Below, one piece after another: positions 1 through 64,000 of a stretch of DNA of 64,000 nucleotides. The translations under genes were made by a program, and so were the position numbers. Positions within the stretch are counted from its first letter, which is position 1. Each line of letters starts with the position of its first letter. The stretch comes from Halorubrum salipaludis (GTDB lineage Archaea > Halobacteriota > Halobacteria > Halobacteriales > Haloferacaceae). Under the pieces are notes generated by a model, which did not search any database, had not been told where the DNA came from, and worked only from the letters and a program-made list of their open reading frames with translations. The DNA is taken from the NCBI RefSeq assembly GCF_002286985.1, contig NZ_NSKC01000002.1, positions 496,001 to 560,000 on the forward strand, given 5' to 3'.

Positions 1-423
1 GATCGCGAGTGGTGCACACCGCATCACGCTTCCGTTGCCCGCGTTCTGGCCTTCTCGGCTCTGTTCCCAGACGTGTTTTCCCGCTTCGTCCAACGCGTCG
101 CCGCGTTTGAGCCGGCTGAGCGACCTCAACGTCATCCCTCCGATGTCGAACGGTCCGCTGTCGTACCAGTCAACGAACCGGGCCGCGACGTCCGCCGGAT
201 CGAACGCCTGCTGATCGACGAGGCTGCGGGCGATACACAGCGCCTGTTCGGTATCGTCGGTGATCGTCCCGGCGGGCTGGTTCCAGGTCCCGTCCCCGAC
301 CATCTCGTCGAGGCGACCGTGTTCGGCACTGATCGCCGACGCCGATCTGAACTCGACCGGCCGCCCAAGCGCGTCGCCACACGCCAACCCGAGGAGGACA
401 CCGCGTGCTCGGTCCGGATCCAT
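1..423 (-). CDS. ADP-ribosylglycohydrolase family protein, C-terminus cut by window edge
   Basis: The reverse frame is open from the ATG at 423 to base 1, giving 141 codons with no stop, so the gene runs off the left edge. Family motifs are clear: GDALG at about residue 16, TDDTEQ at about residue 57 (matching the Mg-binding TDDT of DraG/ARH enzymes), and GNGSVMR near residue 130. Known members remove ADP-ribose from proteins, or cleave related ADP-ribosyl compounds, using two metal ions. The later metal-binding Asp residues would lie outside the window. The substrate cannot be told from this fragment. No partner gene is visible here. Confidence 0.9.
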   Translation of the reverse strand, partial: MDPDRARGVLLGLACGDALGRPVEFRSASAISAEHGRLDEMVGDGTWNQPAGTITDDTEQALCIARSLVDQQAFDPADVAARFVDWYDSGPFDIGGMTLRSLSRLKRGDALDEAGKHVWEQSREGQNAGNGSVMRCAPLAI

Positions 424-603
424 ACGTCATCAACGACTACTGCCGCGAAAAATGTAGGGTCGCAGTCACGCGGCGGGGTTCGTTCCTGTACGGGGGTTTC
501 CCGGTATTCCGCCCCTGCTCGATACAGCTCTCAGAGGGTGAAGCGCCGAGAAGTGCGCTGGCCGAGACTCTCGCGAGCGAACGGAGTGAGCGAGGGTACG
601 GGC

Positions 604-764
604 GGCGATCTCTCTCACTTCGTTCGAGAAATGCGCCGGCCGGGATTTGAACCGGAATCAGACGTGCTCGCTCGCTCCGCTCGCTGCGCGCGACTGATAG
701 GGTTCAAATCGGGTGGCGATTTCTCTCACTTCGTTCGAGAAATGCGCCGGCCGGGATTTGAACC
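604..764. repeat. 50-base direct repeat containing the tRNA-Gly 3' end
   Basis: Positions 604-653 and 715-764 match over 50 bases with one difference (610/721). The right copy includes the last about 22 bases of the tRNA-Gly gene (acceptor strand and T arm) plus about 28 bases downstream of it; the left copy is therefore an orphan tRNA tail. A T-arm-like GGGTTCAAATC also occurs at about 699-709 in the opposite sense. The rest of the gap from 424 to 742 has no recognisable gene; it includes GAGCGAACGGAGTGAGCGAG-like sequence of the kind seen often between haloarchaeal genes. Confidence 0.85.
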
Positions 765-813
765 CGGGCCATGAGCTTGGAAGGCTCAGGTCCTACCACT
801 AGACCACCGGCGC
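743..813 (-). tRNA. tRNA-Gly (anticodon TCC)
   Basis: Read on the minus strand, the sequence folds as a full cloverleaf. The acceptor GCGCCGG pairs with CCGGCGC, the discriminator base is A, and no CCA is encoded. The anticodon stem TGAGC/GCTCA encloses loop CTTCCAA, giving anticodon TCC (codon GGA). The T arm reads CCGGGTTCAAATCCCGG. No intron is seen. Length is 71 bases. Confidence 0.96.
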
Positions 814-1049
814 GCGTGGATGCGTCCGTCGCTGAACGCGTCTACACGTAGGCCGAACAGTTCTCATAAACGTTCCGTGTTCTCGACGACCGGTCCGGGA
901 AACCCGACGATCGATCGTCCGGTACGGTATTTAAAGACCCACAATATTGAGGGCCGTTACAGCACTCTTAGAACCGTTTTCAGAGGCTTAGAAGCGTTCT
1001 GGGTACATATGTGTGTACCCACCCAACGTACACCCGTAAGGTGACGACG

Positions 1050-1574
1050 ATGTCATACCAATCGAGCAATCCCCTGGTCGACGAGGTCGAGTTCGCACTG
1101 GACGGCCCGTGGGCGGCGTACTGGATCGCCTTCCTGCGCGTCGTCACCGGCTGGTGGTTCTTCCACGCCGGCATCACGAAGATCATCGAAGACGGGCTCT
1201 CGTACACCTACGGGACGATGTACATGCAGGAGATGTCGGGCACGGCGCTCGGCGGCATCCCGGTGTGGATGGGGAACAACCTCGGGTGGCTCATCGAGCC
1301 GGGGGTTCCCCTGTTCGAGACGCTGATCGGGCTCGCGCTGATCTTCGGCGCGCTCACCCGGCTGGCGGCGTTCGGCGGGGTGATCTTCATGGTCCTGTTC
1401 TGGCTCGGCAACGCCGAGTTCGGACACGGGCTCGTCAACAGCGACCTCATGGGCCTGCTGTTGTTCATGACGGTGATCATGCTCGCGGCGGGTCGGTACT
1501 ACGGCCTCGACGCGGTCATCGAGAAGCTCGACGTGGTCGAACAGCACCCGAAGCTCCGGTACCTGCTCGGTTAA
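1050..1574 (+). CDS. DoxX family membrane protein
   Basis: This 174-residue integral membrane protein has about four hydrophobic helices (roughly residues 24-46, 75-95, 100-118 and 130-150). The early helix includes RVVTGWWFFHAGITK, typical of DoxX/DoxD, the small subunit family related to thiosulfate:quinone oxidoreductase. In haloarchaea these proteins are assumed to act in membrane redox chemistry, but the substrate is unknown. The ATG at 1050 is chosen because AGGTGA lies just upstream; an upstream GTG at 1011 would add 13 residues without family similarity. It is followed after 13 bases by a second small membrane protein, so the two probably form an operon. Confidence 0.85.
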   Translation: MSYQSSNPLVDEVEFALDGPWAAYWIAFLRVVTGWWFFHAGITKIIEDGLSYTYGTMYMQEMSGTALGGIPVWMGNNLGWLIEPGVPLFETLIGLALIFGALTRLAAFGGVIFMVLFWLGNAEFGHGLVNSDLMGLLLFMTVIMLAAGRYYGLDAVIEKLDVVEQHPKLRYLLG

Positions 1575-1587
1575 GAGGTGACATCCA

Positions 1588-1872
1588 ATGACAGACATCA
1601 TCGACAAGGCGGCGATGGCGCTGAGCGCGGGACTAATGCTGCTCGGGATCGTCGGCATGGGTCTCCTCGAGATCCTCGTCGGCGCGCCGTACAGCCCGGT
1701 CCCGCTGACCAACGAGGCGGGCGACGTGATCGCGACCCCGCTGTTCTCGCCGCAGCTCCGGACGGGGGTCGTGCTGGCCGGTATCGCGGTGCTCGGACTG
1801 TACGCGGCCTACAAGATCGTGACCCCGCTGGCCGAGGACGCGCGGACCGGTCACGAGACGGTCGCCGACTGA
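1588..1872 (+). CDS. small two-helix membrane protein beside DoxX
   Basis: This 94-residue protein has two predicted membrane helices (about residues 11-33 and 58-77) separated by a loop of about 25 residues containing LFSPQLRTG. GAGGTG precedes the ATG and the gap to the DoxX gene is 13 bases, so co-transcription and a DoxX subunit role are likely. No enzymatic motif is visible. A DoxX followed by a small membrane protein is a common arrangement in haloarchaea (general knowledge), but the function of the second protein is not established. Confidence 0.75.
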   Translation: MTDIIDKAAMALSAGLMLLGIVGMGLLEILVGAPYSPVPLTNEAGDVIATPLFSPQLRTGVVLAGIAVLGLYAAYKIVTPLAEDARTGHETVAD

Positions 1873-1908
1873 GACGACCCGCGGCTCGGCCGCCGGTAGG
1901 CGGTGCGG

Positions 1909-4497
1909 CTACTTTTCTGCGTTCCCGCCGGACGCGTCGTCGAGCGTCGCGTTCGTCTCGTTCGTCTTGTCCGTCGCCACCGGATCGTCCGCCTCGCGAG
2001 CGACGCCCCCGTCGGCGCTCACCGACGGGTCGGTCTCGTCCGCCGCCTCCGCCGCGTCTGCGCCGAATGCGAACGCCGAGTCGTCGGAGTTCGCTTCGGC
2101 CTCCGCTTCCGCTTCGATCGCTCTGTCCCCGTCAGCCTCTGCGCCGGCTTCGACCCCCGTGTCAGCCTCGGCTTCGACCGCCGCGGCGGCGTCCGCACCG
2201 GTGTCGGCTCCCGCGTCGATTTCGGCGTCCGTCTCGACGCTCCCCTCGAGGTCGTTCCCCTCCTTCTCCACGTCGAACTCGTCGGTCATCCGACGCAGAT
2301 CGCGTGCGCGCTCCGTCAGGTCGTGCGCCTGCTCGGAGACCTCTCGCAGCGTCACGGCCTGCTCCTCGGCGGTCGACGCGACGGTCGTCGCCTCGGCGGT
2401 CGTCTGCTGGCTCACGCCGGCCAGGTCGTCGACGGCGCCGGTGACCTCGCTGACCGACGACGCCTGCGCGTCCATCGCGCCGGAGATCTCCTGGACCCCG
2501 TCGTCGGCCTCGGTCACGCGGTCGGCGACCGCCTCTAACGCCTCCTCGGCGTCCTCGACGGTGTCGACCCCGTCACCGACGCCCTCGCGGATCGCGGCCA
2601 TCTCGGCGACGCTCTCGTCGGTGCGCTCGCGGAGGCCGGAGATGAGCGCCTCCACCTCGGCGGCCGACTCCTGCGTCTCCTCCGCGAGCGACTTCACCTC
2701 CTCGGCGACGACCGCGAAGCCGGAGCCGGCCTCGCCCGCGCGGGCGGCCTCGATGGAGGCGTTCAGCGCGAGCAGGTTCGTCTGGTCGGCGATCTCCGAG
2801 ATCGTCTCGACGATCTCGTCGACCTCCTCCATCTCGGCCTCCAGCCGCTCGACCGTCTCGGCGGCGGACTCCGAGCGCTCCTCGATCGCGTGGAGCTCGT
2901 CGACCGCGTCGCCGGTCGCCTCGCGGCCCCGCTCCGTGAGGTCGCTCGCCCGCTGCGAGGTGGTCGCCACCTGTTCGGCGGAGGCGGCCACCTCCTCGAC
3001 GGTCGCGGACATGTCCTCCATCTCGCCGGCGACGTCGGCGAGCTGCCGGCTCTGGCGTTCCGCGCCCGCCGAGATCTCGTCGACCGCGTCGCTCGTCTCG
3101 CGGCCCGCCTCGGCGACCTCGTCGGTGCCGTCCGTCACGGCCTCGCTCTTTGCGGCCACCTCGCCCGCGAACGCGTCGACCTCGGCGATCGTCGCCTCCA
3201 GCTCGTCCATCGCGTCGTTGAACCCGTCGGCGATCTCGCGGAGCGCCTCGGGGTCGTCGGGCTCGGCGTCGAGCCGCGCGGTGAGGTCGCCGTCGGCGCA
3301 CTCTCCCATCGTCGCCCCGAAGGCCGCGGCGCGCTCCTCTAAGGTCCGCGCGAACGCCTCGCTCTCCGCCTTCGCCGCCTCCGCGCGCTCCCGCTGCGTC
3401 TCCGCGGACTCGATCTCCTCGCGCAGCGAGTCGCGCATCGTCGAGAACGAGCCGTAGAGGTCGCCGAACTCGTCTCGCCGACTCGTCTCTAAGTCCACGT
3501 CGAGGTTCCCGGCCTCCAGCTCGCGCGCCCGGTTCCCGAGGCGGTTCAGCTCGACGACGGTCCCTCGGCCGAGCGTCGCGCCGAGCAGCCCGAGCCCGAC
3601 GATCGCCACCCCGATAATCAGGAGGAGGTTCCGGCCGATCATCCCGGAGAGGGCGTACGCCTCCGAGAGGGGGACGTGGACCGCGACCGACCAGTCCTCG
3701 GAGGGGACCGGCGCGTACGCGACGAAGTACTCGGCCCCGTCGGCGAAGCCGAACGTCGCGGACGCGACGTGGCCCACCGGGTTTTCCTCGTCGAACAGGG
3801 CCGTCTGGATGCCGCCGTTGTACCGCTCGCCGGCGATGCCCTCGCGGTCGCTGGCGGCGACCGTCCCGTCCGACTGCACCAGCGTCGTGAACGCGCCGTC
3901 GGTCGGCTGCCGGAGGTCCGCGACCACCGGCGCGAGGTCGACCTCCATGACGAGGTAGTCGCGCATCGGCGTCAGCGCGACGTACGCGATCCGGTGTTCG
4001 CCCTCGACCTCGTAGGTGGGCGTGGTGAAGACCTGATCCCCGTACAGCAGGTTGTCGTCGAACCACTCCTGGCTCGTGACCGCGGCGCCGGCGTCGGAGT
4101 CGTCCTGGCTCGACGCGATCACGGTCCCCTTCTTCGGGTCGACGTGGTGGAGGGCGATCACTTCCTCGGTCGTCCGCGATTTGTGCGAGCTGAGGTACCG
4201 CGCCGTCACGTCCGCGTCGCGGGAGAACGCCTCGTTGTCCGCGATGTCCCGCACCGTCGATCGCCGGGCGCTCGTCCAGCCGTCGAGCTCGACGCCGCCG
4301 AGCTCCGCGACGGCGGTGTAGTCCTCCTGTGCGGTGGCCTCGAGCTGCTCGGTCGTCTCGGCGTAGGTGACCGCGCCCACCGCGCCGATGGCGGCGACGA
4401 CCACGAGCACGACGACCGCGAACTTCGCGAGGTAGCTGCGGGTGACCGCGTCGGGACTGATCCGACGCAGAAGTCGATCCAGACGAGTAGAACTCAT
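1909..4497 (-). CDS. Methyl-accepting chemotaxis transducer (Htr type)
   Basis: The 862-residue protein has a membrane helix at about 25-45, an extracellular Cache-like sensor region of about 240 residues, a second helix at about 287-308, one or two HAMP segments to about 430, and a long coiled-coil signalling domain. The conserved hairpin tip [19 protein letters not shown] marks the CheA/CheW contact site. Glu/Gln-rich helices flanking it would carry methylation sites. The last about 110 residues are an Ala/Glu/Asp-rich acidic tail. It should relay an external small-molecule signal to the flagellar motor; the ligand is not predictable. No che genes are nearby, so it is an orphan transducer. 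It converges with the DoxX operon. Confidence 0.95.
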
Positions 4498-4557
4498 TAC
4501 ATCGACGCGGTCGTCACTGTCTCTTTAATCCACCTACGTCGGTATCGGACTTGATAA

Positions 4558-5208
4558 TCAGGTGTCCGAAACGGTGACGGTCGCGTAGCAGTTCCCGCTC
4601 GACACGTCCACGTCGACGGTTTCGAGGGCGCTCTCGCCGATGTCGGCCTCGAACTCCTCGGGCGAGTAGATGTGATAGTACCGCGGCACCGTCTCGCCGC
4701 CCGGGAGGGTCCAGTCGATCGTCGTGTCGAACCCCTCCGCCCGGTCGAACCGGTCGTGCGCCGTGCTCCACGCGCTCACCAGCGCGATCCCGCCCGGCAC
4801 GAGGACCCGGGCCAGCTCGTCGAGGCTCCGGACCCGCGCCTCGCGCGACGGGAGGTGGTGGATGGTGGCGACGTAGACGGCGAGTCCGACCGCGTCGGTC
4901 GCGATCGGCAGGGCCGCGGCGTCGCCGTGGACGAACGACGCGCTCGCGTCGAACCCGTGATCGCGGGCCCGGTCGACCGCCTCGCCGAGGAGCTCGCGGC
5001 TGAGGTCGACGCCGACGACCGCGTCAGCGCGCTCCGCGAGCAGCTCCGCGTGGCGCCCGTTGCCGCACCCCAGATCGAGCGCGCGGGCCGCGGCCCGCCT
5101 GTCGAGGAACGACTCGACCTCCGGCCACGCGTACTCCCGCGTCTTCGAGAAGTGCGCGGCGATCCGGTCGTACGTCGACCGCGGGTCGCCGGCGGACTGG
5201 GGATCCAT
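4558..5208 (-). CDS. Class I SAM methyltransferase, Trm9/ALKBH8-like
   Basis: This 216-residue Rossmann methyltransferase has motif I LDLGCGNGRHAELL at about residues 42-55 and an acidic motif II (VVGVDLS). The N-terminus, YDRIAAHFSKTREYAWP, closely resembles the start of the eukaryotic Trm9/ALKBH8 domain, which methylates the carboxymethyl group on wobble uridine of certain tRNAs. ATIHHLPS followed by LDEL and LVPGG also fits that family. The ATG at 5208 begins the conserved block closely (MDPQSAGDP then YDRIA). It is likely an RNA methyltransferase, but a small-molecule target cannot be excluded. It stands alone between the transducer and the pilus genes. Confidence 0.8.
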   Translation of the reverse strand: MDPQSAGDPRSTYDRIAAHFSKTREYAWPEVESFLDRRAAARALDLGCGNGRHAELLAERADAVVGVDLSRELLGEAVDRARDHGFDASASFVHGDAAALPIATDAVGLAVYVATIHHLPSREARVRSLDELARVLVPGGIALVSAWSTAHDRFDRAEGFDTTIDWTLPGGETVPRYYHIYSPEEFEADIGESALETVDVDVSSGNCYATVTVSDT

Positions 5209-5247
5209 ACCGGGCGGTCGCGCCGGACCGATTTAGCTCCGATGGAC

Positions 5248-7446
5248 TCAGACCATCCCGATGACGAGGAACGTGACGAGCGTCAACACCAAGAGGACGA
5301 CGACGTGTTTCGCGCCGTCCTTGACCGAGCCCTCGCCCAGCTGCCCGGCGACGAGCCCCGAGCAGACCGCCTGTATCGCGGCGGCGTGGAAGAACAGCTG
5401 CTCGTAGGCGCTCGCGTCGATGTCCCCGAGCCCGTCCGTGATCCCCGAGGGGCCGCCCGGCGCCCCGGGGAGGTCGCTCGCGCCGGTTCCGGCGCCGGAG
5501 ACCGCCGCCTCCTCGATCGCCGGGATGAAGGACACCGACAGCGAGGCGATGATCCCCAGGAAGACGAGGAAGGAGATGTAAATCACGATGAGGTACGTCA
5601 ACATTACCTGTCGGCGCTCACGGCGGAGCGACCACGTCGCGCGCGCCTCGTCGGCCGCGATCCGGAGCACGGGGCCGATGTCGCCGCTGGCGCGCATGGC
5701 GTTGGTGATCAGCGCGACCGCCCGCGAGGTCATCGGCGACCGCACCCGGCGCTCCAGCCGCCGGAGCGCGGTGCCCACGTCGGCGCCCCAGTCGATGTCG
5801 CGCCGGGTCCGCTTCAGGTCGTCGCTCAGCGCCTCCAGGTTCGAGTCCGCGACGCGCCGGACGCTCCCGACCACGGAGGTGCCGGCCTCGTTGACGCTGG
5901 CGAGCCGGTCGAGGAAGTCGGGGACCGCCGACTCGATCCGCCGGACGCGACGCTTGCGCGCCTCGTAGACGACGGCGTAGCTCGCGAACACGAACGCGGT
6001 CGCGGCGACGACCGGCGTCTCGACCTGCGCGACCATCTCGGTCGGCGGTCCGAGCGTGATCGGGAAGGCGGTCGCGAGCAGGCCGACGACCGCGAGGGGG
6101 ACGGAGAGGAGGAACACCGTCTGCGGCGCGTCGAGCACGCTCTCGACGGGCGAGGCGACCCACCGGCGGAGCGACCGGATCCCGTCGTACGCCCGGAGGC
6201 GCTCGCGGCTCGCGGTCCAGCGGCCCTCCGACGACGACCCGCGCGGCGCGCCGCCGTCGGCCTGCATCGGGTCGTCAGCGGGAGCCGCGTGGACCGCGTC
6301 GTCCGTGGGTGCGTCGCCGGCGGCGGCCGACCCGGCGTCCGAGCCCCCGTCACCGCCGCCTCCCGACTCGTCCTCGAGCGCCTCCGAGAGGTCGACGGTC
6401 TCGGTGCCGCCGACGCCCTGCGTGACGCTGTCGACGTACACCACGAACCCGAACGTCGCCAGCGGCACCCCCAGATACACCACGGCGCGCAACAGCGGCA
6501 GGGTGTCCTCCAGCACGAGCCCGATCACGACGAGGATGGTGATGAAAAACAGCGGGCCGGCCACCAGCGCGGTGACGTACGCCTCCGCGAACGTCGACAG
6601 CAGTTCGAGGTACTGCTTTTGTTTCGACTCGGCCTCCTCCTGGTACAGCTCGTACTGGTCGCTGAGGAACGTCGAGATGGGCTGACCGGTACCGAGCACG
6701 GACGCGAGGTTCTCCGCGAAGTCGGCCAGGTCGTCGCTGGGCGTGCGCCGGGAGGTGCGCTGGAGCGCGGTGAGCGCGTCGGTGCCGAAGGCGTTCATGT
6801 CGCGGACCGCCACCGACAGCTCCGTCGCGGCCTCGCCGTACACCGCCTCGTTCTCCGCGAGGGTGTCCATGACGCGCGGGAACGGCATCCCCGACCGCGA
6901 GAGCGCGTACATGAACGCGACGGTGCGCGGGAGGGTGGCGTCGACCTCCGCGCCCCGGGCGTGAGCGCGCTGGTCGAGCAGCTCCCACCGCCCGTAGTAC
7001 GTCCCGATCGCGAGCGCGGCGCCGAGGGTAGCCGACGACAGCGTCAACAGGAGGAACAGCTCCGGCAGCCCCAGATCGGTGAGCCGGGTCACGCCGGCGA
7101 CGAAGCCGAGCGACGCGGGGAGGGTCCCGCGGAGGGCCGCCTCGCTCACGTCGAGCGCCGAGAGGAGCCCGGCGGCGGCGTACACGCCGAGGACGCTGCC
7201 GGCGACGCCGAGCACGCCGGAATACAGGAGCGTCTTCGCGGCGTACTCGCGGTGGGTGCCGGCGACGTGGGCGGCGCGCATCCGGTCGCGCTGGCGCTGG
7301 CGCCGCGGCCCCTCCTCGGCGACGTAGTCGCCGAAGATCAGCAGCGCGACGCGGGTGACGGCCAGGTCCGCCCCGTCGTCGACCGCGGGCAGCACCAGCG
7401 CCAGACAGCACCCGACCGCGGCGAGTAAGGGGAGGTACGCGATCAT
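5248..7446 (-). CDS. Archaeal type IV pilus platform protein (PilC/TadC type, two T2SF domains)
   Basis: The protein has 732 residues from the ATG at 7446, which overlaps the stop of the upstream ATPase gene as ATGA; longer versions of the frame only shadow that gene. Two type II secretion F domains are visible, the first around residues 170-300 (RTVAFMYALSRSGMPF...) and the second around 530-690 (VPDFLDRLASVNEAGTSVVGSV...), each followed by pairs of membrane helices. The Gly/Asp/Ala-rich cytoplasmic linker in between is variable. It forms the inner-membrane platform on which pilins assemble, powered by the neighbouring ATPase. No pilin or prepilin peptidase gene is in the window. Confidence 0.92.
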   Translation of the reverse strand: MIAYLPLLAAVGCCLALVLPAVDDGADLAVTRVALLIFGDYVAEEGPRRQRQRDRMRAAHVAGTHREYAAKTLLYSGVLGVAGSVLGVYAAAGLLSALDVSEAALRGTLPASLGFVAGVTRLTDLGLPELFLLLTLSSATLGAALAIGTYYGRWELLDQRAHARGAEVDATLPRTVAFMYALSRSGMPFPRVMDTLAENEAVYGEAATELSVAVRDMNAFGTDALTALQRTSRRTPSDDLADFAENLASVLGTGQPISTFLSDQYELYQEEAESKQKQYLELLSTFAEAYVTALVAGPLFFITILVVIGLVLEDTLPLLRAVVYLGVPLATFGFVVYVDSVTQGVGGTETVDLSEALEDESGGGGDGGSDAGSAAAGDAPTDDAVHAAPADDPMQADGGAPRGSSSEGRWTASRERLRAYDGIRSLRRWVASPVESVLDAPQTVFLLSVPLAVVGLLATAFPITLGPPTEMVAQVETPVVAATAFVFASYAVVYEARKRRVRRIESAVPDFLDRLASVNEAGTSVVGSVRRVADSNLEALSDDLKRTRRDIDWGADVGTALRRLERRVRSPMTSRAVALITNAMRASGDIGPVLRIAADEARATWSLRRERRQVMLTYLIVIYISFLVFLGIIASLSVSFIPAIEEAAVSGAGTGASDLPGAPGGPSGITDGLGDIDASAYEQLFFHAAAIQAVCSGLVAGQLGEGSVKDGAKHVVVLLVLTLVTFLVIGMV

Positions 7447-9119
7447 CCGTCGGTCCGGTCCCCCGGCGGCCCGGAGCGGTCGGACGCCTCGGAGCCGCCG
7501 TGCGCGCCGTCGCTCCGCTCCTCGAGCCGGTCCATCACGCGCTCGGAGTCGGCGTAGTACTCGTTGACGAGGGCGGTGAACGCCCGGTAGTCGGTGACGC
7601 CGAGCTCGCGGAGCAGTTCGAGGAACCGCTCGCGCCGCCGGATCTCGCGGAGCAGTTCGGAGCGGGACCAGCCGCGCTCGTCGGCGATCTCCTCCATGAG
7701 CGACGAGTCGTTCCGGCTGAACTCGTCGGTCTCGGCATCCCACTCGAACGCGGAGGAGTAGTCGAGCTCCCCGGTCCGCTGGTCGATGCCGCCGATCTCG
7801 CCGATCGTCTTCGCGCGCCGGACGCGCTGGTCGCCCGAGCGGGTCAGCGTCTGGATCGACAGCATGTCCAGCGACTGGACCATCGCGCGCGGCACGTTGA
7901 TCGGGTCGTTCTCCAGCCGGTTGATGACCGTCTCGATCGAGTCGGCGTGCATCGTCGAGAAGGTCGTGTGACCCGTGTTCATCGCCTGGAACAGGGTGAT
8001 CGCCTCCTCCCCGCGGACCTCGCCGACCACGATGTACTCGGGGCGGTGGCGCAGCGCGGACCGCAGCAGGTCGTACATGTCGATGTCGGCGCCCTCGTAG
8101 CGGCGCTCGCGGGTGACCGAGGAGAGCCAGTTGTCGTGGTACAGGGAGAGCTCGCGGGTGTCCTCGATGGTGAGCACCTTCGCGCGCGGCGGGACGAACA
8201 TCGACACCGCGTTCATCGAGGTGGTCTTCCCGGAGGCGGTGCCGCCGGCGAAGATGAGGCTCTTGTTGTGCTCGATACAGAGCCAGAAGTACGCCATCTG
8301 CTCGACCGAAAACGTCCCGTATTCGATCAGGTCGATCGGCGTGAACGGGTCCTCGGCGTACTGGCGGATCGTGAACGCGGACCCGCGGGGCGTCACCTCC
8401 TCGCCCAAGGCGAGCTCCGCGCGCGACCCGTCGGGGAGGGTCGTTTCCACCATGGGGTCGCCGACGGAGATGTGGCGCCCGGACTGCTGGGCGAGGCGGA
8501 TCACGTAGTTGTCGAGCGCCGACTTCCCGAACGAGACGTTGGTCTCGATGTCGGTGTAGTCGTCGTGGTACACGAAGATCGGGAGGTCGTAGCCGTCACA
8601 CGAGATGTCCTCGATGTGGCGGTCGTGAAGCAGTGGGTCGACCTTCCCGTAGCCGCGGAAGTCCCGGTAGAGGTAGTACGAGAGCGCGTGGAACGTGTCC
8701 ATCCCGACGTCGACGCCGTACCCCTCCAACAGGCTCTCCAACTCCGCCCGCAGGGTCTCTTCGTCGGTCCGCCCGGTGCCCTCGCGGTACAGCAGCGGGT
8801 CGCGGATGTCGTCGACCACGCGGTCGAGGAGGTCGCTCTCGAACCGGTCTAAGTCGGGCTCGACCGCGTAGTACCGGTGCTCGCTCTCCGCGTCGTCGTG
8901 GGTGATCACGACGTACGCGTACGGCGCGTTCACCCAGTACCGGTCGACCTCGCGCTCGCCGTCGGGGACCGCGAAGCCGGAGAGGGGCCCGTCCTGCCCC
9001 GGTCTGAAGGGGCGGACATCGAGGTCGGCCCCCCGGAGCACCTCCCACGTCCGCGAGAGCCGCCGCCGGAGGGCCTCGATGCGGTCTTCGACACCGTCCC
9101 CGCGAGCGTCACTCGCCAT
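7443..9119 (-). CDS. Type II/IV secretion ATPase (PilB/GspE/VirB11-like)
   Basis: The 558-residue ATPase has Walker A FAGGTASGKTTS at about residue 285, an Asp box (IEDTREL) at about 318, a Walker B region with VVGEVRGEEA at about 355, and a His box FSTMHADS near 385. The N-terminal domain (DIEDISCDG region) is typical of archaeal pilus/archaellum ATPases. The ATG at 9119 is preferred because TTTAAAATC about 35 bases upstream provides a promoter, and the longer frame adds low-complexity Arg/Gly sequence. It hydrolyses ATP to drive pilus assembly with the platform protein, whose start codon overlaps its stop. Confidence 0.94.
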   Translation of the reverse strand: MASDARGDGVEDRIEALRRRLSRTWEVLRGADLDVRPFRPGQDGPLSGFAVPDGEREVDRYWVNAPYAYVVITHDDAESEHRYYAVEPDLDRFESDLLDRVVDDIRDPLLYREGTGRTDEETLRAELESLLEGYGVDVGMDTFHALSYYLYRDFRGYGKVDPLLHDRHIEDISCDGYDLPIFVYHDDYTDIETNVSFGKSALDNYVIRLAQQSGRHISVGDPMVETTLPDGSRAELALGEEVTPRGSAFTIRQYAEDPFTPIDLIEYGTFSVEQMAYFWLCIEHNKSLIFAGGTASGKTTSMNAVSMFVPPRAKVLTIEDTRELSLYHDNWLSSVTRERRYEGADIDMYDLLRSALRHRPEYIVVGEVRGEEAITLFQAMNTGHTTFSTMHADSIETVINRLENDPINVPRAMVQSLDMLSIQTLTRSGDQRVRRAKTIGEIGGIDQRTGELDYSSAFEWDAETDEFSRNDSSLMEEIADERGWSRSELLREIRRRERFLELLRELGVTDYRAFTALVNEYYADSERVMDRLEERSDGAHGGSEASDRSGPPGDRTDG

Positions 9120-9329
9120 CGTCGTTACGGAGCCGTATGCGGCGTGGCGGTTTAAAATCCCCCCGGCGATTATCACCGGCGACACCGAGACCGTCCGATT
9201 CCCTCGTCGCCGCCCGCCTCGCCCCTCACCGTCCCGCACGCTGACCCGGCGGGCGCCGCGCTACTCGCGGTCCGGCGGCGATCCGCCCGTTACGTTCATA
9301 CGGGACGACCGCAAAGGACCGCACAGGCA

Positions 9330-9788
9330 ATGCGGCGTGACTACTTCGAGTTGACCGTCGAGGGCGTCGACGATGGCGACCGGCAGGCGACGCCGCTGGT
9401 CCGCATCGACTTCCACGGGCCGGACGGGCTCCTCCGCGACCGGCTCTCGGGGACCGACGGGGACCTCTTCGACGCCGACGACATCGACGTGGCGTTCCGG
9501 CTCCGCGAGCCCCTCTCGGCCGCGGATGACCCGGAGGGCGTCGTGGGCGTGACGAACCGCTACACCGGGGACTTCGTCCTCGAACTCAACGAGACGGCTA
9601 CGGACGTACTCCCCTTCATCCACGCCGCGCGCGACTCGGCGGGCGACGAGGACGCCCACTACCGGGTCGAGATCGACGTCGACGGCGAGCGGCTCGTCAG
9701 CTACGACAAGGATACCTTCCTCGTGTACGACCACGAGGGGAACCTCCTGCGCAACGAGAGCCTGATCCCGTCCGGCGTCGAGCTGTGA
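9330..9788 (+). CDS. Conserved haloarchaeal protein, possibly DUF5793
   Basis: This 152-residue soluble acidic protein begins MRRDYFELTVEGV and ends with a Tyr/Asp-rich beta-type segment (FLVYDHEGNLLRNESLIPSGVEL). The conserved N-terminus and size match my recollection of the haloarchaeal DUF5793 family, which has no known function. No signal peptide or membrane helix is seen. It is divergent from the pilus operon and alone on its strand. The assignment to the named family is from memory and is moderate only. Confidence 0.75.
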   Translation: MRRDYFELTVEGVDDGDRQATPLVRIDFHGPDGLLRDRLSGTDGDLFDADDIDVAFRLREPLSAADDPEGVVGVTNRYTGDFVLELNETATDVLPFIHAARDSAGDEDAHYRVEIDVDGERLVSYDKDTFLVYDHEGNLLRNESLIPSGVEL

Positions 9789-9828
9789 CTGCCGGGCGGC
9801 CGTCGGTCCCGTTTTCCGCGCACACCAG

Positions 9829-10857
9829 TCACCCCAGCTCGATCGTTTCGACGTAGCGGAGAAAGGACTCCAGCCCCTCGTTCGGCGTGTAGCGGACCGT
9901 TTCGGAGCCTTCGTCGAACTGGATGACACCGGCCTCGTGGAGCTTCGGGAGGTGCTGACGGACGAGTTCGGTCCGGACTTCCTCTCGCGGCGACGCCTCT
10001 CGGACCGGCAGGGATCGTTCGATGTCGCAGACGTCTTCCACCAGTCGATCGAGCGGGATCTCCCCTGCCGGACGACTCTTCAAGTAGTACAGCAGCGTGC
10101 GCCGGTTCGGGCACGACAACAGGTCCAGTACCGTCTCGAAGGAGTACCGCATCGGGACCGTTTCGGGACGGTCCGACCCCGTCTTCGCCGTTCCGCCGGG
10201 CGGCGACACCGTCGAGCGGAACGACGGTCTCGTCGCCGTCTTCTCGCGTTCCGTCGGGATCCAGCCGTCGTCCGGAGTGTGCTCCACCACTGCGTCGTAC
10301 AGCGGCCGAAGCGTCGCCACCGTCTCCTCGTCGTGCGCATCCGGATCGAGGTGGTGGTGAGCGGTCACGCCGAGCCGCTCGCAGAGGTCGTTGAGGGCGG
10401 TGATCAGGCCGATCACCTGCTCGGGCTCGTAGGCGGCGAGCAGCGCCGTCAGCGAGTGGAGACACATGACCGTCGGTTCGGGGGTGTCCTTCCACGCACC
10501 GAGCTGGCCGGCGATCACGAGCCCGATATCGTAGAGATTCGCGTTCTCGGGAACCCCGCGCACCGAGATCGGACCCGATTCGGAAGTCGGGAGCTCCCGG
10601 TTCGTCATGTTCCGCCGCGCGTCGACGATCGTCGCCCGCGTCGGGAGCTCGCTGCCGGCCTCGCGCTGCCAGAGGGACAGCCGCTCCGCGGGCGACGCCG
10701 AGAGGGTAACGCTCACGACGTTGGCCTCGCCGGGCGGCTCGGGAGTCAACAGATCGATACAGGCGCCGTCGTCGGGAGACTCGTGTAACGGAGCGAGAAG
10801 CAGTATCGACGACGACCTGCCGATCTGATCACTGAGCGCGCGAGACGGGTGGGTCAC
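9829..10857 (-). CDS. RecA-fold (DUF7504-like) protein with C-terminal winged helix (DUF7344-like)
   Basis: The 342-residue protein starts at a GTG (10857). The N-terminal about 200 residues (SSILLLAPLHES..., TVMCLHSLTALLAAYEPEQVIGLITALND) look like the degenerate RecA/KaiC-like domain common in haloarchaeal regulators. The C-terminal about 115 residues form a winged helix (VLDLLSCPNRRTLLYYLKSR..., LPKLHEAGVIQFDEGSETVRYT), typical of DUF7344. It is probably a DNA-binding regulator with a sensor-like or ATPase-like domain. The P-loop is not intact, so ATP hydrolysis is doubtful. A TATA-like TATATTATATG lies about 40 bases upstream. No obvious target operon adjoins it. Confidence 0.8.
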   Translation of the reverse strand: MTHPSRALSDQIGRSSSILLLAPLHESPDDGACIDLLTPEPPGEANVVSVTLSASPAERLSLWQREAGSELPTRATIVDARRNMTNRELPTSESGPISVRGVPENANLYDIGLVIAGQLGAWKDTPEPTVMCLHSLTALLAAYEPEQVIGLITALNDLCERLGVTAHHHLDPDAHDEETVATLRPLYDAVVEHTPDDGWIPTEREKTATRPSFRSTVSPPGGTAKTGSDRPETVPMRYSFETVLDLLSCPNRRTLLYYLKSRPAGEIPLDRLVEDVCDIERSLPVREASPREEVRTELVRQHLPKLHEAGVIQFDEGSETVRYTPNEGLESFLRYVETIELG

Positions 10858-11006
10858 GACCGCTTAGTAGAGATTTGCTGACATAACGTTGTTGGTTATA
10901 TTATATGTTGGTAACACTAATCACCCATGTGAGAGACTGTATCGGCCGATCCGCGTCACGCGTCCCAATCTCGAACGGGAGACGGCCGGCACGACAGAGC
11001 GCTGCG

Positions 11007-11870
11007 CTACAGGCTCACGTTGTCGGCGACGATCCGCACCGAGTCCCCGGGCCGGAGGTCGAACGCGCCGTCGCCGCGCCCGTCGTTCACGTCGCACTCG
11101 ACGTAGCCGTGACTGCCGACCGTGACGAGCCGGTCGCCCGGATCGACCGCGCCGAACGTCTCGGCGACCGGGGTGAGTTCCCCGTTGATCCGGACCCAGT
11201 CGCGGCCGCGGATCAGCTCGCCGGGGACGTTGGTGACGACGTTGCCGAACCGGTCGATCGCGAGCACCTCGCCCTCGACGGCGACCGGGTCGCCCGCGTC
11301 GTCGCGCTCGACGCTCGGCTCCGGGAGGACGAGGTCGACCGGATCGGTCGCCGGCGAGAGGTCGTCCATCGCGGAGAGCGCGTCGGAGACCGCCTCGGGG
11401 GTCGCCGCTGCCGGGCCGCCGTCGAGGGCCGCCCGGATCCGAGCCGCGGTCGGCGCGAACACGTCGCGGCCGTGGAACGTCTCGCTCGCGGGCTCGTCGA
11501 CGTCGACGACGAACGCCTCGATCGCCTCGTCGCCGTCATCGTTCCCCTTTCCGCTCTCTCCCCCACTCTCGCCCGCGAGCGCCCGCGCCGGCGGCATCGC
11601 GAGCCCGTTGTCCGGGGCGACGAGCACGTGCGAGCCGGCGCGGACGACCAGGGCGTCGCGGTCGGTGCCGACGCCCGGGTCGATCACCGCGCAGTGGACG
11701 GCCGGCGGGAACTCCGGGAGCACGAACCGGAGCCAGAAGGCGGCGGCGCGGGGGTCCCCGCGCGGCAGGTCGTGGGCGACGTCGATCAGTTCGGCGTCGG
11801 TGTGGCGTCGAATCACTCCCTTCATCGCGGCGGGGTACGGCGAACCGAAGTCTGAGGCGAGCGTGATCAT
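11007..11870 (-). CDS. SAM hydrolase (adenosine-forming), DUF62/SAM hydroxide adenosyltransferase
   Basis: This 287-residue enzyme has the DUF62 signatures: N-terminal ITLASDFG (metal/SAM-binding Asp), IDVAHDLP near residue 29, VIDPGVG near 63, and APDNGL near 84, followed by a C-terminal beta barrel (IDRFGNVVTNVPG). The family splits S-adenosylmethionine to adenosine and methionine using an activated water, and is related to the fluorinase/chlorinase enzymes. The physiological role in archaea is uncertain. A TATA-like CTTTTAAGAG lies about 25 bases before the ATG, suggesting a leaderless transcript separate from nadM, 66 bases upstream. Confidence 0.93.
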   Translation of the reverse strand: MITLASDFGSPYPAAMKGVIRRHTDAELIDVAHDLPRGDPRAAAFWLRFVLPEFPPAVHCAVIDPGVGTDRDALVVRAGSHVLVAPDNGLAMPPARALAGESGGESGKGNDDGDEAIEAFVVDVDEPASETFHGRDVFAPTAARIRAALDGGPAAATPEAVSDALSAMDDLSPATDPVDLVLPEPSVERDDAGDPVAVEGEVLAIDRFGNVVTNVPGELIRGRDWVRINGELTPVAETFGAVDPGDRLVTVGSHGYVECDVNDGRGDGAFDLRPGDSVRIVADNVSL

Positions 11871-11936
11871 AGGCGATCGGCGGTGCGGCTGGCTCTTAAA
11901 AGGCCGGTGGAGCGGGCGGAAGCCGGTCGGTAGTCG

Positions 11937-12467
11937 TCACGCGTCGGAGGGCGCCTCGGCGTTCGCGTCGGTCTCCGCGATCCGTCGGATGCGCTCGGCG
12001 CCGTCGATCTCCTCGATCACGTCGACGACGGCCTCGGGGACCAGCGTTTCCCAGTCGCGGCCGTGGATCATGCGCTCGCGGAGCTCCGTCCCCTCCAGCA
12101 CGTCGCGGCGGAACATCGGGGAGCCGCGGACCTCGACGCCGGCCTCCTCGAACAGCCGGACGACGAGCGGGTTGTTCGAGTACGCCACGTCGAACCGCGG
12201 CGTCATGCTCTGGACGTGGCTCACCCACACGGAGTTGCGGTCCAGGTCCTCGATGGGGACGACGTAGGTGGTGACGTCGAGGTGTTCGACGGCCTTCGTC
12301 ACCATCATCACGCGTTCGCCCGCCGTGAACGGGTTCCGGGTGGTGTGGGAGTCGCCGGCCGAGCCGATCCCGAGGACGAGCTCGTCGACCTCCCCCGCGA
12401 TCTCCTCGACCATGTGTCGGTGGCCGTCGTGGAACGGCTGATACCGCCCGATGTAGAACCCGCGCAT
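11937..12467 (-). CDS. nadM: Nicotinamide-nucleotide adenylyltransferase NadM
   Basis: The 176-residue protein has the nucleotidyltransferase motif GRYQPFHDGH near the N-terminus (HxGH type) and the C-terminal phosphate-binding block SPMFRRDVLEGTELRERM, both diagnostic of the archaeal NMN adenylyltransferase. It makes NAD from NMN and ATP in the cytoplasm. The length fits the family plus a short acidic tail. It is divergent from lonB. Confidence 0.96.
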   Translation of the reverse strand: MRGFYIGRYQPFHDGHRHMVEEIAGEVDELVLGIGSAGDSHTTRNPFTAGERVMMVTKAVEHLDVTTYVVPIEDLDRNSVWVSHVQSMTPRFDVAYSNNPLVVRLFEEAGVEVRGSPMFRRDVLEGTELRERMIHGRDWETLVPEAVVDVIEEIDGAERIRRIAETDANAEAPSDA

Positions 12468-12490
12468 GAATACACGTAGCGTGAGCCTCG

Positions 12491-12498
12491 TTTATAAA
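12491..12498 (-). promoter_or_regulatory. TATA box of nadM
   Basis: TTTATAAA sits 24 bases upstream of the nadM start codon, the spacing expected for a leaderless haloarchaeal transcript. The element is self-complementary, so it could in principle also fire rightwards, but lonB begins 140 bases away and has its own AAGTATATC at about 12,588. Confidence 0.65.
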
Positions 12499-12637
12499 CC
12501 TCGTGGGAGGCGTTGGCGGCAGATATCGAGGGATACGGACCGTATCGTGGCCGTTTTCGGAATACTACGCTGGGCGTCTGCGGGGAGAAAGTATATCAGT
12601 AGCCGACCCTTCGTTTTCCGTAGCGAAACCCGATTCT

Positions 12638-14923
12638 ATGAGCAACGAAAAGGACGCGAACGACCCGCCGACCGAGGACCCCGAAGAGCCGGAGGAATCC
12701 GGCGTCGAGGGCTCGGACCCGACGGGGAACGGCGAGGACGCCCGCGACGACGGCGCCCGCGCGCCGGCGGACGACGGCGTCGACGAGCCCGACCGCGCCG
12801 GCGACCCGGCCTCCGAGGAGGAGTCGGTCGCCGACGACCCGGCCGATCCAGACGCGGTCTGGGACGACGGAGTCGTCGTCGACGGACCCGGGCCGGAGGG
12901 CGCCGAGACGGGCCCCGAGGAAGCGAACGGCGCCACCCCCGAGGGTGTCACCGAACCGAACGAGGGCGGCGGCATCGACGAGCTGGGTAGCACCGTCGAG
13001 GTCGAGGGCGCCGAGATCGAGGAGGACCCCGACGAGGACGACCTGCTGGGCGGCCTCAAGATCGACACCACCGCCGAGCTCGAGATCCCCGACCGGCTCG
13101 TCGACCAGGTCATCGGGCAGGAGCACGCCCGCGACGTGATCATCAAGGCGGCCAAGCAGCGCCGCCACGTGATGATGATCGGCTCGCCCGGGACCGGGAA
13201 GTCGATGCTGGCGAAGGCGATGTCCGAACTCCTCCCGAAAGAGGAGCTCCAGGACGTGCTCGTCTACCACAACCCCGAGGACGGGAACAAGCCGAAGGTC
13301 CGGACCGTCCCCGCGGGGAAGGGGGACCAGATCGTCGAGGCGCACCGCGAGGAGGCGCGCAAGCGCAACCAGATGCGGTCGCTCCTCATGTGGATCATCA
13401 TCGCCGTCGTGCTGGGCTACGCGCTCATCATCGTCGGCCAGATCCTCGTCGGCATCATCGCGGCGGGGGTCGTCTACCTCGTCTTCCGCTACCTCAACCG
13501 CGGCTCCGACGCGATGATCCCGAACCTGCTGGTGAACAACGGCGACACGAAGACGGCGCCGTTCCGCGACGCGACCGGCGCGCACGCCGGCGCGCTGCTC
13601 GGCGACGTGCGGCACGACCCGTTCCAGTCCGGCGGGATGGAGACGCCCAGCCACGACCGCGTCGAGGCCGGGGCCATCCACAAGGCGAACAAGGGCGTGC
13701 TGTTCATCGACGAGATTAACACGCTCGACATCCGCAGTCAGCAGCACCTCATGACGGCGATCCAGGAGGGCGAGTTCTCGATCACGGGCCAGTCCGAGCG
13801 CTCCTCGGGCGCGATGGTCCAGACCGAGCCCGTCCCGACGGATTTCGTCATGATCGCGGCCGGGAACCTCGACGCGATGGAGAACATGCACCCGGCGCTC
13901 CGGAGCCGTATCAAGGGGTACGGCTACGAGGTGTACATGGAGGACACCATCGAGGACACCCCGGAGATGCGCCGGAAGTACGTCCGGTTCATCGCCCAGG
14001 AGGTCGCGAAGGACGGCCGCCTGCCGGAGTTCACGGCCGAGGCCGTCGAGGAGGTCATCCTCGAGGCCAAGCGCCGCTCCGGCCGGAAGGGCCACCTCAC
14101 CCTCCTGTTCCGGAACCTCGGCGGGCTCGTCCGCGTCGCCGGCGACATCGCCCGCGGCGAGGACGCCGACCTGACCACCCGCGACCACGTGCTGCAGGCG
14201 AAGGGGCGCTCACGCTCCATCGAACAGCAGCTCGCGGACGACTTCATCGAGCGCCGGAAGGACTACGAGCTGCAGGTCTCCGAGGGGTACGTCGTCGGCC
14301 GCGTCAACGGGCTCGCCGTGATGGGCGAGGACTCCGGGATCATGCTCCCGGTGATGGCCGAGGTCGCGCCCTCGCAGGGGCCCGGCGAAGTGATCGCCAC
14401 GGGCCAGCTGAAGGAGATGGCCCAGGAGTCGGTGTCGAACGTCTCCGCGATCATCAAGAAGTTCTCCGACGAGAACATCTCGGAGATGGACATCCACATC
14501 CAGTTCGTGCAGGCGGGCCAGCAGGGCGTCGACGGCGACTCGGCGTCCATCACGGTTGCGACCGCGGTCATCTCCGCGTTGGAGGACGTGGGCGTCGACC
14601 AGAGCCTCGCGATGACGGGCTCGCTGTCGGTGCGGGGTGACGTGCTCCCCGTCGGCGGCGTCACCCACAAGATCGAGGCGGCCGCGAAGGCCGGCTGCAC
14701 CCGGGTCATCATCCCGCAGGCGAACGAGCAGGACGTGATGATCGAAGACGAGTACGAGGACATGATCGAGGTCATCCCGGTCTCGCACATCAGCGAGGTC
14801 CTCGACATCGCCCTGGAGGGCGAAGCCGAGAAGGACTCGCTCGTCTCCCGGCTCAAGTCGATCACCGGCTCGGCGCTGAAGGAGGGGAGCGTCTCCGGCC
14901 CCTCCAGCCCGAGCCCGCAGTAG
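12638..14923 (+). CDS. lonB: ATP-dependent protease LonB, membrane-anchored
   Basis: The 761-residue protein starts at the MSNEKDAND ATG; the longer upstream frame is not conserved in character. Residues 1 to about 135 are an unusually long acidic, disordered N-terminus. AAA+ Walker A GSPGTGKS lies at about residue 182, and two membrane helices inserted in the AAA domain at about 248-286 anchor it to the cytoplasmic membrane. Walker B is LFIDEIN at about 355. The C-terminal protease domain holds the catalytic dyad, Ser at about 637 (DGDSAS) and Lys at about 678 (THKIEAAAKAG). Archaeal LonB degrades regulatory and misfolded proteins and, in Haloferax, controls carotenoid and membrane homeostasis. 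Confidence 0.97.
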   Translation: MSNEKDANDPPTEDPEEPEESGVEGSDPTGNGEDARDDGARAPADDGVDEPDRAGDPASEEESVADDPADPDAVWDDGVVVDGPGPEGAETGPEEANGATPEGVTEPNEGGGIDELGSTVEVEGAEIEEDPDEDDLLGGLKIDTTAELEIPDRLVDQVIGQEHARDVIIKAAKQRRHVMMIGSPGTGKSMLAKAMSELLPKEELQDVLVYHNPEDGNKPKVRTVPAGKGDQIVEAHREEARKRNQMRSLLMWIIIAVVLGYALIIVGQILVGIIAAGVVYLVFRYLNRGSDAMIPNLLVNNGDTKTAPFRDATGAHAGALLGDVRHDPFQSGGMETPSHDRVEAGAIHKANKGVLFIDEINTLDIRSQQHLMTAIQEGEFSITGQSERSSGAMVQTEPVPTDFVMIAAGNLDAMENMHPALRSRIKGYGYEVYMEDTIEDTPEMRRKYVRFIAQEVAKDGRLPEFTAEAVEEVILEAKRRSGRKGHLTLLFRNLGGLVRVAGDIARGEDADLTTRDHVLQAKGRSRSIEQQLADDFIERRKDYELQVSEGYVVGRVNGLAVMGEDSGIMLPVMAEVAPSQGPGEVIATGQLKEMAQESVSNVSAIIKKFSDENISEMDIHIQFVQAGQQGVDGDSASITVATAVISALEDVGVDQSLAMTGSLSVRGDVLPVGGVTHKIEAAAKAGCTRVIIPQANEQDVMIEDEYEDMIEVIPVSHISEVLDIALEGEAEKDSLVSRLKSITGSALKEGSVSGPSSPSPQ

Positions 14924-14944
14924 GGGAGCGGCCCACCCGTTCCG

Positions 14945-15520
14945 ATGCCCGACTGGGCGACCTTCGCGGTCGCGACCGTCGCCCTGACGCTGCTGCTTCT
15001 GTTCTTCACCCGTCGCTCTCGACGCACTCTCGAGAGCGCGCGGCTCGTCGATTCGCGGGACGACCTCGCCGACGGCGCGGCCGGTTCGGCGGATACCGGC
15101 CGCGACGGTGACGGTAGCGAAGACGCCGACAACGACGGTGACGGCGACCGCGATAGGGACACCGACCGCGACAGCGCCTCTGATCCCCTCCAAGACGACG
15201 GCCGACGGGACCGGCCGGTCCTCACGACGCGACTCCTCCTCGCCAACGCGGCGGTCTCGCAGGCGCTCGCGCTGGCGGTCCTCGCCGTGATCGCGTGGCG
15301 GACCGCGGTCACGGCGTCGGCGTTCGGGATCGGCAGGACGCACCCGACGCTCGGCGCGGGAGCGTTCGCGTCCCTCGGAAATCTCGGGTTCGTCGCCGTC
15401 GGCGTCGGCGCGGGGCTGGCTCTCGCCGCCGGCAGCCTCCTCGCGGTCGCCGTCGCGCACTACGTCGTCAACGCCGCGGAGTTCGTCGTCCACGAGGGAC
15501 CGGACGCCGCTCGGGCGTGA
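14945..15520 (+). pseudogene. CPBP-type membrane protein with the catalytic core missing
   Basis: The frame is open for 191 residues. It has an N-terminal membrane helix (about 5-20), a long Asp/Arg-rich linker, two or three further helices (about 90-165), and ends AHYVVNAAEFVVHEG. In many haloarchaea the gene after lonB is a CPBP (Abi) intramembrane metalloprotease whose last helix carries the HxxxN pattern seen here. However, the EExxxR motif and the middle His of that family are absent, and the protein is much shorter than usual. This looks like an in-frame internal deletion that joined N- and C-terminal parts; it may still be expressed as an inactive membrane protein. The CPBP assignment is from remembered family context. 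Confidence 0.6.
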
Positions 15521-15583
15521 TCGAAGCGAGTGAAGAGCGGCGCCTCCCGCCCCTTTTTATTACGGGAACGCCAACACGCATCG

Positions 15584-16369
15584 ATGATGAGCGGGAAACC
15601 GACCGTCGGCGAGTACATGACCCGCGACGTCGAGACCGTGAATCCCGACGAGACCGTGGAGGCGGTCGCGCGGCGGATGGCCGAAAGCGACGGCCACAAC
15701 GGGTTCCCCGTCACGCAGGGCCGGAGGGTCGAGGGGTTCGTCTCGGCCGCCGACCTCCTGCTCGCCGACCCGGAGGCCCCCGTGTTCACCGTGATGTCCG
15801 ACGACCTCATCGTGGCGCACCCGGACATGAAGGTGACCGACGCCGCGCGCGTCATCCTCCGCTCCGGGATCCAGCGGCTCCCGGTGGTCGACGACGCCGA
15901 CAACCTCGTGGGGATCATCTCGAACACGGACGTGGTCCGGTCGCAGATCGAGCGCGCCACCCCGAGCAAGGTGGGGAAGCTGATGCGCACGCTCGAACAG
16001 ATCCACGGCGTCGGGCTCACCGAGGAGCGCCGCGAGGTGCGGCTCACGGAACTCACGCCCACGCAGGCCCGCGTGTACGCCGACGAGCTGGAGGGCCGCA
16101 AGTACGAGTTAGAGCGCGGGCTGGCGGAGCCGCTCGTCGTCATCGACAACGGCGGGACGCTCCACCTCGCCGACGGTCACCACCGCGTGATGGCGGCCCA
16201 CGAGGCCGGGATCGAGGAGATGGACGCCTACGTGATCGTCCCCGACCGGCCGATCGAGCTCGGCATGGCCAAGACCGCCGAGAAGGAGGGGCTCGACGAC
16301 ATCACCGACATCGAGATCGTCGACTACGCCCGTCACCCCCTCGTCGAGACCACGAAGCGGCTGCAGTAG
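15584..16369 (+). CDS. CBS-pair protein fused to a ParB/sulfiredoxin-like domain
   Basis: The protein has 261 residues from the first of two adjacent ATGs. Two CBS domains occupy about residues 8-60 and 68-122 (VMSDDLIVAHPDM..., GIQRLPVVDDADNLVGIISNTDVV). The C-terminal part (about 140-255) has LTPTQARVYADEL and LADGHHRVMAA, the core of the ParB N-terminal/sulfiredoxin fold, which binds nucleotides. CBS pairs usually bind adenosine nucleotides, so this may be an adenylate- or CTP-responsive regulator. The target is unknown. TTTTTATT lies about 25 bases upstream of the start, suggesting a leaderless mRNA. No parA adjoins it. Confidence 0.88.
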   Translation: MMSGKPTVGEYMTRDVETVNPDETVEAVARRMAESDGHNGFPVTQGRRVEGFVSAADLLLADPEAPVFTVMSDDLIVAHPDMKVTDAARVILRSGIQRLPVVDDADNLVGIISNTDVVRSQIERATPSKVGKLMRTLEQIHGVGLTEERREVRLTELTPTQARVYADELEGRKYELERGLAEPLVVIDNGGTLHLADGHHRVMAAHEAGIEEMDAYVIVPDRPIELGMAKTAEKEGLDDITDIEIVDYARHPLVETTKRLQ

Positions 16370-16479
16370 GGCGGACAACGGTGCGGCCTCGCGGACGCGA
16401 AGACGCCGATCGCTCGATCCGATTGACCGGACGCGATCGCGGCGGCAGACTTTTGTCGCCTCGAAAAGAACTAGTAAGC

Positions 16480-16737
16480 ATGAAATCACGAATCAAGGGC
16501 GCGCTGTCCCGAGCGAAGTACGCGGCGGTCGGCGCCGCCCTCGGCGCCGCCGTCGGCGGACTGATCAACCGAAACGCGGCGAGCACCGGCGGCGCCCTCG
16601 GCGGGCTCGCGGGCGCGACGATCGCGGACCTGCGAAGCGACCCCGACGGCGTCTTCGCGGAGTTCCGGTCCGGGAGCGACGACGAAGGGGACGAGGCCGA
16701 CGACGCCGGCGCGACGATCGAACTGGCCGACGAGTAG
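16480..16737 (+). CDS. Small glycine-zipper-like protein
   Basis: The protein has 85 residues from the ATG at 16,480. Residues about 15-52 are Gly/Ala-rich with GxxxG spacing (VGAALGAAVGGL..., GGALGGLAGATIADL), as in glycine-zipper membrane-associating helices. The C-terminus is a short acidic tail ending ELADE. There is no signal peptide. A conserved hypothetical protein of unknown function is the safest call. It stands alone with its own upstream region. Confidence 0.7.
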   Translation: MKSRIKGALSRAKYAAVGAALGAAVGGLINRNAASTGGALGGLAGATIADLRSDPDGVFAEFRSGSDDEGDEADDAGATIELADE

Positions 16738-16821
16738 CCCCGCCGGCTCCGCTTTTCACGTCGGCTGCTCCCGTGATCGTTTCGGGAACGCCTATACGAC
16801 CGGACGGAGTAGCCACGGGTA

Positions 16822-17742
16822 ATGACCGACACCGAAGACGACGCCGAGGCCGGTCCCGGCGCGGGCTGGTTCGCCGGCGGTTCGTCGGACGACCAAGGGG
16901 CGCTCCGCGCCCGGATCGCCGACGGCGAGGCCGACGAGCCGCGCGACTGGCCGGGGCTCGCGGTCGACGCCGGCTTCGCCGACTCGCGAGACGACTACTA
17001 CGACCGCCTGCACGAGGCGTCCGTGGCGGCGACCCGCGAGACGGTCCGCGAGCGCGAGCGCGCCGACGACCAACAGCTCGTCCACGCCGTACGGGCCTTC
17101 GACGACTGCGAGCGTACCGCCAACGAGCTCGCCGAACGCGCCGCCGAGTGGGCGGGGAGCCTCTTCGACGACGCCGAGCCGGGGATCGAGGGCGCCCGTG
17201 CCGTGGCCGAGCGCGAGCCGGACGGCGAGCTGGAGCGCCGCGCCGTCTCGCTCGCGTCGCGCGTCGCCGATCTCGCCGACGAGCGCGACGCGCTCGCCGA
17301 GACAATCGAGCGGACCGCGCCGGCGGTGGCGCCGAACCTCGCCGAGATGGCGGGTCCGGAGCTGGCGGCGCGGCTGATCGCCTTGGCGGGCGGGCTGGAG
17401 CCGCTCGCGAAGAAGCCCTCGGGGACCGTGCAGGTGCTCGGCGCGGAGGACGCCCTGTTCGCGCACCTCTCCGGGCGCGCGCCCTCGCCGAAACACGGGA
17501 TCATCTACACCCACGAGTACGTGCGGAACACGCGTCCCGAGGACCGCGGGTCGGCCGCGCGGGCGCTCGCGGGCAAGCTGACGCTTGCGGCCCGGGTGGA
17601 CCACTACTCGGGCGAGCGCCGCGAGACGCTCCACGAGGAGCTTCGCGAGCGGATGGCGACGATCCGGGCGCGCGCTGAGGAAGGAAAGGACGACGACGGG
17701 AGCGGTGGCGACACCACTGCCGACGCGGAGGGCGACGCATGA
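16822..17742 (+). CDS. nop5: NOP5/NOP56 core protein of archaeal box C/D RNP
   Basis: The 306-residue protein has the NOP domain in its second half, with AGPELAARLIALAGGLEPLAKKPSGTVQVLG at about residues 175-205 followed by PKHGIIYTHEYVR, all hallmarks of Nop5. The region of about 65-170 should form the coiled coil and the fibrillarin-binding N-domain. It scaffolds L7Ae, fibrillarin and guide RNA for 2'-O-methylation of rRNA and tRNA. Its stop overlaps the flpA start as ATGA, so the two partners are translationally coupled. A short acidic tail follows the domain. Confidence 0.96.
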   Translation: MTDTEDDAEAGPGAGWFAGGSSDDQGALRARIADGEADEPRDWPGLAVDAGFADSRDDYYDRLHEASVAATRETVRERERADDQQLVHAVRAFDDCERTANELAERAAEWAGSLFDDAEPGIEGARAVAEREPDGELERRAVSLASRVADLADERDALAETIERTAPAVAPNLAEMAGPELAARLIALAGGLEPLAKKPSGTVQVLGAEDALFAHLSGRAPSPKHGIIYTHEYVRNTRPEDRGSAARALAGKLTLAARVDHYSGERRETLHEELRERMATIRARAEEGKDDDGSGGDTTADAEGDA

Positions 17743-18377
17743 GCGACTCAGGGCTACCGGCGGGCGTCGAGCGCCGCGAGATCGACGGGGAGACCCGGCT
17801 GGCGACGCGCGGGCCGCCGGTGTACGGCGAGCCGACCGCGGACGGGTGGCGCGCGTGGGACCCCGAGCGGTCGAAGCTCGGCGGGATGTTCGAGCTCGGG
17901 TTCGAGACGGGACTGTCCGGCGGCGAGACGGTGTTGTACCTCGGCGCGGCCAGCGGGACGACCGTCAGCCACGTCGCGGACTTCGCGGGGCCGACGTACG
18001 CGGTGGAGTTCGCGCCGCGGCCGGCGCGGGACCTCGTCGAGGCGGCCGAGCCCCGCGAGCGGCTGTTCCCGCTTCTGAAGGACGCGCGGACCCCGCGACG
18101 CTACGCCCACGTCGTCGAGCGCGACGTGGACGCGATCGTTCAGGACGTGGCGACGCGCGGGCAGGCCGAAGTCGCCGTGCGCAACGCGCGGTTCCTCGCG
18201 GACGACGGCCAGCTCCTGCTCGCGATCAAGGCGCGCAGCGAGGACGTGACCGAGGATCCGGAGACGGTGTTCGAGGGCGCGCTCGACCGGCTTCGGGAGG
18301 CCTACGAGATTTTGGAGACGCAACGACTCGACCGGTTCCACGAGGACCACCTCGGCGTCGTGGCGACGCCGCGGTAG
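17739..18377 (+). CDS. flpA: Fibrillarin-like rRNA/tRNA 2'-O-methyltransferase
   Basis: The 212-residue SAM-dependent methyltransferase has VLYLGAASGTTVSHVAD (motif I) at about residues 67-83, a YAVEF motif II, VVERDVDAIVQDVA, and LLAIKARSEDVTEDPETVF, the conserved fibrillarin catalytic region. It transfers methyl groups to ribose 2'-OH positions selected by box C/D guide RNAs, in complex with Nop5 and L7Ae. The ATG overlaps the nop5 stop by four bases. Length is normal for the archaeal family. Confidence 0.97.
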   Translation: MSDSGLPAGVERREIDGETRLATRGPPVYGEPTADGWRAWDPERSKLGGMFELGFETGLSGGETVLYLGAASGTTVSHVADFAGPTYAVEFAPRPARDLVEAAEPRERLFPLLKDARTPRRYAHVVERDVDAIVQDVATRGQAEVAVRNARFLADDGQLLLAIKARSEDVTEDPETVFEGALDRLREAYEILETQRLDRFHEDHLGVVATPR

Positions 18378-18416
18378 GGGCAGCGCACGTGGTGGGACTC
18401 CTGACGCGTCTCGGCC

Positions 18417-18803
18417 TTACACCGCCTCGGCTCGATCGTTAATTGCCTCGAATAGCTGGGGTACGAACGCCTCTGCGAGCGGCGACAGCTCGTAGACTCG
18501 TGTCTGTCCGTCTCGAAACTTCCCGACGAGACCCGCATCCTCCAGCGTGTTGAGATGGTGGTACAGATCATTTTGACGGCGATCGAGCACGTCCGCGAGC
18601 TCGCCGCTCCCGATCTGCCCCTCCTGAGACAGTAAATACAGGAGCGTGAATCTGGTCGGCTCGCCCATCGCTTTGAGTCGCTCCGCCTCACGATCGAGGT
18701 CGAGCGCATTGTTGAGTAGCTCTGATTCGACTCGCTCGTACCCCTCTGGACGGGGTTTCGCTACGTCGCTCCGTTCTTCAGCTTCGCCTTCTCGTTCTCT
18801 CAT
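18417..18803 (-). CDS. ArsR-type winged-helix regulator
   Basis: The protein has 128 residues from the ATG at 18,803. A winged helix spans about residues 35-110: LKAMGEPTRFTLLYLLSQEG, then SGELADVLDRRQNDLYHHLNTLEDAGLV and the wing FRDGQTRVYELS. The N-terminal about 30 residues are charged. A TATA-like AAGTATAT (minus strand) lies about 27 bases upstream, in the 95-base gap shared with the divergent hypothetical gene, so autoregulation and control of that gene are plausible. No metal-binding Cys residues are seen, so it is not a classical metal sensor. Confidence 0.88.
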   Translation of the reverse strand: MREREGEAEERSDVAKPRPEGYERVESELLNNALDLDREAERLKAMGEPTRFTLLYLLSQEGQIGSGELADVLDRRQNDLYHHLNTLEDAGLVGKFRDGQTRVYELSPLAEAFVPQLFEAINDRAEAV

Positions 18804-18898
18804 ACGCTTACGTTGGACGGCATGACGGATATACTTAATCACTGTTAAGAAATTGCTGGACAGTATTGATATACGAAGCGGCGACGACACCCGATACG

Positions 18899-19585
18899 AT
18901 GGCAGGTCTCGAGACCTACGGGGGAACGTCGATCCGGGACATCATTGTCGAGTCCGTTCCGTGGGCGGATACCTCCGATGTACTTGTCTTTCTGATGGGG
19001 CCGTATCGACTGCTGGACCCGTCGTATCTCTATCCGGACGACGAGTATCCGCTTCCACCGGATCCACTCGCCCCCGAGGGTGACGATACTGCTCCCGATG
19101 AGATCCAGGCCACGCTTAGATCGATCTGTCGAGCGGTCTCGGAGGAGACCCAAGCCGCGGTCTTCATCGCCAGCGGAGTCGATATTCCGACGAAACGAGA
19201 AGTCACGACCGAAGGGCTCACAGAACCCGGAATGGCGGTGATCGATCAATCGGTCGCGTTTGCGAAGGCAAGCGACGGGAACGCGTTCGTCTTCACAAAA
19301 TCGGGCCTCACGACTGGGACGGGCGCCGAAGCTGGAGCGGTTCCGGAGTACTTTCGGCTTCGAGAACCCGGCGCACGGCGACGCGATCCGCGGACATTCT
19401 GTATCTTTTCTGAAGCGGAACGAGGCAGTGGAAAACGGAAGCCGTACGAACCGAAGTTCAGCAGCGCGTCGATCGATGAGATGGACGACGCCTACAGCTT
19501 GCGTTTCCGATATTTCGCAGACCGAAAAGAGCTGGAAGACAAGCTCACTGATTTTATTGAGTCGTACGTAATCCCGACAGTGTAA
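18899..19585 (+). CDS. Conserved haloarchaeal protein, nucleotide-hydrolase-like fold suspected
   Basis: The protein has 228 residues from the ATG at 18,899; an upstream TTG is possible. It contains VLVFLMGPYRLLDP near residue 33, FIASGVDIPTKREVT near 90, and AFAKASDGNAFVFTKSGLTTGTGAEAGAVPEYF near 120-150. The order of a strand ending in GPYR, then an Asp-rich segment, then a Gly/Thr loop with GxxxE resembles nucleoside 2-deoxyribosyltransferase or TIR-like NAD-hydrolase folds; this is an inference from pattern only. It may belong to the DUF7509 group. It is divergent from an ArsR-type regulator that may control it. Confidence 0.72.
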   Translation: MAGLETYGGTSIRDIIVESVPWADTSDVLVFLMGPYRLLDPSYLYPDDEYPLPPDPLAPEGDDTAPDEIQATLRSICRAVSEETQAAVFIASGVDIPTKREVTTEGLTEPGMAVIDQSVAFAKASDGNAFVFTKSGLTTGTGAEAGAVPEYFRLREPGARRRDPRTFCIFSEAERGSGKRKPYEPKFSSASIDEMDDAYSLRFRYFADRKELEDKLTDFIESYVIPTV

Positions 19586-19627
19586 CGAGGCTCGGAGACG
19601 GCACTACAGTGTACCGCCCGAGACCCC

Positions 19628-19831
19628 TCAGGGACCTTCTTCTGCCGGATCGAACAGGTCCTCGATCCGGCAGTCGAAGTGAGCGGCCAGCTCGAAGGCG
19701 AGCTCCAGCGAGGGGTCGTAGCGCTCGCGTTCGATCGCGTTGATCGTCTGCCGCGTGACGCCGACGGCGGCGGCGAGGTCGGCCTGGCTCTCGCCGGTCT
19801 CGGCGCGCCGCTCGCTGATGTCGTTTCTCAT
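19628..19831 (-). CDS. XRE-family (Cro/CI) repressor of 67 residues
   Basis: Nearly the whole protein is one helix-turn-helix: ISERRAETGESQADLAAAVGVTRQTINAIERERYDPSLELAFELAAHFDCRIEDLF. This compact type is usually paired with a DUF2178 membrane protein, as here: the upstream gene stop overlaps the ATG (ATGA). The pair is probably co-transcribed and autoregulated through the palindromes upstream of the operon. Such repressors often sense the membrane partner; that is a family inference. Confidence 0.93.
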   Translation of the reverse strand: MRNDISERRAETGESQADLAAAVGVTRQTINAIERERYDPSLELAFELAAHFDCRIEDLFDPAEEGP

Positions 19832-20244
19832 GTCCGGTACTTGTGGTAGAGTATGGACGCGCCGAACACGACGTAGACTGCGAACAGCGTCCACATCGCG
19901 CCGTAGAATTCGCCCGGAAGCGCCATGACCCCGGCGTCTTCCAACACAAGGCCACCTGGAGCCCCGAGGATGAAGACGTACGCGAAGACGTTCATCGTGT
20001 TCTGGCTGGCCTTGCGCTCGATCGTGTTGTCTCGCTCGTCGTAGAGGGTGACGGGACTGAACCGCTGGACCAGTCCCATGCCGAGGCCGCCGGCCCAGTA
20101 GAGGGCGACGCCGATCACGAACCGATCGAGGGCGATGGCGATCCACAGCGCGAGGATGCCGGCGCCGAGCAGTCCGTAGGCGATGCGTTTGTACCGTTTC
20201 CGCGTGGAGGGCCGCGTCGTCGCGGGGGTGGTGTGTTCGCTCAT
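19828..20244 (-). CDS. DUF2178-like membrane protein
   Basis: The 138-residue protein has four hydrophobic helices (about 22-42, 45-63, 87-106, 112-132). DERDNTIERKASQNTMNVFAY in the middle matches the DUF2178 signature (DER...I..KA). It is the first gene of an operon with a small XRE repressor that overlaps its stop. Its function is unknown; a membrane signal partner for the repressor is plausible. Two adjacent palindromes 41-73 bases upstream of the ATG probably regulate it. Confidence 0.85.
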   Translation of the reverse strand: MSEHTTPATTRPSTRKRYKRIAYGLLGAGILALWIAIALDRFVIGVALYWAGGLGMGLVQRFSPVTLYDERDNTIERKASQNTMNVFAYVFILGAPGGLVLEDAGVMALPGEFYGAMWTLFAVYVVFGASILYHKYRT

Positions 20245-20284
20245 GGATGCGCGTAAAGCGAGCGGAGCCGATCCGGAACCGAGT

Positions 20285-20317
20285 GTAAAGCTCGCTTTAC
20301 AGTAAAGGAGACTTTAC
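20285..20317. promoter_or_regulatory. Two tandem GTAAAG-N4-CTTTAC operators
   Basis: Positions 20,285-20,300 and 20,302-20,317 are each perfect 16-base palindromes of the form GTAAAG-N4-CTTTAC, with different spacers (CTCG, GAGA), one base apart. A further half site GTAAAG occurs at 20,253-20,258. They lie just upstream of the DUF2178/XRE operon. Conserved arms with a variable centre and about 1.6-turn spacing are what a dimeric repressor operator looks like, so the XRE protein is the likely ligand. Confidence 0.8.
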
Positions 20318-20398
20318 GTTAGCCAATAAATCTATCGCTGAAGATGGTTCTAGGCAGAATTGATGTGAGAACGATTCTATCGCCCGATTCTTCCGGTC

Positions 20399-20707
20399 TC
20401 ACCACGTCGGCGGCGAGAAGCCGGCGTCCTCTAAGATCGGTTTCCAGCGCTTCTGGACGGAGAGCCTGGAGACGTCCATCGCGTCGGCGACGGCGGACTG
20501 CGAGCGCTCCTGACCGCGGATCAGCGCGGCGGCGTAGAGGCTGGCGGCGGCGGCGACGCGCTTCCCGCGCTCGTCGTCGGGGGCGCGCGATAAGAAGAGG
20601 TCCGTCGCCGTCGACAGCGTCTCCTCGTCGAGATCGAGCGTCGCGCACGCGTCGTCGAGCCGATCGATCCACGCCGCGTTATCGACGCGATCGCTCGCGC
20701 GGTACAT
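20399..20707 (-). CDS. Small TFIIB-like cyclin-fold protein
   Basis: The 102-residue protein consists of one cyclin-box repeat (LDEETLSTATDLFLSRAPDDERGKRVAAAASLYAAALIRG, then QSAVADAMDVSRLSVQKRWKPIL, a TFB-like second-repeat helix-turn-helix). It lacks the zinc ribbon, B-finger and second cyclin repeat of a full TFB. It may be a regulatory or sigma-like TFB paralogue. TTTAAAAA in the gap to the divergent nuclease gene lies about 25 bases upstream, suiting a leaderless mRNA. Confidence 0.8.
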   Translation of the reverse strand: MYRASDRVDNAAWIDRLDDACATLDLDEETLSTATDLFLSRAPDDERGKRVAAAASLYAAALIRGQERSQSAVADAMDVSRLSVQKRWKPILEDAGFSPPTW

Positions 20708-20819
20708 GTCCCCGCGTTAGGCGCACCGGTTTAAAAAGGTCGCGCGGGAGATCGGGCGAGGGCCACTGGCGTGTCGCCCCGGTCGTCGCTCTCAAGTCCG
20801 CGCCGCCCGTAGGGCGGGT

Positions 20820-21521
20820 ATGTCGACGCACGCGTGGACCGAATCGGAGGTTCGCGAGCTTCACGACGAGCTGGTGTCGCTGTACGAGCCGGTCGATCGG
20901 GTGGCCGAGCACGGCGCCGACCCGACCGCCGAGCCCGGCGAGGGGGTCCGCCAGCTGGTGACGACGATCCTCTCGCAGAACGTCGCCGACGAGAACACGA
21001 GCCGCGCCACGGAGGCGCTGTTCGACCGGTACGACGACTTCGCGGCGATCGAGGCGGCCGACCACGACGAGCTGAAAGAGACGATTCGCGTGGCGGGGCT
21101 CGCCGACCAGAAGGCCGCCCGGATCCAGCGTGCGCTGGCCGCGATCCGCGAGGAGACCGGCGGCGCATACTCGCTGGCGTTCCTCGACGCGATGGCGACC
21201 GACGACGCGAAGGCCTGGCTCACCGAGATCAAGGGCGTGGGGCCGAAGACCGCCAGCGTCGTGTTGAACTTCCACTTCGGGAAGCCGACGATGGCGGTCG
21301 ACACCCACGTCGAGCGCGTCTCCAAGCGGTTCGGACTGGTGCCGGAGTCGGCGTCGAACCAGGCGGCGCACGACCTGTTGGACGAACAGGTGCCCGACGA
21401 GCTGACCTACCCGCTCCACGTGCTGTTGATCCGGCACGGCCGCGAGCACTGTTCGGCCCGCGGCGCCGACTGCGACAACCCCGTGTGTGAAGCGTACTGC
21501 GACTGCGAGTTCTGTTCGTAA
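20820..21521 (+). CDS. nth: Endonuclease III (HhH-GPD DNA glycosylase)
   Basis: The protein has 233 residues. LVTTILSQNVADENT near residue 43 matches the Nth family, and the helix-hairpin-helix EIKGVGPKTASVVLN at about 137-150 contains the catalytic Lys, followed by MAVDTHVERVSKRFGL with the catalytic Asp. The C-terminus is Cys-rich (HCSARGADCDNPVCEAYCDC), which should hold a 4Fe-4S cluster, though the Cys spacing differs from that of the E. coli enzyme. It removes oxidised pyrimidines and nicks the abasic site. Length is normal. Confidence 0.93.
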   Translation: MSTHAWTESEVRELHDELVSLYEPVDRVAEHGADPTAEPGEGVRQLVTTILSQNVADENTSRATEALFDRYDDFAAIEAADHDELKETIRVAGLADQKAARIQRALAAIREETGGAYSLAFLDAMATDDAKAWLTEIKGVGPKTASVVLNFHFGKPTMAVDTHVERVSKRFGLVPESASNQAAHDLLDEQVPDELTYPLHVLLIRHGREHCSARGADCDNPVCEAYCDCEFCS

Positions 21522-21546
21522 GCGGGATCGGTGAGGTACATCTTCA

Positions 21547-21686
21547 ACGCCCCAGCTGCTGACTTATAAGCGGTTGACTGCAGATCGACGGTGACGGCCT
21601 GCAAAGCCCCAGCCGCTCGGTGGTACGTGATCGACGACGCTGGGGTGAAGACCTCCAAAGCCCCAGCCGCGAGGACTCGCGCGGCT
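21547..21686 (+). repeat. Three diverged direct repeats around CAAAGCCCCAGCCGC
   Basis: Related blocks begin at about 21,546 (CAACGCCCCAGCTGC), 21,602 (CAAAGCCCCAGCCGC) and 21,656 (CAAAGCCCCAGCCGC), spaced about 54-56 bases apart. The spacers are not conserved in sequence. The third block merges with a hairpin (AGCCGCG/CGCGGCT, 21,665-21,686). There is no CRISPR geometry: only about 15 bases are shared and there are no cas genes. It begins a 570-base non-coding stretch before tRNA-Leu. Confidence 0.7.
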
Positions 21687-21696
21687 TGCTGTCGTT

Positions 21697-21803
21697 CGAA
21701 AGGCGCGAAGCGCCTTTCGTGATGTCGTCAGAACGCTTTGCGTTCTGACTGCTAGCCAGAAATCGGTGATTTCTGGCGATGACGAGAGAGCAAAGCTCTC
21801 TCG
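21697..21803. repeat. Array of four perfect 9-10 bp hairpins with 3-base loops
   Basis: Four perfect inverted repeats follow one another: 21,697-21,719 (CGAAAGGCGC, loop GAA), 21,727-21,749 (GTCAGAACGC, loop TTT), 21,755-21,777 (GCCAGAAATC, loop GGT) and 21,783-21,803 (CGAGAGAGC, loop AAA). Stems are 10, 10, 10 and 9 pairs, separated by 5-7 bases. Stem sequences are unrelated to each other, so the shared property is the geometry. Confidence 0.9.
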
Positions 21804-21930
21804 AACCACGCGCTTCAGTCGCTCGCTTCGCTCGCTCCTTACAGTGCTTCCGTCGCCGTGCTTCGTCCTCGCGACTGCCCCTTTGAGTCCCGCCCCGCAC
21901 AGCACCGCACCTCACACCTCCCCAGCCTCG

Positions 21931-22019
21931 TCGGTGGTCCTCCGCGTTGCTCCGGACCACCGACTCCCTCGCGCGTGCTGTCTCGCGGTCGCCACGGGCG
22001 ACCGCTCGCAGGCACGCGC
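21931..22019. repeat. Two further large hairpins upstream of tRNA-Leu
   Basis: Positions 21,931-21,963 form a 10-bp stem (TCGGTGGTCC/GGACCACCGA) with a 13-base loop. Positions 21,985-22,005 form GCGGTCGCC-ACG-GGCGACCGC, itself enclosed by GCGCGTGC/GCACGCGC (21,971-22,019). From memory, closely similar sequence recurs between genes in Halorubrum genomes, so this may be a dispersed repeat. No protein-coding signal is convincing here. Confidence 0.75.
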
Positions 22020-22094
22020 CACCGCACTTATACAGATGCGTCGCCGTCGGCGGTTCGTCAGGTTCTTGAGTCGGTTTCGCCTACGCTGGGTCGC

Positions 22095-22179
22095 GCGCGG
22101 GTTGCCGAGCCAGGCCAAAGGCGTAGCGCTTAGGACGCTATCCCGTAGGGGTCCGCCGGTTCGAATCCGGTCCCGCGCA
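22095..22179 (+). tRNA. tRNA-Leu (anticodon TAG)
   Basis: This is an 85-base class II tRNA. The acceptor GCGCGGG pairs with CCCGCGC, and the discriminator is A. The anticodon stem TAGCG/CGCTA encloses loop CTTAGGA, giving anticodon TAG (codon CTA). A long variable arm follows, then T arm CCGGTTCGAATCCGG. No CCA is encoded and no intron is visible. Confidence 0.96.
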
Positions 22180-22249
22180 TGAGCGACCGAAGTGAGCGAA
22201 GAGCAGGAGCGGATTTGCAGCCCAGAGGACGAGCGAAGCGAGTCCTCGT

Positions 22250-22334
22250 GGTTCGAATCCGGTCCCGCGCATACTGCCTCGATCACACCTGAGAGGCACG
22301 TATACGTGCAGAATTCGAATCCGATCCCGCACAT
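22250..22334 (+). repeat. Two orphan copies of the tRNA-Leu 3' end
   Basis: GGTTCGAATCCGGTCCCGCGCAT at 22,250-22,272 repeats the last bases of tRNA-Leu (22,158-22,180) exactly, apart from the first pairs of the T stem. A third copy at 22,313-22,334 has three changes. They are separated by about 70 and 40 bases of unrelated sequence. Such 3'-end copies are what integrases leave as att sites, but no integrase is present. Confidence 0.8.
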
Positions 22335-22397
22335 TCAGATGAGTGACAAGAACATAGTGAGACCTTTTGCCGGGTATATCGACGCCTGATTTGTAGC

Positions 22398-23180
22398 ATG
22401 GGTAACGATTCGTCTCTCGAAGATACCGTAGCCAGACGGAGCGACGTTCTGACGGCCATTGAGGGGGGTCAGCGAACGAAGCGAGACATCGTCGAGTCGA
22501 TCGACCGATCGCGGTCCACCGTCGACCGCGCAGTGAGGGAGCTCCTGAACGCCGAATGCATCACTCCGCTTCGCCCCGGTACCTCTCGATATCAACTCAC
22601 GACCGCGGGGCGACTCGCGCTGGAGATGTACCGTAACTATCGGCGCGGGTCGGACACGGTCGAGTCGAACGCGGCACTGCTGAACGCGCTCTCGGCAGAC
22701 GTCGATATCTCTGAGGACTTCATCACGGACGCCGACGTGTATTCCTTCTCGAAGACGCCAGATCTCGCTCACAACCCGTCGACGGAGCTCGTGGCGGACG
22801 CGACGCGGTTCTACGGGACCGCGCCGGTTGCGTTCGACTCCTACTTCGAGTTCCTGAACGGCTGGACGGACCGCGACGGAACCGAACTGGAACTCGTTTT
22901 TGACCGCGACCTTCTCGATTCGGTCCTCGAACACTACGACGCCGAGTTCACGGAGCTCAGATCACATTCGGGAGTCGATCTGCTCGTCACGGACGAGTCG
23001 TTCTCGCATGCGGTGTGGGTCGTCGAGAACGCTCAGGAAACCCATGCTGGACTCACGATATACGAAGACGGGGCGATGCGCGCGAACCTCCTGGCGTCCT
23101 CCGACCGGGCAGTCCTCTGGGCGGAACAGGAGTACCAGCGGTACAGAGACGCCGCGACCCCGATCGGGACAGGCGACTGA
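22398..23180 (+). CDS. Winged-helix regulator with FilR1/DUF1724-type sensor domain
   Basis: The 260-residue protein has an N-terminal helix-turn-helix at about 14-75 (RRSDVLTAIEGGQRTKRDIVESIDRSRSTVDRAVREL). The C-terminal about 160 residues (FYGTAPVAFDSYFEFLNGW, ELELVFDRDLLDSV, VDLLVTDESFSHAVWVVEN, LLASSDRAVLWAEQEYQRYR) match the domain shared with the methanogen regulator FilR1. The ligand is unknown. GTATATC about 25 bases upstream indicates a leaderless transcript. It precedes the sulfone monooxygenase operon in the same direction, with a 188-base gap, and could regulate it. Confidence 0.88.
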   Translation: MGNDSSLEDTVARRSDVLTAIEGGQRTKRDIVESIDRSRSTVDRAVRELLNAECITPLRPGTSRYQLTTAGRLALEMYRNYRRGSDTVESNAALLNALSADVDISEDFITDADVYSFSKTPDLAHNPSTELVADATRFYGTAPVAFDSYFEFLNGWTDRDGTELELVFDRDLLDSVLEHYDAEFTELRSHSGVDLLVTDESFSHAVWVVENAQETHAGLTIYEDGAMRANLLASSDRAVLWAEQEYQRYRDAATPIGTGD

Positions 23181-23368
23181 GGTTCGCGTCCGAGCCTGCG
23201 CAGACGGCTTCTTCGAGCGGGTTCGCGATCTCGCAGACCGATCACGGCGAACTGCTGTCAATCCTTGCCGGTGACGGAGTTCCCGCACAAACGCGGCCGC
23301 TATCGGGGAACCCCGACAGGGTTGGCCGTGGCGGACCGGATTAAGGCCGTACGGGGAGACGAGCGCGT

Positions 23369-24517
23369 ATGGACACGGAATTCGCCTATTGGGTGCCGAA
23401 CGTCAGCGGCGGGCTGGTCGTCTCGGACTGGGACACGGAGACGGACTGGACGTACGACTACAACCTCGACCTCGCTCGGCTCGCCGAGTCGGTCGGGTTC
23501 GACTACGCGCTCGCACAGGCGCGCTTCTTCGGCAGCTACGGGGCGGACAAACAGCTGGAGGCGCTGTCGATCGCCAACGCGCTCGCGGCACAGACGGACG
23601 AGCTCCACGTGATCGGCGCGGTCCACCCCGGGCTGTGGGAGCCCGGTCCGCTGGCGAACTTCATCTCGACCGCCGACCGCATCAGCAACGGGCGATTTTC
23701 GATCAACGTCGTCTCCGGCTGGTTCAAAGGCGAGTTCACCGGCTTCGGCCAGCCGTGGCTCGAACACGACGAGCGGTACGCCCGCTCGTCGGAGTTCATC
23801 GAGGTGCTGAAAGCGCTGTGGACCGAGGACCGCGCGACCTACGACGGTCGCTTTTACACCATCGGCAAGGACATCGACGGCTTCGAGGGCGCGCCCTTAG
23901 AGCCCAAGCCGGTCCAGGATCCGTACCCGAAGGTGTTCCAGGGCGGGAACTCGCAGGCGGCCCGGGAGATGGCCGCGAAACACTCCGACGTGCTCTTCAT
24001 CAACGGCGGGAGCCTCCAGGAGATCCGCGCCGTCATCGACGACGTCGAGGCGTACGCCGAGGAGTTCGGCACGGAGCCGCCGCGGTTCGCCGCGAACGCG
24101 TTCGTCATCCAGCGCGACACCGAAGAAGAGTCCAAGGAGGTGCTCGAGGGGATCATCGAAAACGCCACCGACGAGGCGGTCGACGCGTTCAAAGAGCAGG
24201 TGAAACAGGCCGGCCAGTCGTCGGACGAGGGCGAGGGGATGTGGGCCGACTCCGACTTCGAGGACCTGGTCCAGTACAACGACGGCTTCAAGACCGGACT
24301 CATCGGGACCGACGAGCAGATCGTCGAGCGGATCCGGAAGCTGGACGCGATCGGGATCGACATCGTCCTCGCGGGCTTCCTCGACTTCGAAGAAGAGCTC
24401 GAACGGTTCGGCGAGACGATCATCCCCGCGATCGACGAGGCCGACCCCCTCGACCCGGACGAGGTCGACGCAGTCGACGAGATCGAGGAAGTCGGCGGCG
24501 CGAAGGTGGCCCGATAG
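23369..24517 (+). CDS. sfnG: FMNH2-dependent dimethylsulfone monooxygenase (SfnG-like)
   Basis: This 382-residue luciferase-like flavin monooxygenase opens FAYWVPNVSGGLVVS, continues DYALAQARFFGSYG, and has NVVSGWFKGEFTGFGQPWLEHDERY near 110-135 and FQGGNSQAAREMAA near 190. These blocks match SfnG, which converts dimethylsulfone to methanesulfinate and formaldehyde, better than SsuD. A Glu/Asp-rich extension follows the barrel. Its stop abuts the start of the flavin reductase gene with no gap, forming a complete two-component monooxygenase. The likely role is to scavenge sulfur or carbon from organosulfur compounds. The exact substrate is inferred. Confidence 0.88.
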   Translation: MDTEFAYWVPNVSGGLVVSDWDTETDWTYDYNLDLARLAESVGFDYALAQARFFGSYGADKQLEALSIANALAAQTDELHVIGAVHPGLWEPGPLANFISTADRISNGRFSINVVSGWFKGEFTGFGQPWLEHDERYARSSEFIEVLKALWTEDRATYDGRFYTIGKDIDGFEGAPLEPKPVQDPYPKVFQGGNSQAAREMAAKHSDVLFINGGSLQEIRAVIDDVEAYAEEFGTEPPRFAANAFVIQRDTEEESKEVLEGIIENATDEAVDAFKEQVKQAGQSSDEGEGMWADSDFEDLVQYNDGFKTGLIGTDEQIVERIRKLDAIGIDIVLAGFLDFEEELERFGETIIPAIDEADPLDPDEVDAVDEIEEVGGAKVAR

Positions 24518-25114
24518 ATGTCCGACCAGACGCTCCTCGGGATCGTCGGCAGCGTCTCCGCCGACTCCCGGACGCGGACCGCGGTCGAAGTCGCGCTAGA
24601 CGCGGCGGCCGCCGAGCACGGCGTCGACACCGAAATCCTCCACCTCGCAGAGTACGACCTCGACACCGCTGACGGCCGCGGCATCGACAACTACGAGGTC
24701 GACACCGCCGAGGCGCTCGAGTTGATCGTCGAGGCCGACGCCTACGTCGTCGGCACGCCCGTCTACCGCGGCTCGTACTCGGGCGCGCTCAAGAACCTCC
24801 TCGACATGGTGCCGCGGGGCCAGTGGCAGGGCGACGTGGCCCCCTTCGAGAACGCGGCGGTCGGGCTCGTCGCGACCGGCGCGACCGACCACCACTTCCT
24901 CGCGGTCGACCAGGAGCTTCGTCCCGTCTTCGCGTTCTTCGGCGCGCACACGGTCGGCGGCGCGACGTACGCGAACGGCGACCAGTTCGACGACGGAGAG
25001 ATAACTGACACGGACCTCCACGACCGCCTCGAACTGCTCGGCGAGGCCACGATCGAGCTGTCGGCAGCGATCGACGACGCCGACGCGCTCGGCGAGATCG
25101 GGCCGGCGATTTAG
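24518..25114 (+). CDS. NAD(P)H-dependent FMN reductase, partner of SfnG
   Basis: The 198-residue flavodoxin-like protein has an N-terminal GIVGSVSADSRTRTAVE phosphate loop, VEADAYVVGTPVYRGSYSGALKNLLDMVP at about 68-97, typical of SsuE/MsuE reductases, and VGLVATGATDHHF. It should supply reduced FMN to the monooxygenase. The ATG directly follows the SfnG stop, so the genes are translationally coupled. No signal peptide is present. Confidence 0.92.
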   Translation: MSDQTLLGIVGSVSADSRTRTAVEVALDAAAAEHGVDTEILHLAEYDLDTADGRGIDNYEVDTAEALELIVEADAYVVGTPVYRGSYSGALKNLLDMVPRGQWQGDVAPFENAAVGLVATGATDHHFLAVDQELRPVFAFFGAHTVGGATYANGDQFDDGEITDTDLHDRLELLGEATIELSAAIDDADALGEIGPAI

Positions 25115-25149
25115 CTCGCGCGTCCTGAGGAATCTGTTCGGCGGAAAAA

Positions 25150-25208
25150 CGGTTGGGCTTCAGGAAATCACGGAGAAAGCCAACGGCTCCAGCCGTGAGG
25201 GATGTCAA
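25150..25208. mobile_element. Possible solo right end of an IS200/IS605 (IS1341-type) element
   Basis: A perfect hairpin ACGGCT-CC-AGCCGT at 25,183-25,196 is followed by GAGGGATGTCAA, which resembles the right end of haloarchaeal TnpB-type elements (hairpin, then GGATGTCA). No tnpA or tnpB gene is adjacent. This is a resemblance only, so it may be a solo end left by deletion. Confidence 0.4.
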
Positions 25209-25228
25209 ATGAGGCGGAATCCCCAGGG

Positions 25229-25684
25229 TCACTCAGAGGACGAATCTGACCAGAGTGTTTCGATGCGCTGATCGATCGCTTCGAACACAGTCGAGTAAAC
25301 GTCCAGTGGATGCAGGGAAGAAAGTTCGAGGTTCGAGACTTCCACGCCCGTCGGCGGTTCGTGGAAGTGTACCCGAGCGTTGTGCGTGTTCGGGTGTCGG
25401 TCCCAGCGACACTCCCACTGATCTGTACCGCGCACTTCGCGGTAGTGTATCGAGAAATCGCCCGTCGTGAACCACCGGATATCGATCTGCGCCGCGGTCT
25501 CCGAACCGGGGTATCGTTCGGTATCAAGCGTCCCGCGAAGGAGCTGCGGTTCATGCGAGTCCGGTTCGAACTCCGCCACAGCGACCAGCGGATCTGACGC
25601 CAGCTGTCGCTCGAGCAAGCGCAACGTCTGGCGATCGGGCGGGCCAGTCGATCCGGACGCCGGATCCCCCGAAGAAGGGTCCAT
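25229..25684 (-). CDS. Conserved haloarchaeal protein paired with a DUF7342 regulator
   Basis: The protein has 151 residues from the ATG at 25,684, two bases after the stop of the upstream regulator gene. After a Ser/Gly-rich start it continues LLERQLASDPLVAVAEFEPDS, ARWFTTGDFSIHYRE-like segments (IRWFTTGDFSIHY) and VHFHEPP, ending with an acidic helix. It is soluble, without a signal peptide. No known catalytic motif is seen. The tight pairing with a helix-turn-helix gene suggests a toxin-antitoxin-like or regulator-effector unit; the pair recurs in haloarchaea from memory, but its function is unknown. Confidence 0.75.
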   Translation of the reverse strand: MDPSSGDPASGSTGPPDRQTLRLLERQLASDPLVAVAEFEPDSHEPQLLRGTLDTERYPGSETAAQIDIRWFTTGDFSIHYREVRGTDQWECRWDRHPNTHNARVHFHEPPTGVEVSNLELSSLHPLDVYSTVFEAIDQRIETLWSDSSSE

Positions 25685-25686
25685 CG

Positions 25687-26214
25687 CTAGGCGGGAATCA
25701 GGTGGCCGTCGTTTTCCGAGAGCTGACGGGCGAGTTCGTAGAGTCGGATGTCTCGAATCACGCCCTTCCACTCGCTTACCGCCCGCATTCGGTCGTGGAT
25801 CGTCTCGTGGTCAGCCGCCTCGAAGACGGTGACGGTGTTCGGATCGGTGGCCCCGAATCGGTCCTCGTATTCCGATCGTCGTTCTTCGAGCGTTGCGACC
25901 CGGGAGAGGATCTCGTCGACGGAGAGATCGGCGGCGATCCGGCTCGCGTCCTGCCATTCGAGATATCCGTCGTCTCGTTCGTACGTCGCGGGGCGATTCT
26001 CCCGATTCGCGCGAGCGATACCCATCTCTGCCAGTCGGTCGAGGTGCTTTTTCGCGGCGTTCGGAGAGCAGTCCGCGAGCTCTGCGATCTCAGTGTACGC
26101 CGTCGCCGACGTGATCCCGAGCACCACGTCGTAGACGCGCCCGAACGTGTCTGATCCCGCCTGCCACCGAGGCCGTTCGGTCCCGGATTCCGGCGTCGGA
26201 TCGAACTCGGTCAT
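25687..26214 (-). CDS. Winged-helix regulator, DUF7342-like
   Basis: The 175-residue protein has an N-terminal helix-turn-helix at about 22-72 (GRVYDVVLGITSATAYTEIAELADCSPNAAKKHLDRLAEMGIARA) followed by a wing and a helical C-terminal half (VDEILSRVATLEERRSEYEDRFG). It is the first gene of a two-gene operon with a 2-base gap. An A/T-rich TATA region (CAATATACC, about 26,241) lies upstream. Confidence 0.85.
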   Translation of the reverse strand: MTEFDPTPESGTERPRWQAGSDTFGRVYDVVLGITSATAYTEIAELADCSPNAAKKHLDRLAEMGIARANRENRPATYERDDGYLEWQDASRIAADLSVDEILSRVATLEERRSEYEDRFGATDPNTVTVFEAADHETIHDRMRAVSEWKGVIRDIRLYELARQLSENDGHLIPA

Positions 26215-26314
26215 ACCGTCGGATACGCATCGACTATCAATATACCTTTGCGTTACTCATATATTTGAGTCTCGCGAGCCGAGACGGCCAGTCAGCGCCC
26301 CCGAGCCCGTCTCG

Positions 26315-27337
26315 TTACTCCTCGTCCTCGGCCGACACCCGCACCACCTGCTTGCCGATGTTGTCGCCGGCGAAGAGCCCGAGGAAGGCGTCGGGGGCGT
26401 TCTCTAACCCCTCCACGACCGTCTCGCGGTGTTTCAGCTCGCCGCTCGCGACCCACCGCCCCAGTCGCTCGCTCGCCTCACCGAACCGGGTCGCGAAGTC
26501 GGCGATGAGCAGCCCCTGGATCCGCGCTCGCACGGGGATGATCTGCGGGAGCTTCCGCGGTCCGGTCGGGACTCCCTCGTCGTTGTAGTGGGCGATCTGT
26601 CCGCAGACCGCGACCCGCGCGTCGAGGTTTAGCTTCGTGAACACGGCGTCCGTGATGGGGCCGCCGACGTTGTCGAAGTACACGTCCACGCCGTCGGGCG
26701 CGGCCTCGTCGAGCGCGGCGCGGTAGTCGTCGGTCGTCTTGTAGTTGATCGCGGCGTCGAAGCCGAGGTCGTCGGTGAGCCAGTCGGTCTTCTCGTCGGA
26801 GCCGGCGAACCCGACCACGCGACAGCCGTTGCGCTTCGCGATCTGGCCGACGACCGAGCCGACCGCGCCCGCGGCCCCGGAGACGACGACGGTGTCGCCG
26901 GGCTTGGGCTCGCCGACCTCTAACAGTCCGAAGTAGGCGGTCCGGCCGGGCATCCCGAGCACGCCGAGGTACGCCGCCGGATCGGCGACCGTCGGGTCGA
27001 CCGGCGCGACGTCGTCGGCGTCGAGGGTCGCGTAGTCGGCCCACCGGCCCTCGCCCGTCACGAGGTCGCCGGCGCCGTACGCGTCGCTCTCGCTTTCGAC
27101 CACTTCGCCGACGATCCCACCCTTGAGCGCGTCGCCCACGTCCCACGGCTCCGCGTAGGACTCGGCGTCGCGCATCCGGCCGCGCATGTACGGGTCGACC
27201 GAGAGGAACCGGGTGCGAACGAGGAGTTCGCCGGGCGCGGGGGAGGGAACGTCCGTCTCGTGCAGTTCGAAACAGTCCTGATCGGGCTCGCCGTCGGGTC
27301 GCTCGGCGAGCAGCCACTCGCGGTTGGTGTTCGTCAC
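26315..27337 (-). CDS. Zinc-independent medium-chain NADP-dependent oxidoreductase (PTGR/CurA type)
   Basis: The 340-residue protein has FLSVDPYMRGRMRD at about residue 44, typical of the prostaglandin reductase/CurA group, and the nucleotide-binding loop VVSGAAGAVGSVVGQIAK at about 150-167, with GFAGSDEK after it. DVYFDNVGG and GRKLPQIIPVRARIQGLLIADF-type blocks follow. Zinc ligands of alcohol dehydrogenases are absent. It probably reduces alpha,beta-unsaturated carbonyls with NADPH. It is a stand-alone gene. Confidence 0.93.
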   Translation of the reverse strand: MTNTNREWLLAERPDGEPDQDCFELHETDVPSPAPGELLVRTRFLSVDPYMRGRMRDAESYAEPWDVGDALKGGIVGEVVESESDAYGAGDLVTGEGRWADYATLDADDVAPVDPTVADPAAYLGVLGMPGRTAYFGLLEVGEPKPGDTVVVSGAAGAVGSVVGQIAKRNGCRVVGFAGSDEKTDWLTDDLGFDAAINYKTTDDYRAALDEAAPDGVDVYFDNVGGPITDAVFTKLNLDARVAVCGQIAHYNDEGVPTGPRKLPQIIPVRARIQGLLIADFATRFGEASERLGRWVASGELKHRETVVEGLENAPDAFLGLFAGDNIGKQVVRVSAEDEE

Positions 27338-27528
27338 GGTCGCCGTAGGCGAAGGCGACCCAAGTGGGTTTGGACGCCAGCAGCGAACGGGGTCGACATA
27401 GACGATATCCGGGCAAGAAGTTCCGAGACGGGGAATCGGAGCGAGCCGCTCCGGAAGTCGGCTCCACGAAGGACTAGGACGAGGTCGGAATGCGCCTCTA
27501 AGAACGGTCCTATCGAACCGGACTCACT

Positions 27529-27744
27529 TCACCGGTCTCGGAACTCCACGGTGTAGCCGTTGTCGCGAAGCGCTTCGACGAGGTCGTCATCGGGCTCGAT
27601 CTTGAACTCGTGGAACGAGTTGGAGGGTCTGTCCGTCGAGTACAGCTCCGAGTCGATGTTGTCGGGGATCTCGTTTTGATGAGTGTTCTCTTGTACAACG
27701 ACCGGTTGGCTGGGAACGCGTTTGGAACCGTCGTCTGCTGTCAT
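27529..27744 (-). CDS. Small hypothetical protein (71 residues)
   Basis: This is an acidic protein with a polar N-terminus (MTADDGSKRVPSQPVVVQ) and the end FKIEPDDDLVEALRDNGYTVEFRDR. No motif or membrane helix is recognised. Its codon use is like real haloarchaeal genes and no better frame overlaps it. A C-terminal fragment of a larger family cannot be ruled out. Confidence 0.5.
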   Translation of the reverse strand: MTADDGSKRVPSQPVVVQENTHQNEIPDNIDSELYSTDRPSNSFHEFKIEPDDDLVEALRDNGYTVEFRDR

Positions 27745-27909
27745 TAGAGCTATCGTCTCTTAGGGGGATTCAAGGAAAAGCTTCGCGCTTCAGCGCAAGC
27801 GGCGACACTGATCGAACTGCGGAACCCTATCGAGACCCCGTCGGTGGCGCTGTGCGCTCTCGCCGGCGTGATCCCAAGGCTATTCACTGCGTTCCCCGTG
27901 GTCACACAC

Positions 27910-28530
27910 GTGGATCACAATTCCGTCCGAGAGACGTGGGAAAACCGGGCGGGAGAGTACTCGCCCGCGTACTACGCGCATCACGGCCCCAACGAAACGA
28001 GCCGGGTGATCTGTGAGATTCTCAGCGGATCCCTCCCCCGTGACGCGTCCGTCCTCGAGCTCGGCTGCGGGTCCGGCCGCCATCTCGCACATCTCGCCGA
28101 CAACGGCTTCGAGGACCTCTCGGGCGTCGACATCAACCCCGAGGCGTTCGACACGATGCGGGAGACCTATCCCGCGCTCGCCGCCGAGGGCACGTTTCAC
28201 TGCGGCCCGATCGAAGAGGTCATCGAGGAGTTCGACGACGGGCAGTTCGACGCTGTCTACTCGGTCGAAACGCTCCAGCACCTGCACCCCGACGTGGAGT
28301 GGGTCTTCGAGGAGGTGGCCCGAATCACCGACAGCGTCCTCGTCACGGCGGAGATCGAGCGGCCGGTACGTGACTCGGCCCCGTCCGACGCGGACGTGAA
28401 CTACGTCGACGACGACACCCCTCTCTACTACCGAGACTGGAACAGCATTTTCACCTCGCTGGGGCTCGTCGAGATCGACGTCGTCCACGGCGACCGAGAC
28501 ACCACGCGGACCTTTCGCGTCTCCGATTAA
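27910..28530 (+). CDS. Class I SAM-dependent methyltransferase
   Basis: The protein has about 206 residues. SVLELGCGSGRHLAHLADNG is motif I, SGVDINPEAFDTM motif II, and DAVYSVETLQHLHPDVEWVFEEVARIT the post-motif region. The substrate is unknown; no tRNA-type N-terminus is seen. The start is uncertain: a GTG at 27,910 leads directly into the conserved region, with GTGs at 27,898 and 27,844 as alternatives. Its TAA overlaps the TAA of the convergent CapA gene. Confidence 0.88.
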   Translation: MDHNSVRETWENRAGEYSPAYYAHHGPNETSRVICEILSGSLPRDASVLELGCGSGRHLAHLADNGFEDLSGVDINPEAFDTMRETYPALAAEGTFHCGPIEEVIEEFDDGQFDAVYSVETLQHLHPDVEWVFEEVARITDSVLVTAEIERPVRDSAPSDADVNYVDDDTPLYYRDWNSIFTSLGLVEIDVVHGDRDTTRTFRVSD

Positions 28531-29711
28531 CTGCTCGTCTCAGTGTCGCCTAGCGGGATCACCAGGCGATCGTCGCTCCGCTCGACCTCGGTGTCGAACG
28601 CCGCGGACCGCTCGGTGATGGTGTCGCGTACCCACTCCGCAACCTCGTCGTCCGCGAGCGTCGCCGCCTCGTCGGCGATCTCGATCGGGACGACTTCGAG
28701 CGCCTCGAGGTCGCCGTCGCGCACGGCGAGTTCGAAGAGCGCGCTCCGCTTGTTGCGGACGCCCTCGCGGTCGGCGTAGCTGATGTAGTCGTCGACGAAG
28801 TCGGCTGCGTCGTAGATTATCGGGCGCCCCTCGTACACTTCGACGCCCTGGAGGACGTGCGCGCTGTGGCCGTGGACCACGTCGACCCCCTGGTCGATCA
28901 GCCACCGACCGAACCGCTCGTGGACCCCGCAGGGCTCGGTCTCCCAGTTCGGTCCCCAGTGGAGCGAGGCGACGACGAGGTCTGGATCGTGGGCCGCCGC
29001 GCTGTCCAAGATCCCCTCGACGAGCGTGCGCGTCGTGGGCGCGGCGGGATCGAGCGTCGCGAACGCGGTTCCGGGGTCCGAGTCTCCCGCGGCGAACTCT
29101 TCGGCCTGATCCGTAAGTCCGAACGCCGCGACCGTCAGGTCGCCCGCCTCAAAGACGGCCGGTTCGAGCGCGGCCTCCCGATCCGTGCCGGCGCCGGCGT
29201 GCGCGATCCCCGCGTCACTCAGGTGCGAGTCGGTGTCCCAGAGTGCGCGCTCCCCGTAGTCGAGGACGTGGTTGTTCGCGAGCGAGACGAACGAGGCGCC
29301 CGCGGCCTCCAAGGCCGGCACGGCGAACTCTGGGTCCGACCGGAAGTAGTATCCCTTGTCCGGCCACTTCGTGCCGCGATCGGAGACGCAACACTCCAGG
29401 TTCCCGACCAGTCCGTCGAGTGCTTCGAGGCGCGAGAGCGTCGAGCCCCAGACGTTTTCGGGCTCGTCGTCGCCGGCCCACCGCTCGTTGACGCTCCGAC
29501 CCAACATGAGATCGCCCACGAACCCAATCCGGGTCGCGTCGTATTCGGTATCGTCGCCTGCGTCGTCCGAACCGGCGCCGTCGCTCGAACCGGTACCCTC
29601 GTCGACCCCGTCAGGGTTCCCATCGCCCGAGTTCGGTGTCGTACCGGAACACCCGGCGAGTCCGACCAGTCCAGCGACGCCCGTTGTCAGCAGGGTTCGA
29701 CGCATTCGCAT
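28527..29711 (-). CDS. CapA-family lipoprotein (poly-gamma-glutamate synthesis-like metallophosphatase)
   Basis: The 394-residue protein has a twin-Arg signal MRMRRTLLTTGVAGLVGLAGC with a lipobox Cys, then a Ser/Asp/Gly-rich linker, so it should be exported by Tat and lipid-anchored. The CapA domain begins IGFVGDLMLGRSVNERW, followed by GNLECCVSD, SLANNHVLDYG, LHWGPNWE and VVHGHSAHVLQGVEVYEGRPIIY, all diagnostic metal-binding blocks. CapA enzymes are implicated in capsule or polyglutamate production; the substrate here is unknown. Two ATGs (29,711 and 29,705) are possible starts. Confidence 0.9.
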   Translation of the reverse strand: MRMRRTLLTTGVAGLVGLAGCSGTTPNSGDGNPDGVDEGTGSSDGAGSDDAGDDTEYDATRIGFVGDLMLGRSVNERWAGDDEPENVWGSTLSRLEALDGLVGNLECCVSDRGTKWPDKGYYFRSDPEFAVPALEAAGASFVSLANNHVLDYGERALWDTDSHLSDAGIAHAGAGTDREAALEPAVFEAGDLTVAAFGLTDQAEEFAAGDSDPGTAFATLDPAAPTTRTLVEGILDSAAAHDPDLVVASLHWGPNWETEPCGVHERFGRWLIDQGVDVVHGHSAHVLQGVEVYEGRPIIYDAADFVDDYISYADREGVRNKRSALFELAVRDGDLEALEVVPIEIADEAATLADDEVAEWVRDTITERSAAFDTEVERSDDRLVIPLGDTETSS

Positions 29712-30742
29712 TGTGCAGTGGTTCGGCGAGTGCCGATTTGAAGCCTGCGCCACTCACGGTCCGGACGGCTTCATCTGATGAGTAACAATGTGCGGAAAAC
29801 CAACATCTATTCATGAGTCGACCCAACGCATGGGTATTGGGATCTCTTGTCTCTATTGAGAGCGGGTATCTTTTCCCCCATGCTGAGCCCACTCCGCATC
29901 GATTGCCTCATCATCGGTCAATCCCTTCCCACCGCACTATTTTTGACGAACAGATCGACATGACTCGGGTCACCGTCTCTGGTTAAACTCCTTCCAAGCG
30001 TATCTTCCCACGGCCCAAACCGGTCGTACTAGGTTCGAACAGTATATTCGCCGTGGTCACGAACTCTCGCCGTCGTTGGCCGCTCACCAAGCTTGTTGCG
30101 CCGGCGGCGGAGATCGGCGAGGCAGTTCGTCAGCCGTCACACCTGTGGTGGTGGTTCAAACCTGACGTTGATCAGTGTTTTCTGCCATGACCCGAATCGG
30201 TTTCTGTCGGTGGGCAGCCTGTGCATCCCGCGTTCTTTGATGTCTGTTGTTGTCGGCTGCTCGCCGTCTGTTTCACCGGCGAGTCAGAGAAGATCGGCGC
30301 AGAGTCTAGGTAGGTGACTTCTCTTGCTGTGAGAGTATGAATGACGCCCTGCAAAAGGCGATTCACGTGATGGTACGGTTAGTGTCCCGAAGATCGTCTT
30401 GGAACATCTCCGCTGAGGGTTGCCCGACCCAAACCATCACGCTGAGATCGCCTTACAGGTGCGTGCCGAAGCATCCGATAGCGAACGTTGGTACGTCAAA
30501 CACTTACGGGTGCTTCAGCATGATTCGATACATGTTTCTACCGGATATACTTATCTCTTGGTTCAGTATTTGTTTCGATATTGATGAGAGAGATGTGGGT
30601 GAACCGGAAACCACGAACGCAATGGTGAACTCACCCCGGGTCAAGCCCCGGGGGAGTCGCCTTGCACCCCCTGTACACAATACTTGAGCGGTGACGAGTC
30701 CGATACCGTCTGTTAACCCCGGAGTATCCCTTAATTCAGGCG
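29712..30742. other. About 1 kb without a recognisable intact gene
   Basis: Stops are frequent in all frames and no frame carries a known motif. At about 30,425-30,570 one plus-strand frame (HHAEIALQVRAEASDSERWYV...) reads like eroded protein sequence, unassigned. A GC-rich hairpin CCCCGGG-TCAAGC-CCCGGGG lies at 30,634-30,653; a related hairpin is at 36,252-36,266. Such hairpins occur near haloarchaeal insertion-sequence ends. Confidence 0.6.
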
Positions 30743-31211
30743 ATGGGAGATACATCCGGATCATCTGTGAGCAAAGCCGCACAGCGACCGAGTGGGACCG
30801 AGGAAGTGATCGCACATACAGCAGATTCGACCGACAATAGTGAATCGCCTGCGGCGTACGGGTGACTCTCTTCGCTGCCGGACTGTCCACGCTGCCGGTA
30901 CGAAACTTCACGGATATTGATGAGTTGGATCGCGTACGCAGACGCCCAAGGGCGTACCGCGGGCGGACGCGCTTGTGCCGGCGGCCAGCGGCCTCCTGTT
31001 GGGCGGGAACCTCGGTATCGGTGCCTGGAAGCGCCCGCAACTATCCGCTGGCAGCGTTACAGCGTTTTTCCTCGGTGTAACGCCGATGATGCACAACGTC
31101 TGGGCGGTCGACGACGAGTCACGCGATCAAGCACTTACCTCGTTCCTACAGAACGTGACACTATTTGGTGCGGCGATCGTATTCCTCTCTCGGGCCGGCG
31201 ACGACGAGTGA
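30743..31211 (+). pseudogene. Frameshifted DoxX-family gene
   Basis: The last about 85 codons are open and DoxX-like (VPRADALVPAASGLLLGGNLGIG..., HNVWAVDD, LFGAAIVFLS). Going upstream, the reading frame must change to keep the family pattern. WIAYADAQG is in a second frame, joined to VPRAD after an extra G in CAAGGG (about 30,951). LFAAGL...RNFTDIDE is in a third, after an extra T near 30,921. The N-terminal part from the ATG at 30,743 (Ser/Thr-rich) may need one more shift near 30,862. The intact protein would be an integral membrane protein. Several independent shifts argue for decay rather than sequencing error. Confidence 0.75.
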
Positions 31212-31263
31212 TCCAGTCGGCGAGAAACGTAGTTCATTGGGACGTTGTCAGTTTCTTTCCTCG

Positions 31264-31533
31264 CTACGTGACTACTCGTTCATGGGAGGCAGCAGTAAGC
31301 AGCCACAGGAACAGCCACACAAACAAAAACGCAAAGAGAAGTCCAGTCGGTAACAGTGATTGGAGCGGACGTGCAATATCGGCTAACATCGGAAGCGAGA
31401 GTAAAAAGACGATCCCGGCCGCGACGCCTCCAACCAGACACTCGAGGAGCCGCCAGACTGCACTCTCACGCGACTCGATCTCACGGGTCGAGTGATGATG
31501 CGACTCTGCCTCCGCATTGGTTGGTGTGGTCAT
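31264..31533 (-). CDS. Small two-helix membrane protein
   Basis: The 89-residue protein has a polar N-terminus with HHH (about residue 13) and two membrane helices at about 35-57 and 65-83 (LLFAFLFVWLFLWLLTAAS). No function is recognised. It lies between a DoxX pseudogene and cetZ, convergent with the former. TATA-like TTATTCATATTCG is upstream. Confidence 0.6.
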   Translation of the reverse strand: MTTPTNAEAESHHHSTREIESRESAVWRLLECLVGGVAAGIVFLLSLPMLADIARPLQSLLPTGLLFAFLFVWLFLWLLTAASHERVVT

Positions 31534-31984
31534 ACATACCACTCAATTAGTTATTCATATTCGATCATTAATAATTTGTTGGTGGGATGCGACCCAAGAT
31601 GAACGCACGCTCACCAGTAGACTGGCAGAACTAGGAGAATCAGTGTCTTTGGCCGGGAAGAAAGCAGTATACATGAAGATCGTCCTGCTTCAGCCAGAGG
31701 CTAGCGGCATCTCAAGACAATCTGGAGCACCAAACCGGCCCGAATAGCGGCGCAGACAGTCCCTATGCCCTCAACGGTTCCGACCAGATCTGGTATGGCC
31801 ACCGTGACTGGAAACCAATCTACCACGAGGAGGTCACACATCTGTGCGTCTGACGTATCTTCATACGTGTCGAGTCCATGTATTCCGATAACCATATGGA
31901 TAACATGATTTGCGTCGCCGCCGCGATCGCCGGACAACAGTCGCGCGCACATCTCTCTGCTGAGTCTTCATGGGGGCTCAACCG
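31534..31984. other. 450-base gap before cetZ, no clear gene
   Basis: The left end is A/T-rich (AATTAGTTATTCATATTCG..., AATAATTTG) and could hold promoters for either side. A minus-strand frame at 31,701-31,952 is open for 83 residues but shows no motif and has weak coding character. CCATATGGATAAC lies about 90 bases before the cetZ start. Confidence 0.5.
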
Positions 31985-33157
31985 ATGAAGCTCGCTACGA
32001 TCGGTGTCGGAAACGCTGGAAGCAAACTCATCGATCAGATGATCGAGTTTGAGGTCGAGACCGGACGGAACCTCTGTCGGCACGCTCTCATCATCAACAC
32101 GGCGCGGACGGACCTCGCAAAACCGGAGAACATCCCCGAGGACCGTCGCGTTCTCATGGGTGACACACACCGGAAGGCTCGCGGCCACGGTGTCGGTGGT
32201 GACGCCGAGATCGGTGCCGAAGTTGCGAAAACTGATATCGACGAGATCCGCCGCGTCTTCGACGACGTCGAGATCCACGAGGTTGACGCAGTACTTGTCG
32301 CAGCCGGACTCGGTGGTGGCACTGGTAGCGGTGCCGCACCGGTTGTTATCGACGAAATCCAGAAGATGTACGACGAGCCGGTGTACGGCCTCGGTGTGCT
32401 CCCTGGCAAATACGAGGGCGGACGCCCCGCACTTAATGCCGCTCGCTCGCTCCAGTCATTTGTCAACAAGGTAGATAATTTCATCGCCTTCGATAACGAC
32501 GCCTGGCGCTCACGTGGCCAGACGATAGAGCAGGGCTACGAGGAGATGAATGAGGAACTTGCGACCCGAATTGTTACCCTGCTGGCGGCTGGTGAAGTTG
32601 ACGAGTCTGAGGTGGGCGAGAACGCGATGGACTCGAGCGACATCATGCGTACCTTGGATACGGGCGGAGTGTCCTCAATTGGCTACGCTTCGACTGAGCT
32701 CGCGCCCGCAAAACAGGGCCTACTATCGAAATTCAATGACGAAGATCAATCTGAAGACGAATCTACTGACGCTGCCAAAATCAAGGGACTCGTTCGTCGG
32801 GCGGTTAATTCTCGATTGACTGTCCCCTGTGAAGTGTCGAGCGCAGACCGTGCGCTCATCGTCTTTGCGGGGCCGCCGGAAGCCATCTCTCGAAAAGGAG
32901 TTGAGTCTGCTCGTGAGTGGCTTGAATCAGCGGCTGACACGGTTGACGTTCTCGCAGGCGACGACCCAAGACCTGGATCGTCGACGCTTGCGGCAGTGGT
33001 ACTTCTTTCGAACGTCACAGAGACTCCTCGGATTGATGAGATACAGAATCAGGCAGTCGATGCACAGAACAAGATCAGAGAACAGGACGCAGTCCGGGAA
33101 GAAGAGATCCAGTCGTTGATCACCGACGACGACAATGATCTGGACCCGATTGTCTGA
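31985..33157 (+). CDS. cetZ: CetZ, tubulin-like cell-shape GTPase (first of a tandem pair)
   Basis: The protein has 390 residues from the ATG in MKLATIGVGNAGSK, which is the T1 nucleotide-binding loop. The T3 region HGVGGDAEIG lies at about 65, and the T4 signature AAGLGGGTGSG at about 105-115. SIGYASTEL and the C-terminal domain (ALIVFAGPPEAISRKG, AVVLLSNVTETPRIDEIQ) follow. CetZ proteins polymerise at the cytoplasmic membrane and control haloarchaeal cell shape and motility. A second paralogue begins 124 bases downstream. Length is typical. Confidence 0.95.
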   Translation: MKLATIGVGNAGSKLIDQMIEFEVETGRNLCRHALIINTARTDLAKPENIPEDRRVLMGDTHRKARGHGVGGDAEIGAEVAKTDIDEIRRVFDDVEIHEVDAVLVAAGLGGGTGSGAAPVVIDEIQKMYDEPVYGLGVLPGKYEGGRPALNAARSLQSFVNKVDNFIAFDNDAWRSRGQTIEQGYEEMNEELATRIVTLLAAGEVDESEVGENAMDSSDIMRTLDTGGVSSIGYASTELAPAKQGLLSKFNDEDQSEDESTDAAKIKGLVRRAVNSRLTVPCEVSSADRALIVFAGPPEAISRKGVESAREWLESAADTVDVLAGDDPRPGSSTLAAVVLLSNVTETPRIDEIQNQAVDAQNKIREQDAVREEEIQSLITDDDNDLDPIV

Positions 33158-33280
33158 GGCTGCGGCTCGCGTGTCTCCCGCCGCGCCCAGAACCCGTTAC
33201 TGGGTTCTCCTCGGCAGCTGTTCTCCACGTACCGATCGACGTCTGTGTGTTGGCTGTCATCGGTCCTTGCTGGTGAGCTC

Positions 33281-34735
33281 ATGAAGCTGGCGCTCGTTGG
33301 TGTCGGGGACGCAGGCACTCGAATCGTCGATCGCTTCGTAAGTCGCGAGCAGGCAACGGGACGGTCGATCACTACGGGGAACATCCTCGTGTTTAACACC
33401 GACGACAGGGTCTTCGAAGACACGAGGACGATTCCCGAAGAGCGACGGGTCTTACTCGGCGACACCCACTCTGCCGTCAAGCGTCGACCGGACTCTGCGG
33501 ACGTGTCGGCGTCTGCCGAAGGCAAGGGTGGCGACGCTGATCGTGTCCACACAGGAACACACGCGGACACGATTGATTCCTACGGTGTCGGCGGCGACCC
33601 CGATGTTGGTGCTACGGTTGCCGAGGCAGACCTACCAGAGATCCGTCGTGCGCTCGATCAGATTGATGAAACTGAGGTGGCCGCTACGATGCTGGTTGCT
33701 GGGCTTGGTGGCGGCACGGGTAGTGGAGTGGGAAGTGTTCTACTTGAGGAACTCAATGCAATCTACGAGACGCCTGTGTACGTTCTCGGTGCGTTGCCAT
33801 CAACGACGGAACCGGACCGGCGGGCTCTCACCGCGGCCCGTGGGATCCGAACGCTCGTACCGCTCGCGGACGCCACCTTCTTAGTTGATAACGAGGCGTG
33901 GCGGCACGGCACTGACTCGGTTGCGGCACGCCATAACAACATAAATGAGGCCATCGTCACTCGCCTGTTAGCGCTCTTCGGTGCTGGTGAGCGCGACCCA
34001 GAGGCCATCTCAGAGATGCGTGTCGACTCGGCCGATCTCAGCCGGACACTCGAAGTCGGCGGTGTCGCAACCATCGGCTACGCGACTCACGAGCTCGACC
34101 GCGACGACAACGACCTGTTCGCGCGGCTGCTCCAGCTACTCGGCCTCTCGAATGACACAGACGATGGCGGTGTTGACGCTGCGACCATCAAGCGACTGAT
34201 ACGGCAAGCGCTCGAATCGAAGCTAACCCTCCCATGTGCGGTCACTTCTGCCGATCGGGTCTTGCTGATCCTCTCCGGCCCACCTGACACTATCTCGCGG
34301 AAGGGATTCGAGACTGGCCGGTACCTCCTCGAGGAGGAGACGACAACAGTAGAAGTACTGGCTGGCGATGAACCGGTTTCCGGTGCGACAGAAATTACAG
34401 CGACGGTCGTTCTTTCGAACGTCACGGACATCCCCCGGATCGATGAGATACAGCGACAGGCAGTTTCCATGCACTCTCTGTCGACTACGGATGATCACGA
34501 TACAGCGGGCGGCAGCGACAGCGATCTCGGTGACGACGAGCGTGAAGACGAAGTCGATCCCGATCGTGTACTGACTGATGACACTGCTGGGGGCGAAGAT
34601 GACGGTGATGTAGACGAAAACGACGGTTCGGAGGTCGATAATACCAACAAGCACAACGCGGCCGACTCGTCTGTTGAGGCTTTCGACGGAGAGACGGATC
34701 ACAGCTTCGACTTCGAAGCCGAAAGAGACGAGTGA
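33281..34735 (+). CDS. cetZ: Divergent CetZ paralogue with a loop insertion and acidic tail
   Basis: The protein has 484 residues, about 95 longer than its neighbour. It keeps T1 (LVGVGDAGTR), T4 (AGLGGGTGSGVGS) and the C-terminal domain (LLILSGPPDTISRKG). Between LLGDTH and YGVGGDP it carries about 32 extra residues (Asp/Ser/Ala/Thr-rich, GKGGDADRVHTGTHADT), placed just before the T3 nucleotide-contact loop. After DEIQRQAV it has an Asp/Glu-rich disordered tail of about 95 residues. GTP binding looks preserved. It probably forms or modulates filaments with the first CetZ; different assembly properties are inferred. Confidence 0.93.
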   Translation: MKLALVGVGDAGTRIVDRFVSREQATGRSITTGNILVFNTDDRVFEDTRTIPEERRVLLGDTHSAVKRRPDSADVSASAEGKGGDADRVHTGTHADTIDSYGVGGDPDVGATVAEADLPEIRRALDQIDETEVAATMLVAGLGGGTGSGVGSVLLEELNAIYETPVYVLGALPSTTEPDRRALTAARGIRTLVPLADATFLVDNEAWRHGTDSVAARHNNINEAIVTRLLALFGAGERDPEAISEMRVDSADLSRTLEVGGVATIGYATHELDRDDNDLFARLLQLLGLSNDTDDGGVDAATIKRLIRQALESKLTLPCAVTSADRVLLILSGPPDTISRKGFETGRYLLEEETTTVEVLAGDEPVSGATEITATVVLSNVTDIPRIDEIQRQAVSMHSLSTTDDHDTAGGSDSDLGDDEREDEVDPDRVLTDDTAGGEDDGDVDENDGSEVDNTNKHNAADSSVEAFDGETDHSFDFEAERDE

Positions 34736-34837
34736 CCCGCCTCGGGGCGTGATATTGAGGCTTTTGCGTGAGCTCTCTGTGGCCGACGACCAGGCACCTC
34801 GGGATGATTTAAGTTCTTTCCTCTCTGATAGAGGAGC

Positions 34838-36064
34838 GTGCAACGGACCCGACGCAACCTCCTAACCGCCGGTGCTGTGGTCTGTCTCACTGGCTGTCTC
34901 GACGTTGAGGGGGTCACCTACCCCGATGAGCCGGCACCCAATGAGAGCGATCCGGATGGGGGGATGGCGCCGGACGACGATCCGGCAGATGACCCGGCAG
35001 ACGACAACCCCGGGCCACATTCCGAACTCGCCGCAGCAACCCGATCGATCGTCGACGACACGATTTGGTTCGCCGTGTCATACCCCTCCGCGATTGACAC
35101 CTACCGCGAGGCGACTGCCGACGTGCTTACGGCGATTGAATCGGTCCGTGAGTCGATTGACGGACAAACGGACCCGACAGTTTCGATGGCCGAACAGCTT
35201 GAGACCGCTGGCTACGACGCAGCTGAGCGCGCAGCGGCCGCACTCGAACCACATTTTAAGCCGGCTGGACTGGTCCAAGCACGAACTGACAACCACATTC
35301 CGGTGCTCACCCGGTTCGCGCGCCGGAACGATGCTGACAGGTTTGTGGAGGAGCTCGAACGAATGCATCTGTCATTTTTCCAGATCCAGACGCCGATTTA
35401 CATCGGGAGGCGGTTTTCCCGAGATCCGATCCACAACCGGCTGCTTCAACGGCTCGTACCGGGTGCTCCCGACAAAGTCCTTGCCGAACTTGCAGCTCCC
35501 GGCTACCGGCAGTTCTCGACACTCGCGTACCAACCGTACTCGGAGGAGTCAGAGACGTACCTACCGACCTTCACCGATGAGGCCCTGCCTAAAGAGCGAC
35601 GGGAAACACTTCGTGAGCAGCTTGGTCCGGTTATTCAAACGAACGGCCGAACCGCAGAGCTGTTCGTCACCATCGCTTCTCGCCCGAACCCGGCCAGCCG
35701 CCGCGGTGCGGCGTTCCGTGGGCCCCCCGGGAATCTTGACGGGGTATCAGTGTACGTCCAGCGATATTCTAGCGCTGAGCGTGCCAGCAAGCGCTTAGAT
35801 GCGGTTTTAGAGGCCGGCGAAACTGAGGGTCGCGAGCCGATCGTGCCGGAGACAAACGCGAGCGACGACGCGATCGCATGGCATCGCTACTACCACCGCG
35901 AGGCAGGCAGTACTCGCACAGATCTCGATGATTTTCCCGGTGTGCAGTATGGCTATCTTTTGCAGGCCGGCGAGTTCCTCCTCGCGACCGGGTTCTCCGG
36001 TGATGCGTGGGAAGAACGGCCGCAGTGGCAGGGTCGGCTTGTCGATGCCTGGGTGGGGACCTGA
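34838..36064 (+). CDS. Tat lipoprotein of unknown function, next to cetZ
   Basis: The 408-residue protein starts at a GTG. The signal MQRTRRNLLTAGAVVCLTGC has twin Arg and a lipobox Cys. An Asp/Pro-rich linker (repeated DDPAD) spans about residues 30-58, followed by a soluble domain with FARRNDADRFVEELERMHL, SVYVQRYSSAERASKRLDAV and GYLLQAGEFLLATGFSGDAWEERP near the end. The fold is not recognised. TTTAAG about 25 bases upstream suggests its own leaderless transcript. It follows the cetZ pair by 102 bases in the same direction, which hints at a shared envelope role. Confidence 0.85.
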   Translation: MQRTRRNLLTAGAVVCLTGCLDVEGVTYPDEPAPNESDPDGGMAPDDDPADDPADDNPGPHSELAAATRSIVDDTIWFAVSYPSAIDTYREATADVLTAIESVRESIDGQTDPTVSMAEQLETAGYDAAERAAAALEPHFKPAGLVQARTDNHIPVLTRFARRNDADRFVEELERMHLSFFQIQTPIYIGRRFSRDPIHNRLLQRLVPGAPDKVLAELAAPGYRQFSTLAYQPYSEESETYLPTFTDEALPKERRETLREQLGPVIQTNGRTAELFVTIASRPNPASRRGAAFRGPPGNLDGVSVYVQRYSSAERASKRLDAVLEAGETEGREPIVPETNASDDAIAWHRYYHREAGSTRTDLDDFPGVQYGYLLQAGEFLLATGFSGDAWEERPQWQGRLVDAWVGT

Positions 36065-36317
36065 CCTCCTCCCGTGCTGAACGGAAGGTGTCAAACCCAC
36101 ATTGATCGAAACCAATCTTACGGGACGACCTGGCAGATCACGTCGGGCGACGCAACCGTGTCGTAGCCCTGGCGAGCTTTCGTCTGTTCAATCTCACCTT
36201 TCGATCCGGATCTGAACACCGCCAGTTCACAGATCAACAAGGCGGATACCACGGGGCTTGACCCCGAGGCTGTTGACCGGACTCAGGTTTTAATTTGGCC
36301 CGTGTTGAAAGATACGT

Positions 36318-36938
36318 ATGACTCGCCAACGCTCACGGCGGCGGCTCCTCGCAGCTGCTGTCCCTCTCGCGCTCGCTGGCTGTCTCATTGAGGCTGATTC
36401 GGATGCGACAGACGATACTGGACAGGCAGTCGAGGAGGGAACGACACCAGAAAGCGGGGGAACCGACGACGCTCCGACGACGGAAAGCGTGGCGGGGAAT
36501 GAAGAGACTGCAGCACAGACTGACGATACGGGTGCGGTCGCGAATGCGTCTGATGAGGAGAACGCAACTCCCGATCCCGCCGGGATAACGGTCGAGTCAA
36601 CGAACATCTCGCGGATTATCGAATCGATATACCTGTCTCAGATCGTCGCCGATGTGACCGTTCGCAACTCTGGTGAGCACACATATGGCACCCTTAACCT
36701 CCGTATCGACGCCTACTATGAACCACCAGACGATGATCGAACGTATTACCCACCGCGGGTCGACGACCGGACAGCGGTCGGCCGGACGTACGCCGAGGAC
36801 ACCTTCGACTCATTCGACAGCGGAACCCGAACCTTTGAGGACGTGGTAATACGGTACGACGCTGAAGAGGCGAACAACTCAACAGACCCAGACGAATTCG
36901 ATCTGGAGATCGCTGTGCGCAGCGCCGAACCCCGCTGA
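36318..36938 (+). CDS. Tat lipoprotein with FxLYD-like beta domain
   Basis: The 206-residue protein has signal MTRQRSRRRLLAAAVPLALAGC (Arg pair and lipobox), then a Thr/Asp/Glu-rich linker of about 70 residues. The end domain (VADVTVRNSGEHTYGTLNLRIDAYYEPPDDDRTYY..., FDSGTRTFEDVVIRYD) has the alternating pattern of an Ig-like/FxLYD beta domain. It is exported and membrane-anchored. TTTTAATT lies about 27 bases before the ATG. No enzymatic residues are visible. It is the fourth co-directional gene after cetZ. Confidence 0.82.
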   Translation: MTRQRSRRRLLAAAVPLALAGCLIEADSDATDDTGQAVEEGTTPESGGTDDAPTTESVAGNEETAAQTDDTGAVANASDEENATPDPAGITVESTNISRIIESIYLSQIVADVTVRNSGEHTYGTLNLRIDAYYEPPDDDRTYYPPRVDDRTAVGRTYAEDTFDSFDSGTRTFEDVVIRYDAEEANNSTDPDEFDLEIAVRSAEPR

Positions 36939-36959
36939 GGCGCGGTGCGACCGGCGATC

Positions 36960-39431
36960 TCACCCAAGTGTGGGTATCGGAAGCCAGAGCAACGTGGTGT
37001 GATATCGCTCCCACAACAGCACGGCAGGGGGTAACGCAATGATGGTAAACACGAACGAATACACCACACTAATCGCCATCAACAGGCCGAAGTCACCAAG
37101 AACCGGTGTGATAGCGAGTGCGAGCGCGCCAGTCCCAAGCGAGGTGGTTAGCATACTGCCGAGGAGGGCACCACCGGTCCCGGAGAGTGTGATTATCATC
37201 GACTCTTGAGCGTCAGATCCTGCGTTGAACTCGTCGATGAACCGGTGGGTCGCGTGAACGGAGTACGCGATCCCGAGACCGATCGAGATGGAGAGGATCG
37301 TTGCCGTTAGGGCGTTCAGCGACATGCCGAGGAATCGCATTGTCCCGAGCAGGAATGCGATCGCGATCAGGATCGGGAAGAGGTTCACAATTCCGAGAAG
37401 CGGCTTCCCCTCTAAGACGGCATACGCAATGATGAGGAATATTCCCGTTAGCCCCATTGCGATGATCAGCCCCTGTATCGCCGAGTCGAAGATGATGTCT
37501 GTCACCGCGTCGAAGACGACGAGCTGGCCGGTCGCGGTCGTCTCAAACCGGAAGTCCTCTGCGAATGCTCGGGCGTCCACGGCGGCTTCGGACTGTGAGG
37601 CACTGGAGTCAATCGCGTAGTCGACCTGCGCGCTCCGCCGGTCCGGGGTGAGGTACTGTTCGGCGCGCTCTCCCGCTGACGACGCGAACAGTTCGTCGTA
37701 GATCCGATCGAGGTTGCGGTCGGGAATCCCGTCATTGTCGATGTCGTTGCGAGCGACTAGCTCGGCGAACTCGGGGTCCTGTTCGGCGTGCGACTGAATC
37801 ACGGTCACGATGCTTGTCGGCTGCGCGCTCCCGCCGTCACCGACGGCGAGCGCTCCGGAGGCATCGTCGTTCGGATCGTCGAGGGCCGCCAAGGCGTGTC
37901 CCTCCTCGAAGTTCCCTTCAACGTATAATTTCACTGACTGATCCTGGTTGGTCGAGAAGCGGTCTTCGAGGAGGTTAATTGTCTCTGTAACAGTGTACTC
38001 GCTTGGTGCGAATGGTTCGGGTAACCCTGTCACGTAGTCTGGCTGTTCCTCTGGCGGGAGGAAGTCCTCTGTCTCGAAGGAGGTGTCGACGCCGCTGCCG
38101 TACACCGCGGCCATCCCACCGGTAACGAGCAACACAATGATAAACGCAACCGGCGCATACTTGCTAACTTGCGCCGGGAACGTCAGGATTTTTCCGATTG
38201 CCGAGTCTTCCGAAGAGATAGGCGCGGAATTGAACTCAGGGACGTTGTATTTTTCGCGCAGTTTGTCGACCTCTAGTTTCGCTGCGGGGAGGAACAGCCC
38301 GAAGATCAGGAAGGTAAAGATGATTCCGATCCCGGAGGCGATCCCCATGTTTCGGATCGGCGTGAGATCTGAGATGACGTTCGCGCCGAATCCGAACACG
38401 GTGGTCACGGTGACAATGACGAAGGCAATCATCAACTGGTTGTTTGCCTCGCGCATCGCCTCTGTCGCTTCGTATCCCGCGACGGCCTCCTCGCGATAGC
38501 GGTTGATAATATGGATTCCGAAGTCTACCCCCACTGCGAGCAGCAATACTGGTACTGATATCATCTGTTGGTTGAACGGTATCCCGGAGAATCCGAGGAA
38601 TCCAAACGTCCAAATGACGGTCATCAAGAGCGACAGCAGTCCGAGCGAAAGGTCGATCGGGTCGCGGTAGGCGACGGCGAGGAACAGCAGCAACAACAGC
38701 ACGACGACGGGCATCACGATGGTGAGCGAGTCGCCGATGACGTTGGCTGTCTCCGCGTTGGTCACACCAGTTCCAAACGCCGTGATCTCGCCAGGCTGGT
38801 CTGCCGCGATGGAACGGATCTCTGTCTGGACCTGCTGGAGGTCATCGTCAGAGAAGCCAGCGGGCACGTCATGAGATACCACCGTGATCGACGCCGACGC
38901 ACTCGCACTCGTCGGGTTGAAGTCTGTTGCAAGCGCCCCGGAGAACCGCGGATTCTCGGACAGCTCACGGACGATCTGTCGAACCCGAGTCGCGCTTGTC
39001 GATTCGATTGCGCGTCGCTGTTCGGCCGCCGTGGTTGCCGACGGGTCGATCCGCTGCGCGACGACCGTCGCTGGGCCGTTCGCCGAGGCGACGCGTAGAT
39101 CGTCGCGTGATTCTACTTCCTCGAGGACGCGGAGGTCTCTAACAAGCGCCTCCTTCGTCAGGACGTTACTACCCGAGTGGATGATCTGTGTCGATTCGCC
39201 TTCTGGTTCGAAGGGATCTTCGAACTCCTCGTTGACGGCGTCGAGTGCCTCCTGTTCGTCGAGGCCATCGGTGAACGAGTCGGTGGCTTCGGTATCCGTG
39301 CTGACGAGAGCCATCCCACCGGTGAACACGGCGGTGAGGACGAGAAACGCGACGATCACTCGCCGCGGACGGTCAACGATGGTGTCGTTGAGCCGCCGTA
39401 TCCACACCTCAATCTGCTCACCGAGCGACAT
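36960..39431 (-). CDS. MMPL/RND-superfamily transporter
   Basis: The 823-residue protein begins with a helix at about 22-45 (VIVAFLVLTAVFTGGMALV) and is followed by a large extracellular loop, a five- or six-helix bundle (about 230-385), a second extracellular loop (about 445-640), and a second bundle ending at the C-terminus. GVDFGIHIINRYREE near residue 305 and IGLGIAYSVHATHRFIDEF near 720 are the paired MMPL motifs with conserved Asp/His. It is probably a proton-driven exporter of lipids or hydrophobic compounds. It lies 3 bases after the COG1361 gene, so the two form an operon. Confidence 0.93.
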   Translation of the reverse strand: MSLGEQIEVWIRRLNDTIVDRPRRVIVAFLVLTAVFTGGMALVSTDTEATDSFTDGLDEQEALDAVNEEFEDPFEPEGESTQIIHSGSNVLTKEALVRDLRVLEEVESRDDLRVASANGPATVVAQRIDPSATTAAEQRRAIESTSATRVRQIVRELSENPRFSGALATDFNPTSASASASITVVSHDVPAGFSDDDLQQVQTEIRSIAADQPGEITAFGTGVTNAETANVIGDSLTIVMPVVVLLLLLFLAVAYRDPIDLSLGLLSLLMTVIWTFGFLGFSGIPFNQQMISVPVLLLAVGVDFGIHIINRYREEAVAGYEATEAMREANNQLMIAFVIVTVTTVFGFGANVISDLTPIRNMGIASGIGIIFTFLIFGLFLPAAKLEVDKLREKYNVPEFNSAPISSEDSAIGKILTFPAQVSKYAPVAFIIVLLVTGGMAAVYGSGVDTSFETEDFLPPEEQPDYVTGLPEPFAPSEYTVTETINLLEDRFSTNQDQSVKLYVEGNFEEGHALAALDDPNDDASGALAVGDGGSAQPTSIVTVIQSHAEQDPEFAELVARNDIDNDGIPDRNLDRIYDELFASSAGERAEQYLTPDRRSAQVDYAIDSSASQSEAAVDARAFAEDFRFETTATGQLVVFDAVTDIIFDSAIQGLIIAMGLTGIFLIIAYAVLEGKPLLGIVNLFPILIAIAFLLGTMRFLGMSLNALTATILSISIGLGIAYSVHATHRFIDEFNAGSDAQESMIITLSGTGGALLGSMLTTSLGTGALALAITPVLGDFGLLMAISVVYSFVFTIIALPPAVLLWERYHTTLLWLPIPTLG

Positions 39432-39434
39432 CGG

Positions 39435-41078
39435 CTACTGCCGCCTCCGGTAGACGACGAGTGCGCCTGTCCCGACGACGAGGAGCGCGACGATGATAAT
39501 CGGAAGCGGTAGTCCGTCGTCCTCGCTTTCGGTCACATCAATCGGGACGCGGTAGGTATCGGTCAGTTGGCTGTCGCCGTCAGCGTCATCGTATCGGAAG
39601 TCCAGCGAGATGGGGTAGGTACTCCCCGCAGTTGCGGAGCCGGTAGTGGTTAACTCGAAGGTCATCGTCGTGGTCTCGCCGGGGTCGAGCGACTGGACGT
39701 AGCCCGTGTCGGTGTCACCAGTGTCGAGTGGGTCGTCGGCAAACAGTCTGGCCTCAACATCGCTTATGCTCTCGTTCAGGTTGTTTGTCACGGTGACATC
39801 GACGGTGCGAGTGCCACCAGCCGAAATAGTCCTGTTCTGGACTTCAACGCCGAAGCGGTCGCGCTCCGAGGCAACCTCAGCGGTCACGACAAGGCTTTCA
39901 TCAGCGCGGGTTTCCCCCTCAGCGTTCCGGTACTGTACTGCCATATCGAGCGATCGGAGACCGGCTTCGGCTTCGCCGCTGATCGATATGGGTAGTGAGA
40001 AGTTTGCACGCTCATCAGGGTCGAGCGTACCGACAGTGGTCGAGCGTTCGGCAGGGAGTACGTTCTGATCCTCGCCGGCATATTGCACCACGACGGTGCG
40101 GGCCGGTACGGGCCCGTCGTTGCGGACGGTTCCGGTCAGATCACCGTCTTCACCGACGCGGAGAGTCGAGTCTACGTCTGTGATCGTGAACTCCTGTTCG
40201 GCGAGCGGAAGGATGCCGAGCGAGAGCCCCTCATCGGTGCGTGCGATCCCGTCAGGATCCTCAAACTGTACGGAGCCCGCCAGCGTGTACTGCTGAACCG
40301 GGAGATCGGGAGCGACACCCACATCGTAGGCCACGGTAGTGGTCTCGCCGGGATCGAGTTGCTCAACGCGAACCGTGTCGGATTCGCCACCGCTCACGCT
40401 GACACTCTGGCTCTGTGTGCCAAAAGTGATATCCGCGTTGTGCGCCGACTCGGCGCCGACGTTTTCGATTGTCGCCTCAACGGTGCCAGTGTCGCCGACC
40501 TGCGTATCACTCTCGACGTTGACGACCTGGAATCGAGCATCCTCGCGGACGCGAAGGTCGACATCGCGAGAGACGGTCACAGTGCGATCATCACCGGACG
40601 AGTAGTAGCTGTAGGTAAGATCGAGATCGAGTGAGTAAGTACCAGGTTCGATGTTATTAGGGACATTTACGCTCACGGGAACCTCTCCCGGAGCATTTGT
40701 GGTCACGCCACCGATCGCGGTTTTACCAGATTCGACAGAGAGCGGACCGTCGGCCTCGGCGTCGACGCGAACGTTACGCGCAGTGGTCGCCGTCTCGGCC
40801 ACGGAAGGATCACCGAACCGGAGGTTCCCATCATTAGCAATCGTCAACTCGACCTGATTCGTCTGGCCGGGAACCAAATTCGGGTTCGCCGCATACACAT
40901 CTAGATCGGGTGAGCCACCAACGTTGCTGGTCTGTGCAGGTGTCGTTCCGCCCATGCTACTACCGGATGGTCCCATTGCGTCACTGCCAGCCACGCTTGC
41001 ACCGACGGCACCGACGCCGACGCCGCTCGTGACTAGCAGGACGCTCACTAGCAGGACAGATATGGTCCGAGTCTGCAT
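39435..41078 (-). CDS. COG1361-type exoprotein, partner of the MMPL transporter
   Basis: The 547-residue protein has an N-terminal signal (about residues 1-30), at least three repeated NEW3/CARDB-like Ig domains (each with a phrase of the type LDPGETTTVAYDV or LDPDERANFSL), and a C-terminal membrane helix PLPIIIVALLVVGTGALVVYRRR. It is thus exported and held at the membrane. The same gene order (exoprotein then RND/MMPL exporter, with a TetR gene divergent) recurs in haloarchaea. It may serve as an external adaptor of the transporter; that role is inferred. Confidence 0.9.
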   Translation of the reverse strand: MQTRTISVLLVSVLLVTSGVGVGAVGASVAGSDAMGPSGSSMGGTTPAQTSNVGGSPDLDVYAANPNLVPGQTNQVELTIANDGNLRFGDPSVAETATTARNVRVDAEADGPLSVESGKTAIGGVTTNAPGEVPVSVNVPNNIEPGTYSLDLDLTYSYYSSGDDRTVTVSRDVDLRVREDARFQVVNVESDTQVGDTGTVEATIENVGAESAHNADITFGTQSQSVSVSGGESDTVRVEQLDPGETTTVAYDVGVAPDLPVQQYTLAGSVQFEDPDGIARTDEGLSLGILPLAEQEFTITDVDSTLRVGEDGDLTGTVRNDGPVPARTVVVQYAGEDQNVLPAERSTTVGTLDPDERANFSLPISISGEAEAGLRSLDMAVQYRNAEGETRADESLVVTAEVASERDRFGVEVQNRTISAGGTRTVDVTVTNNLNESISDVEARLFADDPLDTGDTDTGYVQSLDPGETTTMTFELTTTGSATAGSTYPISLDFRYDDADGDSQLTDTYRVPIDVTESEDDGLPLPIIIVALLVVGTGALVVYRRRQ

Positions 41079-41277
41079 CGGTCACCGTGCCTCCGAGGAC
41101 GCTGTCGACTGACAAACTGGAGAATGATGAACCGATAACAGGAGGATGAGTCGTTGCACACTCAAATCTTGGTTCACGAATCAATAAACCTTTCTTTCTT
41201 GGAATCGGAGATGGGGATATGACACAGATCGATTGCAAAAGCAGTGAGCTTGAACGATTTGCGTGTTGGTGGTTGCC

Positions 41278-41934
41278 GTGACACGTTTTTCCGATGAGGA
41301 TCGTGAGCGTATCCGGGCGGATCTGATCAAAGCGGGTCACGACTGCTTTGCACGGTTCGGATTCGATCGCACTCGCGTAAGTGACGTGACAGACGAGGTG
41401 GGGATCGGAACGAGTACGTTTTACCAGTTCTTTGACTCAAAAGAGGCGCTGTACCTCGCAGTGTTACTCACCGAGCGTGAGCACTTGTTCGAAACGCTTG
41501 AAGCAGCAGTGGCCGACGCGGAGACACCACGTGAAGAGGCGGAGGTAACCTTACGGACGACGTTTGGAGAGGTGCGATCCAACCCTCTGATCCAGCGGCT
41601 ATTTGTTGACGGTGAGATTCGACGGATTGAGTCACAGTTGGACGGTACCGCCGCCGACGAGGACTTAATCGACGACTACTCAGAATCGCCGGCAGTGTAC
41701 GGACAGGTTCTCCCACAGCCGGACAAGTGGGTGGAAAGCGAGGTGGTACGGATCGATGATCCAGACATAATACGGGGGCTTTTCCGGTCAGTACTCTTCG
41801 TTACGCAGGCGCGTGAGACACCTGTCGTCCCCGATGGCACCTACGAAGCCATCGAAGAGGCGCTGATCCAAACGATCGTCGCTGGGTTGTTCACATACGA
41901 GGAGAACACAGACAGGTCAGCAACCCACGACTGA
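41278..41934 (+). CDS. TetR/AcrR regulator, divergent from the MMPL operon
   Basis: The protein has 218 residues from the GTG in VTRFSDEDRERIRADL. The helix-turn-helix is FDRTRVSDVTDEVGIGTSTFYQFFDSKEALY at about 28-60, and the rest is the helical ligand-binding domain. It is divergent from the exoprotein-MMPL operon with a 199-base shared region, so it probably represses that operon until a substrate binds. Starts further upstream (GTG at 41,263) are possible. Confidence 0.92.
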   Translation: MTRFSDEDRERIRADLIKAGHDCFARFGFDRTRVSDVTDEVGIGTSTFYQFFDSKEALYLAVLLTEREHLFETLEAAVADAETPREEAEVTLRTTFGEVRSNPLIQRLFVDGEIRRIESQLDGTAADEDLIDDYSESPAVYGQVLPQPDKWVESEVVRIDDPDIIRGLFRSVLFVTQARETPVVPDGTYEAIEEALIQTIVAGLFTYEENTDRSATHD

Positions 41935-41941
41935 ACTCCTC

Positions 41942-43519
41942 TCACGTCCAATGTCCAAGTATATAGATTGTACCGACGATAACGACACCACCAAATGCCT
42001 CGCGTGTCCGGATCGGAATGAGCGTTGGCGAGGCTCCCTCGTCATCATCTGTAGGCTCATCGTCGTCCGATCCCGGTTCTGCTGCATTTACCACGCCGTT
42101 GGTTCCATTACTTGACTCGGCCTCATCAGCGTCAGTAGAGTTGTCTACTGTGGATTCGTCACTGCCTTCAGCCACTTCCTCATCCGCAGTAGACTCTTGT
42201 GGTGTGCTGACAACTGGTGTGATAGAATGTGTGTACTGTCCATTCTCGTATTCGACCAGGATGTTAACAACTGTTTCTTCGGGAACTGCTGTAAGCTGCT
42301 GATCGAATTCAACAGTGGCCGTCGTTAGACCGGCATCATACACACGAGAGATATCAAGCCGTTCACCTGACCGTGTGTCGATCGTCTCAAGCGTTACTCG
42401 ACTGATTTGTGCTTCAGAAACGTTGCCGACGACACGAACGGTCTCAGTTGTCGTGTTGGTCGTGTTTTCTGATAGGGTTACTTGTGGAGTTGGATCGTAC
42501 TCAACAGTGAATGTCCGTTCTTGGACGTTACCAGCAGCGTCCTCAGCAACAAGTCGGAACTCGTTGTCGTCGTTATCATTGTACAGGTTAACTTCCGTAT
42601 CAAGTGTGTAAGAGAGTCGCTCTCGGTTCGGCTCAGTGCCGCTGCTGGTCAACAGGACCTGTGACGCGTTGTTGCTAGTACGGTTAATCGCAACTCGATC
42701 AAGCTTTGTCTCATCCCGAATCTCTCCGCGGATGCGAACCGAATCAGTGTAGCTCTTGTCTGGAGTGTTGAGGGTGATGTTAGGATCGGTCGCATCGTCA
42801 ACGATGAGATCAAATGAGTCTGTGTTTGTCCGGCCGTTTGTGTCAGTGTATCGGGCAACAATTTCATTTTTCCCGTTACCCAGCAGCAGGTCTTGTGAAA
42901 ACGAGTCACCGGGATCGGTGATACGATAGAGTTTACGGTCTGTCTGGTTGTCTTCATTTTCATCTTCGGTTTCGACGATATGAGTGCGTTCAATCTGGAC
43001 TCGATCGACCTCCGAGACTGTATGGAAATCTCCGGCGAGCGTTACCTGGCCACTCGAGACGTTCGTTTCATTTTCAGGCCCACCCAGAACGGTTGTAGAA
43101 AACGGTGAGGTGTACCGTACCCGTGGGGCAGCGGTATTTTTCGTCAGCGTCGTCTTGAACGTAGAAACGCTGTCTCCGCGCGCGATTACCTCGACAGTAT
43201 TCTCGTTCGGATCGAGGGCAAGCGAGACAGACTGCTCAAACGATCGGTTGTCGGGACGATATGAGTTACGAATCTCACCGTTTACACGAATTTCGATCAG
43301 ATCGATCGGATCGGATGATTCAACGCTGACGTTCGCTGTTGGATCTTCCAAGACAATACGTTCCCCGCTATTGGTGAGCGGCTCACCATCAACTGTCACG
43401 TTGGTTGTCGTCGCCTGCGCGGCTCCCGTCCCGACGCCAGTGGCTACGAGTACTAGACAAAGGATAACACCGATTCCGATACGGAGCGGTACGTTCGAAA
43501 CTGCTGTGTCCAGGATCAT
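41942..43519 (-). CDS. Surface protein with Ig-like domains and C-terminal anchor
   Basis: The 525-residue protein has a signal sequence at about 12-35 (IGVILCLVLVATGVGTGAAQA), repeated beta domains with bacterial-Ig or cadherin-like phrases (LDPNENTVEVIARGDSVSTF, LGNGKNEIVARYTDTNGRTNTDSF, NDDNEFRLVAEDAAGNVQERTF), many NxS/T sequons, a Ser/Glu/Asp-rich stalk, and a terminal hydrophobic segment (EAFGGVVIVGTIYILGHW). It is likely exported, glycosylated and membrane-anchored. It is convergent with the TetR gene, 7 bases apart. No enzymatic domain is seen. Confidence 0.85.
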   Translation of the reverse strand: MILDTAVSNVPLRIGIGVILCLVLVATGVGTGAAQATTTNVTVDGEPLTNSGERIVLEDPTANVSVESSDPIDLIEIRVNGEIRNSYRPDNRSFEQSVSLALDPNENTVEVIARGDSVSTFKTTLTKNTAAPRVRYTSPFSTTVLGGPENETNVSSGQVTLAGDFHTVSEVDRVQIERTHIVETEDENEDNQTDRKLYRITDPGDSFSQDLLLGNGKNEIVARYTDTNGRTNTDSFDLIVDDATDPNITLNTPDKSYTDSVRIRGEIRDETKLDRVAINRTSNNASQVLLTSSGTEPNRERLSYTLDTEVNLYNDNDDNEFRLVAEDAAGNVQERTFTVEYDPTPQVTLSENTTNTTTETVRVVGNVSEAQISRVTLETIDTRSGERLDISRVYDAGLTTATVEFDQQLTAVPEETVVNILVEYENGQYTHSITPVVSTPQESTADEEVAEGSDESTVDNSTDADEAESSNGTNGVVNAAEPGSDDDEPTDDDEGASPTLIPIRTREAFGGVVIVGTIYILGHWT

Positions 43520-43713
43520 ATGGAGTGGATCGCTGGATCGGGACGCTCGCTGCGTCCGATCAAGCTGTATATCGCTTCAGATTTCCCGTCAGCACTTGGC
43601 TGTAGTGATCTAGATATTAGAGTCGATAATTTCGCAGTGAGAGAAAGCCAACAACCGAGTACGTGAACGACGAGATTTTTGCCATTGAAACCCTGACAAT
43701 AAGTGATTCTGAG

Positions 43714-44298
43714 ATGGCAGAACACACCGACGAAGCGATTCTGGAAGCAACGTATCAAGCCCTTTGTAAACACGGTTATCCAGCAACTAGCATCTCCAGA
43801 ATCACCGACGAGTTCGATAAAAGTACGTCGTTACTGTACTATCATTACGAGGACAAGGAAAACCTGTTTGAAGATCTCTTGTGCCATCTTTTGGATCAGC
43901 TTGAAGAGCAATTAGTGGATTTTGACCAAGAGGGACCTTACGACTATCTCATGGCAGTCATTGACCAGTTGCTCCCGACTCAAGTGAACAATAACCAGTT
44001 TCGATTCCAGCGAGCTCTCCTCGAGCTTCGGTCACAGGCACCTCACATTGATGCTTATCACAAGCAATTTGAGCGATTCGACGAGTTCGTACTCTCGGAG
44101 TTTACAACTGCTATTGAAAACGGCATAGAACGAGGGGTGTTTCGTGAAATCGATCCAGAACAGACGGCTGAATTCATATATTCGGCAGTATACGGGGCAC
44201 TCGAGCGTGGTGTCACACTTGAAGATGCCAGTCTCCTGCAACAGACCCGGCAAACTCTTGAGGAGTACGTCAGGGCAAATATGCTCGTCGAGAAGTGA
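43714..44298 (+). CDS. TetR/AcrR regulator
   Basis: The protein has 194 residues from the ATG in MAEHTDEAILEATYQALCKHGYPATSISRITDEFDKSTSLLYYHYEDKENLF, a TetR helix-turn-helix. A GTG at 43,663 would add 17 residues. It has lower G+C than core genes. Immediately downstream is only the tail of an ABC permease, so the operon it once controlled appears mostly deleted. The upstream 194-base gap to the divergent surface protein has no clear palindrome. Confidence 0.92.
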   Translation: MAEHTDEAILEATYQALCKHGYPATSISRITDEFDKSTSLLYYHYEDKENLFEDLLCHLLDQLEEQLVDFDQEGPYDYLMAVIDQLLPTQVNNNQFRFQRALLELRSQAPHIDAYHKQFERFDEFVLSEFTTAIENGIERGVFREIDPEQTAEFIYSAVYGALERGVTLEDASLLQQTRQTLEEYVRANMLVEK

Positions 44299-44317
44299 GG
44301 ACTTATTTTTATCTGGC

Positions 44318-44461
44318 GATCCCGTACTTGCCTTGGCATGGTCGAGTTCGAGATATCTGCTGTGCGGGTTCGTGTTTGCGCTTGTCGCGAGCACTCTAAC
44401 CGGGATCTATCCCGCGTGGAAGGCCGCTAACGAATCGCCAGTAGATGCCCTTCGAGGGTAG
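44318..44461 (+). pseudogene. C-terminal remnant of an FtsX/MacB-type ABC permease
   Basis: The last 47 codons before the TAG encode LALAWSSSRYLLCGFVFALVASTLTGIYPAWKAANESPVDALRG. The final phrase SGIYPAWKAAN..PVDALRG is the hallmark end of FtsX-like ABC permeases. There is no start codon or upstream body; the 20 bases before it come from the TetR gene end. An estimated 350 or more residues are gone. TetR-linked ABC exporters of this kind are common in haloarchaea. Confidence 0.8.
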
Positions 44462-44632
44462 TCAAGGGAGATCTTTGTACTCCGTACTACAGTCCGGACA
44501 AGTTCGGATGTCGAATACGTTGTCCGGATCGTTCTTTGTCTTTAACACCTGATCGCAGTCGGCACAGGTGAGGCGCTCATACGTGTCTTTGAACAGGTCA
44601 CCGTCACGGAGTCCTTTTCGTGTAGATTTCAT
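44462..44632 (-). CDS. Small zinc-finger protein, HVO_0758-like
   Basis: The protein has 56 residues, MKSTRKGLRDGDLFKDTYERL..., with two CxxC pairs: CADC at residues 23-26 and CPDC at 45-48, a classic one-domain zinc ribbon. The opening KSTRKGLRDG matches the HVO_0758 family of haloarchaeal micro-zinc-finger proteins, from memory. Its stop lies directly against the stop of the permease remnant. The role is unknown; related small zinc-finger proteins affect swarming and biofilm formation. Confidence 0.88.
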   Translation of the reverse strand: MKSTRKGLRDGDLFKDTYERLTCADCDQVLKTKNDPDNVFDIRTCPDCSTEYKDLP

Positions 44633-44808
44633 ATACCCATATCATCACTTGAACGAATAAAACCTGTTTGATAACGGGGTTGACATCCTTCTACAGTTGG
44701 GCGCACAGGAATCTTAAACGATGGTGATATCTACTGTGTTGGAATCGTGAAACAAGACAGGCGGCTCAAAAGACCAATCGCTAGGGTCGGCAGCTACTTT
44801 GACATCCT

Positions 44809-45470
44809 CCCCGCGCTTCACAGTAGTTGCCGAACCTAGCTGAGACTCTTGACGCTGGACTTCGTTGGTCAAAAAATGGTCCAAACAGCTGAGGCGAAAC
44901 AAGCGTGTCGCGCCGCTTCAACGCTGCTGTATCCACATTTAGAATTCGGTGTGAAACCGTGCGGAGAGTACACGAGAGAGGATTTTGTCGAAATCCTCCT
45001 CGTATTGCCTTCGATCACGAGTTCGCAAACACGGGCGGCAAAACGCTCCAACTTGACCGTGATGAGCAAGTGGATGTAACGTCTACTACTCGGAATCCGC
45101 TCGCTAAATCTCTGCTGTACCACTTGCGAAACCTCTCGACGGATGCCATCGATGACCGGTTCGATGGCGTCCGACAGCAAGTGTTCGAAGTCCTCCGATC
45201 CCAGCGCCGACTTCCCGCCTTCGTCAATGTTGCCATCGATCTTCACGAGTGGCGGTTCTACGGTTCTGCTGAGACTGATCACGTAATAACGACGTATCCT
45301 GATTTCGGCACGAACAAGGCGTTTTGCTTCGCAACGCTCTGTATCGTTGCGCCACACACGCGGTTTACGCTTGATGTGGTGCCGATGGCCACGATATCGA
45401 GATCTCTGAACACAACGGCTTGGATAGCGTCGAACAAAATTTGATTCGGCAACTACTGTTCAGCGCGGGG
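44809..45470. mobile_element. Internally deleted IS (ISH3-like) with terminal inverted repeats
   Basis: The ends 44,809-44,834 and 45,445-45,470 are inverted repeats of 26 bases with two differences: CCCCGCGCT, then two variable bases, then ACAGTAGTTGCCGAA. The 662-base interior holds about the first half of a transposase gene, broken by a frameshift and lacking its C-terminal part. It is therefore a non-autonomous deletion derivative. No clear target duplication is visible. The family call comes from the transposase. Confidence 0.85.
44849..45444 (+). pseudogene. Frameshifted, 3'-truncated transposase (ISH3-like)
   Basis: The first frame gives QKMVQTAEAKQACRAASTLLYPHLEFGVKPCGEYTREDFVEILL. 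Near 45,000 it must switch frame to continue IAFDHEFANTGGKTLQLDRDEQVDVTSTTRNPLAKSLLYHLRNL, then VNVAIDLHEWRFYGSAETDHVITTYPDFGTNKAFCFATLCIVAP, where the first catalytic Asp (AIDLH) of the DDE fold lies. The sequence ends about 10 residues after RFTLDVV. The second Asp and Glu regions are absent, so it is inactive. Confidence 0.82.
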
Positions 45471-45573
45471 CTTTCTCCTTGATTCTCAGTAACCGACAGG
45501 ATTCTACACTTAAAAATAGACAAGTAAAATTGTGATAGCCAATCTTATTTTACATAAGTTATTATCTGTGCGT

Positions 45574-47745
45574 ATGCACGGTTTACGAGCAGTTGTACTC
45601 GCAATACTTGTCCTAACGGCGTTTCTCGGAGCTACTGGCGTAGGGGCTGGAGCGCCCCCCGTAGAGGGAGATCAAGATGTTCAACCAGGGGATAACGTTC
45701 TGTCTGCCGATAGCAATTACCCAGCACAGACGACAAACAGTACCACGTGTGATTTTCCGATTAATGTGACAGATGCAACAGGGACGACTATCACACTCGA
45801 TGAACGACCAGACCGAATTACAACGACAAATCCGTCGGCTGCCCAAACACTCTGGGAACTCGGTGCTCAAGATCGGGTCGTTGGTGTGACCCAGTTTGCT
45901 GAGTATCTAAACGGAACTGAGAATAAAACAGATGTCTCAGCTGAGTTCGGCGTTAGTGTTGAGAAGGTAGTTGGTACGGATCCGGACCTCGTGTTGGCAC
46001 CGAACGCCTCAGCCGATCAGGTCGAAGACCTGCGGGCACAGAATCTCACAGTCTATCATTTCCCCGCCGCAACTGATGTTGATGATATTGCGACGAAAAC
46101 ACAGCGCACCGGCCGTCTTATTGGTAACTGCGAAGCGGCTACTGATGTTAACACAGAGATGAACGAGAGTGTTGACAATGTTATAGATAAGACAGCCGAT
46201 TACAACCGAATTGACGCGCTCTATCCACTTGGGGGCGGATACGTTGCCGCCGATGAAACGTTCATTAACGAGATTATGCAGATCGGTGGTACAAACAATG
46301 TTGCGGCGTCAGAAGGCGATGGATATCCACAACTCTCTGATGAGGTTATTCTCGAAGCAGATCCAGAACTAATACTTGTGACAGATCCAGAGGCGTCGAT
46401 CCTTGATGAAGAACCGTACGCAAGTACGAGTGCTGGCACAGATAACCAGTATGTTGTTATGAACAATAGTTACCTTAATCAACCAGCTCCACGGAGCGTA
46501 ATCGAGTCAACAGAAACACTGGCAACCGCTGTTGAAAAGCTCCAACCAGAGGACACTGAAGAGGAACCAGAAAATGAGAGTGGTACCTGTACGTTCCCGC
46601 TTACAGTGACAGATGCAACGGGTACAACAATTACACTCGATGAACGACCAGATCGGATTACGACGACAAACCCGTCTGCTGCCCAAACACTCTGGGAACT
46701 CGGTGCTCAAGACCAAGTTGTTGGTGTGACCCAGTTTGCTGGGTATCTAAACGGGACTGACAACAAAACAGATGTCTCAGCTGAGTTTGGCGTGAATATT
46801 GAGCGTGTCGTGTCGACAAACCCGGATTTAGTACTGGCACCAAACGCTTCAGCGAATCAGGTTGAAGACCTCCGGGCACAGAACCTTACTGTCTATCATT
46901 TCCCAGCTGCTACCGATGTCGATGATATTGCGGTAAAAACACATCGTACCGGTCGTCTCACTGGCAACTGTGAGGCAGCGACCAATGTTACAACAGAGAT
47001 GAACGAGAGTGTTGACGCGGTCACAAATCAGACTGCCGACCTGGACCGTATCGACGCGCTCTATCCACTTGGTGACGGATATGTTGCAGCCGATGAGACG
47101 TTCATTAACGAGATTATGGAGATCGGCGGCACAAACAACGTCGCGGCCTCAGAAGGTGATGGGTATCCACAGCTCTCACAAGAGGTTATTCTCCAGGCGA
47201 ATCCCGAATTGATTCTTGTGACAGATCCAGAGGCCCCGATTCTTGATGAAGAACCGTACGCGAGCACGACTGCTGGCACAGCGGATCAGTATGTAGTCAT
47301 GAACAATAGTTATCTCAACCAGCCAGCCCCGGGGAGCGTGATTGAGTCAACAGAAACACTGGCGGCTGCTGTCGAAACGTTCCAGCCTACCACCTATCCG
47401 AGTAGTGGGTCCGAATCTTCGAGCAGCAGTGCGGAAAATGGCGACCAAACCGCGGTAAACGAGACGGAATCCGACACAAATGAAACGACGAGTACAGAGA
47501 ATGAGACCGTGTCTGTGGTTGATGAAGACACAAATGCAACAGATGGTTCCACAGGCGAAAACAACGATGAGAATGAAGACGGAACAGAGTCCGATCGAAC
47601 GAACACAGAGACTGGCCAAGAATCGGAGTCAGACGACGCACCTGCTGGAGAAACAAACACAGAGGTCCCCGGATTTGGGATGGTTACAGCAATAGTAGCA
47701 GTACTAGTATTTACACGGCTGGGGCTCAGTTCAGATTCGGATTGA
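45574..47745 (+). CDS. Surface-anchored protein with two tandem BtuF-type periplasmic-binding domains and PGF-CTERM
   Basis: The 723-residue protein has a signal peptide (MHGLRAVVLAILVLTAFLGATGVGAG), then two copies of a class III substrate-binding domain (about 55-318 and 335-598). Each has VTDATGTTITLDERPDRI, VSAEFGVSVEKVV-type and PLGGGYVAADETFINEIMQIGG segments, as in PF01497 (siderophore, heme or cobalamin binding). A Ser/Thr/Asn/Glu stalk follows, then PGFGMVTAIVAVLVF, a PGF-CTERM tripartite anchor processed by archaeosortase A. Sequons are abundant. No permease or ATPase gene adjoins it, so it may work with a distant transporter or as a surface binding protein. A GTG at 45,532 is an alternative start. 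Confidence 0.9.
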   Translation: MHGLRAVVLAILVLTAFLGATGVGAGAPPVEGDQDVQPGDNVLSADSNYPAQTTNSTTCDFPINVTDATGTTITLDERPDRITTTNPSAAQTLWELGAQDRVVGVTQFAEYLNGTENKTDVSAEFGVSVEKVVGTDPDLVLAPNASADQVEDLRAQNLTVYHFPAATDVDDIATKTQRTGRLIGNCEAATDVNTEMNESVDNVIDKTADYNRIDALYPLGGGYVAADETFINEIMQIGGTNNVAASEGDGYPQLSDEVILEADPELILVTDPEASILDEEPYASTSAGTDNQYVVMNNSYLNQPAPRSVIESTETLATAVEKLQPEDTEEEPENESGTCTFPLTVTDATGTTITLDERPDRITTTNPSAAQTLWELGAQDQVVGVTQFAGYLNGTDNKTDVSAEFGVNIERVVSTNPDLVLAPNASANQVEDLRAQNLTVYHFPAATDVDDIAVKTHRTGRLTGNCEAATNVTTEMNESVDAVTNQTADLDRIDALYPLGDGYVAADETFINEIMEIGGTNNVAASEGDGYPQLSQEVILQANPELILVTDPEAPILDEEPYASTTAGTADQYVVMNNSYLNQPAPGSVIESTETLAAAVETFQPTTYPSSGSESSSSSAENGDQTAVNETESDTNETTSTENETVSVVDEDTNATDGSTGENNDENEDGTESDRTNTETGQESESDDAPAGETNTEVPGFGMVTAIVAVLVFTRLGLSSDSD
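45751..47388 (+). repeat. 840-base in-frame tandem duplication inside the binding-protein gene
   Basis: Positions 45,751-46,548 and 46,591-47,388 align at an exact offset of 840 bases (280 codons). Long stretches are identical at the DNA level, such as GCCCAAACACTCTGGGAACT and GTGTGACCCAGTTTGCTG, with scattered mostly silent changes between them. This is one duplication of the whole binding domain plus a short linker. Confidence 0.93.
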
Positions 47746-47799
47746 ACGGAGGCTGTACGCCTGCAAAGGATATTTTGTGTACAGACCGATCGATCCCCT

Positions 47800-47918
47800 A
47801 TGAAATGTGAACGCTGTAACGAGGATACGACAGTTACCAAGTACGAAGTAGATGGATTTCAGGGTATCTTTGTGATGAATGTGTGGAGATGTGGGACAAC
47901 ATTTCAGATAGTTGTTGA
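47800..47918 (+). pseudogene. Frameshifted micro zinc-finger gene (CxxC...CxxC)
   Basis: Frame one reads MKCERCNEDTTVTKYEVDGFQG; after one missing base in the GGG run near 47,866 the family pattern continues YLCDECVEMWDNISDSC and stops. The two halves together give CxxC-x(n)-CxxC, like the DUF7685-type small zinc-finger proteins of haloarchaea. The unshifted frame runs on to 47,946 without the second Cys pair. A programmed shift is unlikely. Confidence 0.65.
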
Positions 47919-48003
47919 TGATCGCGTATATTATACTGTCTGTTAATTCTAAACTTTTGTCATTTTCCTAATCTTTTTGTTGGTATCACGGGGATGGCCC
48001 GAT

Positions 48004-48291
48004 ATGGCTGCCGCTACAGGAGAAACCGAATCACTCGTTAGCCTCCCATCGCATCCAGTCGGAGATATCGCTGTTATCGCTATTGTACTCACTGCGATGA
48101 TCCACCTGATGCTCGGGCCAGGATTTCCGCAGTTCAACTGAACGGGTACGGGGAGTCTCCTTCCTCAACGAGTGAGCGAAGCGAACGAGTAGGGAGGGGA
48201 GGATCGCGTTCGTATCGACTGGAATGGCGTGTATGCCAAAGCAGCAGAAGTCATTCTGTTCATCTCGGTCCTCTATCTATACCAGAATTGA
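48004..48291 (+). pseudogene. Membrane protein gene with internal deletion (DUF7475-like)
   Basis: The first 45 codons (MAAATGETESLVSLPSHPVGDIAVIAIVLTAMIHLMLGP...) encode a start and one membrane helix and then stop at 48,141. A second open piece at about 48,211-48,291 reads DWNGVYAKAAEVILFISVLYLYQN and stops, resembling the final helix of the same kind of protein. Between them lies a GAACGAGTAGGG/GAGTGAGCGAAGCG-type repeat. The middle helices are gone. The family name is from memory and tentative. Confidence 0.5.
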
Positions 48292-48450
48292 GGGGTGAAA
48301 GGCCCGTCCTATTTCGAGGCGAGAATTCTACCGTTCACGGCAGGTGTGAAGTCGACAACTCCTACGCAAATTGACGACAGCAAACCTGAATATTATACAG
48401 ACATACCTAAAATCGATAGTATTTCATGAATGTGAACTGAAATCAAAGCG

Positions 48451-48726
48451 ATGTACGATCTCACCGGCTTTCAGCGCGACCTCCTGTATGTAATCGCTGG
48501 GCTTGAGGATCCATACGGGCTTGCGATAAAGGATGAACTTGAAGACTACTACGAAAAAGAGATACACCATGGCCGGCTGTATCCAAATCTTGACACACTT
48601 GTCGAGAAGGGACTCATTGAGAAAAGCCAGCGTGACCGACGGACCAACGAGTACACAACCACTCGCCGCGGGACTCGCGAGATCGAGGCTCGAGTCGAGT
48701 GGAAAGACCAGTACATCGATCACTGA
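48451..48726 (+). CDS. PadR-family transcriptional regulator
   Basis: The 91-residue winged helix MYDLTGFQRDLLYVIAGLEDPYGLAIKDELEDYYEKEIHHGRLYPNLDTLVEKGLIEK is typical of the PadR N-terminal DNA-binding domain, with wing DRRTNEYTTTRRG. It has a short end and no C-terminal helical domain (the usual s1 subfamily). An A/T-rich ATATTATACAG about 60 bases upstream may be the promoter. It is convergent with the surface-protein gene. Confidence 0.92.
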   Translation: MYDLTGFQRDLLYVIAGLEDPYGLAIKDELEDYYEKEIHHGRLYPNLDTLVEKGLIEKSQRDRRTNEYTTTRRGTREIEARVEWKDQYIDH

Positions 48727-48757
48727 CGCTCACAGCGATCCCGGTCAGTTAATAGGG

Positions 48758-50398
48758 TCAGTTAAATTCCGTCGGACCGACAATGGTGGTTCCACCACGC
48801 TGTATGGAGACCTCGATATCGAAGTTATCCGCAGACTTCGAAAGGTCGAACTCGCACCCAATAGACCCATCAGACTCAACCGTGGCCACGCAGTTGAGGA
48901 CCTGACTAATGCCACCGTTGGGCTCTTCGGCTGACACGCGAACGATAACCGATCCACCCGGCGCAAGATTGGTGTCAGCAGTCACGGAAAGCTGTGAAGT
49001 ATCACCCACGGACTGATTTGTGAACTCGGCAGTCGGCTCGACGATGGCGAACGACTCGCTGAACGAGACACGTGGGACAGACGAGGGAGCCGACTCACCA
49101 ACTGTGAAGTCCATCGTGTACTCACCAGTTGCGAACGCGTTAGTGTCCATGGTTGCAACGAGCCCGCCAGCTGCGGGATCGTACGTTGTGTCCACTGCGG
49201 CGAGCGGTGCAGTCGGCACATCACCATTTGCTGTCTGCGGGCGAAGGTCTACCCCATGGCCGAGTGTTCCATCGCCAGCAGGACCGTACAGCACGGTGCC
49301 ACGTTCTCGGTGGGTGGACCGGTCACCGTGAAGCGTCACACCCACATCTGCAGCCCCCGTTGTGTCGGGGTTGCGCATCTCGTAGGTAGCAAGGAGTGTG
49401 TGGTTCTTTGAGACGGTAACTGGACGATCAAAAGTGATCGTCATGCGTCCATCAGTACTTGTCCGAATGTTCTGTATCGCAATACTGGCAGAGCGGTCGA
49501 CGAAGCCATCGCCCGTCTCATCAACACCGATCACGTCGATATCGCTTTGGGAAAACTGGTGGACGCCCCGCGGCGGCTCGTTGTCGTCGATCCCGTAATT
49601 GATTGTCAACGACCGCATTGAGACGGTCTCATTCGGAATTGTCTGAACCGTATGCGTTGTGTCTGCAGTCGGTGCACTATTACTTGCGTAGACGAGGTTG
49701 CGTGCAGGCGCTGGCGATTCAAGGAGCCCACCGATCCCACTCACTCCAAAGCGTGTCCGGACACGGTCACTCCGAGCAGCTGATAGGGATGAATCAGTGG
49801 CGTTTGTCGAGGCTTTCGCCTCATCCGTGTTGCTCTCGCTGTTATTGGTTGCCAGATCGGTCTCCGATTCGATTGCGGGCGTGTTGGGAGCGATAACGCT
49901 GGTATGCACCCTATCTGTCTCTGGCTCGTCGACAGAGAGGACCGCCGCAACGCTCGTCTCATCAGTAGAGACGATCAGGTTGTAACGGCCGGGGTCAAGC
50001 GCGGTGACTGTCGAAGTGTCTGCGACATTCGACTCGGTCAGGAGCTCAACTGAGTCTGCGTCGCTCCCTGCAGTAAAGCGGTCGGCGTCATCGATAGTAC
50101 CACCCCGGACGGTGTTCGCGCGCACAGAGACCGTGCCGTCGCCGTCATCATCACGGACGCGGAGCGTTGCTCGGTACTGCTGGTTGGCCGAGTCGATCTG
50201 GAGGGTGGCCTGATCGGTATTACGCAACTGGAGGTCGATAGTGGCGACATCGCCCTGGGTGACCGTTGTCTGGGCATTGCTGAAGCCGACTGCTGACCCA
50301 GACTGTGCCGCTGCGGGGGCGGCGATCGGCGCGGCGATCCCCCCAAATCCGACGAGGAGGACAGCCGCGACGAGGGCGAGACGTGTATGCATATACAT
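48758..50398 (-). CDS. BGTF/DUF7827-type secreted surface protein
   Basis: The 546-residue protein has signal MYMHTRLALVAAVLLVGFGGIAAPIAAPAAAQ. The first domain GFSNAQTTVTQGDVATIDLQLRNTDQATLQI (about 36-140, DUF7827/BGTF type) also occurs in S-layer glycoproteins. A Thr/Asn/Ser stalk with sequons is at about 175-215, then beta-rich segments to the end. No C-terminal membrane anchor is visible, so it is secreted or held by other surface proteins. It sits immediately downstream of the S-layer gene in the same direction, with a 330-base gap. Confidence 0.85.
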   Translation of the reverse strand: MYMHTRLALVAAVLLVGFGGIAAPIAAPAAAQSGSAVGFSNAQTTVTQGDVATIDLQLRNTDQATLQIDSANQQYRATLRVRDDDGDGTVSVRANTVRGGTIDDADRFTAGSDADSVELLTESNVADTSTVTALDPGRYNLIVSTDETSVAAVLSVDEPETDRVHTSVIAPNTPAIESETDLATNNSESNTDEAKASTNATDSSLSAARSDRVRTRFGVSGIGGLLESPAPARNLVYASNSAPTADTTHTVQTIPNETVSMRSLTINYGIDDNEPPRGVHQFSQSDIDVIGVDETGDGFVDRSASIAIQNIRTSTDGRMTITFDRPVTVSKNHTLLATYEMRNPDTTGAADVGVTLHGDRSTHRERGTVLYGPAGDGTLGHGVDLRPQTANGDVPTAPLAAVDTTYDPAAGGLVATMDTNAFATGEYTMDFTVGESAPSSVPRVSFSESFAIVEPTAEFTNQSVGDTSQLSVTADTNLAPGGSVIVRVSAEEPNGGISQVLNCVATVESDGSIGCEFDLSKSADNFDIEVSIQRGGTTIVGPTEFN

Positions 50399-50667
50399 GA
50401 TTCCCTATCGTCGTCGTGGGTAAATACTTTCTGTGAGGTGGTGTCGGGATCGGACGTTTTGAAGTCTCTCACTGGCACTCACGCTACACGGTTGATAGAT
50501 TAGGATACGTACTTGCGGTCCGTTTGTTGCACAGCCTGTTGGATGGGGATCGACGGTTTCCTGATCGGTTAGGATTGTGACGCAATCAGCGTCACACGCC
50601 AAGAACTGCCACGCCATATCGTACAAAGCGACTGAGCTGCGGCGCTCACAAATGTGAGACGAGCCTC

Positions 50668-50715
50668 AAAAAATGGAACCGCAAACCGCGTGAGCCGAAC
50701 GGAGCGTCCGTTCGG
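50668..50715 (-). terminator. Stem-loop and T-run after the S-layer gene
   Basis: A perfect 9-bp hairpin, CCGAACGGA-GCG-TCCGTTCGG (50,695-50,715), begins 13 bases after the S-layer stop codon, and a run of six T (minus strand, 50,668-50,673) follows about 20 bases later. A second small hairpin CTCACA-AA-TGTGAG is at 50,645-50,658. This resembles a strong end signal for an abundant mRNA. The rest of the gap to 50,399 holds nothing recognisable. Confidence 0.6.
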
Positions 50716-50728
50716 TGGTTAGCTGTCG

Positions 50729-53686
50729 TTAGTTGTTACGGCGGGTCGCGAGGAGCGCAGCCGCGATGAGCGCGACGAGAGCGACGAGCGCACCGAAGCC
50801 GGGCGTACCGTCTTCGGAGTCGCCATCGTCACCGTCTTCGCCGTCCTCACCGTCCATTCCGTCTTCACCGTCGTCGGAGCCGTCTTCACCGTCGTCGGAG
50901 CCGTCTTCACCGTCGTCGGAGCCGTCTTCACCGTCGTCGGAGCCGTCTTCACCGTCTTCACCGTCAGACGGTTCTTCGCGTTCTTCGACGATTTCGACCT
51001 CAACACGGTCCGTACTGTCACCGTCGTCCGCTTCGATGATGTACGTCCCAGTTTCGAGGTCAGACGTGTCTAAGCTGGCCGTCCACTGACCGTCGTTGCC
51101 CCACTCGTCGGTCGACACGGAATCGTAGTTCGTGTCGTCCTGACCGAGGATCTCGACGGTAATTGCTGCGATGTCGGACTGACGGTTGGTGTCACCGTCG
51201 ACAACCATGGTCTCGCCGGTCGCGACCGGGTTGACACCGCTAGATTCTGCTTCTTCGGGGTAGACATCGTTGATCGAGAGCGTCGCGTCGTTGAGACGGA
51301 AGTTCTCGCTGACGATCAGGTCGTCGCTCCCATCAGCGTCGACAGTGTTGGAGAGGATCCGACTGCGGATCTGGTCTCCACTGGAGCTGCCACCGCCAAT
51401 ATCGTTGATGTACTCAGCGAGAGTACCCGCATCGTTAACGTCCCCATTCCGGAGCTCTCCGTTGCCAACATCTCCGTCACGACCGAGCGAGATGACGTGC
51501 GCAGACACGGCACCCTGCGACAGGCTGCCGATCGCGATGTCATCTTCATCGAACTCGTTGTCGTCAACCGATGCAGTTGTCGCGACAGTGCGGCCGCGGC
51601 GGTCGACGAAGGCAACGACGACTTCGTCCTGACCAGCTGCGGTCCCTTCAACGTCAACCTCGCCGTCTTCTTGGGCGATCTGGCCGTTGATGAATCCGAA
51701 TTCAGCAGTGAGGTCGCCCTCTTCAACAGTCAGCGCGTACTGGCTGCTCGATGCGCTGCTGAAGTCGGACGTGCCGATCGAGCCATCGCTGTCTCTCGTG
51801 ACATCGTCAGTAACATCAGAGGCGTCGATCACACCGATGCGGTACCGGCCCTCGAACGAGAGGACGTTGTTACCGGCGCCGTCTCCCCGCGAGAGGCGGA
51901 CATCCTCTTCTTCGAACGTGTCGTCCGAGTCAACGCTGATCTCGTAGTCACCGTCGACCTCGACGGGCTGCCAGCGGCTGTTGTCGCGCACGTAGATGCG
52001 GACATCGTCAGCGCTCTCGGCAGTCCCGCTCACGTCAACCTGAGAGTTGACCGTGTAGGTACCCGACGGGCTGTCGAGCGTGACTTCGCCTTCGTTCACG
52101 TCGAAGCTCACGTCATCCGCGGAATTACCAGGGTTTTCGGGGTCGGCATTTTCGTACACGTCGAGATCAACTGACGAGTCGTCGAGGAACTGCGTCCGGA
52201 TCGAACCGGACGCCTGCGTGCCGTCAATTTCGACAACTGCGTACGCGAAGTCAATGTTGTCGAAGTCCTCGACATCGTCAGCATCGGTCACAGTGCCGTC
52301 GACAACAAGGCCGCGCTCCGTCGTATCCTGAACGTTGCGGAAGATACGCTCGACGTTGCTGGCTGAGACACTGTTGCGGAAGTCAGAGGCCTCGATGGCG
52401 ACGACGTGCGACTGGCCGTTCGTGCCACCGCTGACAGTGTACCCGAGGTTACTGCCCTGCGTCACCGAATCCTCGGCAGTATCTATCGACAGGGAATCCT
52501 GGTCGGTTACCTCGATGGTATACTCTTCGACAACAGCGTCGTGATCGAGATTGTTCGAGCCCTCGAAGACGACGGTGTACTCACCCGCGCCTTCGTCGGA
52601 GAGGTCAAGGGCGACTTCGCCGTTACCTACACCCTCATCCGTAGCCTCGATAGTGGTATTGTCCGGCGTGAGAACTTCGTTGGTGATGTCCGCACCACCC
52701 TCGTCTTCGACAGTAAGAGCGATGTCTTCGGCTTCGCCGAAGTTCCACTCAGCGGCAATCGTGAGCTCATCAGCACTGCTGGCGCCAACCTGGGAGACAT
52801 CGCTGCCGCCCAGCTGGACCTCTGCAGTGTTGATCCGCGGCCGGACGACAGTGGTCGTGAAGCCACGGTCAGCACTAGTCGCGCCGGGGTTCTCAGCGTA
52901 GGTACCAGTCTCCTGGTCATCTCGAATCGGCATCTGGAGGGGCGTACCCTCGCGGTTGCCGGAGGTCCCCTCGAGGCTGCTGGCCGGGACACGGTTGCCA
53001 TCCCCGTCAGTGAACCGGAGATCATCCTCGCCTTGGTAGATCGTGTTACCGCTGAGGATGATGGTGTCACCGGAAGGACCATGTTCAGTCCGGTGGTCGC
53101 TTCCTCCACCACCACTACTGCCGATGGTGAAGCTAGTGTCGTCGGCCACAACAGCAGTCCCGTTGTAGGAACCACCGCCGTCACCCTCGTGGAGACCAAC
53201 GGTCAGATTGTAGTCACCAGCATTTCCGTTCTGAGCACCGTTGACGGACACGTCGAGATCATCCCCGTCAGTGAGTTCAGCAGTACCACTGCTGAGCTCA
53301 ATAACCAGGAATCCCTCATTATCGTTTTCAACGATGTTGGTGGTAGTGTCCGGCGAGTCTATGACCGCGTCACCGTTGACTGTAACATTAACACCGTCGA
53401 GTGAATCAGTTCCGAATCCGCTGTCACCGATGTCTACGGAGACGTACTCGACGTCAGTACCGTTAGGTGCTTCTGAATTATTTACGATTGATGCGTCTAC
53501 TGTATAGTTCGTATTCGCATTTTCAGTGCTATCATCGATCGCAACATTGTCGACCGAGATATCGCCACCCTCCTGAATAGCTGCTGCCGGCGCTGCAGCG
53601 AAGCCGATCGCAGCCATGGAGATGACCATGATAACACTGAAGAAGATCGCGTTGACCTTCTTGCGTGTATTATTGTCGTTTGTCAT
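50729..53686 (-). CDS. csg: Major S-layer glycoprotein
   Basis: The 985-residue protein opens MTNDNNTRKKVNAIFFSVIMVISMAAIGFAAAPAAA, the classic S-layer signal peptide. It has an extended beta-rich ectodomain with many NxS/T sequons and BGTF-type domains, an Asp/Glu/Gly-rich stalk, and the C-terminal anchor TPGFGALVALVALIAAALLATRR (PGF-CTERM, cleaved and lipid-modified through archaeosortase A). The Thr-rich spacer of Haloferax and Halobacterium is replaced here by acidic Ser-Asp-Asp-Gly-Glu-Asp-Gly repeats. It forms the cell wall lattice and is N-glycosylated by AglB, encoded 9 kb away. Confidence 0.95.
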   Translation of the reverse strand: MTNDNNTRKKVNAIFFSVIMVISMAAIGFAAAPAAAIQEGGDISVDNVAIDDSTENANTNYTVDASIVNNSEAPNGTDVEYVSVDIGDSGFGTDSLDGVNVTVNGDAVIDSPDTTTNIVENDNEGFLVIELSSGTAELTDGDDLDVSVNGAQNGNAGDYNLTVGLHEGDGGGSYNGTAVVADDTSFTIGSSGGGGSDHRTEHGPSGDTIILSGNTIYQGEDDLRFTDGDGNRVPASSLEGTSGNREGTPLQMPIRDDQETGTYAENPGATSADRGFTTTVVRPRINTAEVQLGGSDVSQVGASSADELTIAAEWNFGEAEDIALTVEDEGGADITNEVLTPDNTTIEATDEGVGNGEVALDLSDEGAGEYTVVFEGSNNLDHDAVVEEYTIEVTDQDSLSIDTAEDSVTQGSNLGYTVSGGTNGQSHVVAIEASDFRNSVSASNVERIFRNVQDTTERGLVVDGTVTDADDVEDFDNIDFAYAVVEIDGTQASGSIRTQFLDDSSVDLDVYENADPENPGNSADDVSFDVNEGEVTLDSPSGTYTVNSQVDVSGTAESADDVRIYVRDNSRWQPVEVDGDYEISVDSDDTFEEEDVRLSRGDGAGNNVLSFEGRYRIGVIDASDVTDDVTRDSDGSIGTSDFSSASSSQYALTVEEGDLTAEFGFINGQIAQEDGEVDVEGTAAGQDEVVVAFVDRRGRTVATTASVDDNEFDEDDIAIGSLSQGAVSAHVISLGRDGDVGNGELRNGDVNDAGTLAEYINDIGGGSSSGDQIRSRILSNTVDADGSDDLIVSENFRLNDATLSINDVYPEEAESSGVNPVATGETMVVDGDTNRQSDIAAITVEILGQDDTNYDSVSTDEWGNDGQWTASLDTSDLETGTYIIEADDGDSTDRVEVEIVEEREEPSDGEDGEDGSDDGEDGSDDGEDGSDDGEDGSDDGEDGMDGEDGEDGDDGDSEDGTPGFGALVALVALIAAALLATRRNN
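50859..50942 (-). repeat. Four perfect 21-base repeats in the S-layer stalk
   Basis: The unit CCGTCTTCACCGTCGTCGGAG occurs four times without change (50,859-50,942), with partial copies beside it. It encodes a seven-residue acidic unit (SDDGEDG) in the stalk just before the PGF-CTERM helix. Perfect conservation suggests recent slippage, so stalk length may vary between strains. Confidence 0.93.
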
Positions 53687-53862
53687 TGTGTGTTGTGTGT
53701 TCTGCGTCGCGACACCCGTGCTTTGTCCTCACCTCGCTCGCCCGTTCGTCGTCGACCGACCCTGCATCGAGGGCGCGACCGGACTTGGATCGGATTACTC
53801 GCGATGTGGCATCGCATTGTCCGCATCGGTAGGGGTACTGCGCTCGTTACTTCCAGCGTCGG

Positions 53863-53870
53863 GTATAAAT
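53863..53870 (-). promoter_or_regulatory. TATA box of the S-layer gene
   Basis: The minus-strand element ATTTATAC lies about 180 bases upstream of the S-layer ATG. With initiation about 25 bases further on, the mRNA would carry a leader of roughly 150 bases, unlike most genes here, which look leaderless. A long leader fits a highly expressed S-layer gene. Confidence 0.55.
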
Positions 53871-54684
53871 GCTTTGTGTGCCCTATCTAGGTGTGTGAAC
53901 GCAACACACGGCCAGTAGCGAGCGTCTGACGCCCGTTTTCAAAATCGATAGTTCCTGATACACACACACTCATGATGCGGTGGATTAGCCACATCGACAC
54001 GCGTCGACCGGAAAATCTACATGCGCCTATCGACTTTTTCAGCATGGGTTCGAACCTTTTCAGGCGATCGGGTACTGATTTTCAGGGTAGGGGCCTGCCC
54101 GATCGTGTGCGTCCCCACTGCGATCGAACTCCCTACACGCGTCTATGCTTGGTCGAAGGCCGCCGTAGCCGCCTCGTCTCACAAGCTGAAGCGACGCTAA
54201 GATGTCGCGATACCGTGGGTGCCTCGGCACCGGTCGCGGTCAGCTGTATTCCGAGCTCGTCTTGAAGGCGATACAGATCCGCGAGGAGATCGTCTGTGCT
54301 GACACGGTTCGACTGCTGTTGTTCGAACTTTTCGTTTTGTGATCGCTGTGCTCGTGGATATCCCTCATACGCAGCAGCTCGTATAGGGATACGAGCGCAT
54401 ACCCCCGCCTTCGTTTAAGCTGTTACAATCTGCCAGTCTAGTGAAGGCACAACTGGCCATGACTCGGCTTATGATGGGCCTCATTGACCGGACCGTAAGA
54501 CAGCCACGCCGATGCTGAAACCCAGCAGGTGACGCATGGACCATATGCATCTTGAAACCAACGCCGCCTCGCTCGGCCTGAAATCCTCTGGTGGGATTCT
54601 TCCCCATCGACACGGAGGGGGTCAATGACACGTGATAGCTACCGCCGCGTAATGATGATATACTAACCAATACGAGATATAGAA
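53871..54684. other. About 800 bases upstream of the S-layer gene, no intact gene
   Basis: No full gene is visible. On the minus strand around 54,200-54,320 one frame reads VSTDDLLADLYRLQDELGIQLTATGAEAPT, reminiscent of the homing-endonuclease-associated repeat (compare the gene at 55,917), but it is short and unbounded. The remainder has frequent stops and no motif. The part near the S-layer gene should hold its promoter region. Confidence 0.5.
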
Positions 54685-54837
54685 ATGACGAGGTGCACGA
54701 ATTGTGGGAAACCCTCTGCCACAGAATATTCTATCGAGTTTGAGAGGGATACAGAAACGGTAGAGATTGATCTCCACCTCTGTCAGCAATGTGTAGACTC
54801 ATTCCGTTTTGAATCTGGTATCCGGTTGATGGACTAG
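54685..54837 (+). CDS. Small zinc-finger protein (50 residues)
   Basis: MTRCTNCGKPSATEYSIEFERDTETVEIDLHLCQQCVDSFRFESGIRLMD has CTNC at residues 4-7 and CQQC at 33-36, a single-domain zinc ribbon typical of haloarchaeal micro-proteins. A TATA-like GATATACTAACC lies about 30 bases upstream. It stands alone. Function unknown; DNA, RNA or protein contacts are all possible. Confidence 0.75.
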   Translation: MTRCTNCGKPSATEYSIEFERDTETVEIDLHLCQQCVDSFRFESGIRLMD

Positions 54838-55171
54838 CGGGGCGTTATCGGTAAACTTGACATCGGCTCTCAGCTCTGATTCGCCCAACGTGCTGGGTTT
54901 CCAGAGAGACTAATTATATCATTATGGATCCCTTACGTAGAAATCACAACCTATTCAATCCTCGATCTCATCCATATAGGTGGGGTTATGTGCCCCGTTG
55001 AGAGCGGACCACCATCCGTTGCCACATCCGTATCTCACGCGACTCTGGACTGCTGTCCCCGGCGTCGCATCGATGGGATCCATCTAGGCCTTTGCCTGGA
55101 TGGATATCCTCAGATATTCTGAGAGAGGACCAGATCGTTGAGTATCCCTATGATATCATCCACTCGCGGAG
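54838..55171. other. Gap without a recognisable gene
   Basis: No open frame with coding character is seen on either strand. The sequence ATTATATCATTATGG at about 54,913 is A/T-rich, but no gene follows it closely. No repeats or hairpins of note were found. Confidence 0.5.
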
Positions 55172-55765
55172 CTAGTCGTCTCCATGTGAATGCCGAACCT
55201 GCTTTGAAGAGTCTACAGAGACGGCGCTCCTCGTTCGATAACACAGAAGCGAGAGGACACCACCGGACCAGTTCATCACCAGGTCGACCAGCGTGTCTCT
55301 GGCGTAGACTGAAACCGTCCAGGAGTGCCAAAACGACTTAAACACGTACTCATACACTTCGAAGCTCGTACCAATTGCCAAGAGGACAACGAGCACCCAC
55401 CCAAGAGACGGACGAGCCGGCGCGGCGCCTCGGAGGCCGACGAGTACGATACCGCCGACACCCGCGCCGCTCATCGAATGGGTCATGAGATCCCACCAAG
55501 GAAACTGTGCGTACAGTCCGGAACCAAGACCGATAAAGTGGAGTGCCGACACAAGGCCACCCCAGGTGAGAAGTCCCCACCAGTATAGCGACCACGGCCT
55601 CCCGTCTTGAACGTCCGCGAGAACCTGGCTCCCAAGCTGTCGCGGTACTTGGAGCACCGAAAATCGAACAAAATACCGCCTGATGATGAATATAGATCCG
55701 ACTGCGATCAGGAAGCACCAGAGCCCAACATGGAGGTGGGAAGTGTCGTATGGCGGGGGGACCAT
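55172..55765 (-). CDS. DUF2238-like integral membrane protein
   Basis: The 197-residue protein has about five hydrophobic helices: 11-31, 61-80, 87-108, 118-138 and 155-180. Conserved-looking polar residues sit in helices: WWDLMTHSMSGAG (Asp/His), FEVYEYVFKSFWHSW (Glu/Tyr/His), and ARDTLVDLVMNWSGG (paired Asp and Asn). This set matches YjdF/DUF2238-type membrane proteins. The role is unknown. It is the next minus-strand gene after the homing-repeat gene, 150 bases away. Confidence 0.75.
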   Translation of the reverse strand: MVPPPYDTSHLHVGLWCFLIAVGSIFIIRRYFVRFSVLQVPRQLGSQVLADVQDGRPWSLYWWGLLTWGGLVSALHFIGLGSGLYAQFPWWDLMTHSMSGAGVGGIVLVGLRGAAPARPSLGWVLVVLLAIGTSFEVYEYVFKSFWHSWTVSVYARDTLVDLVMNWSGGVLSLLCYRTRSAVSVDSSKQVRHSHGDD

Positions 55766-55916
55766 ACCGGTACCTGTCTCACTGTTAGAATAAATATTCG
55801 GTGAAGTCTCAAATACGTACTTTTGTTTTGAGAGTCCTCATCGAAATAGATCGGCAGAACGAGGATCGATAGAGAACCACTACAGGTACCACGAGGCGTG
55901 ACTAGGGGGTACCTGG

Positions 55917-56465
55917 TCACTCAGAGTCGAGATCGGCCGCGTCGAGTGCTGCGTTCCACGAGCCAAAGTGCCGCTGATACGTGGTTGGACTGTACGGGCC
56001 CTTTGCAGCCATGTCGGCCATTGTTGGTGTGTCTCCCTGCTTCTCTGCGAGTCGCTCAAGTGCAGCAAGCAACTCGTCGTCGGGCACACGGCGGTTGGCT
56101 CTGGAATTGATGGGCTCGAGGCCGGCGGCGTCGAGTGCATCATCCCACGAGCCGAACCGGTCCCGGTACACTTTCGACCAGTGGCGCCCGTGGTCGTTCA
56201 TCTGGGTGGTCGTGGGCGATTCACCGAGCTCGGCAGCCAACGCGTGTAGCGCGTCAATGAGCTCCTCGGTGGTGAGTTCCGTCTTTTGATCCCGCGGCTC
56301 GAATCCTGCGCGATCGACAGCCTCCTGCCATGAGCCAAATCGTCGAAAGAATGTCATCACACTGTGCGTACCATGGGTGCGATAATCTTGGATAGAGGGC
56401 GTCCGATCGACGACATCCGCGACGACACGAATATCTGCAAGCAGTTCCTCATCGCTATGGCCCAT
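55917..56465 (-). CDS. Protein made of homing-endonuclease-associated repeats
   Basis: The 182-residue protein contains three repeats of about 55-60 residues (about 2-58, 65-120 and 125-180). Each follows the pattern DELL..L..LA...G.TPT...M...G.YS..TY..RFGSW..AL..AGL, the homing-endonuclease-associated repeat (PF18780), thought to bind DNA. No nuclease domain is attached. It may be a stand-alone DNA-binding protein. Such genes recur near the S-layer and aglB loci of haloarchaea, from memory. Length and reading frame are intact. Confidence 0.88.
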   Translation of the reverse strand: MGHSDEELLADIRVVADVVDRTPSIQDYRTHGTHSVMTFFRRFGSWQEAVDRAGFEPRDQKTELTTEELIDALHALAAELGESPTTTQMNDHGRHWSKVYRDRFGSWDDALDAAGLEPINSRANRRVPDDELLAALERLAEKQGDTPTMADMAAKGPYSPTTYQRHFGSWNAALDAADLDSE

Positions 56466-56576
56466 ATCCGACAGGAGTGTCCGCGAACTGCTTGAGTGAT
56501 TCGGAGGGCAGCTACGACCTTGGCGACATTCAAACGCCTGGGATGATTTGTGAAGAGGTCATGACTCGAGAGTGGA

Positions 56577-57917
56577 TTATCCAGTCAATAGCGACGCGAT
56601 GTCGTCGGACCCGAACAGCGACCAGTCGTCGCCGAGTTCGGCTTCGAGCCCGTCGGTGAATCCGCTCTTCGAGAAGAGCGCGAACTGCTCGGTCCGATCG
56701 GGCGGGCCCCAGCGAACGCGATCCGCCGTCGCGCGAAGTGACTTGACGAGCGCGCGTCCCATGGGTTCGTCGGTCCACTTGCACTCTGCGAGGAGGACTG
56801 ATCGTCGGCCGGATCCAGCCCGACGATGTCGATCTCGTCTTCGCCGTACCACCATCGCCCGACTTCCGAGTACGGATCGAGACCGGAGCGACGAATCGCG
56901 GTTCAGACCGCCTCGAGACAGACATGCTTGAAGATCCGGGGAACGTGATCTGGGAGCGCTGGTTCGATCGTCCCCTCGTACACCACGCCGGGAACCTCTT
57001 GAATGACGGAGCGGTTCGGTTCGACAAACCGGAACCAAAAGCGCAAGAACTCGTCGGCGACACCGTACCGCGATCGCTTCGACTGTTTGGCGGACGCCGT
57101 CACAGGTACCTCTCGATCGGGGAGTCTGAGACGGCGGAGCGTCTGCAGATACTTCGAGACCGGCCCCGACCCAATTCCCGTCGCACCGGCAATCTCGTTT
57201 GGCGTGATGTGGCCTGTCGCGATCGCTTCGAGGATGCTCAGGTAGCGTGCGGGGTCCCGGAGTTCGGTCTGCAACAGGAATTCGGGCTCGTTGTACAACA
57301 CCTCTGCAGGCGTTAGGATCTGCTCTTGGACGTTCGTTTACAGCGACTGCGAGTAGTCGAATTGCAGCAGGTACATCGGCGTGCCGCCCGTGATAGCGTA
57401 CGATCGAACTATGTCCTCGAAGTCATAGTCGATCACCCCACGAGCCTCGGTAAACGAGACCGGTTCGAGATCGATCTAGCCCGTACGGCGACCGTACAGC
57501 GGGCTCTCGTGGCCCAGAACCCTTGACTCCATCGTGCTCACGCTTGAGCCACACAGGACCAACATCGATTCGGTCTCCGACAGCTGTTCGTCGACGAACG
57601 ACTGGAGGTACGATGGGATCGAGTCGCTCGTCGGCGAGCCGCTCGCCGAGGTACGCGAAGACGTCGTCCCAGCCGTCGATACGCGGAACGCGACCGTTGA
57701 ACTGCGCCGCGATTTGCTCGACGAACTTCTCGCGCTGGCGGGGCTCGGCCTCCTGTGCCGCGAGAAAATATAGATGGGGCCGATCGGCACAAAAGCGTTT
57801 GAGCAGCTCGGACTTCCCGACCCGCCGATGTCCGTACATGACTTGGAACGCTTAGCCGGGCGACTCGAATACCGAGTCGAGCGCGACGAGTTTGTCGCGC
57901 CTGTCGTAGAAAGTCAT
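56577..57917 (-). pseudogene. Broken archaeal AAA ATPase (DUF234-type)
   Basis: The gene starts MTFYDRRDKLVALDSVFESPG and hits a TAA at codon 22 (57,852-57,854), then continues in frame with AFQVMYGHRRVGKSELLKRFCADRPHLYFLAAQEAEPRQ (Walker A). A frameshift near 57,620 leads to SYLQSFVDEQLSETESMLVLCGSSVSTMES, and further stops and shifts follow near 57,480, 57,340 and 56,900. The last part has the winged helix AIATGHITPNEIAGATGIGSGPVSKYL and the DUF234 nuclease-like tail VLLAECKWTDEPMG. At least four lesions make it non-functional. Intact members are archaeal STAND-like ATPases of uncertain role. Confidence 0.9.
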
Positions 57918-57928
57918 TGTTACGATAA

Positions 57929-57946
57929 TCATTATCTAGATAATGA
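57929..57946. promoter_or_regulatory. Perfect 18-base palindrome upstream of the ATPase pseudogene
   Basis: TCATTATCTAGATAATGA is fully self-complementary and begins 12 bases before the pseudogene start codon, in the position of a promoter/operator. AAGTCATTGTTACGATAATCATT adjoining it is also A/T-rich in an otherwise G/C-rich area. It may be an autoregulatory site that has outlived the gene. Confidence 0.55.
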
Positions 57947-58038
57947 CCTCGACGTTTTGGCCGTCGGAGAGCGGACGACGATCTCGGCGAATATCCCTGT
58001 GGAAGCGCGGAGAGGTCGAACACCGACGACTCCGGTCC

Positions 58039-58983
58039 CTAGTACTCGATCGCCGCGGAGTAGCGGTCGAGGACGAACACGACCGCGGCGCCGCCGACCG
58101 CCACAAGCGCGAACCGCGGCGCCGCCGCCCGCCACGTCTCACCGCTCTCGGCCAGCCGGATCGACACCTCGACGAGGGGCGCCCGGAGCGCGCCCACGAT
58201 CAGGCTGACGAGGAACGCGAGCGTCGCGGCGCGGGCGCGGGCGAGTGCGTACTTCACGGCGTGGGCGATCGTGACCACGCCGACGACGCCTCCGAGGAGG
58301 AACGCCGCGATCGTCGGGGCGACCTCGGTGAGGCCGGCGGCGCCCTCGCCTCGCGCGAGCGCCACCGCCCCGTCGATCGCCCGGCTCACCACGCCGGACA
58401 TGTGCTCGTACTGCCCGAGCACGACCAGTAGGAGTGAACCAGAGACACCGGGGAGAACCATTGCGCTCACCGCGACCGCGCCCGCGACGAACACGACCGG
58501 CAGCGAGCTGTCGAGCGCGGTCGAGGCGTACCCCGACGCGAGGAAGGCGACTGTGAACCCCGCGATCGCGGCTCCCTGCCGACGCGGTGTGTCGAGCGCG
58601 ACGCCGTCCAAAAGTACTGCCGCCGAGGCCGCGATCAGGCCGAAAAAGAAGCCGTACGTCGCCACTGGCTGTGTCGTAAGCAGGTGGTTAACCACGCTCA
58701 ACACGGCAACAACCGCGGTGGCGATCCCCGCGCCAAGCACGAGGAGGAACGCGCCGTCGATCTCATGAAACGCCGCGCGCGCGTCCGGGATGTTCGCGGG
58801 GCGGACGCCCGCGAGGATCCGCCGGAGCCGCGCGGGGTCGACCGCGGTAATCGCCGCGATCAGCCGCTCGTAGATCCCGACAACGAGCGCAATTGTCCCG
58901 CCGGAGACGCCAGGCACCGCATCCGCACTACCCATCGCGACGCCTTTCAGATACAGCGCAATCCACTCCCGGTGTGTAGCCAT
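58039..58983 (-). CDS. DUF368 (PopT-like) membrane protein, probable polyprenyl-phosphate translocase
   Basis: The 314-residue protein has about eight to ten hydrophobic helices. KGVAMGSADAVPGVSGGTIALVVGIYERLI at the N-terminus is the DUF368 signature, and a second inverted-style motif VAVSAMVLPGVSGSLLLVVLGQYE occurs at about 170-193, consistent with an internal duplication. Bacterial DUF368 proteins (PopT) carry undecaprenyl phosphate across the membrane for reuse. Its ATG lies 9 bases after the aglB stop, so it should be co-transcribed with aglB. Recycling of dolichyl phosphate released by AglB is a direct inference. Confidence 0.92.
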   Translation of the reverse strand: MATHREWIALYLKGVAMGSADAVPGVSGGTIALVVGIYERLIAAITAVDPARLRRILAGVRPANIPDARAAFHEIDGAFLLVLGAGIATAVVAVLSVVNHLLTTQPVATYGFFFGLIAASAAVLLDGVALDTPRRQGAAIAGFTVAFLASGYASTALDSSLPVVFVAGAVAVSAMVLPGVSGSLLLVVLGQYEHMSGVVSRAIDGAVALARGEGAAGLTEVAPTIAAFLLGGVVGVVTIAHAVKYALARARAATLAFLVSLIVGALRAPLVEVSIRLAESGETWRAAAPRFALVAVGGAAVVFVLDRYSAAIEY

Positions 58984-58992
58984 CGGACGCGG

Positions 58993-61900
58993 TTACGCCT
59001 CAAGGGGCATGAATGGGATGGTGGACACGGTTGCAAGTGGAGCAACGGGGTGGGCTACGACTGTCGTTGGCGCAGTAGCCAGCGAACTCGTGTTTGTGTC
59101 GCCGTCAGTGTCGCTGCTCTCATCACTCGTCGCGCCATCACTTGCCGTCTCGCTGTCCCCACTCGTAGTCTCGTTTTCGCTGCTCTCATCGTCGAGTGTG
59201 GTCTCTTCAAGTTCGACCGTCGCAGCCGCATCGTCTTCACCGACGACCTGGGACTCACTCACGTCGACCTCACCAGTGAGTGCGGTCGGGGTGCCGTTGT
59301 CGATCGACACGCCAGCCGAGAGCTGGTAGGGACCGGTGGCGCGAACGCTCGTATTGGTGTAGCCGTTCTCAGGGCCGAATTCGTCGTAGCCCGTCGTCGA
59401 GTACGGCACTGTCAACTCGAAGTTCCCGTTCTCGTCGGCCTCCGCGTACTGCGTGTACGTGAACGTTTGTCCCGAGGACTTCTCCATCTGGACGGTTGCG
59501 CGCACCTCTTGGCCGGGCTCAGCGCCCGACCCCTCGATCGTCGCGCCGGGGACGCGTTCGAATGTCTTTACGAAGTCATCTTGGAACGCCTGCAGGGTTG
59601 ACTCGCCGAGGACGCTCTGGACATCGACACCGAGCTGCTGGAGGACCTGCACCTGTAGCGCCGAGGGCGACTGACCCGCCGATTGCGATGCGTGGACGAG
59701 CCGTTGGTGTTCGAGCGCTTCGACGCGTTCAGAGGGGAGAGCGCCAACGCCGCCGATTTGCGCGCTACCGTCTTCCTCGACATACGCACGTGCGGCCGAG
59801 ACGTTGTCGAACTGCCGGATGGTGTTCCTCGGATCAGACGGGAGGGTGTCGACTTCGATCTGCTCGCCGTTCGCGGTTTGAGCGGTTTGGGTCTCCCAGT
59901 CGACGACGACTGGGCGCGGTTCGACCGCGCTACCATAGTGTTCGTACAGACGGATCATCTGGCTTTCGTGATACCGTTGGGTGTTCACCTGCATTACCGT
60001 CTGGAATCCGCCCTGCTCGGTCTGCTGGTAGAGGACGCGGTTGAAGTCCGAGCGCGTCTCATTGCCGGAGTAGAACGTGACGGGCGCGCCGAACTTGGAG
60101 TTCGGCGACGCCATCTGCGAGTCGACCATCACGTAGCGGGTGTTCTCACCCTCATCGCTCTGGCTCGCGAGCACCTCGGTGGATGCCTCCTCACTCGGCG
60201 CGAGGAGATAGTCAGCGGCGGCGCCCGCGTTCTGCTGGAACGGGTTCGCGTTCGGGATGCGTTCGGCTCTGGTGGTGATCCAGTGGCCGTAGTCCCACCA
60301 CGACTGCACGCCGTACGCACCCTCCGGGTAGTCGAAGTCGTCGTCTGCGGGGCGCTCGTAGGTGTCGTACGGGTCCATCGCATTGTCCGCGCCTTCGAGT
60401 TCGCCCGGCTGGGGCGTCTCGTCGTTCATCCACTGAAGGCTGCCGTCCCACTGGGTGACACTGCCAGGGCCAGTGTTCGCGCCCGCGGCCCAGACGGGGG
60501 TTGCCATCGCGACGAGCGGGACGATGAGGATGACGACGAGCACGATCGCGCCCATCGCCTGCCACCCCTCGATGTCGCGGACGTTTCGGAGGGAGGGAAG
60601 CGAGAGGAAGTCGACAGCCAGCTGGACAAAGTAGGCTGCGCCGACCGCGACGACGACGGCGAGGTAGTAGTTGAACCGGACCTGGGTGAACGCGGCACTG
60701 CCGATAAAAGCAGCCCACACGACGAAGTACAGCTCCTCGGCGTCGTACTCAACGAGGAACGTCGCGCCGACGAGGAAGGCCGCCGCGATCACGAGGCCGA
60801 CCACCTGCCAACTCACGCCGACGACGCCACCAATGGCGTCGTAGAGTTGCGGGACCGCGTAGACGGAGCCGATCACGGCGAGTGCGGCCGGGATGTAGAG
60901 GGTGTGGTTCGTGTCGTCGGAGCGGTAGAGGGGGCGTGCGAGGATGTAGAGGACTGCGGCGAGCGCGAGGAAGAACGCGAGGCCGTACTGTCCGAGGACG
61001 AATTCGGCGAAGGAGGCATCTTGGAGAGGAGGAGCTCCTTCGCCGATTGTCTGGAAACTGGCGCGGGCGCTGAAGCCGACGAAGTTCAGGAGGTTGCTGG
61101 TGAGTGTCGACCACAGCGAGGGAACGGCGACCCAGACGACGCCTGCGGACGCAAGAATGAGACCGCTGACTGCAGGCGGGTACGTTGAGACATCAAGCTC
61201 GCGTCCTTCCCACAGGCGAGCCAGCCAAGCGAGAAAGACCGCACCGATGGCGACGCCGATTGGGAGTACTACTTGGAGGAGCGAATATCCCGTTGGGGTG
61301 AAGGAAAGATCTTCAAGAGGTATAACCTGCATCAAGCCTGTCACACTCATAGCGACTGCGCCAGCGAAGGCCACCGGTTCAGGGCTTGTCCCGTGATACA
61401 CGTCGCTCGTGATCTTGACTGCGAGGTAGACACCGGTGAACCCGACCATCAGAATGCCCGGCTGCCACGTCCAAATATAGAGGCCGAGCGCGACGCCGGC
61501 TGCAGCAGCGTACGTGAGCGGCCAACGGAGTGCACCGAAGTCGCGGTCAACGACGAGTTCCCAGACAGGTTTCTCGCGCTCGGCAACGGCGAAGGCGACG
61601 AGGAACGCGAGCACAGCGAGACTCTGGAAGAGGACCTCAGCCGCACTGTGGTCTGGAAAGCCGACAAGCGAGTAGCTGAAGAACGTTCCAGGAAGAAGGG
61701 CGAGCACGCTGGCGCCGACGAGAGCAGCGGTTCGATCGACGAAGCGGCGCGCTACGAAGTAGGTCGGGATCACAACGAGCGCGCCCGCGACCGGGGCCAT
61801 GATGAGCATGACCTCTTCGGTGCTCCCCATGATCGGGCGGGCAATCCAGATACTGACTGCCATGATGTGGTCCCAGAGTGTGCCGAACTGGCCAACGGCA

Positions 61901-62166
61901 TTACCGAACGGGAAGCCGGTCCACGGATCGAAGGAAATTGTGGTTGGCCAGTTTTCCAGAAGGTAGTTGGTCTCACGGAGGTGATACCAGGGATCGTTGC
62001 CGCGGAAGTACACCTCGCCGTCGCGGACGAAGTTGCCATACGACCGGAGCCGAGTCCATAGCATGAACGCAAACGCCCCAAGGAGGAGAGGGACGTGATA
62101 GTAGGACTCGAGATAATCGCGTATCGACATCTCCTCCGTATTAGGGGAGGAATCATTTCGGCTCAT
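58993..62166 (-). CDS. aglB: Oligosaccharyltransferase AglB
   Basis: The protein has 1057 residues from the ATG at 62,166; a TTG three codons upstream is less likely. About thirteen membrane helices occupy residues 25-560, with DPWYHLRETNYL near 78 (a metal-binding first-loop region) and further acidic loop residues. The soluble domain holds VQSWWDYGHWITT at about 622, the WWDYG catalytic signature of Stt3/AglB. The Ser/Glu/Thr-rich C-terminus ends in a short hydrophobic segment. It transfers lipid-linked glycans to Asn in NxS/T sequons of exported proteins such as the S-layer protein. The DUF368 gene follows in the operon. Confidence 0.97.
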   Translation of the reverse strand: MSRNDSSPNTEEMSIRDYLESYYHVPLLLGAFAFMLWTRLRSYGNFVRDGEVYFRGNDPWYHLRETNYLLENWPTTISFDPWTGFPFGNAVGQFGTLWDHIMAVSIWIARPIMGSTEEVMLIMAPVAGALVVIPTYFVARRFVDRTAALVGASVLALLPGTFFSYSLVGFPDHSAAEVLFQSLAVLAFLVAFAVAEREKPVWELVVDRDFGALRWPLTYAAAAGVALGLYIWTWQPGILMVGFTGVYLAVKITSDVYHGTSPEPVAFAGAVAMSVTGLMQVIPLEDLSFTPTGYSLLQVVLPIGVAIGAVFLAWLARLWEGRELDVSTYPPAVSGLILASAGVVWVAVPSLWSTLTSNLLNFVGFSARASFQTIGEGAPPLQDASFAEFVLGQYGLAFFLALAAVLYILARPLYRSDDTNHTLYIPAALAVIGSVYAVPQLYDAIGGVVGVSWQVVGLVIAAAFLVGATFLVEYDAEELYFVVWAAFIGSAAFTQVRFNYYLAVVVAVGAAYFVQLAVDFLSLPSLRNVRDIEGWQAMGAIVLVVILIVPLVAMATPVWAAGANTGPGSVTQWDGSLQWMNDETPQPGELEGADNAMDPYDTYERPADDDFDYPEGAYGVQSWWDYGHWITTRAERIPNANPFQQNAGAAADYLLAPSEEASTEVLASQSDEGENTRYVMVDSQMASPNSKFGAPVTFYSGNETRSDFNRVLYQQTEQGGFQTVMQVNTQRYHESQMIRLYEHYGSAVEPRPVVVDWETQTAQTANGEQIEVDTLPSDPRNTIRQFDNVSAARAYVEEDGSAQIGGVGALPSERVEALEHQRLVHASQSAGQSPSALQVQVLQQLGVDVQSVLGESTLQAFQDDFVKTFERVPGATIEGSGAEPGQEVRATVQMEKSSGQTFTYTQYAEADENGNFELTVPYSTTGYDEFGPENGYTNTSVRATGPYQLSAGVSIDNGTPTALTGEVDVSESQVVGEDDAAATVELEETTLDDESSENETTSGDSETASDGATSDESSDTDGDTNTSSLATAPTTVVAHPVAPLATVSTIPFMPLEA

Positions 62167-62605
62167 TACGTGCAACGACTGTCAAAATGCGCATAAGCCT
62201 TTTGACCTCGGTCCGGAGTCGAGTCTAGATGCTCTTGTGTGAGATCAAGTGACTTCAGGATCACCGAGAGTAATGTTTCCTATTGTATAGGAGCTCCCAA
62301 TTCATGAGATCTTCGATAACCCTCATACGACAAAATTCGGCGATTGATACAATTTCATTTGGTCAATAATCGACTCAATTGTGGCACCTAGTCAAGCCGT
62401 CAATCAGGCGGAACCACTGTGGTGTTTTGTTCATAGGACGTCGTGCAGCGAATAGAAATACATAGTAGAGTTTGGAACCGAAACTATGCTGGTGAAACTC
62501 ATTTTGTGGGATATCGTTGCTGGAGGTGAAGTTGAATGACCCGGAGTCCGGGAATACACTGTGGAGAGTAAGTCTTATCTTTAAAAGTGCTAAACCTATG
62601 TGTAA
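62167..62605. other. Divergent control region between aglB and the glycosyltransferase
   Basis: No convincing gene is seen. TCTTTAAAA at 62,578-62,586 is a good TATA box for the rightward glycosyltransferase, with 20-28 bases to its ATG, implying a leaderless mRNA. GCATAAGCC near 62,193 may serve aglB. The middle is A/T-rich and has frequent stops. Confidence 0.6.
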
Positions 62606-63553
62606 ATGAAGGTCTCCGTCGTTATCTGTACGTACACGATGGATCGCTACGACGTCTTCACGGAGGCCGTCGAGAGTGTTCTTGCACAGACCTACGATCC
62701 GATCGAAATCGTACTCGTGATCGACGGTAATCCCGACGTGTACAAGCGAGCAGTTGAGGACTTTGGCGGCCGCGAAGACGTTTTGATCTCTGACAACGAT
62801 GAGAATCAGGGAATCTCGTTTAGTCGGACAAGAGGTGCCGAGCTTGCGTCTGGTGAAATTGTTGCGTTCATCGATGATGATGGAGTGGCTGAGAAAGACT
62901 GGATCGCGAAGCATATTGAAACCTACGAGAAGTCTGATACGGTTGCCGTCGCCGGCTATGTCGCCCCAGACTGGGTGACCGAGAAACCGGAGTTTTTCCC
63001 CGAAGAATTCTACTGGCTCGTCGGCTGTACTGAAAAAGGGTTCGCGGAAAATGGTGAGGAGATACGAAACGGATACGGCTCGAACGTCTCGTACAAACGC
63101 GACGTATTCCTCAACGTTGGGGGATACGACGTGAACACTGGGCGGAAGGGCGATCGTCACATTCAGGCCCACGAAGCCCCCGTCGGGATTCGCATCCGTG
63201 AGGAGTACGCCAAAAGAGTTGTGTACACCGAGGATGCAGTTGTCCATCACAAGTTGTTCGACTATCGCGGCGAGTTTCGGTGGCTTGTGTTTCGGTCGTT
63301 CTGGCAGGGTTTCTCGAAGCGCGTGATGGAGTTATTATATCCAGGAGGGCAGAACAATGAGAGTGAATATTTGATTACGTTGTTCACTAACTACCTGCCT
63401 GATCGAGGAAAGAAAGCGATTATTGAGCGTTCACTTGCCCAAGTAAAACAGATTATTGCCATCCATGTATTCACAGCTGCGGTGGGTCTCGGATATCTCT
63501 ATGGTCTAACGAAGCGGGACCTATTAAGAGAGGAAGTTGACAAAACGGAGTAA
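62606..63553 (+). CDS. aglG: Family 2 glycosyltransferase, AglG-like
   Basis: The 315-residue GT-A enzyme starts MKVSVVICTYTMDRYDVFTEAVESVLAQTYDPIEIVLVIDG, has the acidic metal/sugar-nucleotide motif AFIDDDGVAEKDW at about 90-102, and a C-terminal domain with paired basic/aromatic residues (FRWLVFRSFWQGFSKRVMELL). A C-terminal hydrophobic segment (HVFTAAVGLGYLYGL) can hold it on the membrane. Position next to aglB and the overall pattern fit AglG, the hexuronic-acid transferase of the Haloferax N-glycan pathway. The exact sugar is an inference. Confidence 0.88.
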   Translation: MKVSVVICTYTMDRYDVFTEAVESVLAQTYDPIEIVLVIDGNPDVYKRAVEDFGGREDVLISDNDENQGISFSRTRGAELASGEIVAFIDDDGVAEKDWIAKHIETYEKSDTVAVAGYVAPDWVTEKPEFFPEEFYWLVGCTEKGFAENGEEIRNGYGSNVSYKRDVFLNVGGYDVNTGRKGDRHIQAHEAPVGIRIREEYAKRVVYTEDAVVHHKLFDYRGEFRWLVFRSFWQGFSKRVMELLYPGGQNNESEYLITLFTNYLPDRGKKAIIERSLAQVKQIIAIHVFTAAVGLGYLYGLTKRDLLREEVDKTE

Positions 63554-63656
63554 GCGATGTTGTACTTTACGAGGGTACAAGCTTCCCGAACCCTTATCCA
63601 TCTGTTTGAGATCAGGATCCATGAGTTCTTTACTACTGTATGAGCAGTGTTAGTCA

Positions 63657-64000
63657 ATGAAAGACAATCAAGATAATATCGATCTTGCTGTAGCACATTG
63701 GGGAGAACATGTTAATGGGGGTGGTGATCGTGTTGCATGGGAGTTGTCGCGAGTGTTCGATAAATCTCCTCTCTATGTCGGGTGGAAAGACAAGTCTATA
63801 GAACCTGATGATGTTGTTACAGAACAACTAATTAATGGACATCTGAACGAGTGGGCGCTTAAAAGAGGTGGTGTAGCTCGAATGGTGTCTCATCTCCTCG
63901 GTTGGCAGAAGGCTGACCCGTTACGCGATTATGATGTTCTTGTCACTAGTGGTAATGAACCCCTTTTTTACGTTCCGCCGACTGAGCAGGTGTGGGTTGC
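63657..64000 (+). CDS. Glycosyltransferase (GT4-like), 3' end beyond the window
   Basis: The frame is open for 114 codons from the ATG to the window end. IDLAVAHWGEHVNGGGDRVAWELSRVFDKSPLYVGWKDKSIEPDD matches the N-terminal domain of family 4 glycosyltransferases, where GGG-DRVAWEL contacts the donor. It continues the glycosylation cluster in the same direction as the previous gene (103-base gap). Catalytic C-terminal residues are outside the window. Confidence 0.82.
   Translation, partial: MKDNQDNIDLAVAHWGEHVNGGGDRVAWELSRVFDKSPLYVGWKDKSIEPDDVVTEQLINGHLNEWALKRGGVARMVSHLLGWQKADPLRDYDVLVTSGNEPLFYVPPTEQVWV

Follow-up and report, generated by a model that had tools for sequence, protein, structure and literature searches.

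How the spent lipid carrier is returned after N-glycosylation is a poorly defined step, and in the literature searched no transporter has been assigned to this return in archaea. A locus of Halorubrum salipaludis raises the question whether such a transporter is encoded next to the oligosaccharyltransferase itself, as a DUF368 gene follows aglB there. In bacteria the DUF368 family moves an unloaded carrier, undecaprenyl phosphate, which belongs to the same lipid class as dolichyl phosphate. The window, that is the whole stretch of 64,000 nucleotides that was analysed (contig NZ_NSKC01000002.1, positions 496,001 to 560,000), contains the following features of interest.

50729-53686, minus strand: S-layer glycoprotein, 985 aa, expected main AglB substrate (TIGR04216 715 bits, PGF-CTERM)
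58039-58983, minus strand: DUF368/PF04018 (VCA0040-like, PopT-like) polytopic membrane protein, ATG start, 314 aa (PF04018 205 bits, E 1.6e-60)
58435-58455, minus strand: second loop motif LPGVSGS, residues 177-183, at the break that separates helices 161-176 and 182-188 (DSSP of the model)
58894-58917, minus strand: first loop motif VPGVSGGT, residues 23-30, at the break that separates helices 4-22 and 28-34 (DSSP of the model)
58984-58992: gap of 9 nt separating the DUF368 start from the stop of aglB, read from the sequence
58993-62166, minus strand: aglB, archaeal oligosaccharyltransferase, 1057 aa from ATG 62166 (TIGR04154 930 bits)
62606-63553, plus strand: aglG-type glycosyltransferase, divergent from aglB (NF041394 513 bits, cut-off 440)

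The open reading frame coordinates bear out the arrangement given in the preliminary description, a DUF368 gene on the same strand as aglB and 9 bases past its stop, and both signatures it had read (AVPGVSGGT and LPGVSGS) were recovered in the DUF368 frame. The AglB product exceeded the TIGR04154 cut-off of 450 bits and carries the STT3, AglB_core and AglB_L1 domains; an in-frame TTG at 62175 lies upstream of its ATG. The S-layer glycoprotein gene is located about 4 kb past DUF368, and beyond the window end the island continues with glycosyltransferases, a nucleotidyltransferase and a Wzx-family flippase (PF01943).

The score on PF04018 (curated cut-off 26 bits) makes the DUF368 protein a member of the same Pfam family as the undecaprenyl phosphate translocases of the DUF368/PopT/VCA0040 type (PF04018, COG2035), with which it shares the PGVSGGT and PGVSGS loops and an internal repeat. 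It scored 180 bits on NF052564 and 94 bits on NF052563 (PopT), both below the NCBIfam equivalog cut-off of 400, and because these cut-offs were not reached we filed it as a PF04018 relative and stopped short of calling it a proven equivalog of VCA0040 or PopT. It also differs in setting, as the carrier expected in haloarchaea is dolichyl phosphate, peptidoglycan is absent and the gene is coupled to an oligosaccharyltransferase. Across 66 archaeal relatives, residues P24, G25, S27, G28 and T30 of the first loop and P178, G179, S181 and G182 of the second were invariant. The AlphaFold2 model of the protein was all helical (mean pLDDT 93.3), with helices breaking exactly at VPGVSGG and LPGVSG as assigned by DSSP. 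Profiles of the N-terminal and C-terminal halves matched each other as an internal repeat (hhalign E 3e-14) in which the second loop motif aligns with the first, and internally repeated halves are a plan typical of transporters. No relative of solved structure was found by sequence search, fold searches with the model returned low-confidence helical-transporter matches only, and no DUF368 relatives were found in viral contigs. A distant homology to UppP/BacA was also considered, both families having PGxS loops in repeated halves and giving a collinear full-length hhalign match (P 0.0065); it was not established, as block-shuffled controls scored equal or higher.

The scores of haloarchaeal DUF368 proteins on the V. 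cholerae-type equivalog model (139-192 bits, cut-off 400), together with the lack of a solved structure resembling the model, would suit a protein that moves some other phospholipid or an ion, or that aids the folding or localisation of AglB, the link to polyprenyl phosphate then being a bacterial one only. The invariant signature loops argue against this reading, and so does a published experiment in which the Haloferax volcanii DUF368 protein HVO_RS12060 partly complemented a V. cholerae delta-vca0040 mutant (Sit et al., PMC9876793), which leaves it highly improbable in our judgement. The complementation involved undecaprenyl phosphate and the rescue was partial (PMC9876793). The aglB gene of H. 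volcanii is HVO_RS12050 (PMC5131992, PMC7749143), and as the tags rise in fives, HVO_RS12060 would lie two genes after it. This matches the gene order aglB, opposite-strand dehydrogenase, DUF368 that we observed in genus g6, taken as Haloferax by inference, so the protein already tested is the orthologue at the agl locus. A search of the open-access literature, with subscription papers and preprints outside its reach, returned no paper mentioning both DUF368 and AglB.

To see how far the pairing extends, we took one locus per genus from the regions around DUF368 in 85 genera and recorded on which strand aglB lay and how far from DUF368. In 58 genera (57 tallied and Halorubrum), spanning 9 of the 10 DUF368-carrying families of Halobacteria, DUF368 directly followed aglB on the same strand. 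In four genera a single opposite-strand gene of about 430 aa stood between the two, and in 23 DUF368 lay apart from aglB. One copy of the intervening gene is annotated as a UDP-glucose/GDP-mannose dehydrogenase, a type to which AglM of Haloferax belongs as well. Of 37 named loci, 36 had the two genes adjacent; the remaining one holds an additional copy in Halonotius roseus, a species in which the first copy does sit beside aglB. With the first possible start codon taken as reference, the gaps of 36 pairs ranged from -4 to +9 nt, and 13 of these pairs overlapped by 1-4 nt. Same strand, no gene between and retention across genera together mark aglB-DUF368 as a candidate operon, and its recurrence in the named loci and in the sampled genera puts the adjacency far from chance. 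Among 54 clearly called loci, the gene after aglB was DUF368 in 45 and a divergent GT2 flanked aglB on its other side in 33, while the commonest gene beyond DUF368 was found in only 7. Since DUF368 stays after aglB while the genes beyond it vary, the pairing goes beyond a merely frozen gene order.

A DUF368 tree built from 127 sequences placed haloarchaeal and methanogen proteins apart, and adjacency to aglB required 10 changes as compared to 42.6 after shuffling and was present in early-branching haloarchaeal lineages. The tree also delineated a 'type B' clade of 28 copies, none of them linked to aglB. The simplest reading is that one pairing dates back to the root of Halobacteria or close to it and that linkage was later lost, type B having taken over in some f3 genera and in many that are Natrialbaceae-like. 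When adjacent loci were compared, distances of AglB correlated with those of DUF368 (r 0.56; highest value in 1000 permutations 0.15), as would also be expected from shared descent alone. The pair is thus not peculiar to this strain, the point on which the preliminary description had called for a survey; it is conserved class-wide and appears to be ancestral in Halobacteria.

What such a protein would carry depends on the chemistry of the carrier. According to PMC4476749 the archaeal N-glycans characterised by 2015 derive from dolichol monophosphate, and according to PMC3871713 those of Haloferax are assembled on dolichol phosphate. As haloarchaeal carriers are dolichol monophosphate, AglB should release dolichyl phosphate directly, with no pyrophosphatase step; of the two products named at first, dolichyl phosphate agrees with the carriers described in these papers and pyrophosphate is probably wrong for haloarchaea. 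In line with the lack of a pyrophosphatase step, UppP/BacA was absent from the window's own genome.

The position of DUF368 beside the gene of an enzyme that consumes the loaded carrier could also suggest an outward flippase for the glycan-loaded N-glycan precursor. The bacterial family, however, transports unloaded carrier, the same island holds a Wzx-family protein, and DUF368 is conserved where the surrounding glycan-building genes vary. Passages of PMC3871713 name no flippase for the tetrasaccharide-dolichol phosphate of Haloferax, which would favour such a role, but they do describe AglR and its relative Agl15 as the proposed loaded-carrier flippases of Haloferax. These Wzx/AglR/Agl15 proteins act on lipid carriers in the same pathway and island as DUF368, belong to a different family and are proposed to move loaded carriers outward, and we consider an outward role for DUF368 very unlikely.

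DedA flippases of the UptA type (COG0586, PF09335) also return undecaprenyl phosphate in bacteria; like DUF368 proteins they are re-entrant-hairpin membrane proteins, and they form a separate Pfam family. Proteins with a DedA domain were present in all 79 haloarchaea tested. The undecaprenyl phosphate flippase subfamily of DedA (COG0586) is recognised by basic residues at the second re-entrant helix, GRxxPxxR (PMC10127716). Of 19 DedA proteins from DUF368-bearing haloarchaea, a small part of the DedA of the class, 17 were without any such basic site; the other two, L247 and L251, retain a single arginine of the pair (SNTxxFVRG).

DUF368 and AglB are both close to universal in the class, PF04018 being found in 386 and TIGR04154 in 387 of 391 haloarchaeal genomes. 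The presence of DUF368 in nearly every genome, linked or unlinked, would be expected of a general polyprenyl-phosphate translocase serving adaptation to salt and pH without any special tie to AglB, the operon being an old one that co-expresses two constitutive membrane proteins. The type-B paralogues, always unlinked, support such a function, as does G225, which keeps DUF368 in place without AglB and so leaves room for a role of DUF368 wider than AglB. The association of DUF368 with salt and alkaline pH reported by Sit et al. (PMC9876793) points in the same direction. Against it, the aglB-DUF368 pair survives rearrangement of its flanks and its genes often overlap, which suggests a shared process, and AglB is expected to be a major source of dolichyl phosphate in the outer leaflet; we therefore regard a purely general role as unlikely, though of more weight than the readings considered above.

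Among the annotated loci no glycan or isoprenoid genes were conserved beside the unlinked type-B copies, whose neighbours were thermosome, amidohydrolase, methyltransferase, metallo-beta-lactamase, MutS-like and ATP-grasp genes. The 23 unlinked genera, with DUF368 beside thermosome, methyltransferase or MutS-like genes, speak against the view that DUF368 recycles the carrier as the partner of AglB. So do the AglB-less G225, the unlinked methanogen genes, the AglB-bearing archaea without DUF368, the occurrence of DedA in all tested haloarchaea, the partial and undecaprenyl-phosphate-based nature of the complementation and the near-complete haloarchaeal genome G021, which has aglG and aglB and no DUF368. 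The DedA protein of G021 has no close relative in 96 other haloarchaea and might replace DUF368 in this single case. Three genomes in which AglB and DUF368 were both absent (G187, G205 and G306) were set aside, as the aglG relative was also missing and the assemblies are fragmented; the co-absence may come from an assembly or binning gap.

Outside Halobacteria, DUF368 was detected in only about 37 of 241 genomes of the phylum sample, and in the genomes searched it occurred only in Halobacteria and in a minority of the methanogens within Halobacteriota. None of the 20 methanogen loci examined was linked to aglB, and DUF368 was missing from three AglB-positive control genomes, those of Methanocaldococcus jannaschii, Sulfolobus acidocaldarius and Methanosarcina acetivorans. 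DUF368 is therefore not a general archaeal solution for carrier return. Its casting as the likely missing archaeal carrier translocase was too broad, given this patchy distribution, the several AglB-bearing archaea that do without it and the haloarchaeal genera in which it is unlinked.

For Halobacteria, the best explanation of these observations is that DUF368 probably returns unloaded dolichyl phosphate after AglB has acted. On the outer face, AglB would take the glycan off dolichyl-monophosphate-glycan and join it to asparagine, so that unloaded dolichyl phosphate stays behind in the outer leaflet. As a putative polyprenyl-phosphate translocase that Halobacteria have retained to partner AglB, the DUF368 protein would carry this lipid back to the cytoplasmic leaflet, where AglJ-type glycosyltransferases would reload it, and a separate Wzx-type protein encoded nearby would be available for the loaded carriers. 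The same translocase probably also serves the other dolichyl-phosphate users of the cell. We infer dolichyl phosphate as the substrate, an inward direction of transport and a dependence of N-glycosylation on this protein. A stronger version, in which a dedicated dolichyl-phosphate return transporter and AglB form a conserved two-gene unit of Halobacteria that is often translationally coupled, with the spent carrier possibly handed over directly by AglB, is put forward tentatively, as we hold it to be somewhat doubtful.

The finding suggests a concrete route for lipid-carrier recycling in haloarchaea that is easy to test. With the class-wide pairing and the complementation by the orthologue, a simple genetic test is at hand, as aglB deletions exist in Haloferax volcanii and Halorubrum lacusprofundi. 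If true, it would extend the story of undecaprenyl-phosphate translocases from bacterial cell walls to archaeal glycoproteins.

The DUF368 gene of genome G225 (locus L109) keeps its usual position adjoining the neighbouring c3-c6-c5 genes, while aglB has been lost from the spot upstream of it and AglB was not found anywhere in this genome. Linkage to aglB was also seen in none of the 28 sequences (L135, L145, L152, L155, L156 and others) of a second haloarchaeal DUF368 clade, type B, which occurs either alongside the aglB-linked DUF368 copy or in its stead, and whose annotated neighbours are unrelated housekeeping genes. In several methanogens (loci L175, L177 and L182) the conserved gene near DUF368 is of the NAD-dependent sugar epimerase type and is not aglB, and further conserved genes lie close by.

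The loops PGVSGGT (58894-58917, minus strand) and PGVSGS (58435-58455, minus strand) of the window's DUF368 protein resemble the PGxSRSGxT loop of UppP/BacA, and a repeated fold is common to both families. Homology between them found no support once set against shuffled controls.

Two features of the window lie beyond DUF368:

56530-57855, minus strand: parts of an archaeal ATPase with C-terminal DUF234 (PF01637, PF03008; weak scores)
55917-56465, minus strand: 182-aa HNH_repeat protein (PF18780, 217 bits)

The ATPase/DUF234 matches, directly downstream of DUF368, are split over short ORFs in different frames, which look like a frameshifted gene remnant. Three homing-endonuclease-associated HNH_repeat units make up nearly the whole length of the 182-aa protein, from which a nuclease domain is absent.

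In the haloarchaea sampled, several distinct subtypes of proteins with DedA, the domain of the other known recycler family, are found per genome. The majority of these proteins (L239-L257) look more like the TVP38-like subfamily than like UndP flippases, and L247 and L251 retain one of the two motif arginines. Among the near-complete haloarchaeal genomes sampled, G021 alone has AglB and no DUF368. The top relatives of its DedA protein (L258, 444-1034) in 96 other haloarchaea are merely 28-31% identical, and this protein is a possible replacement recycler.
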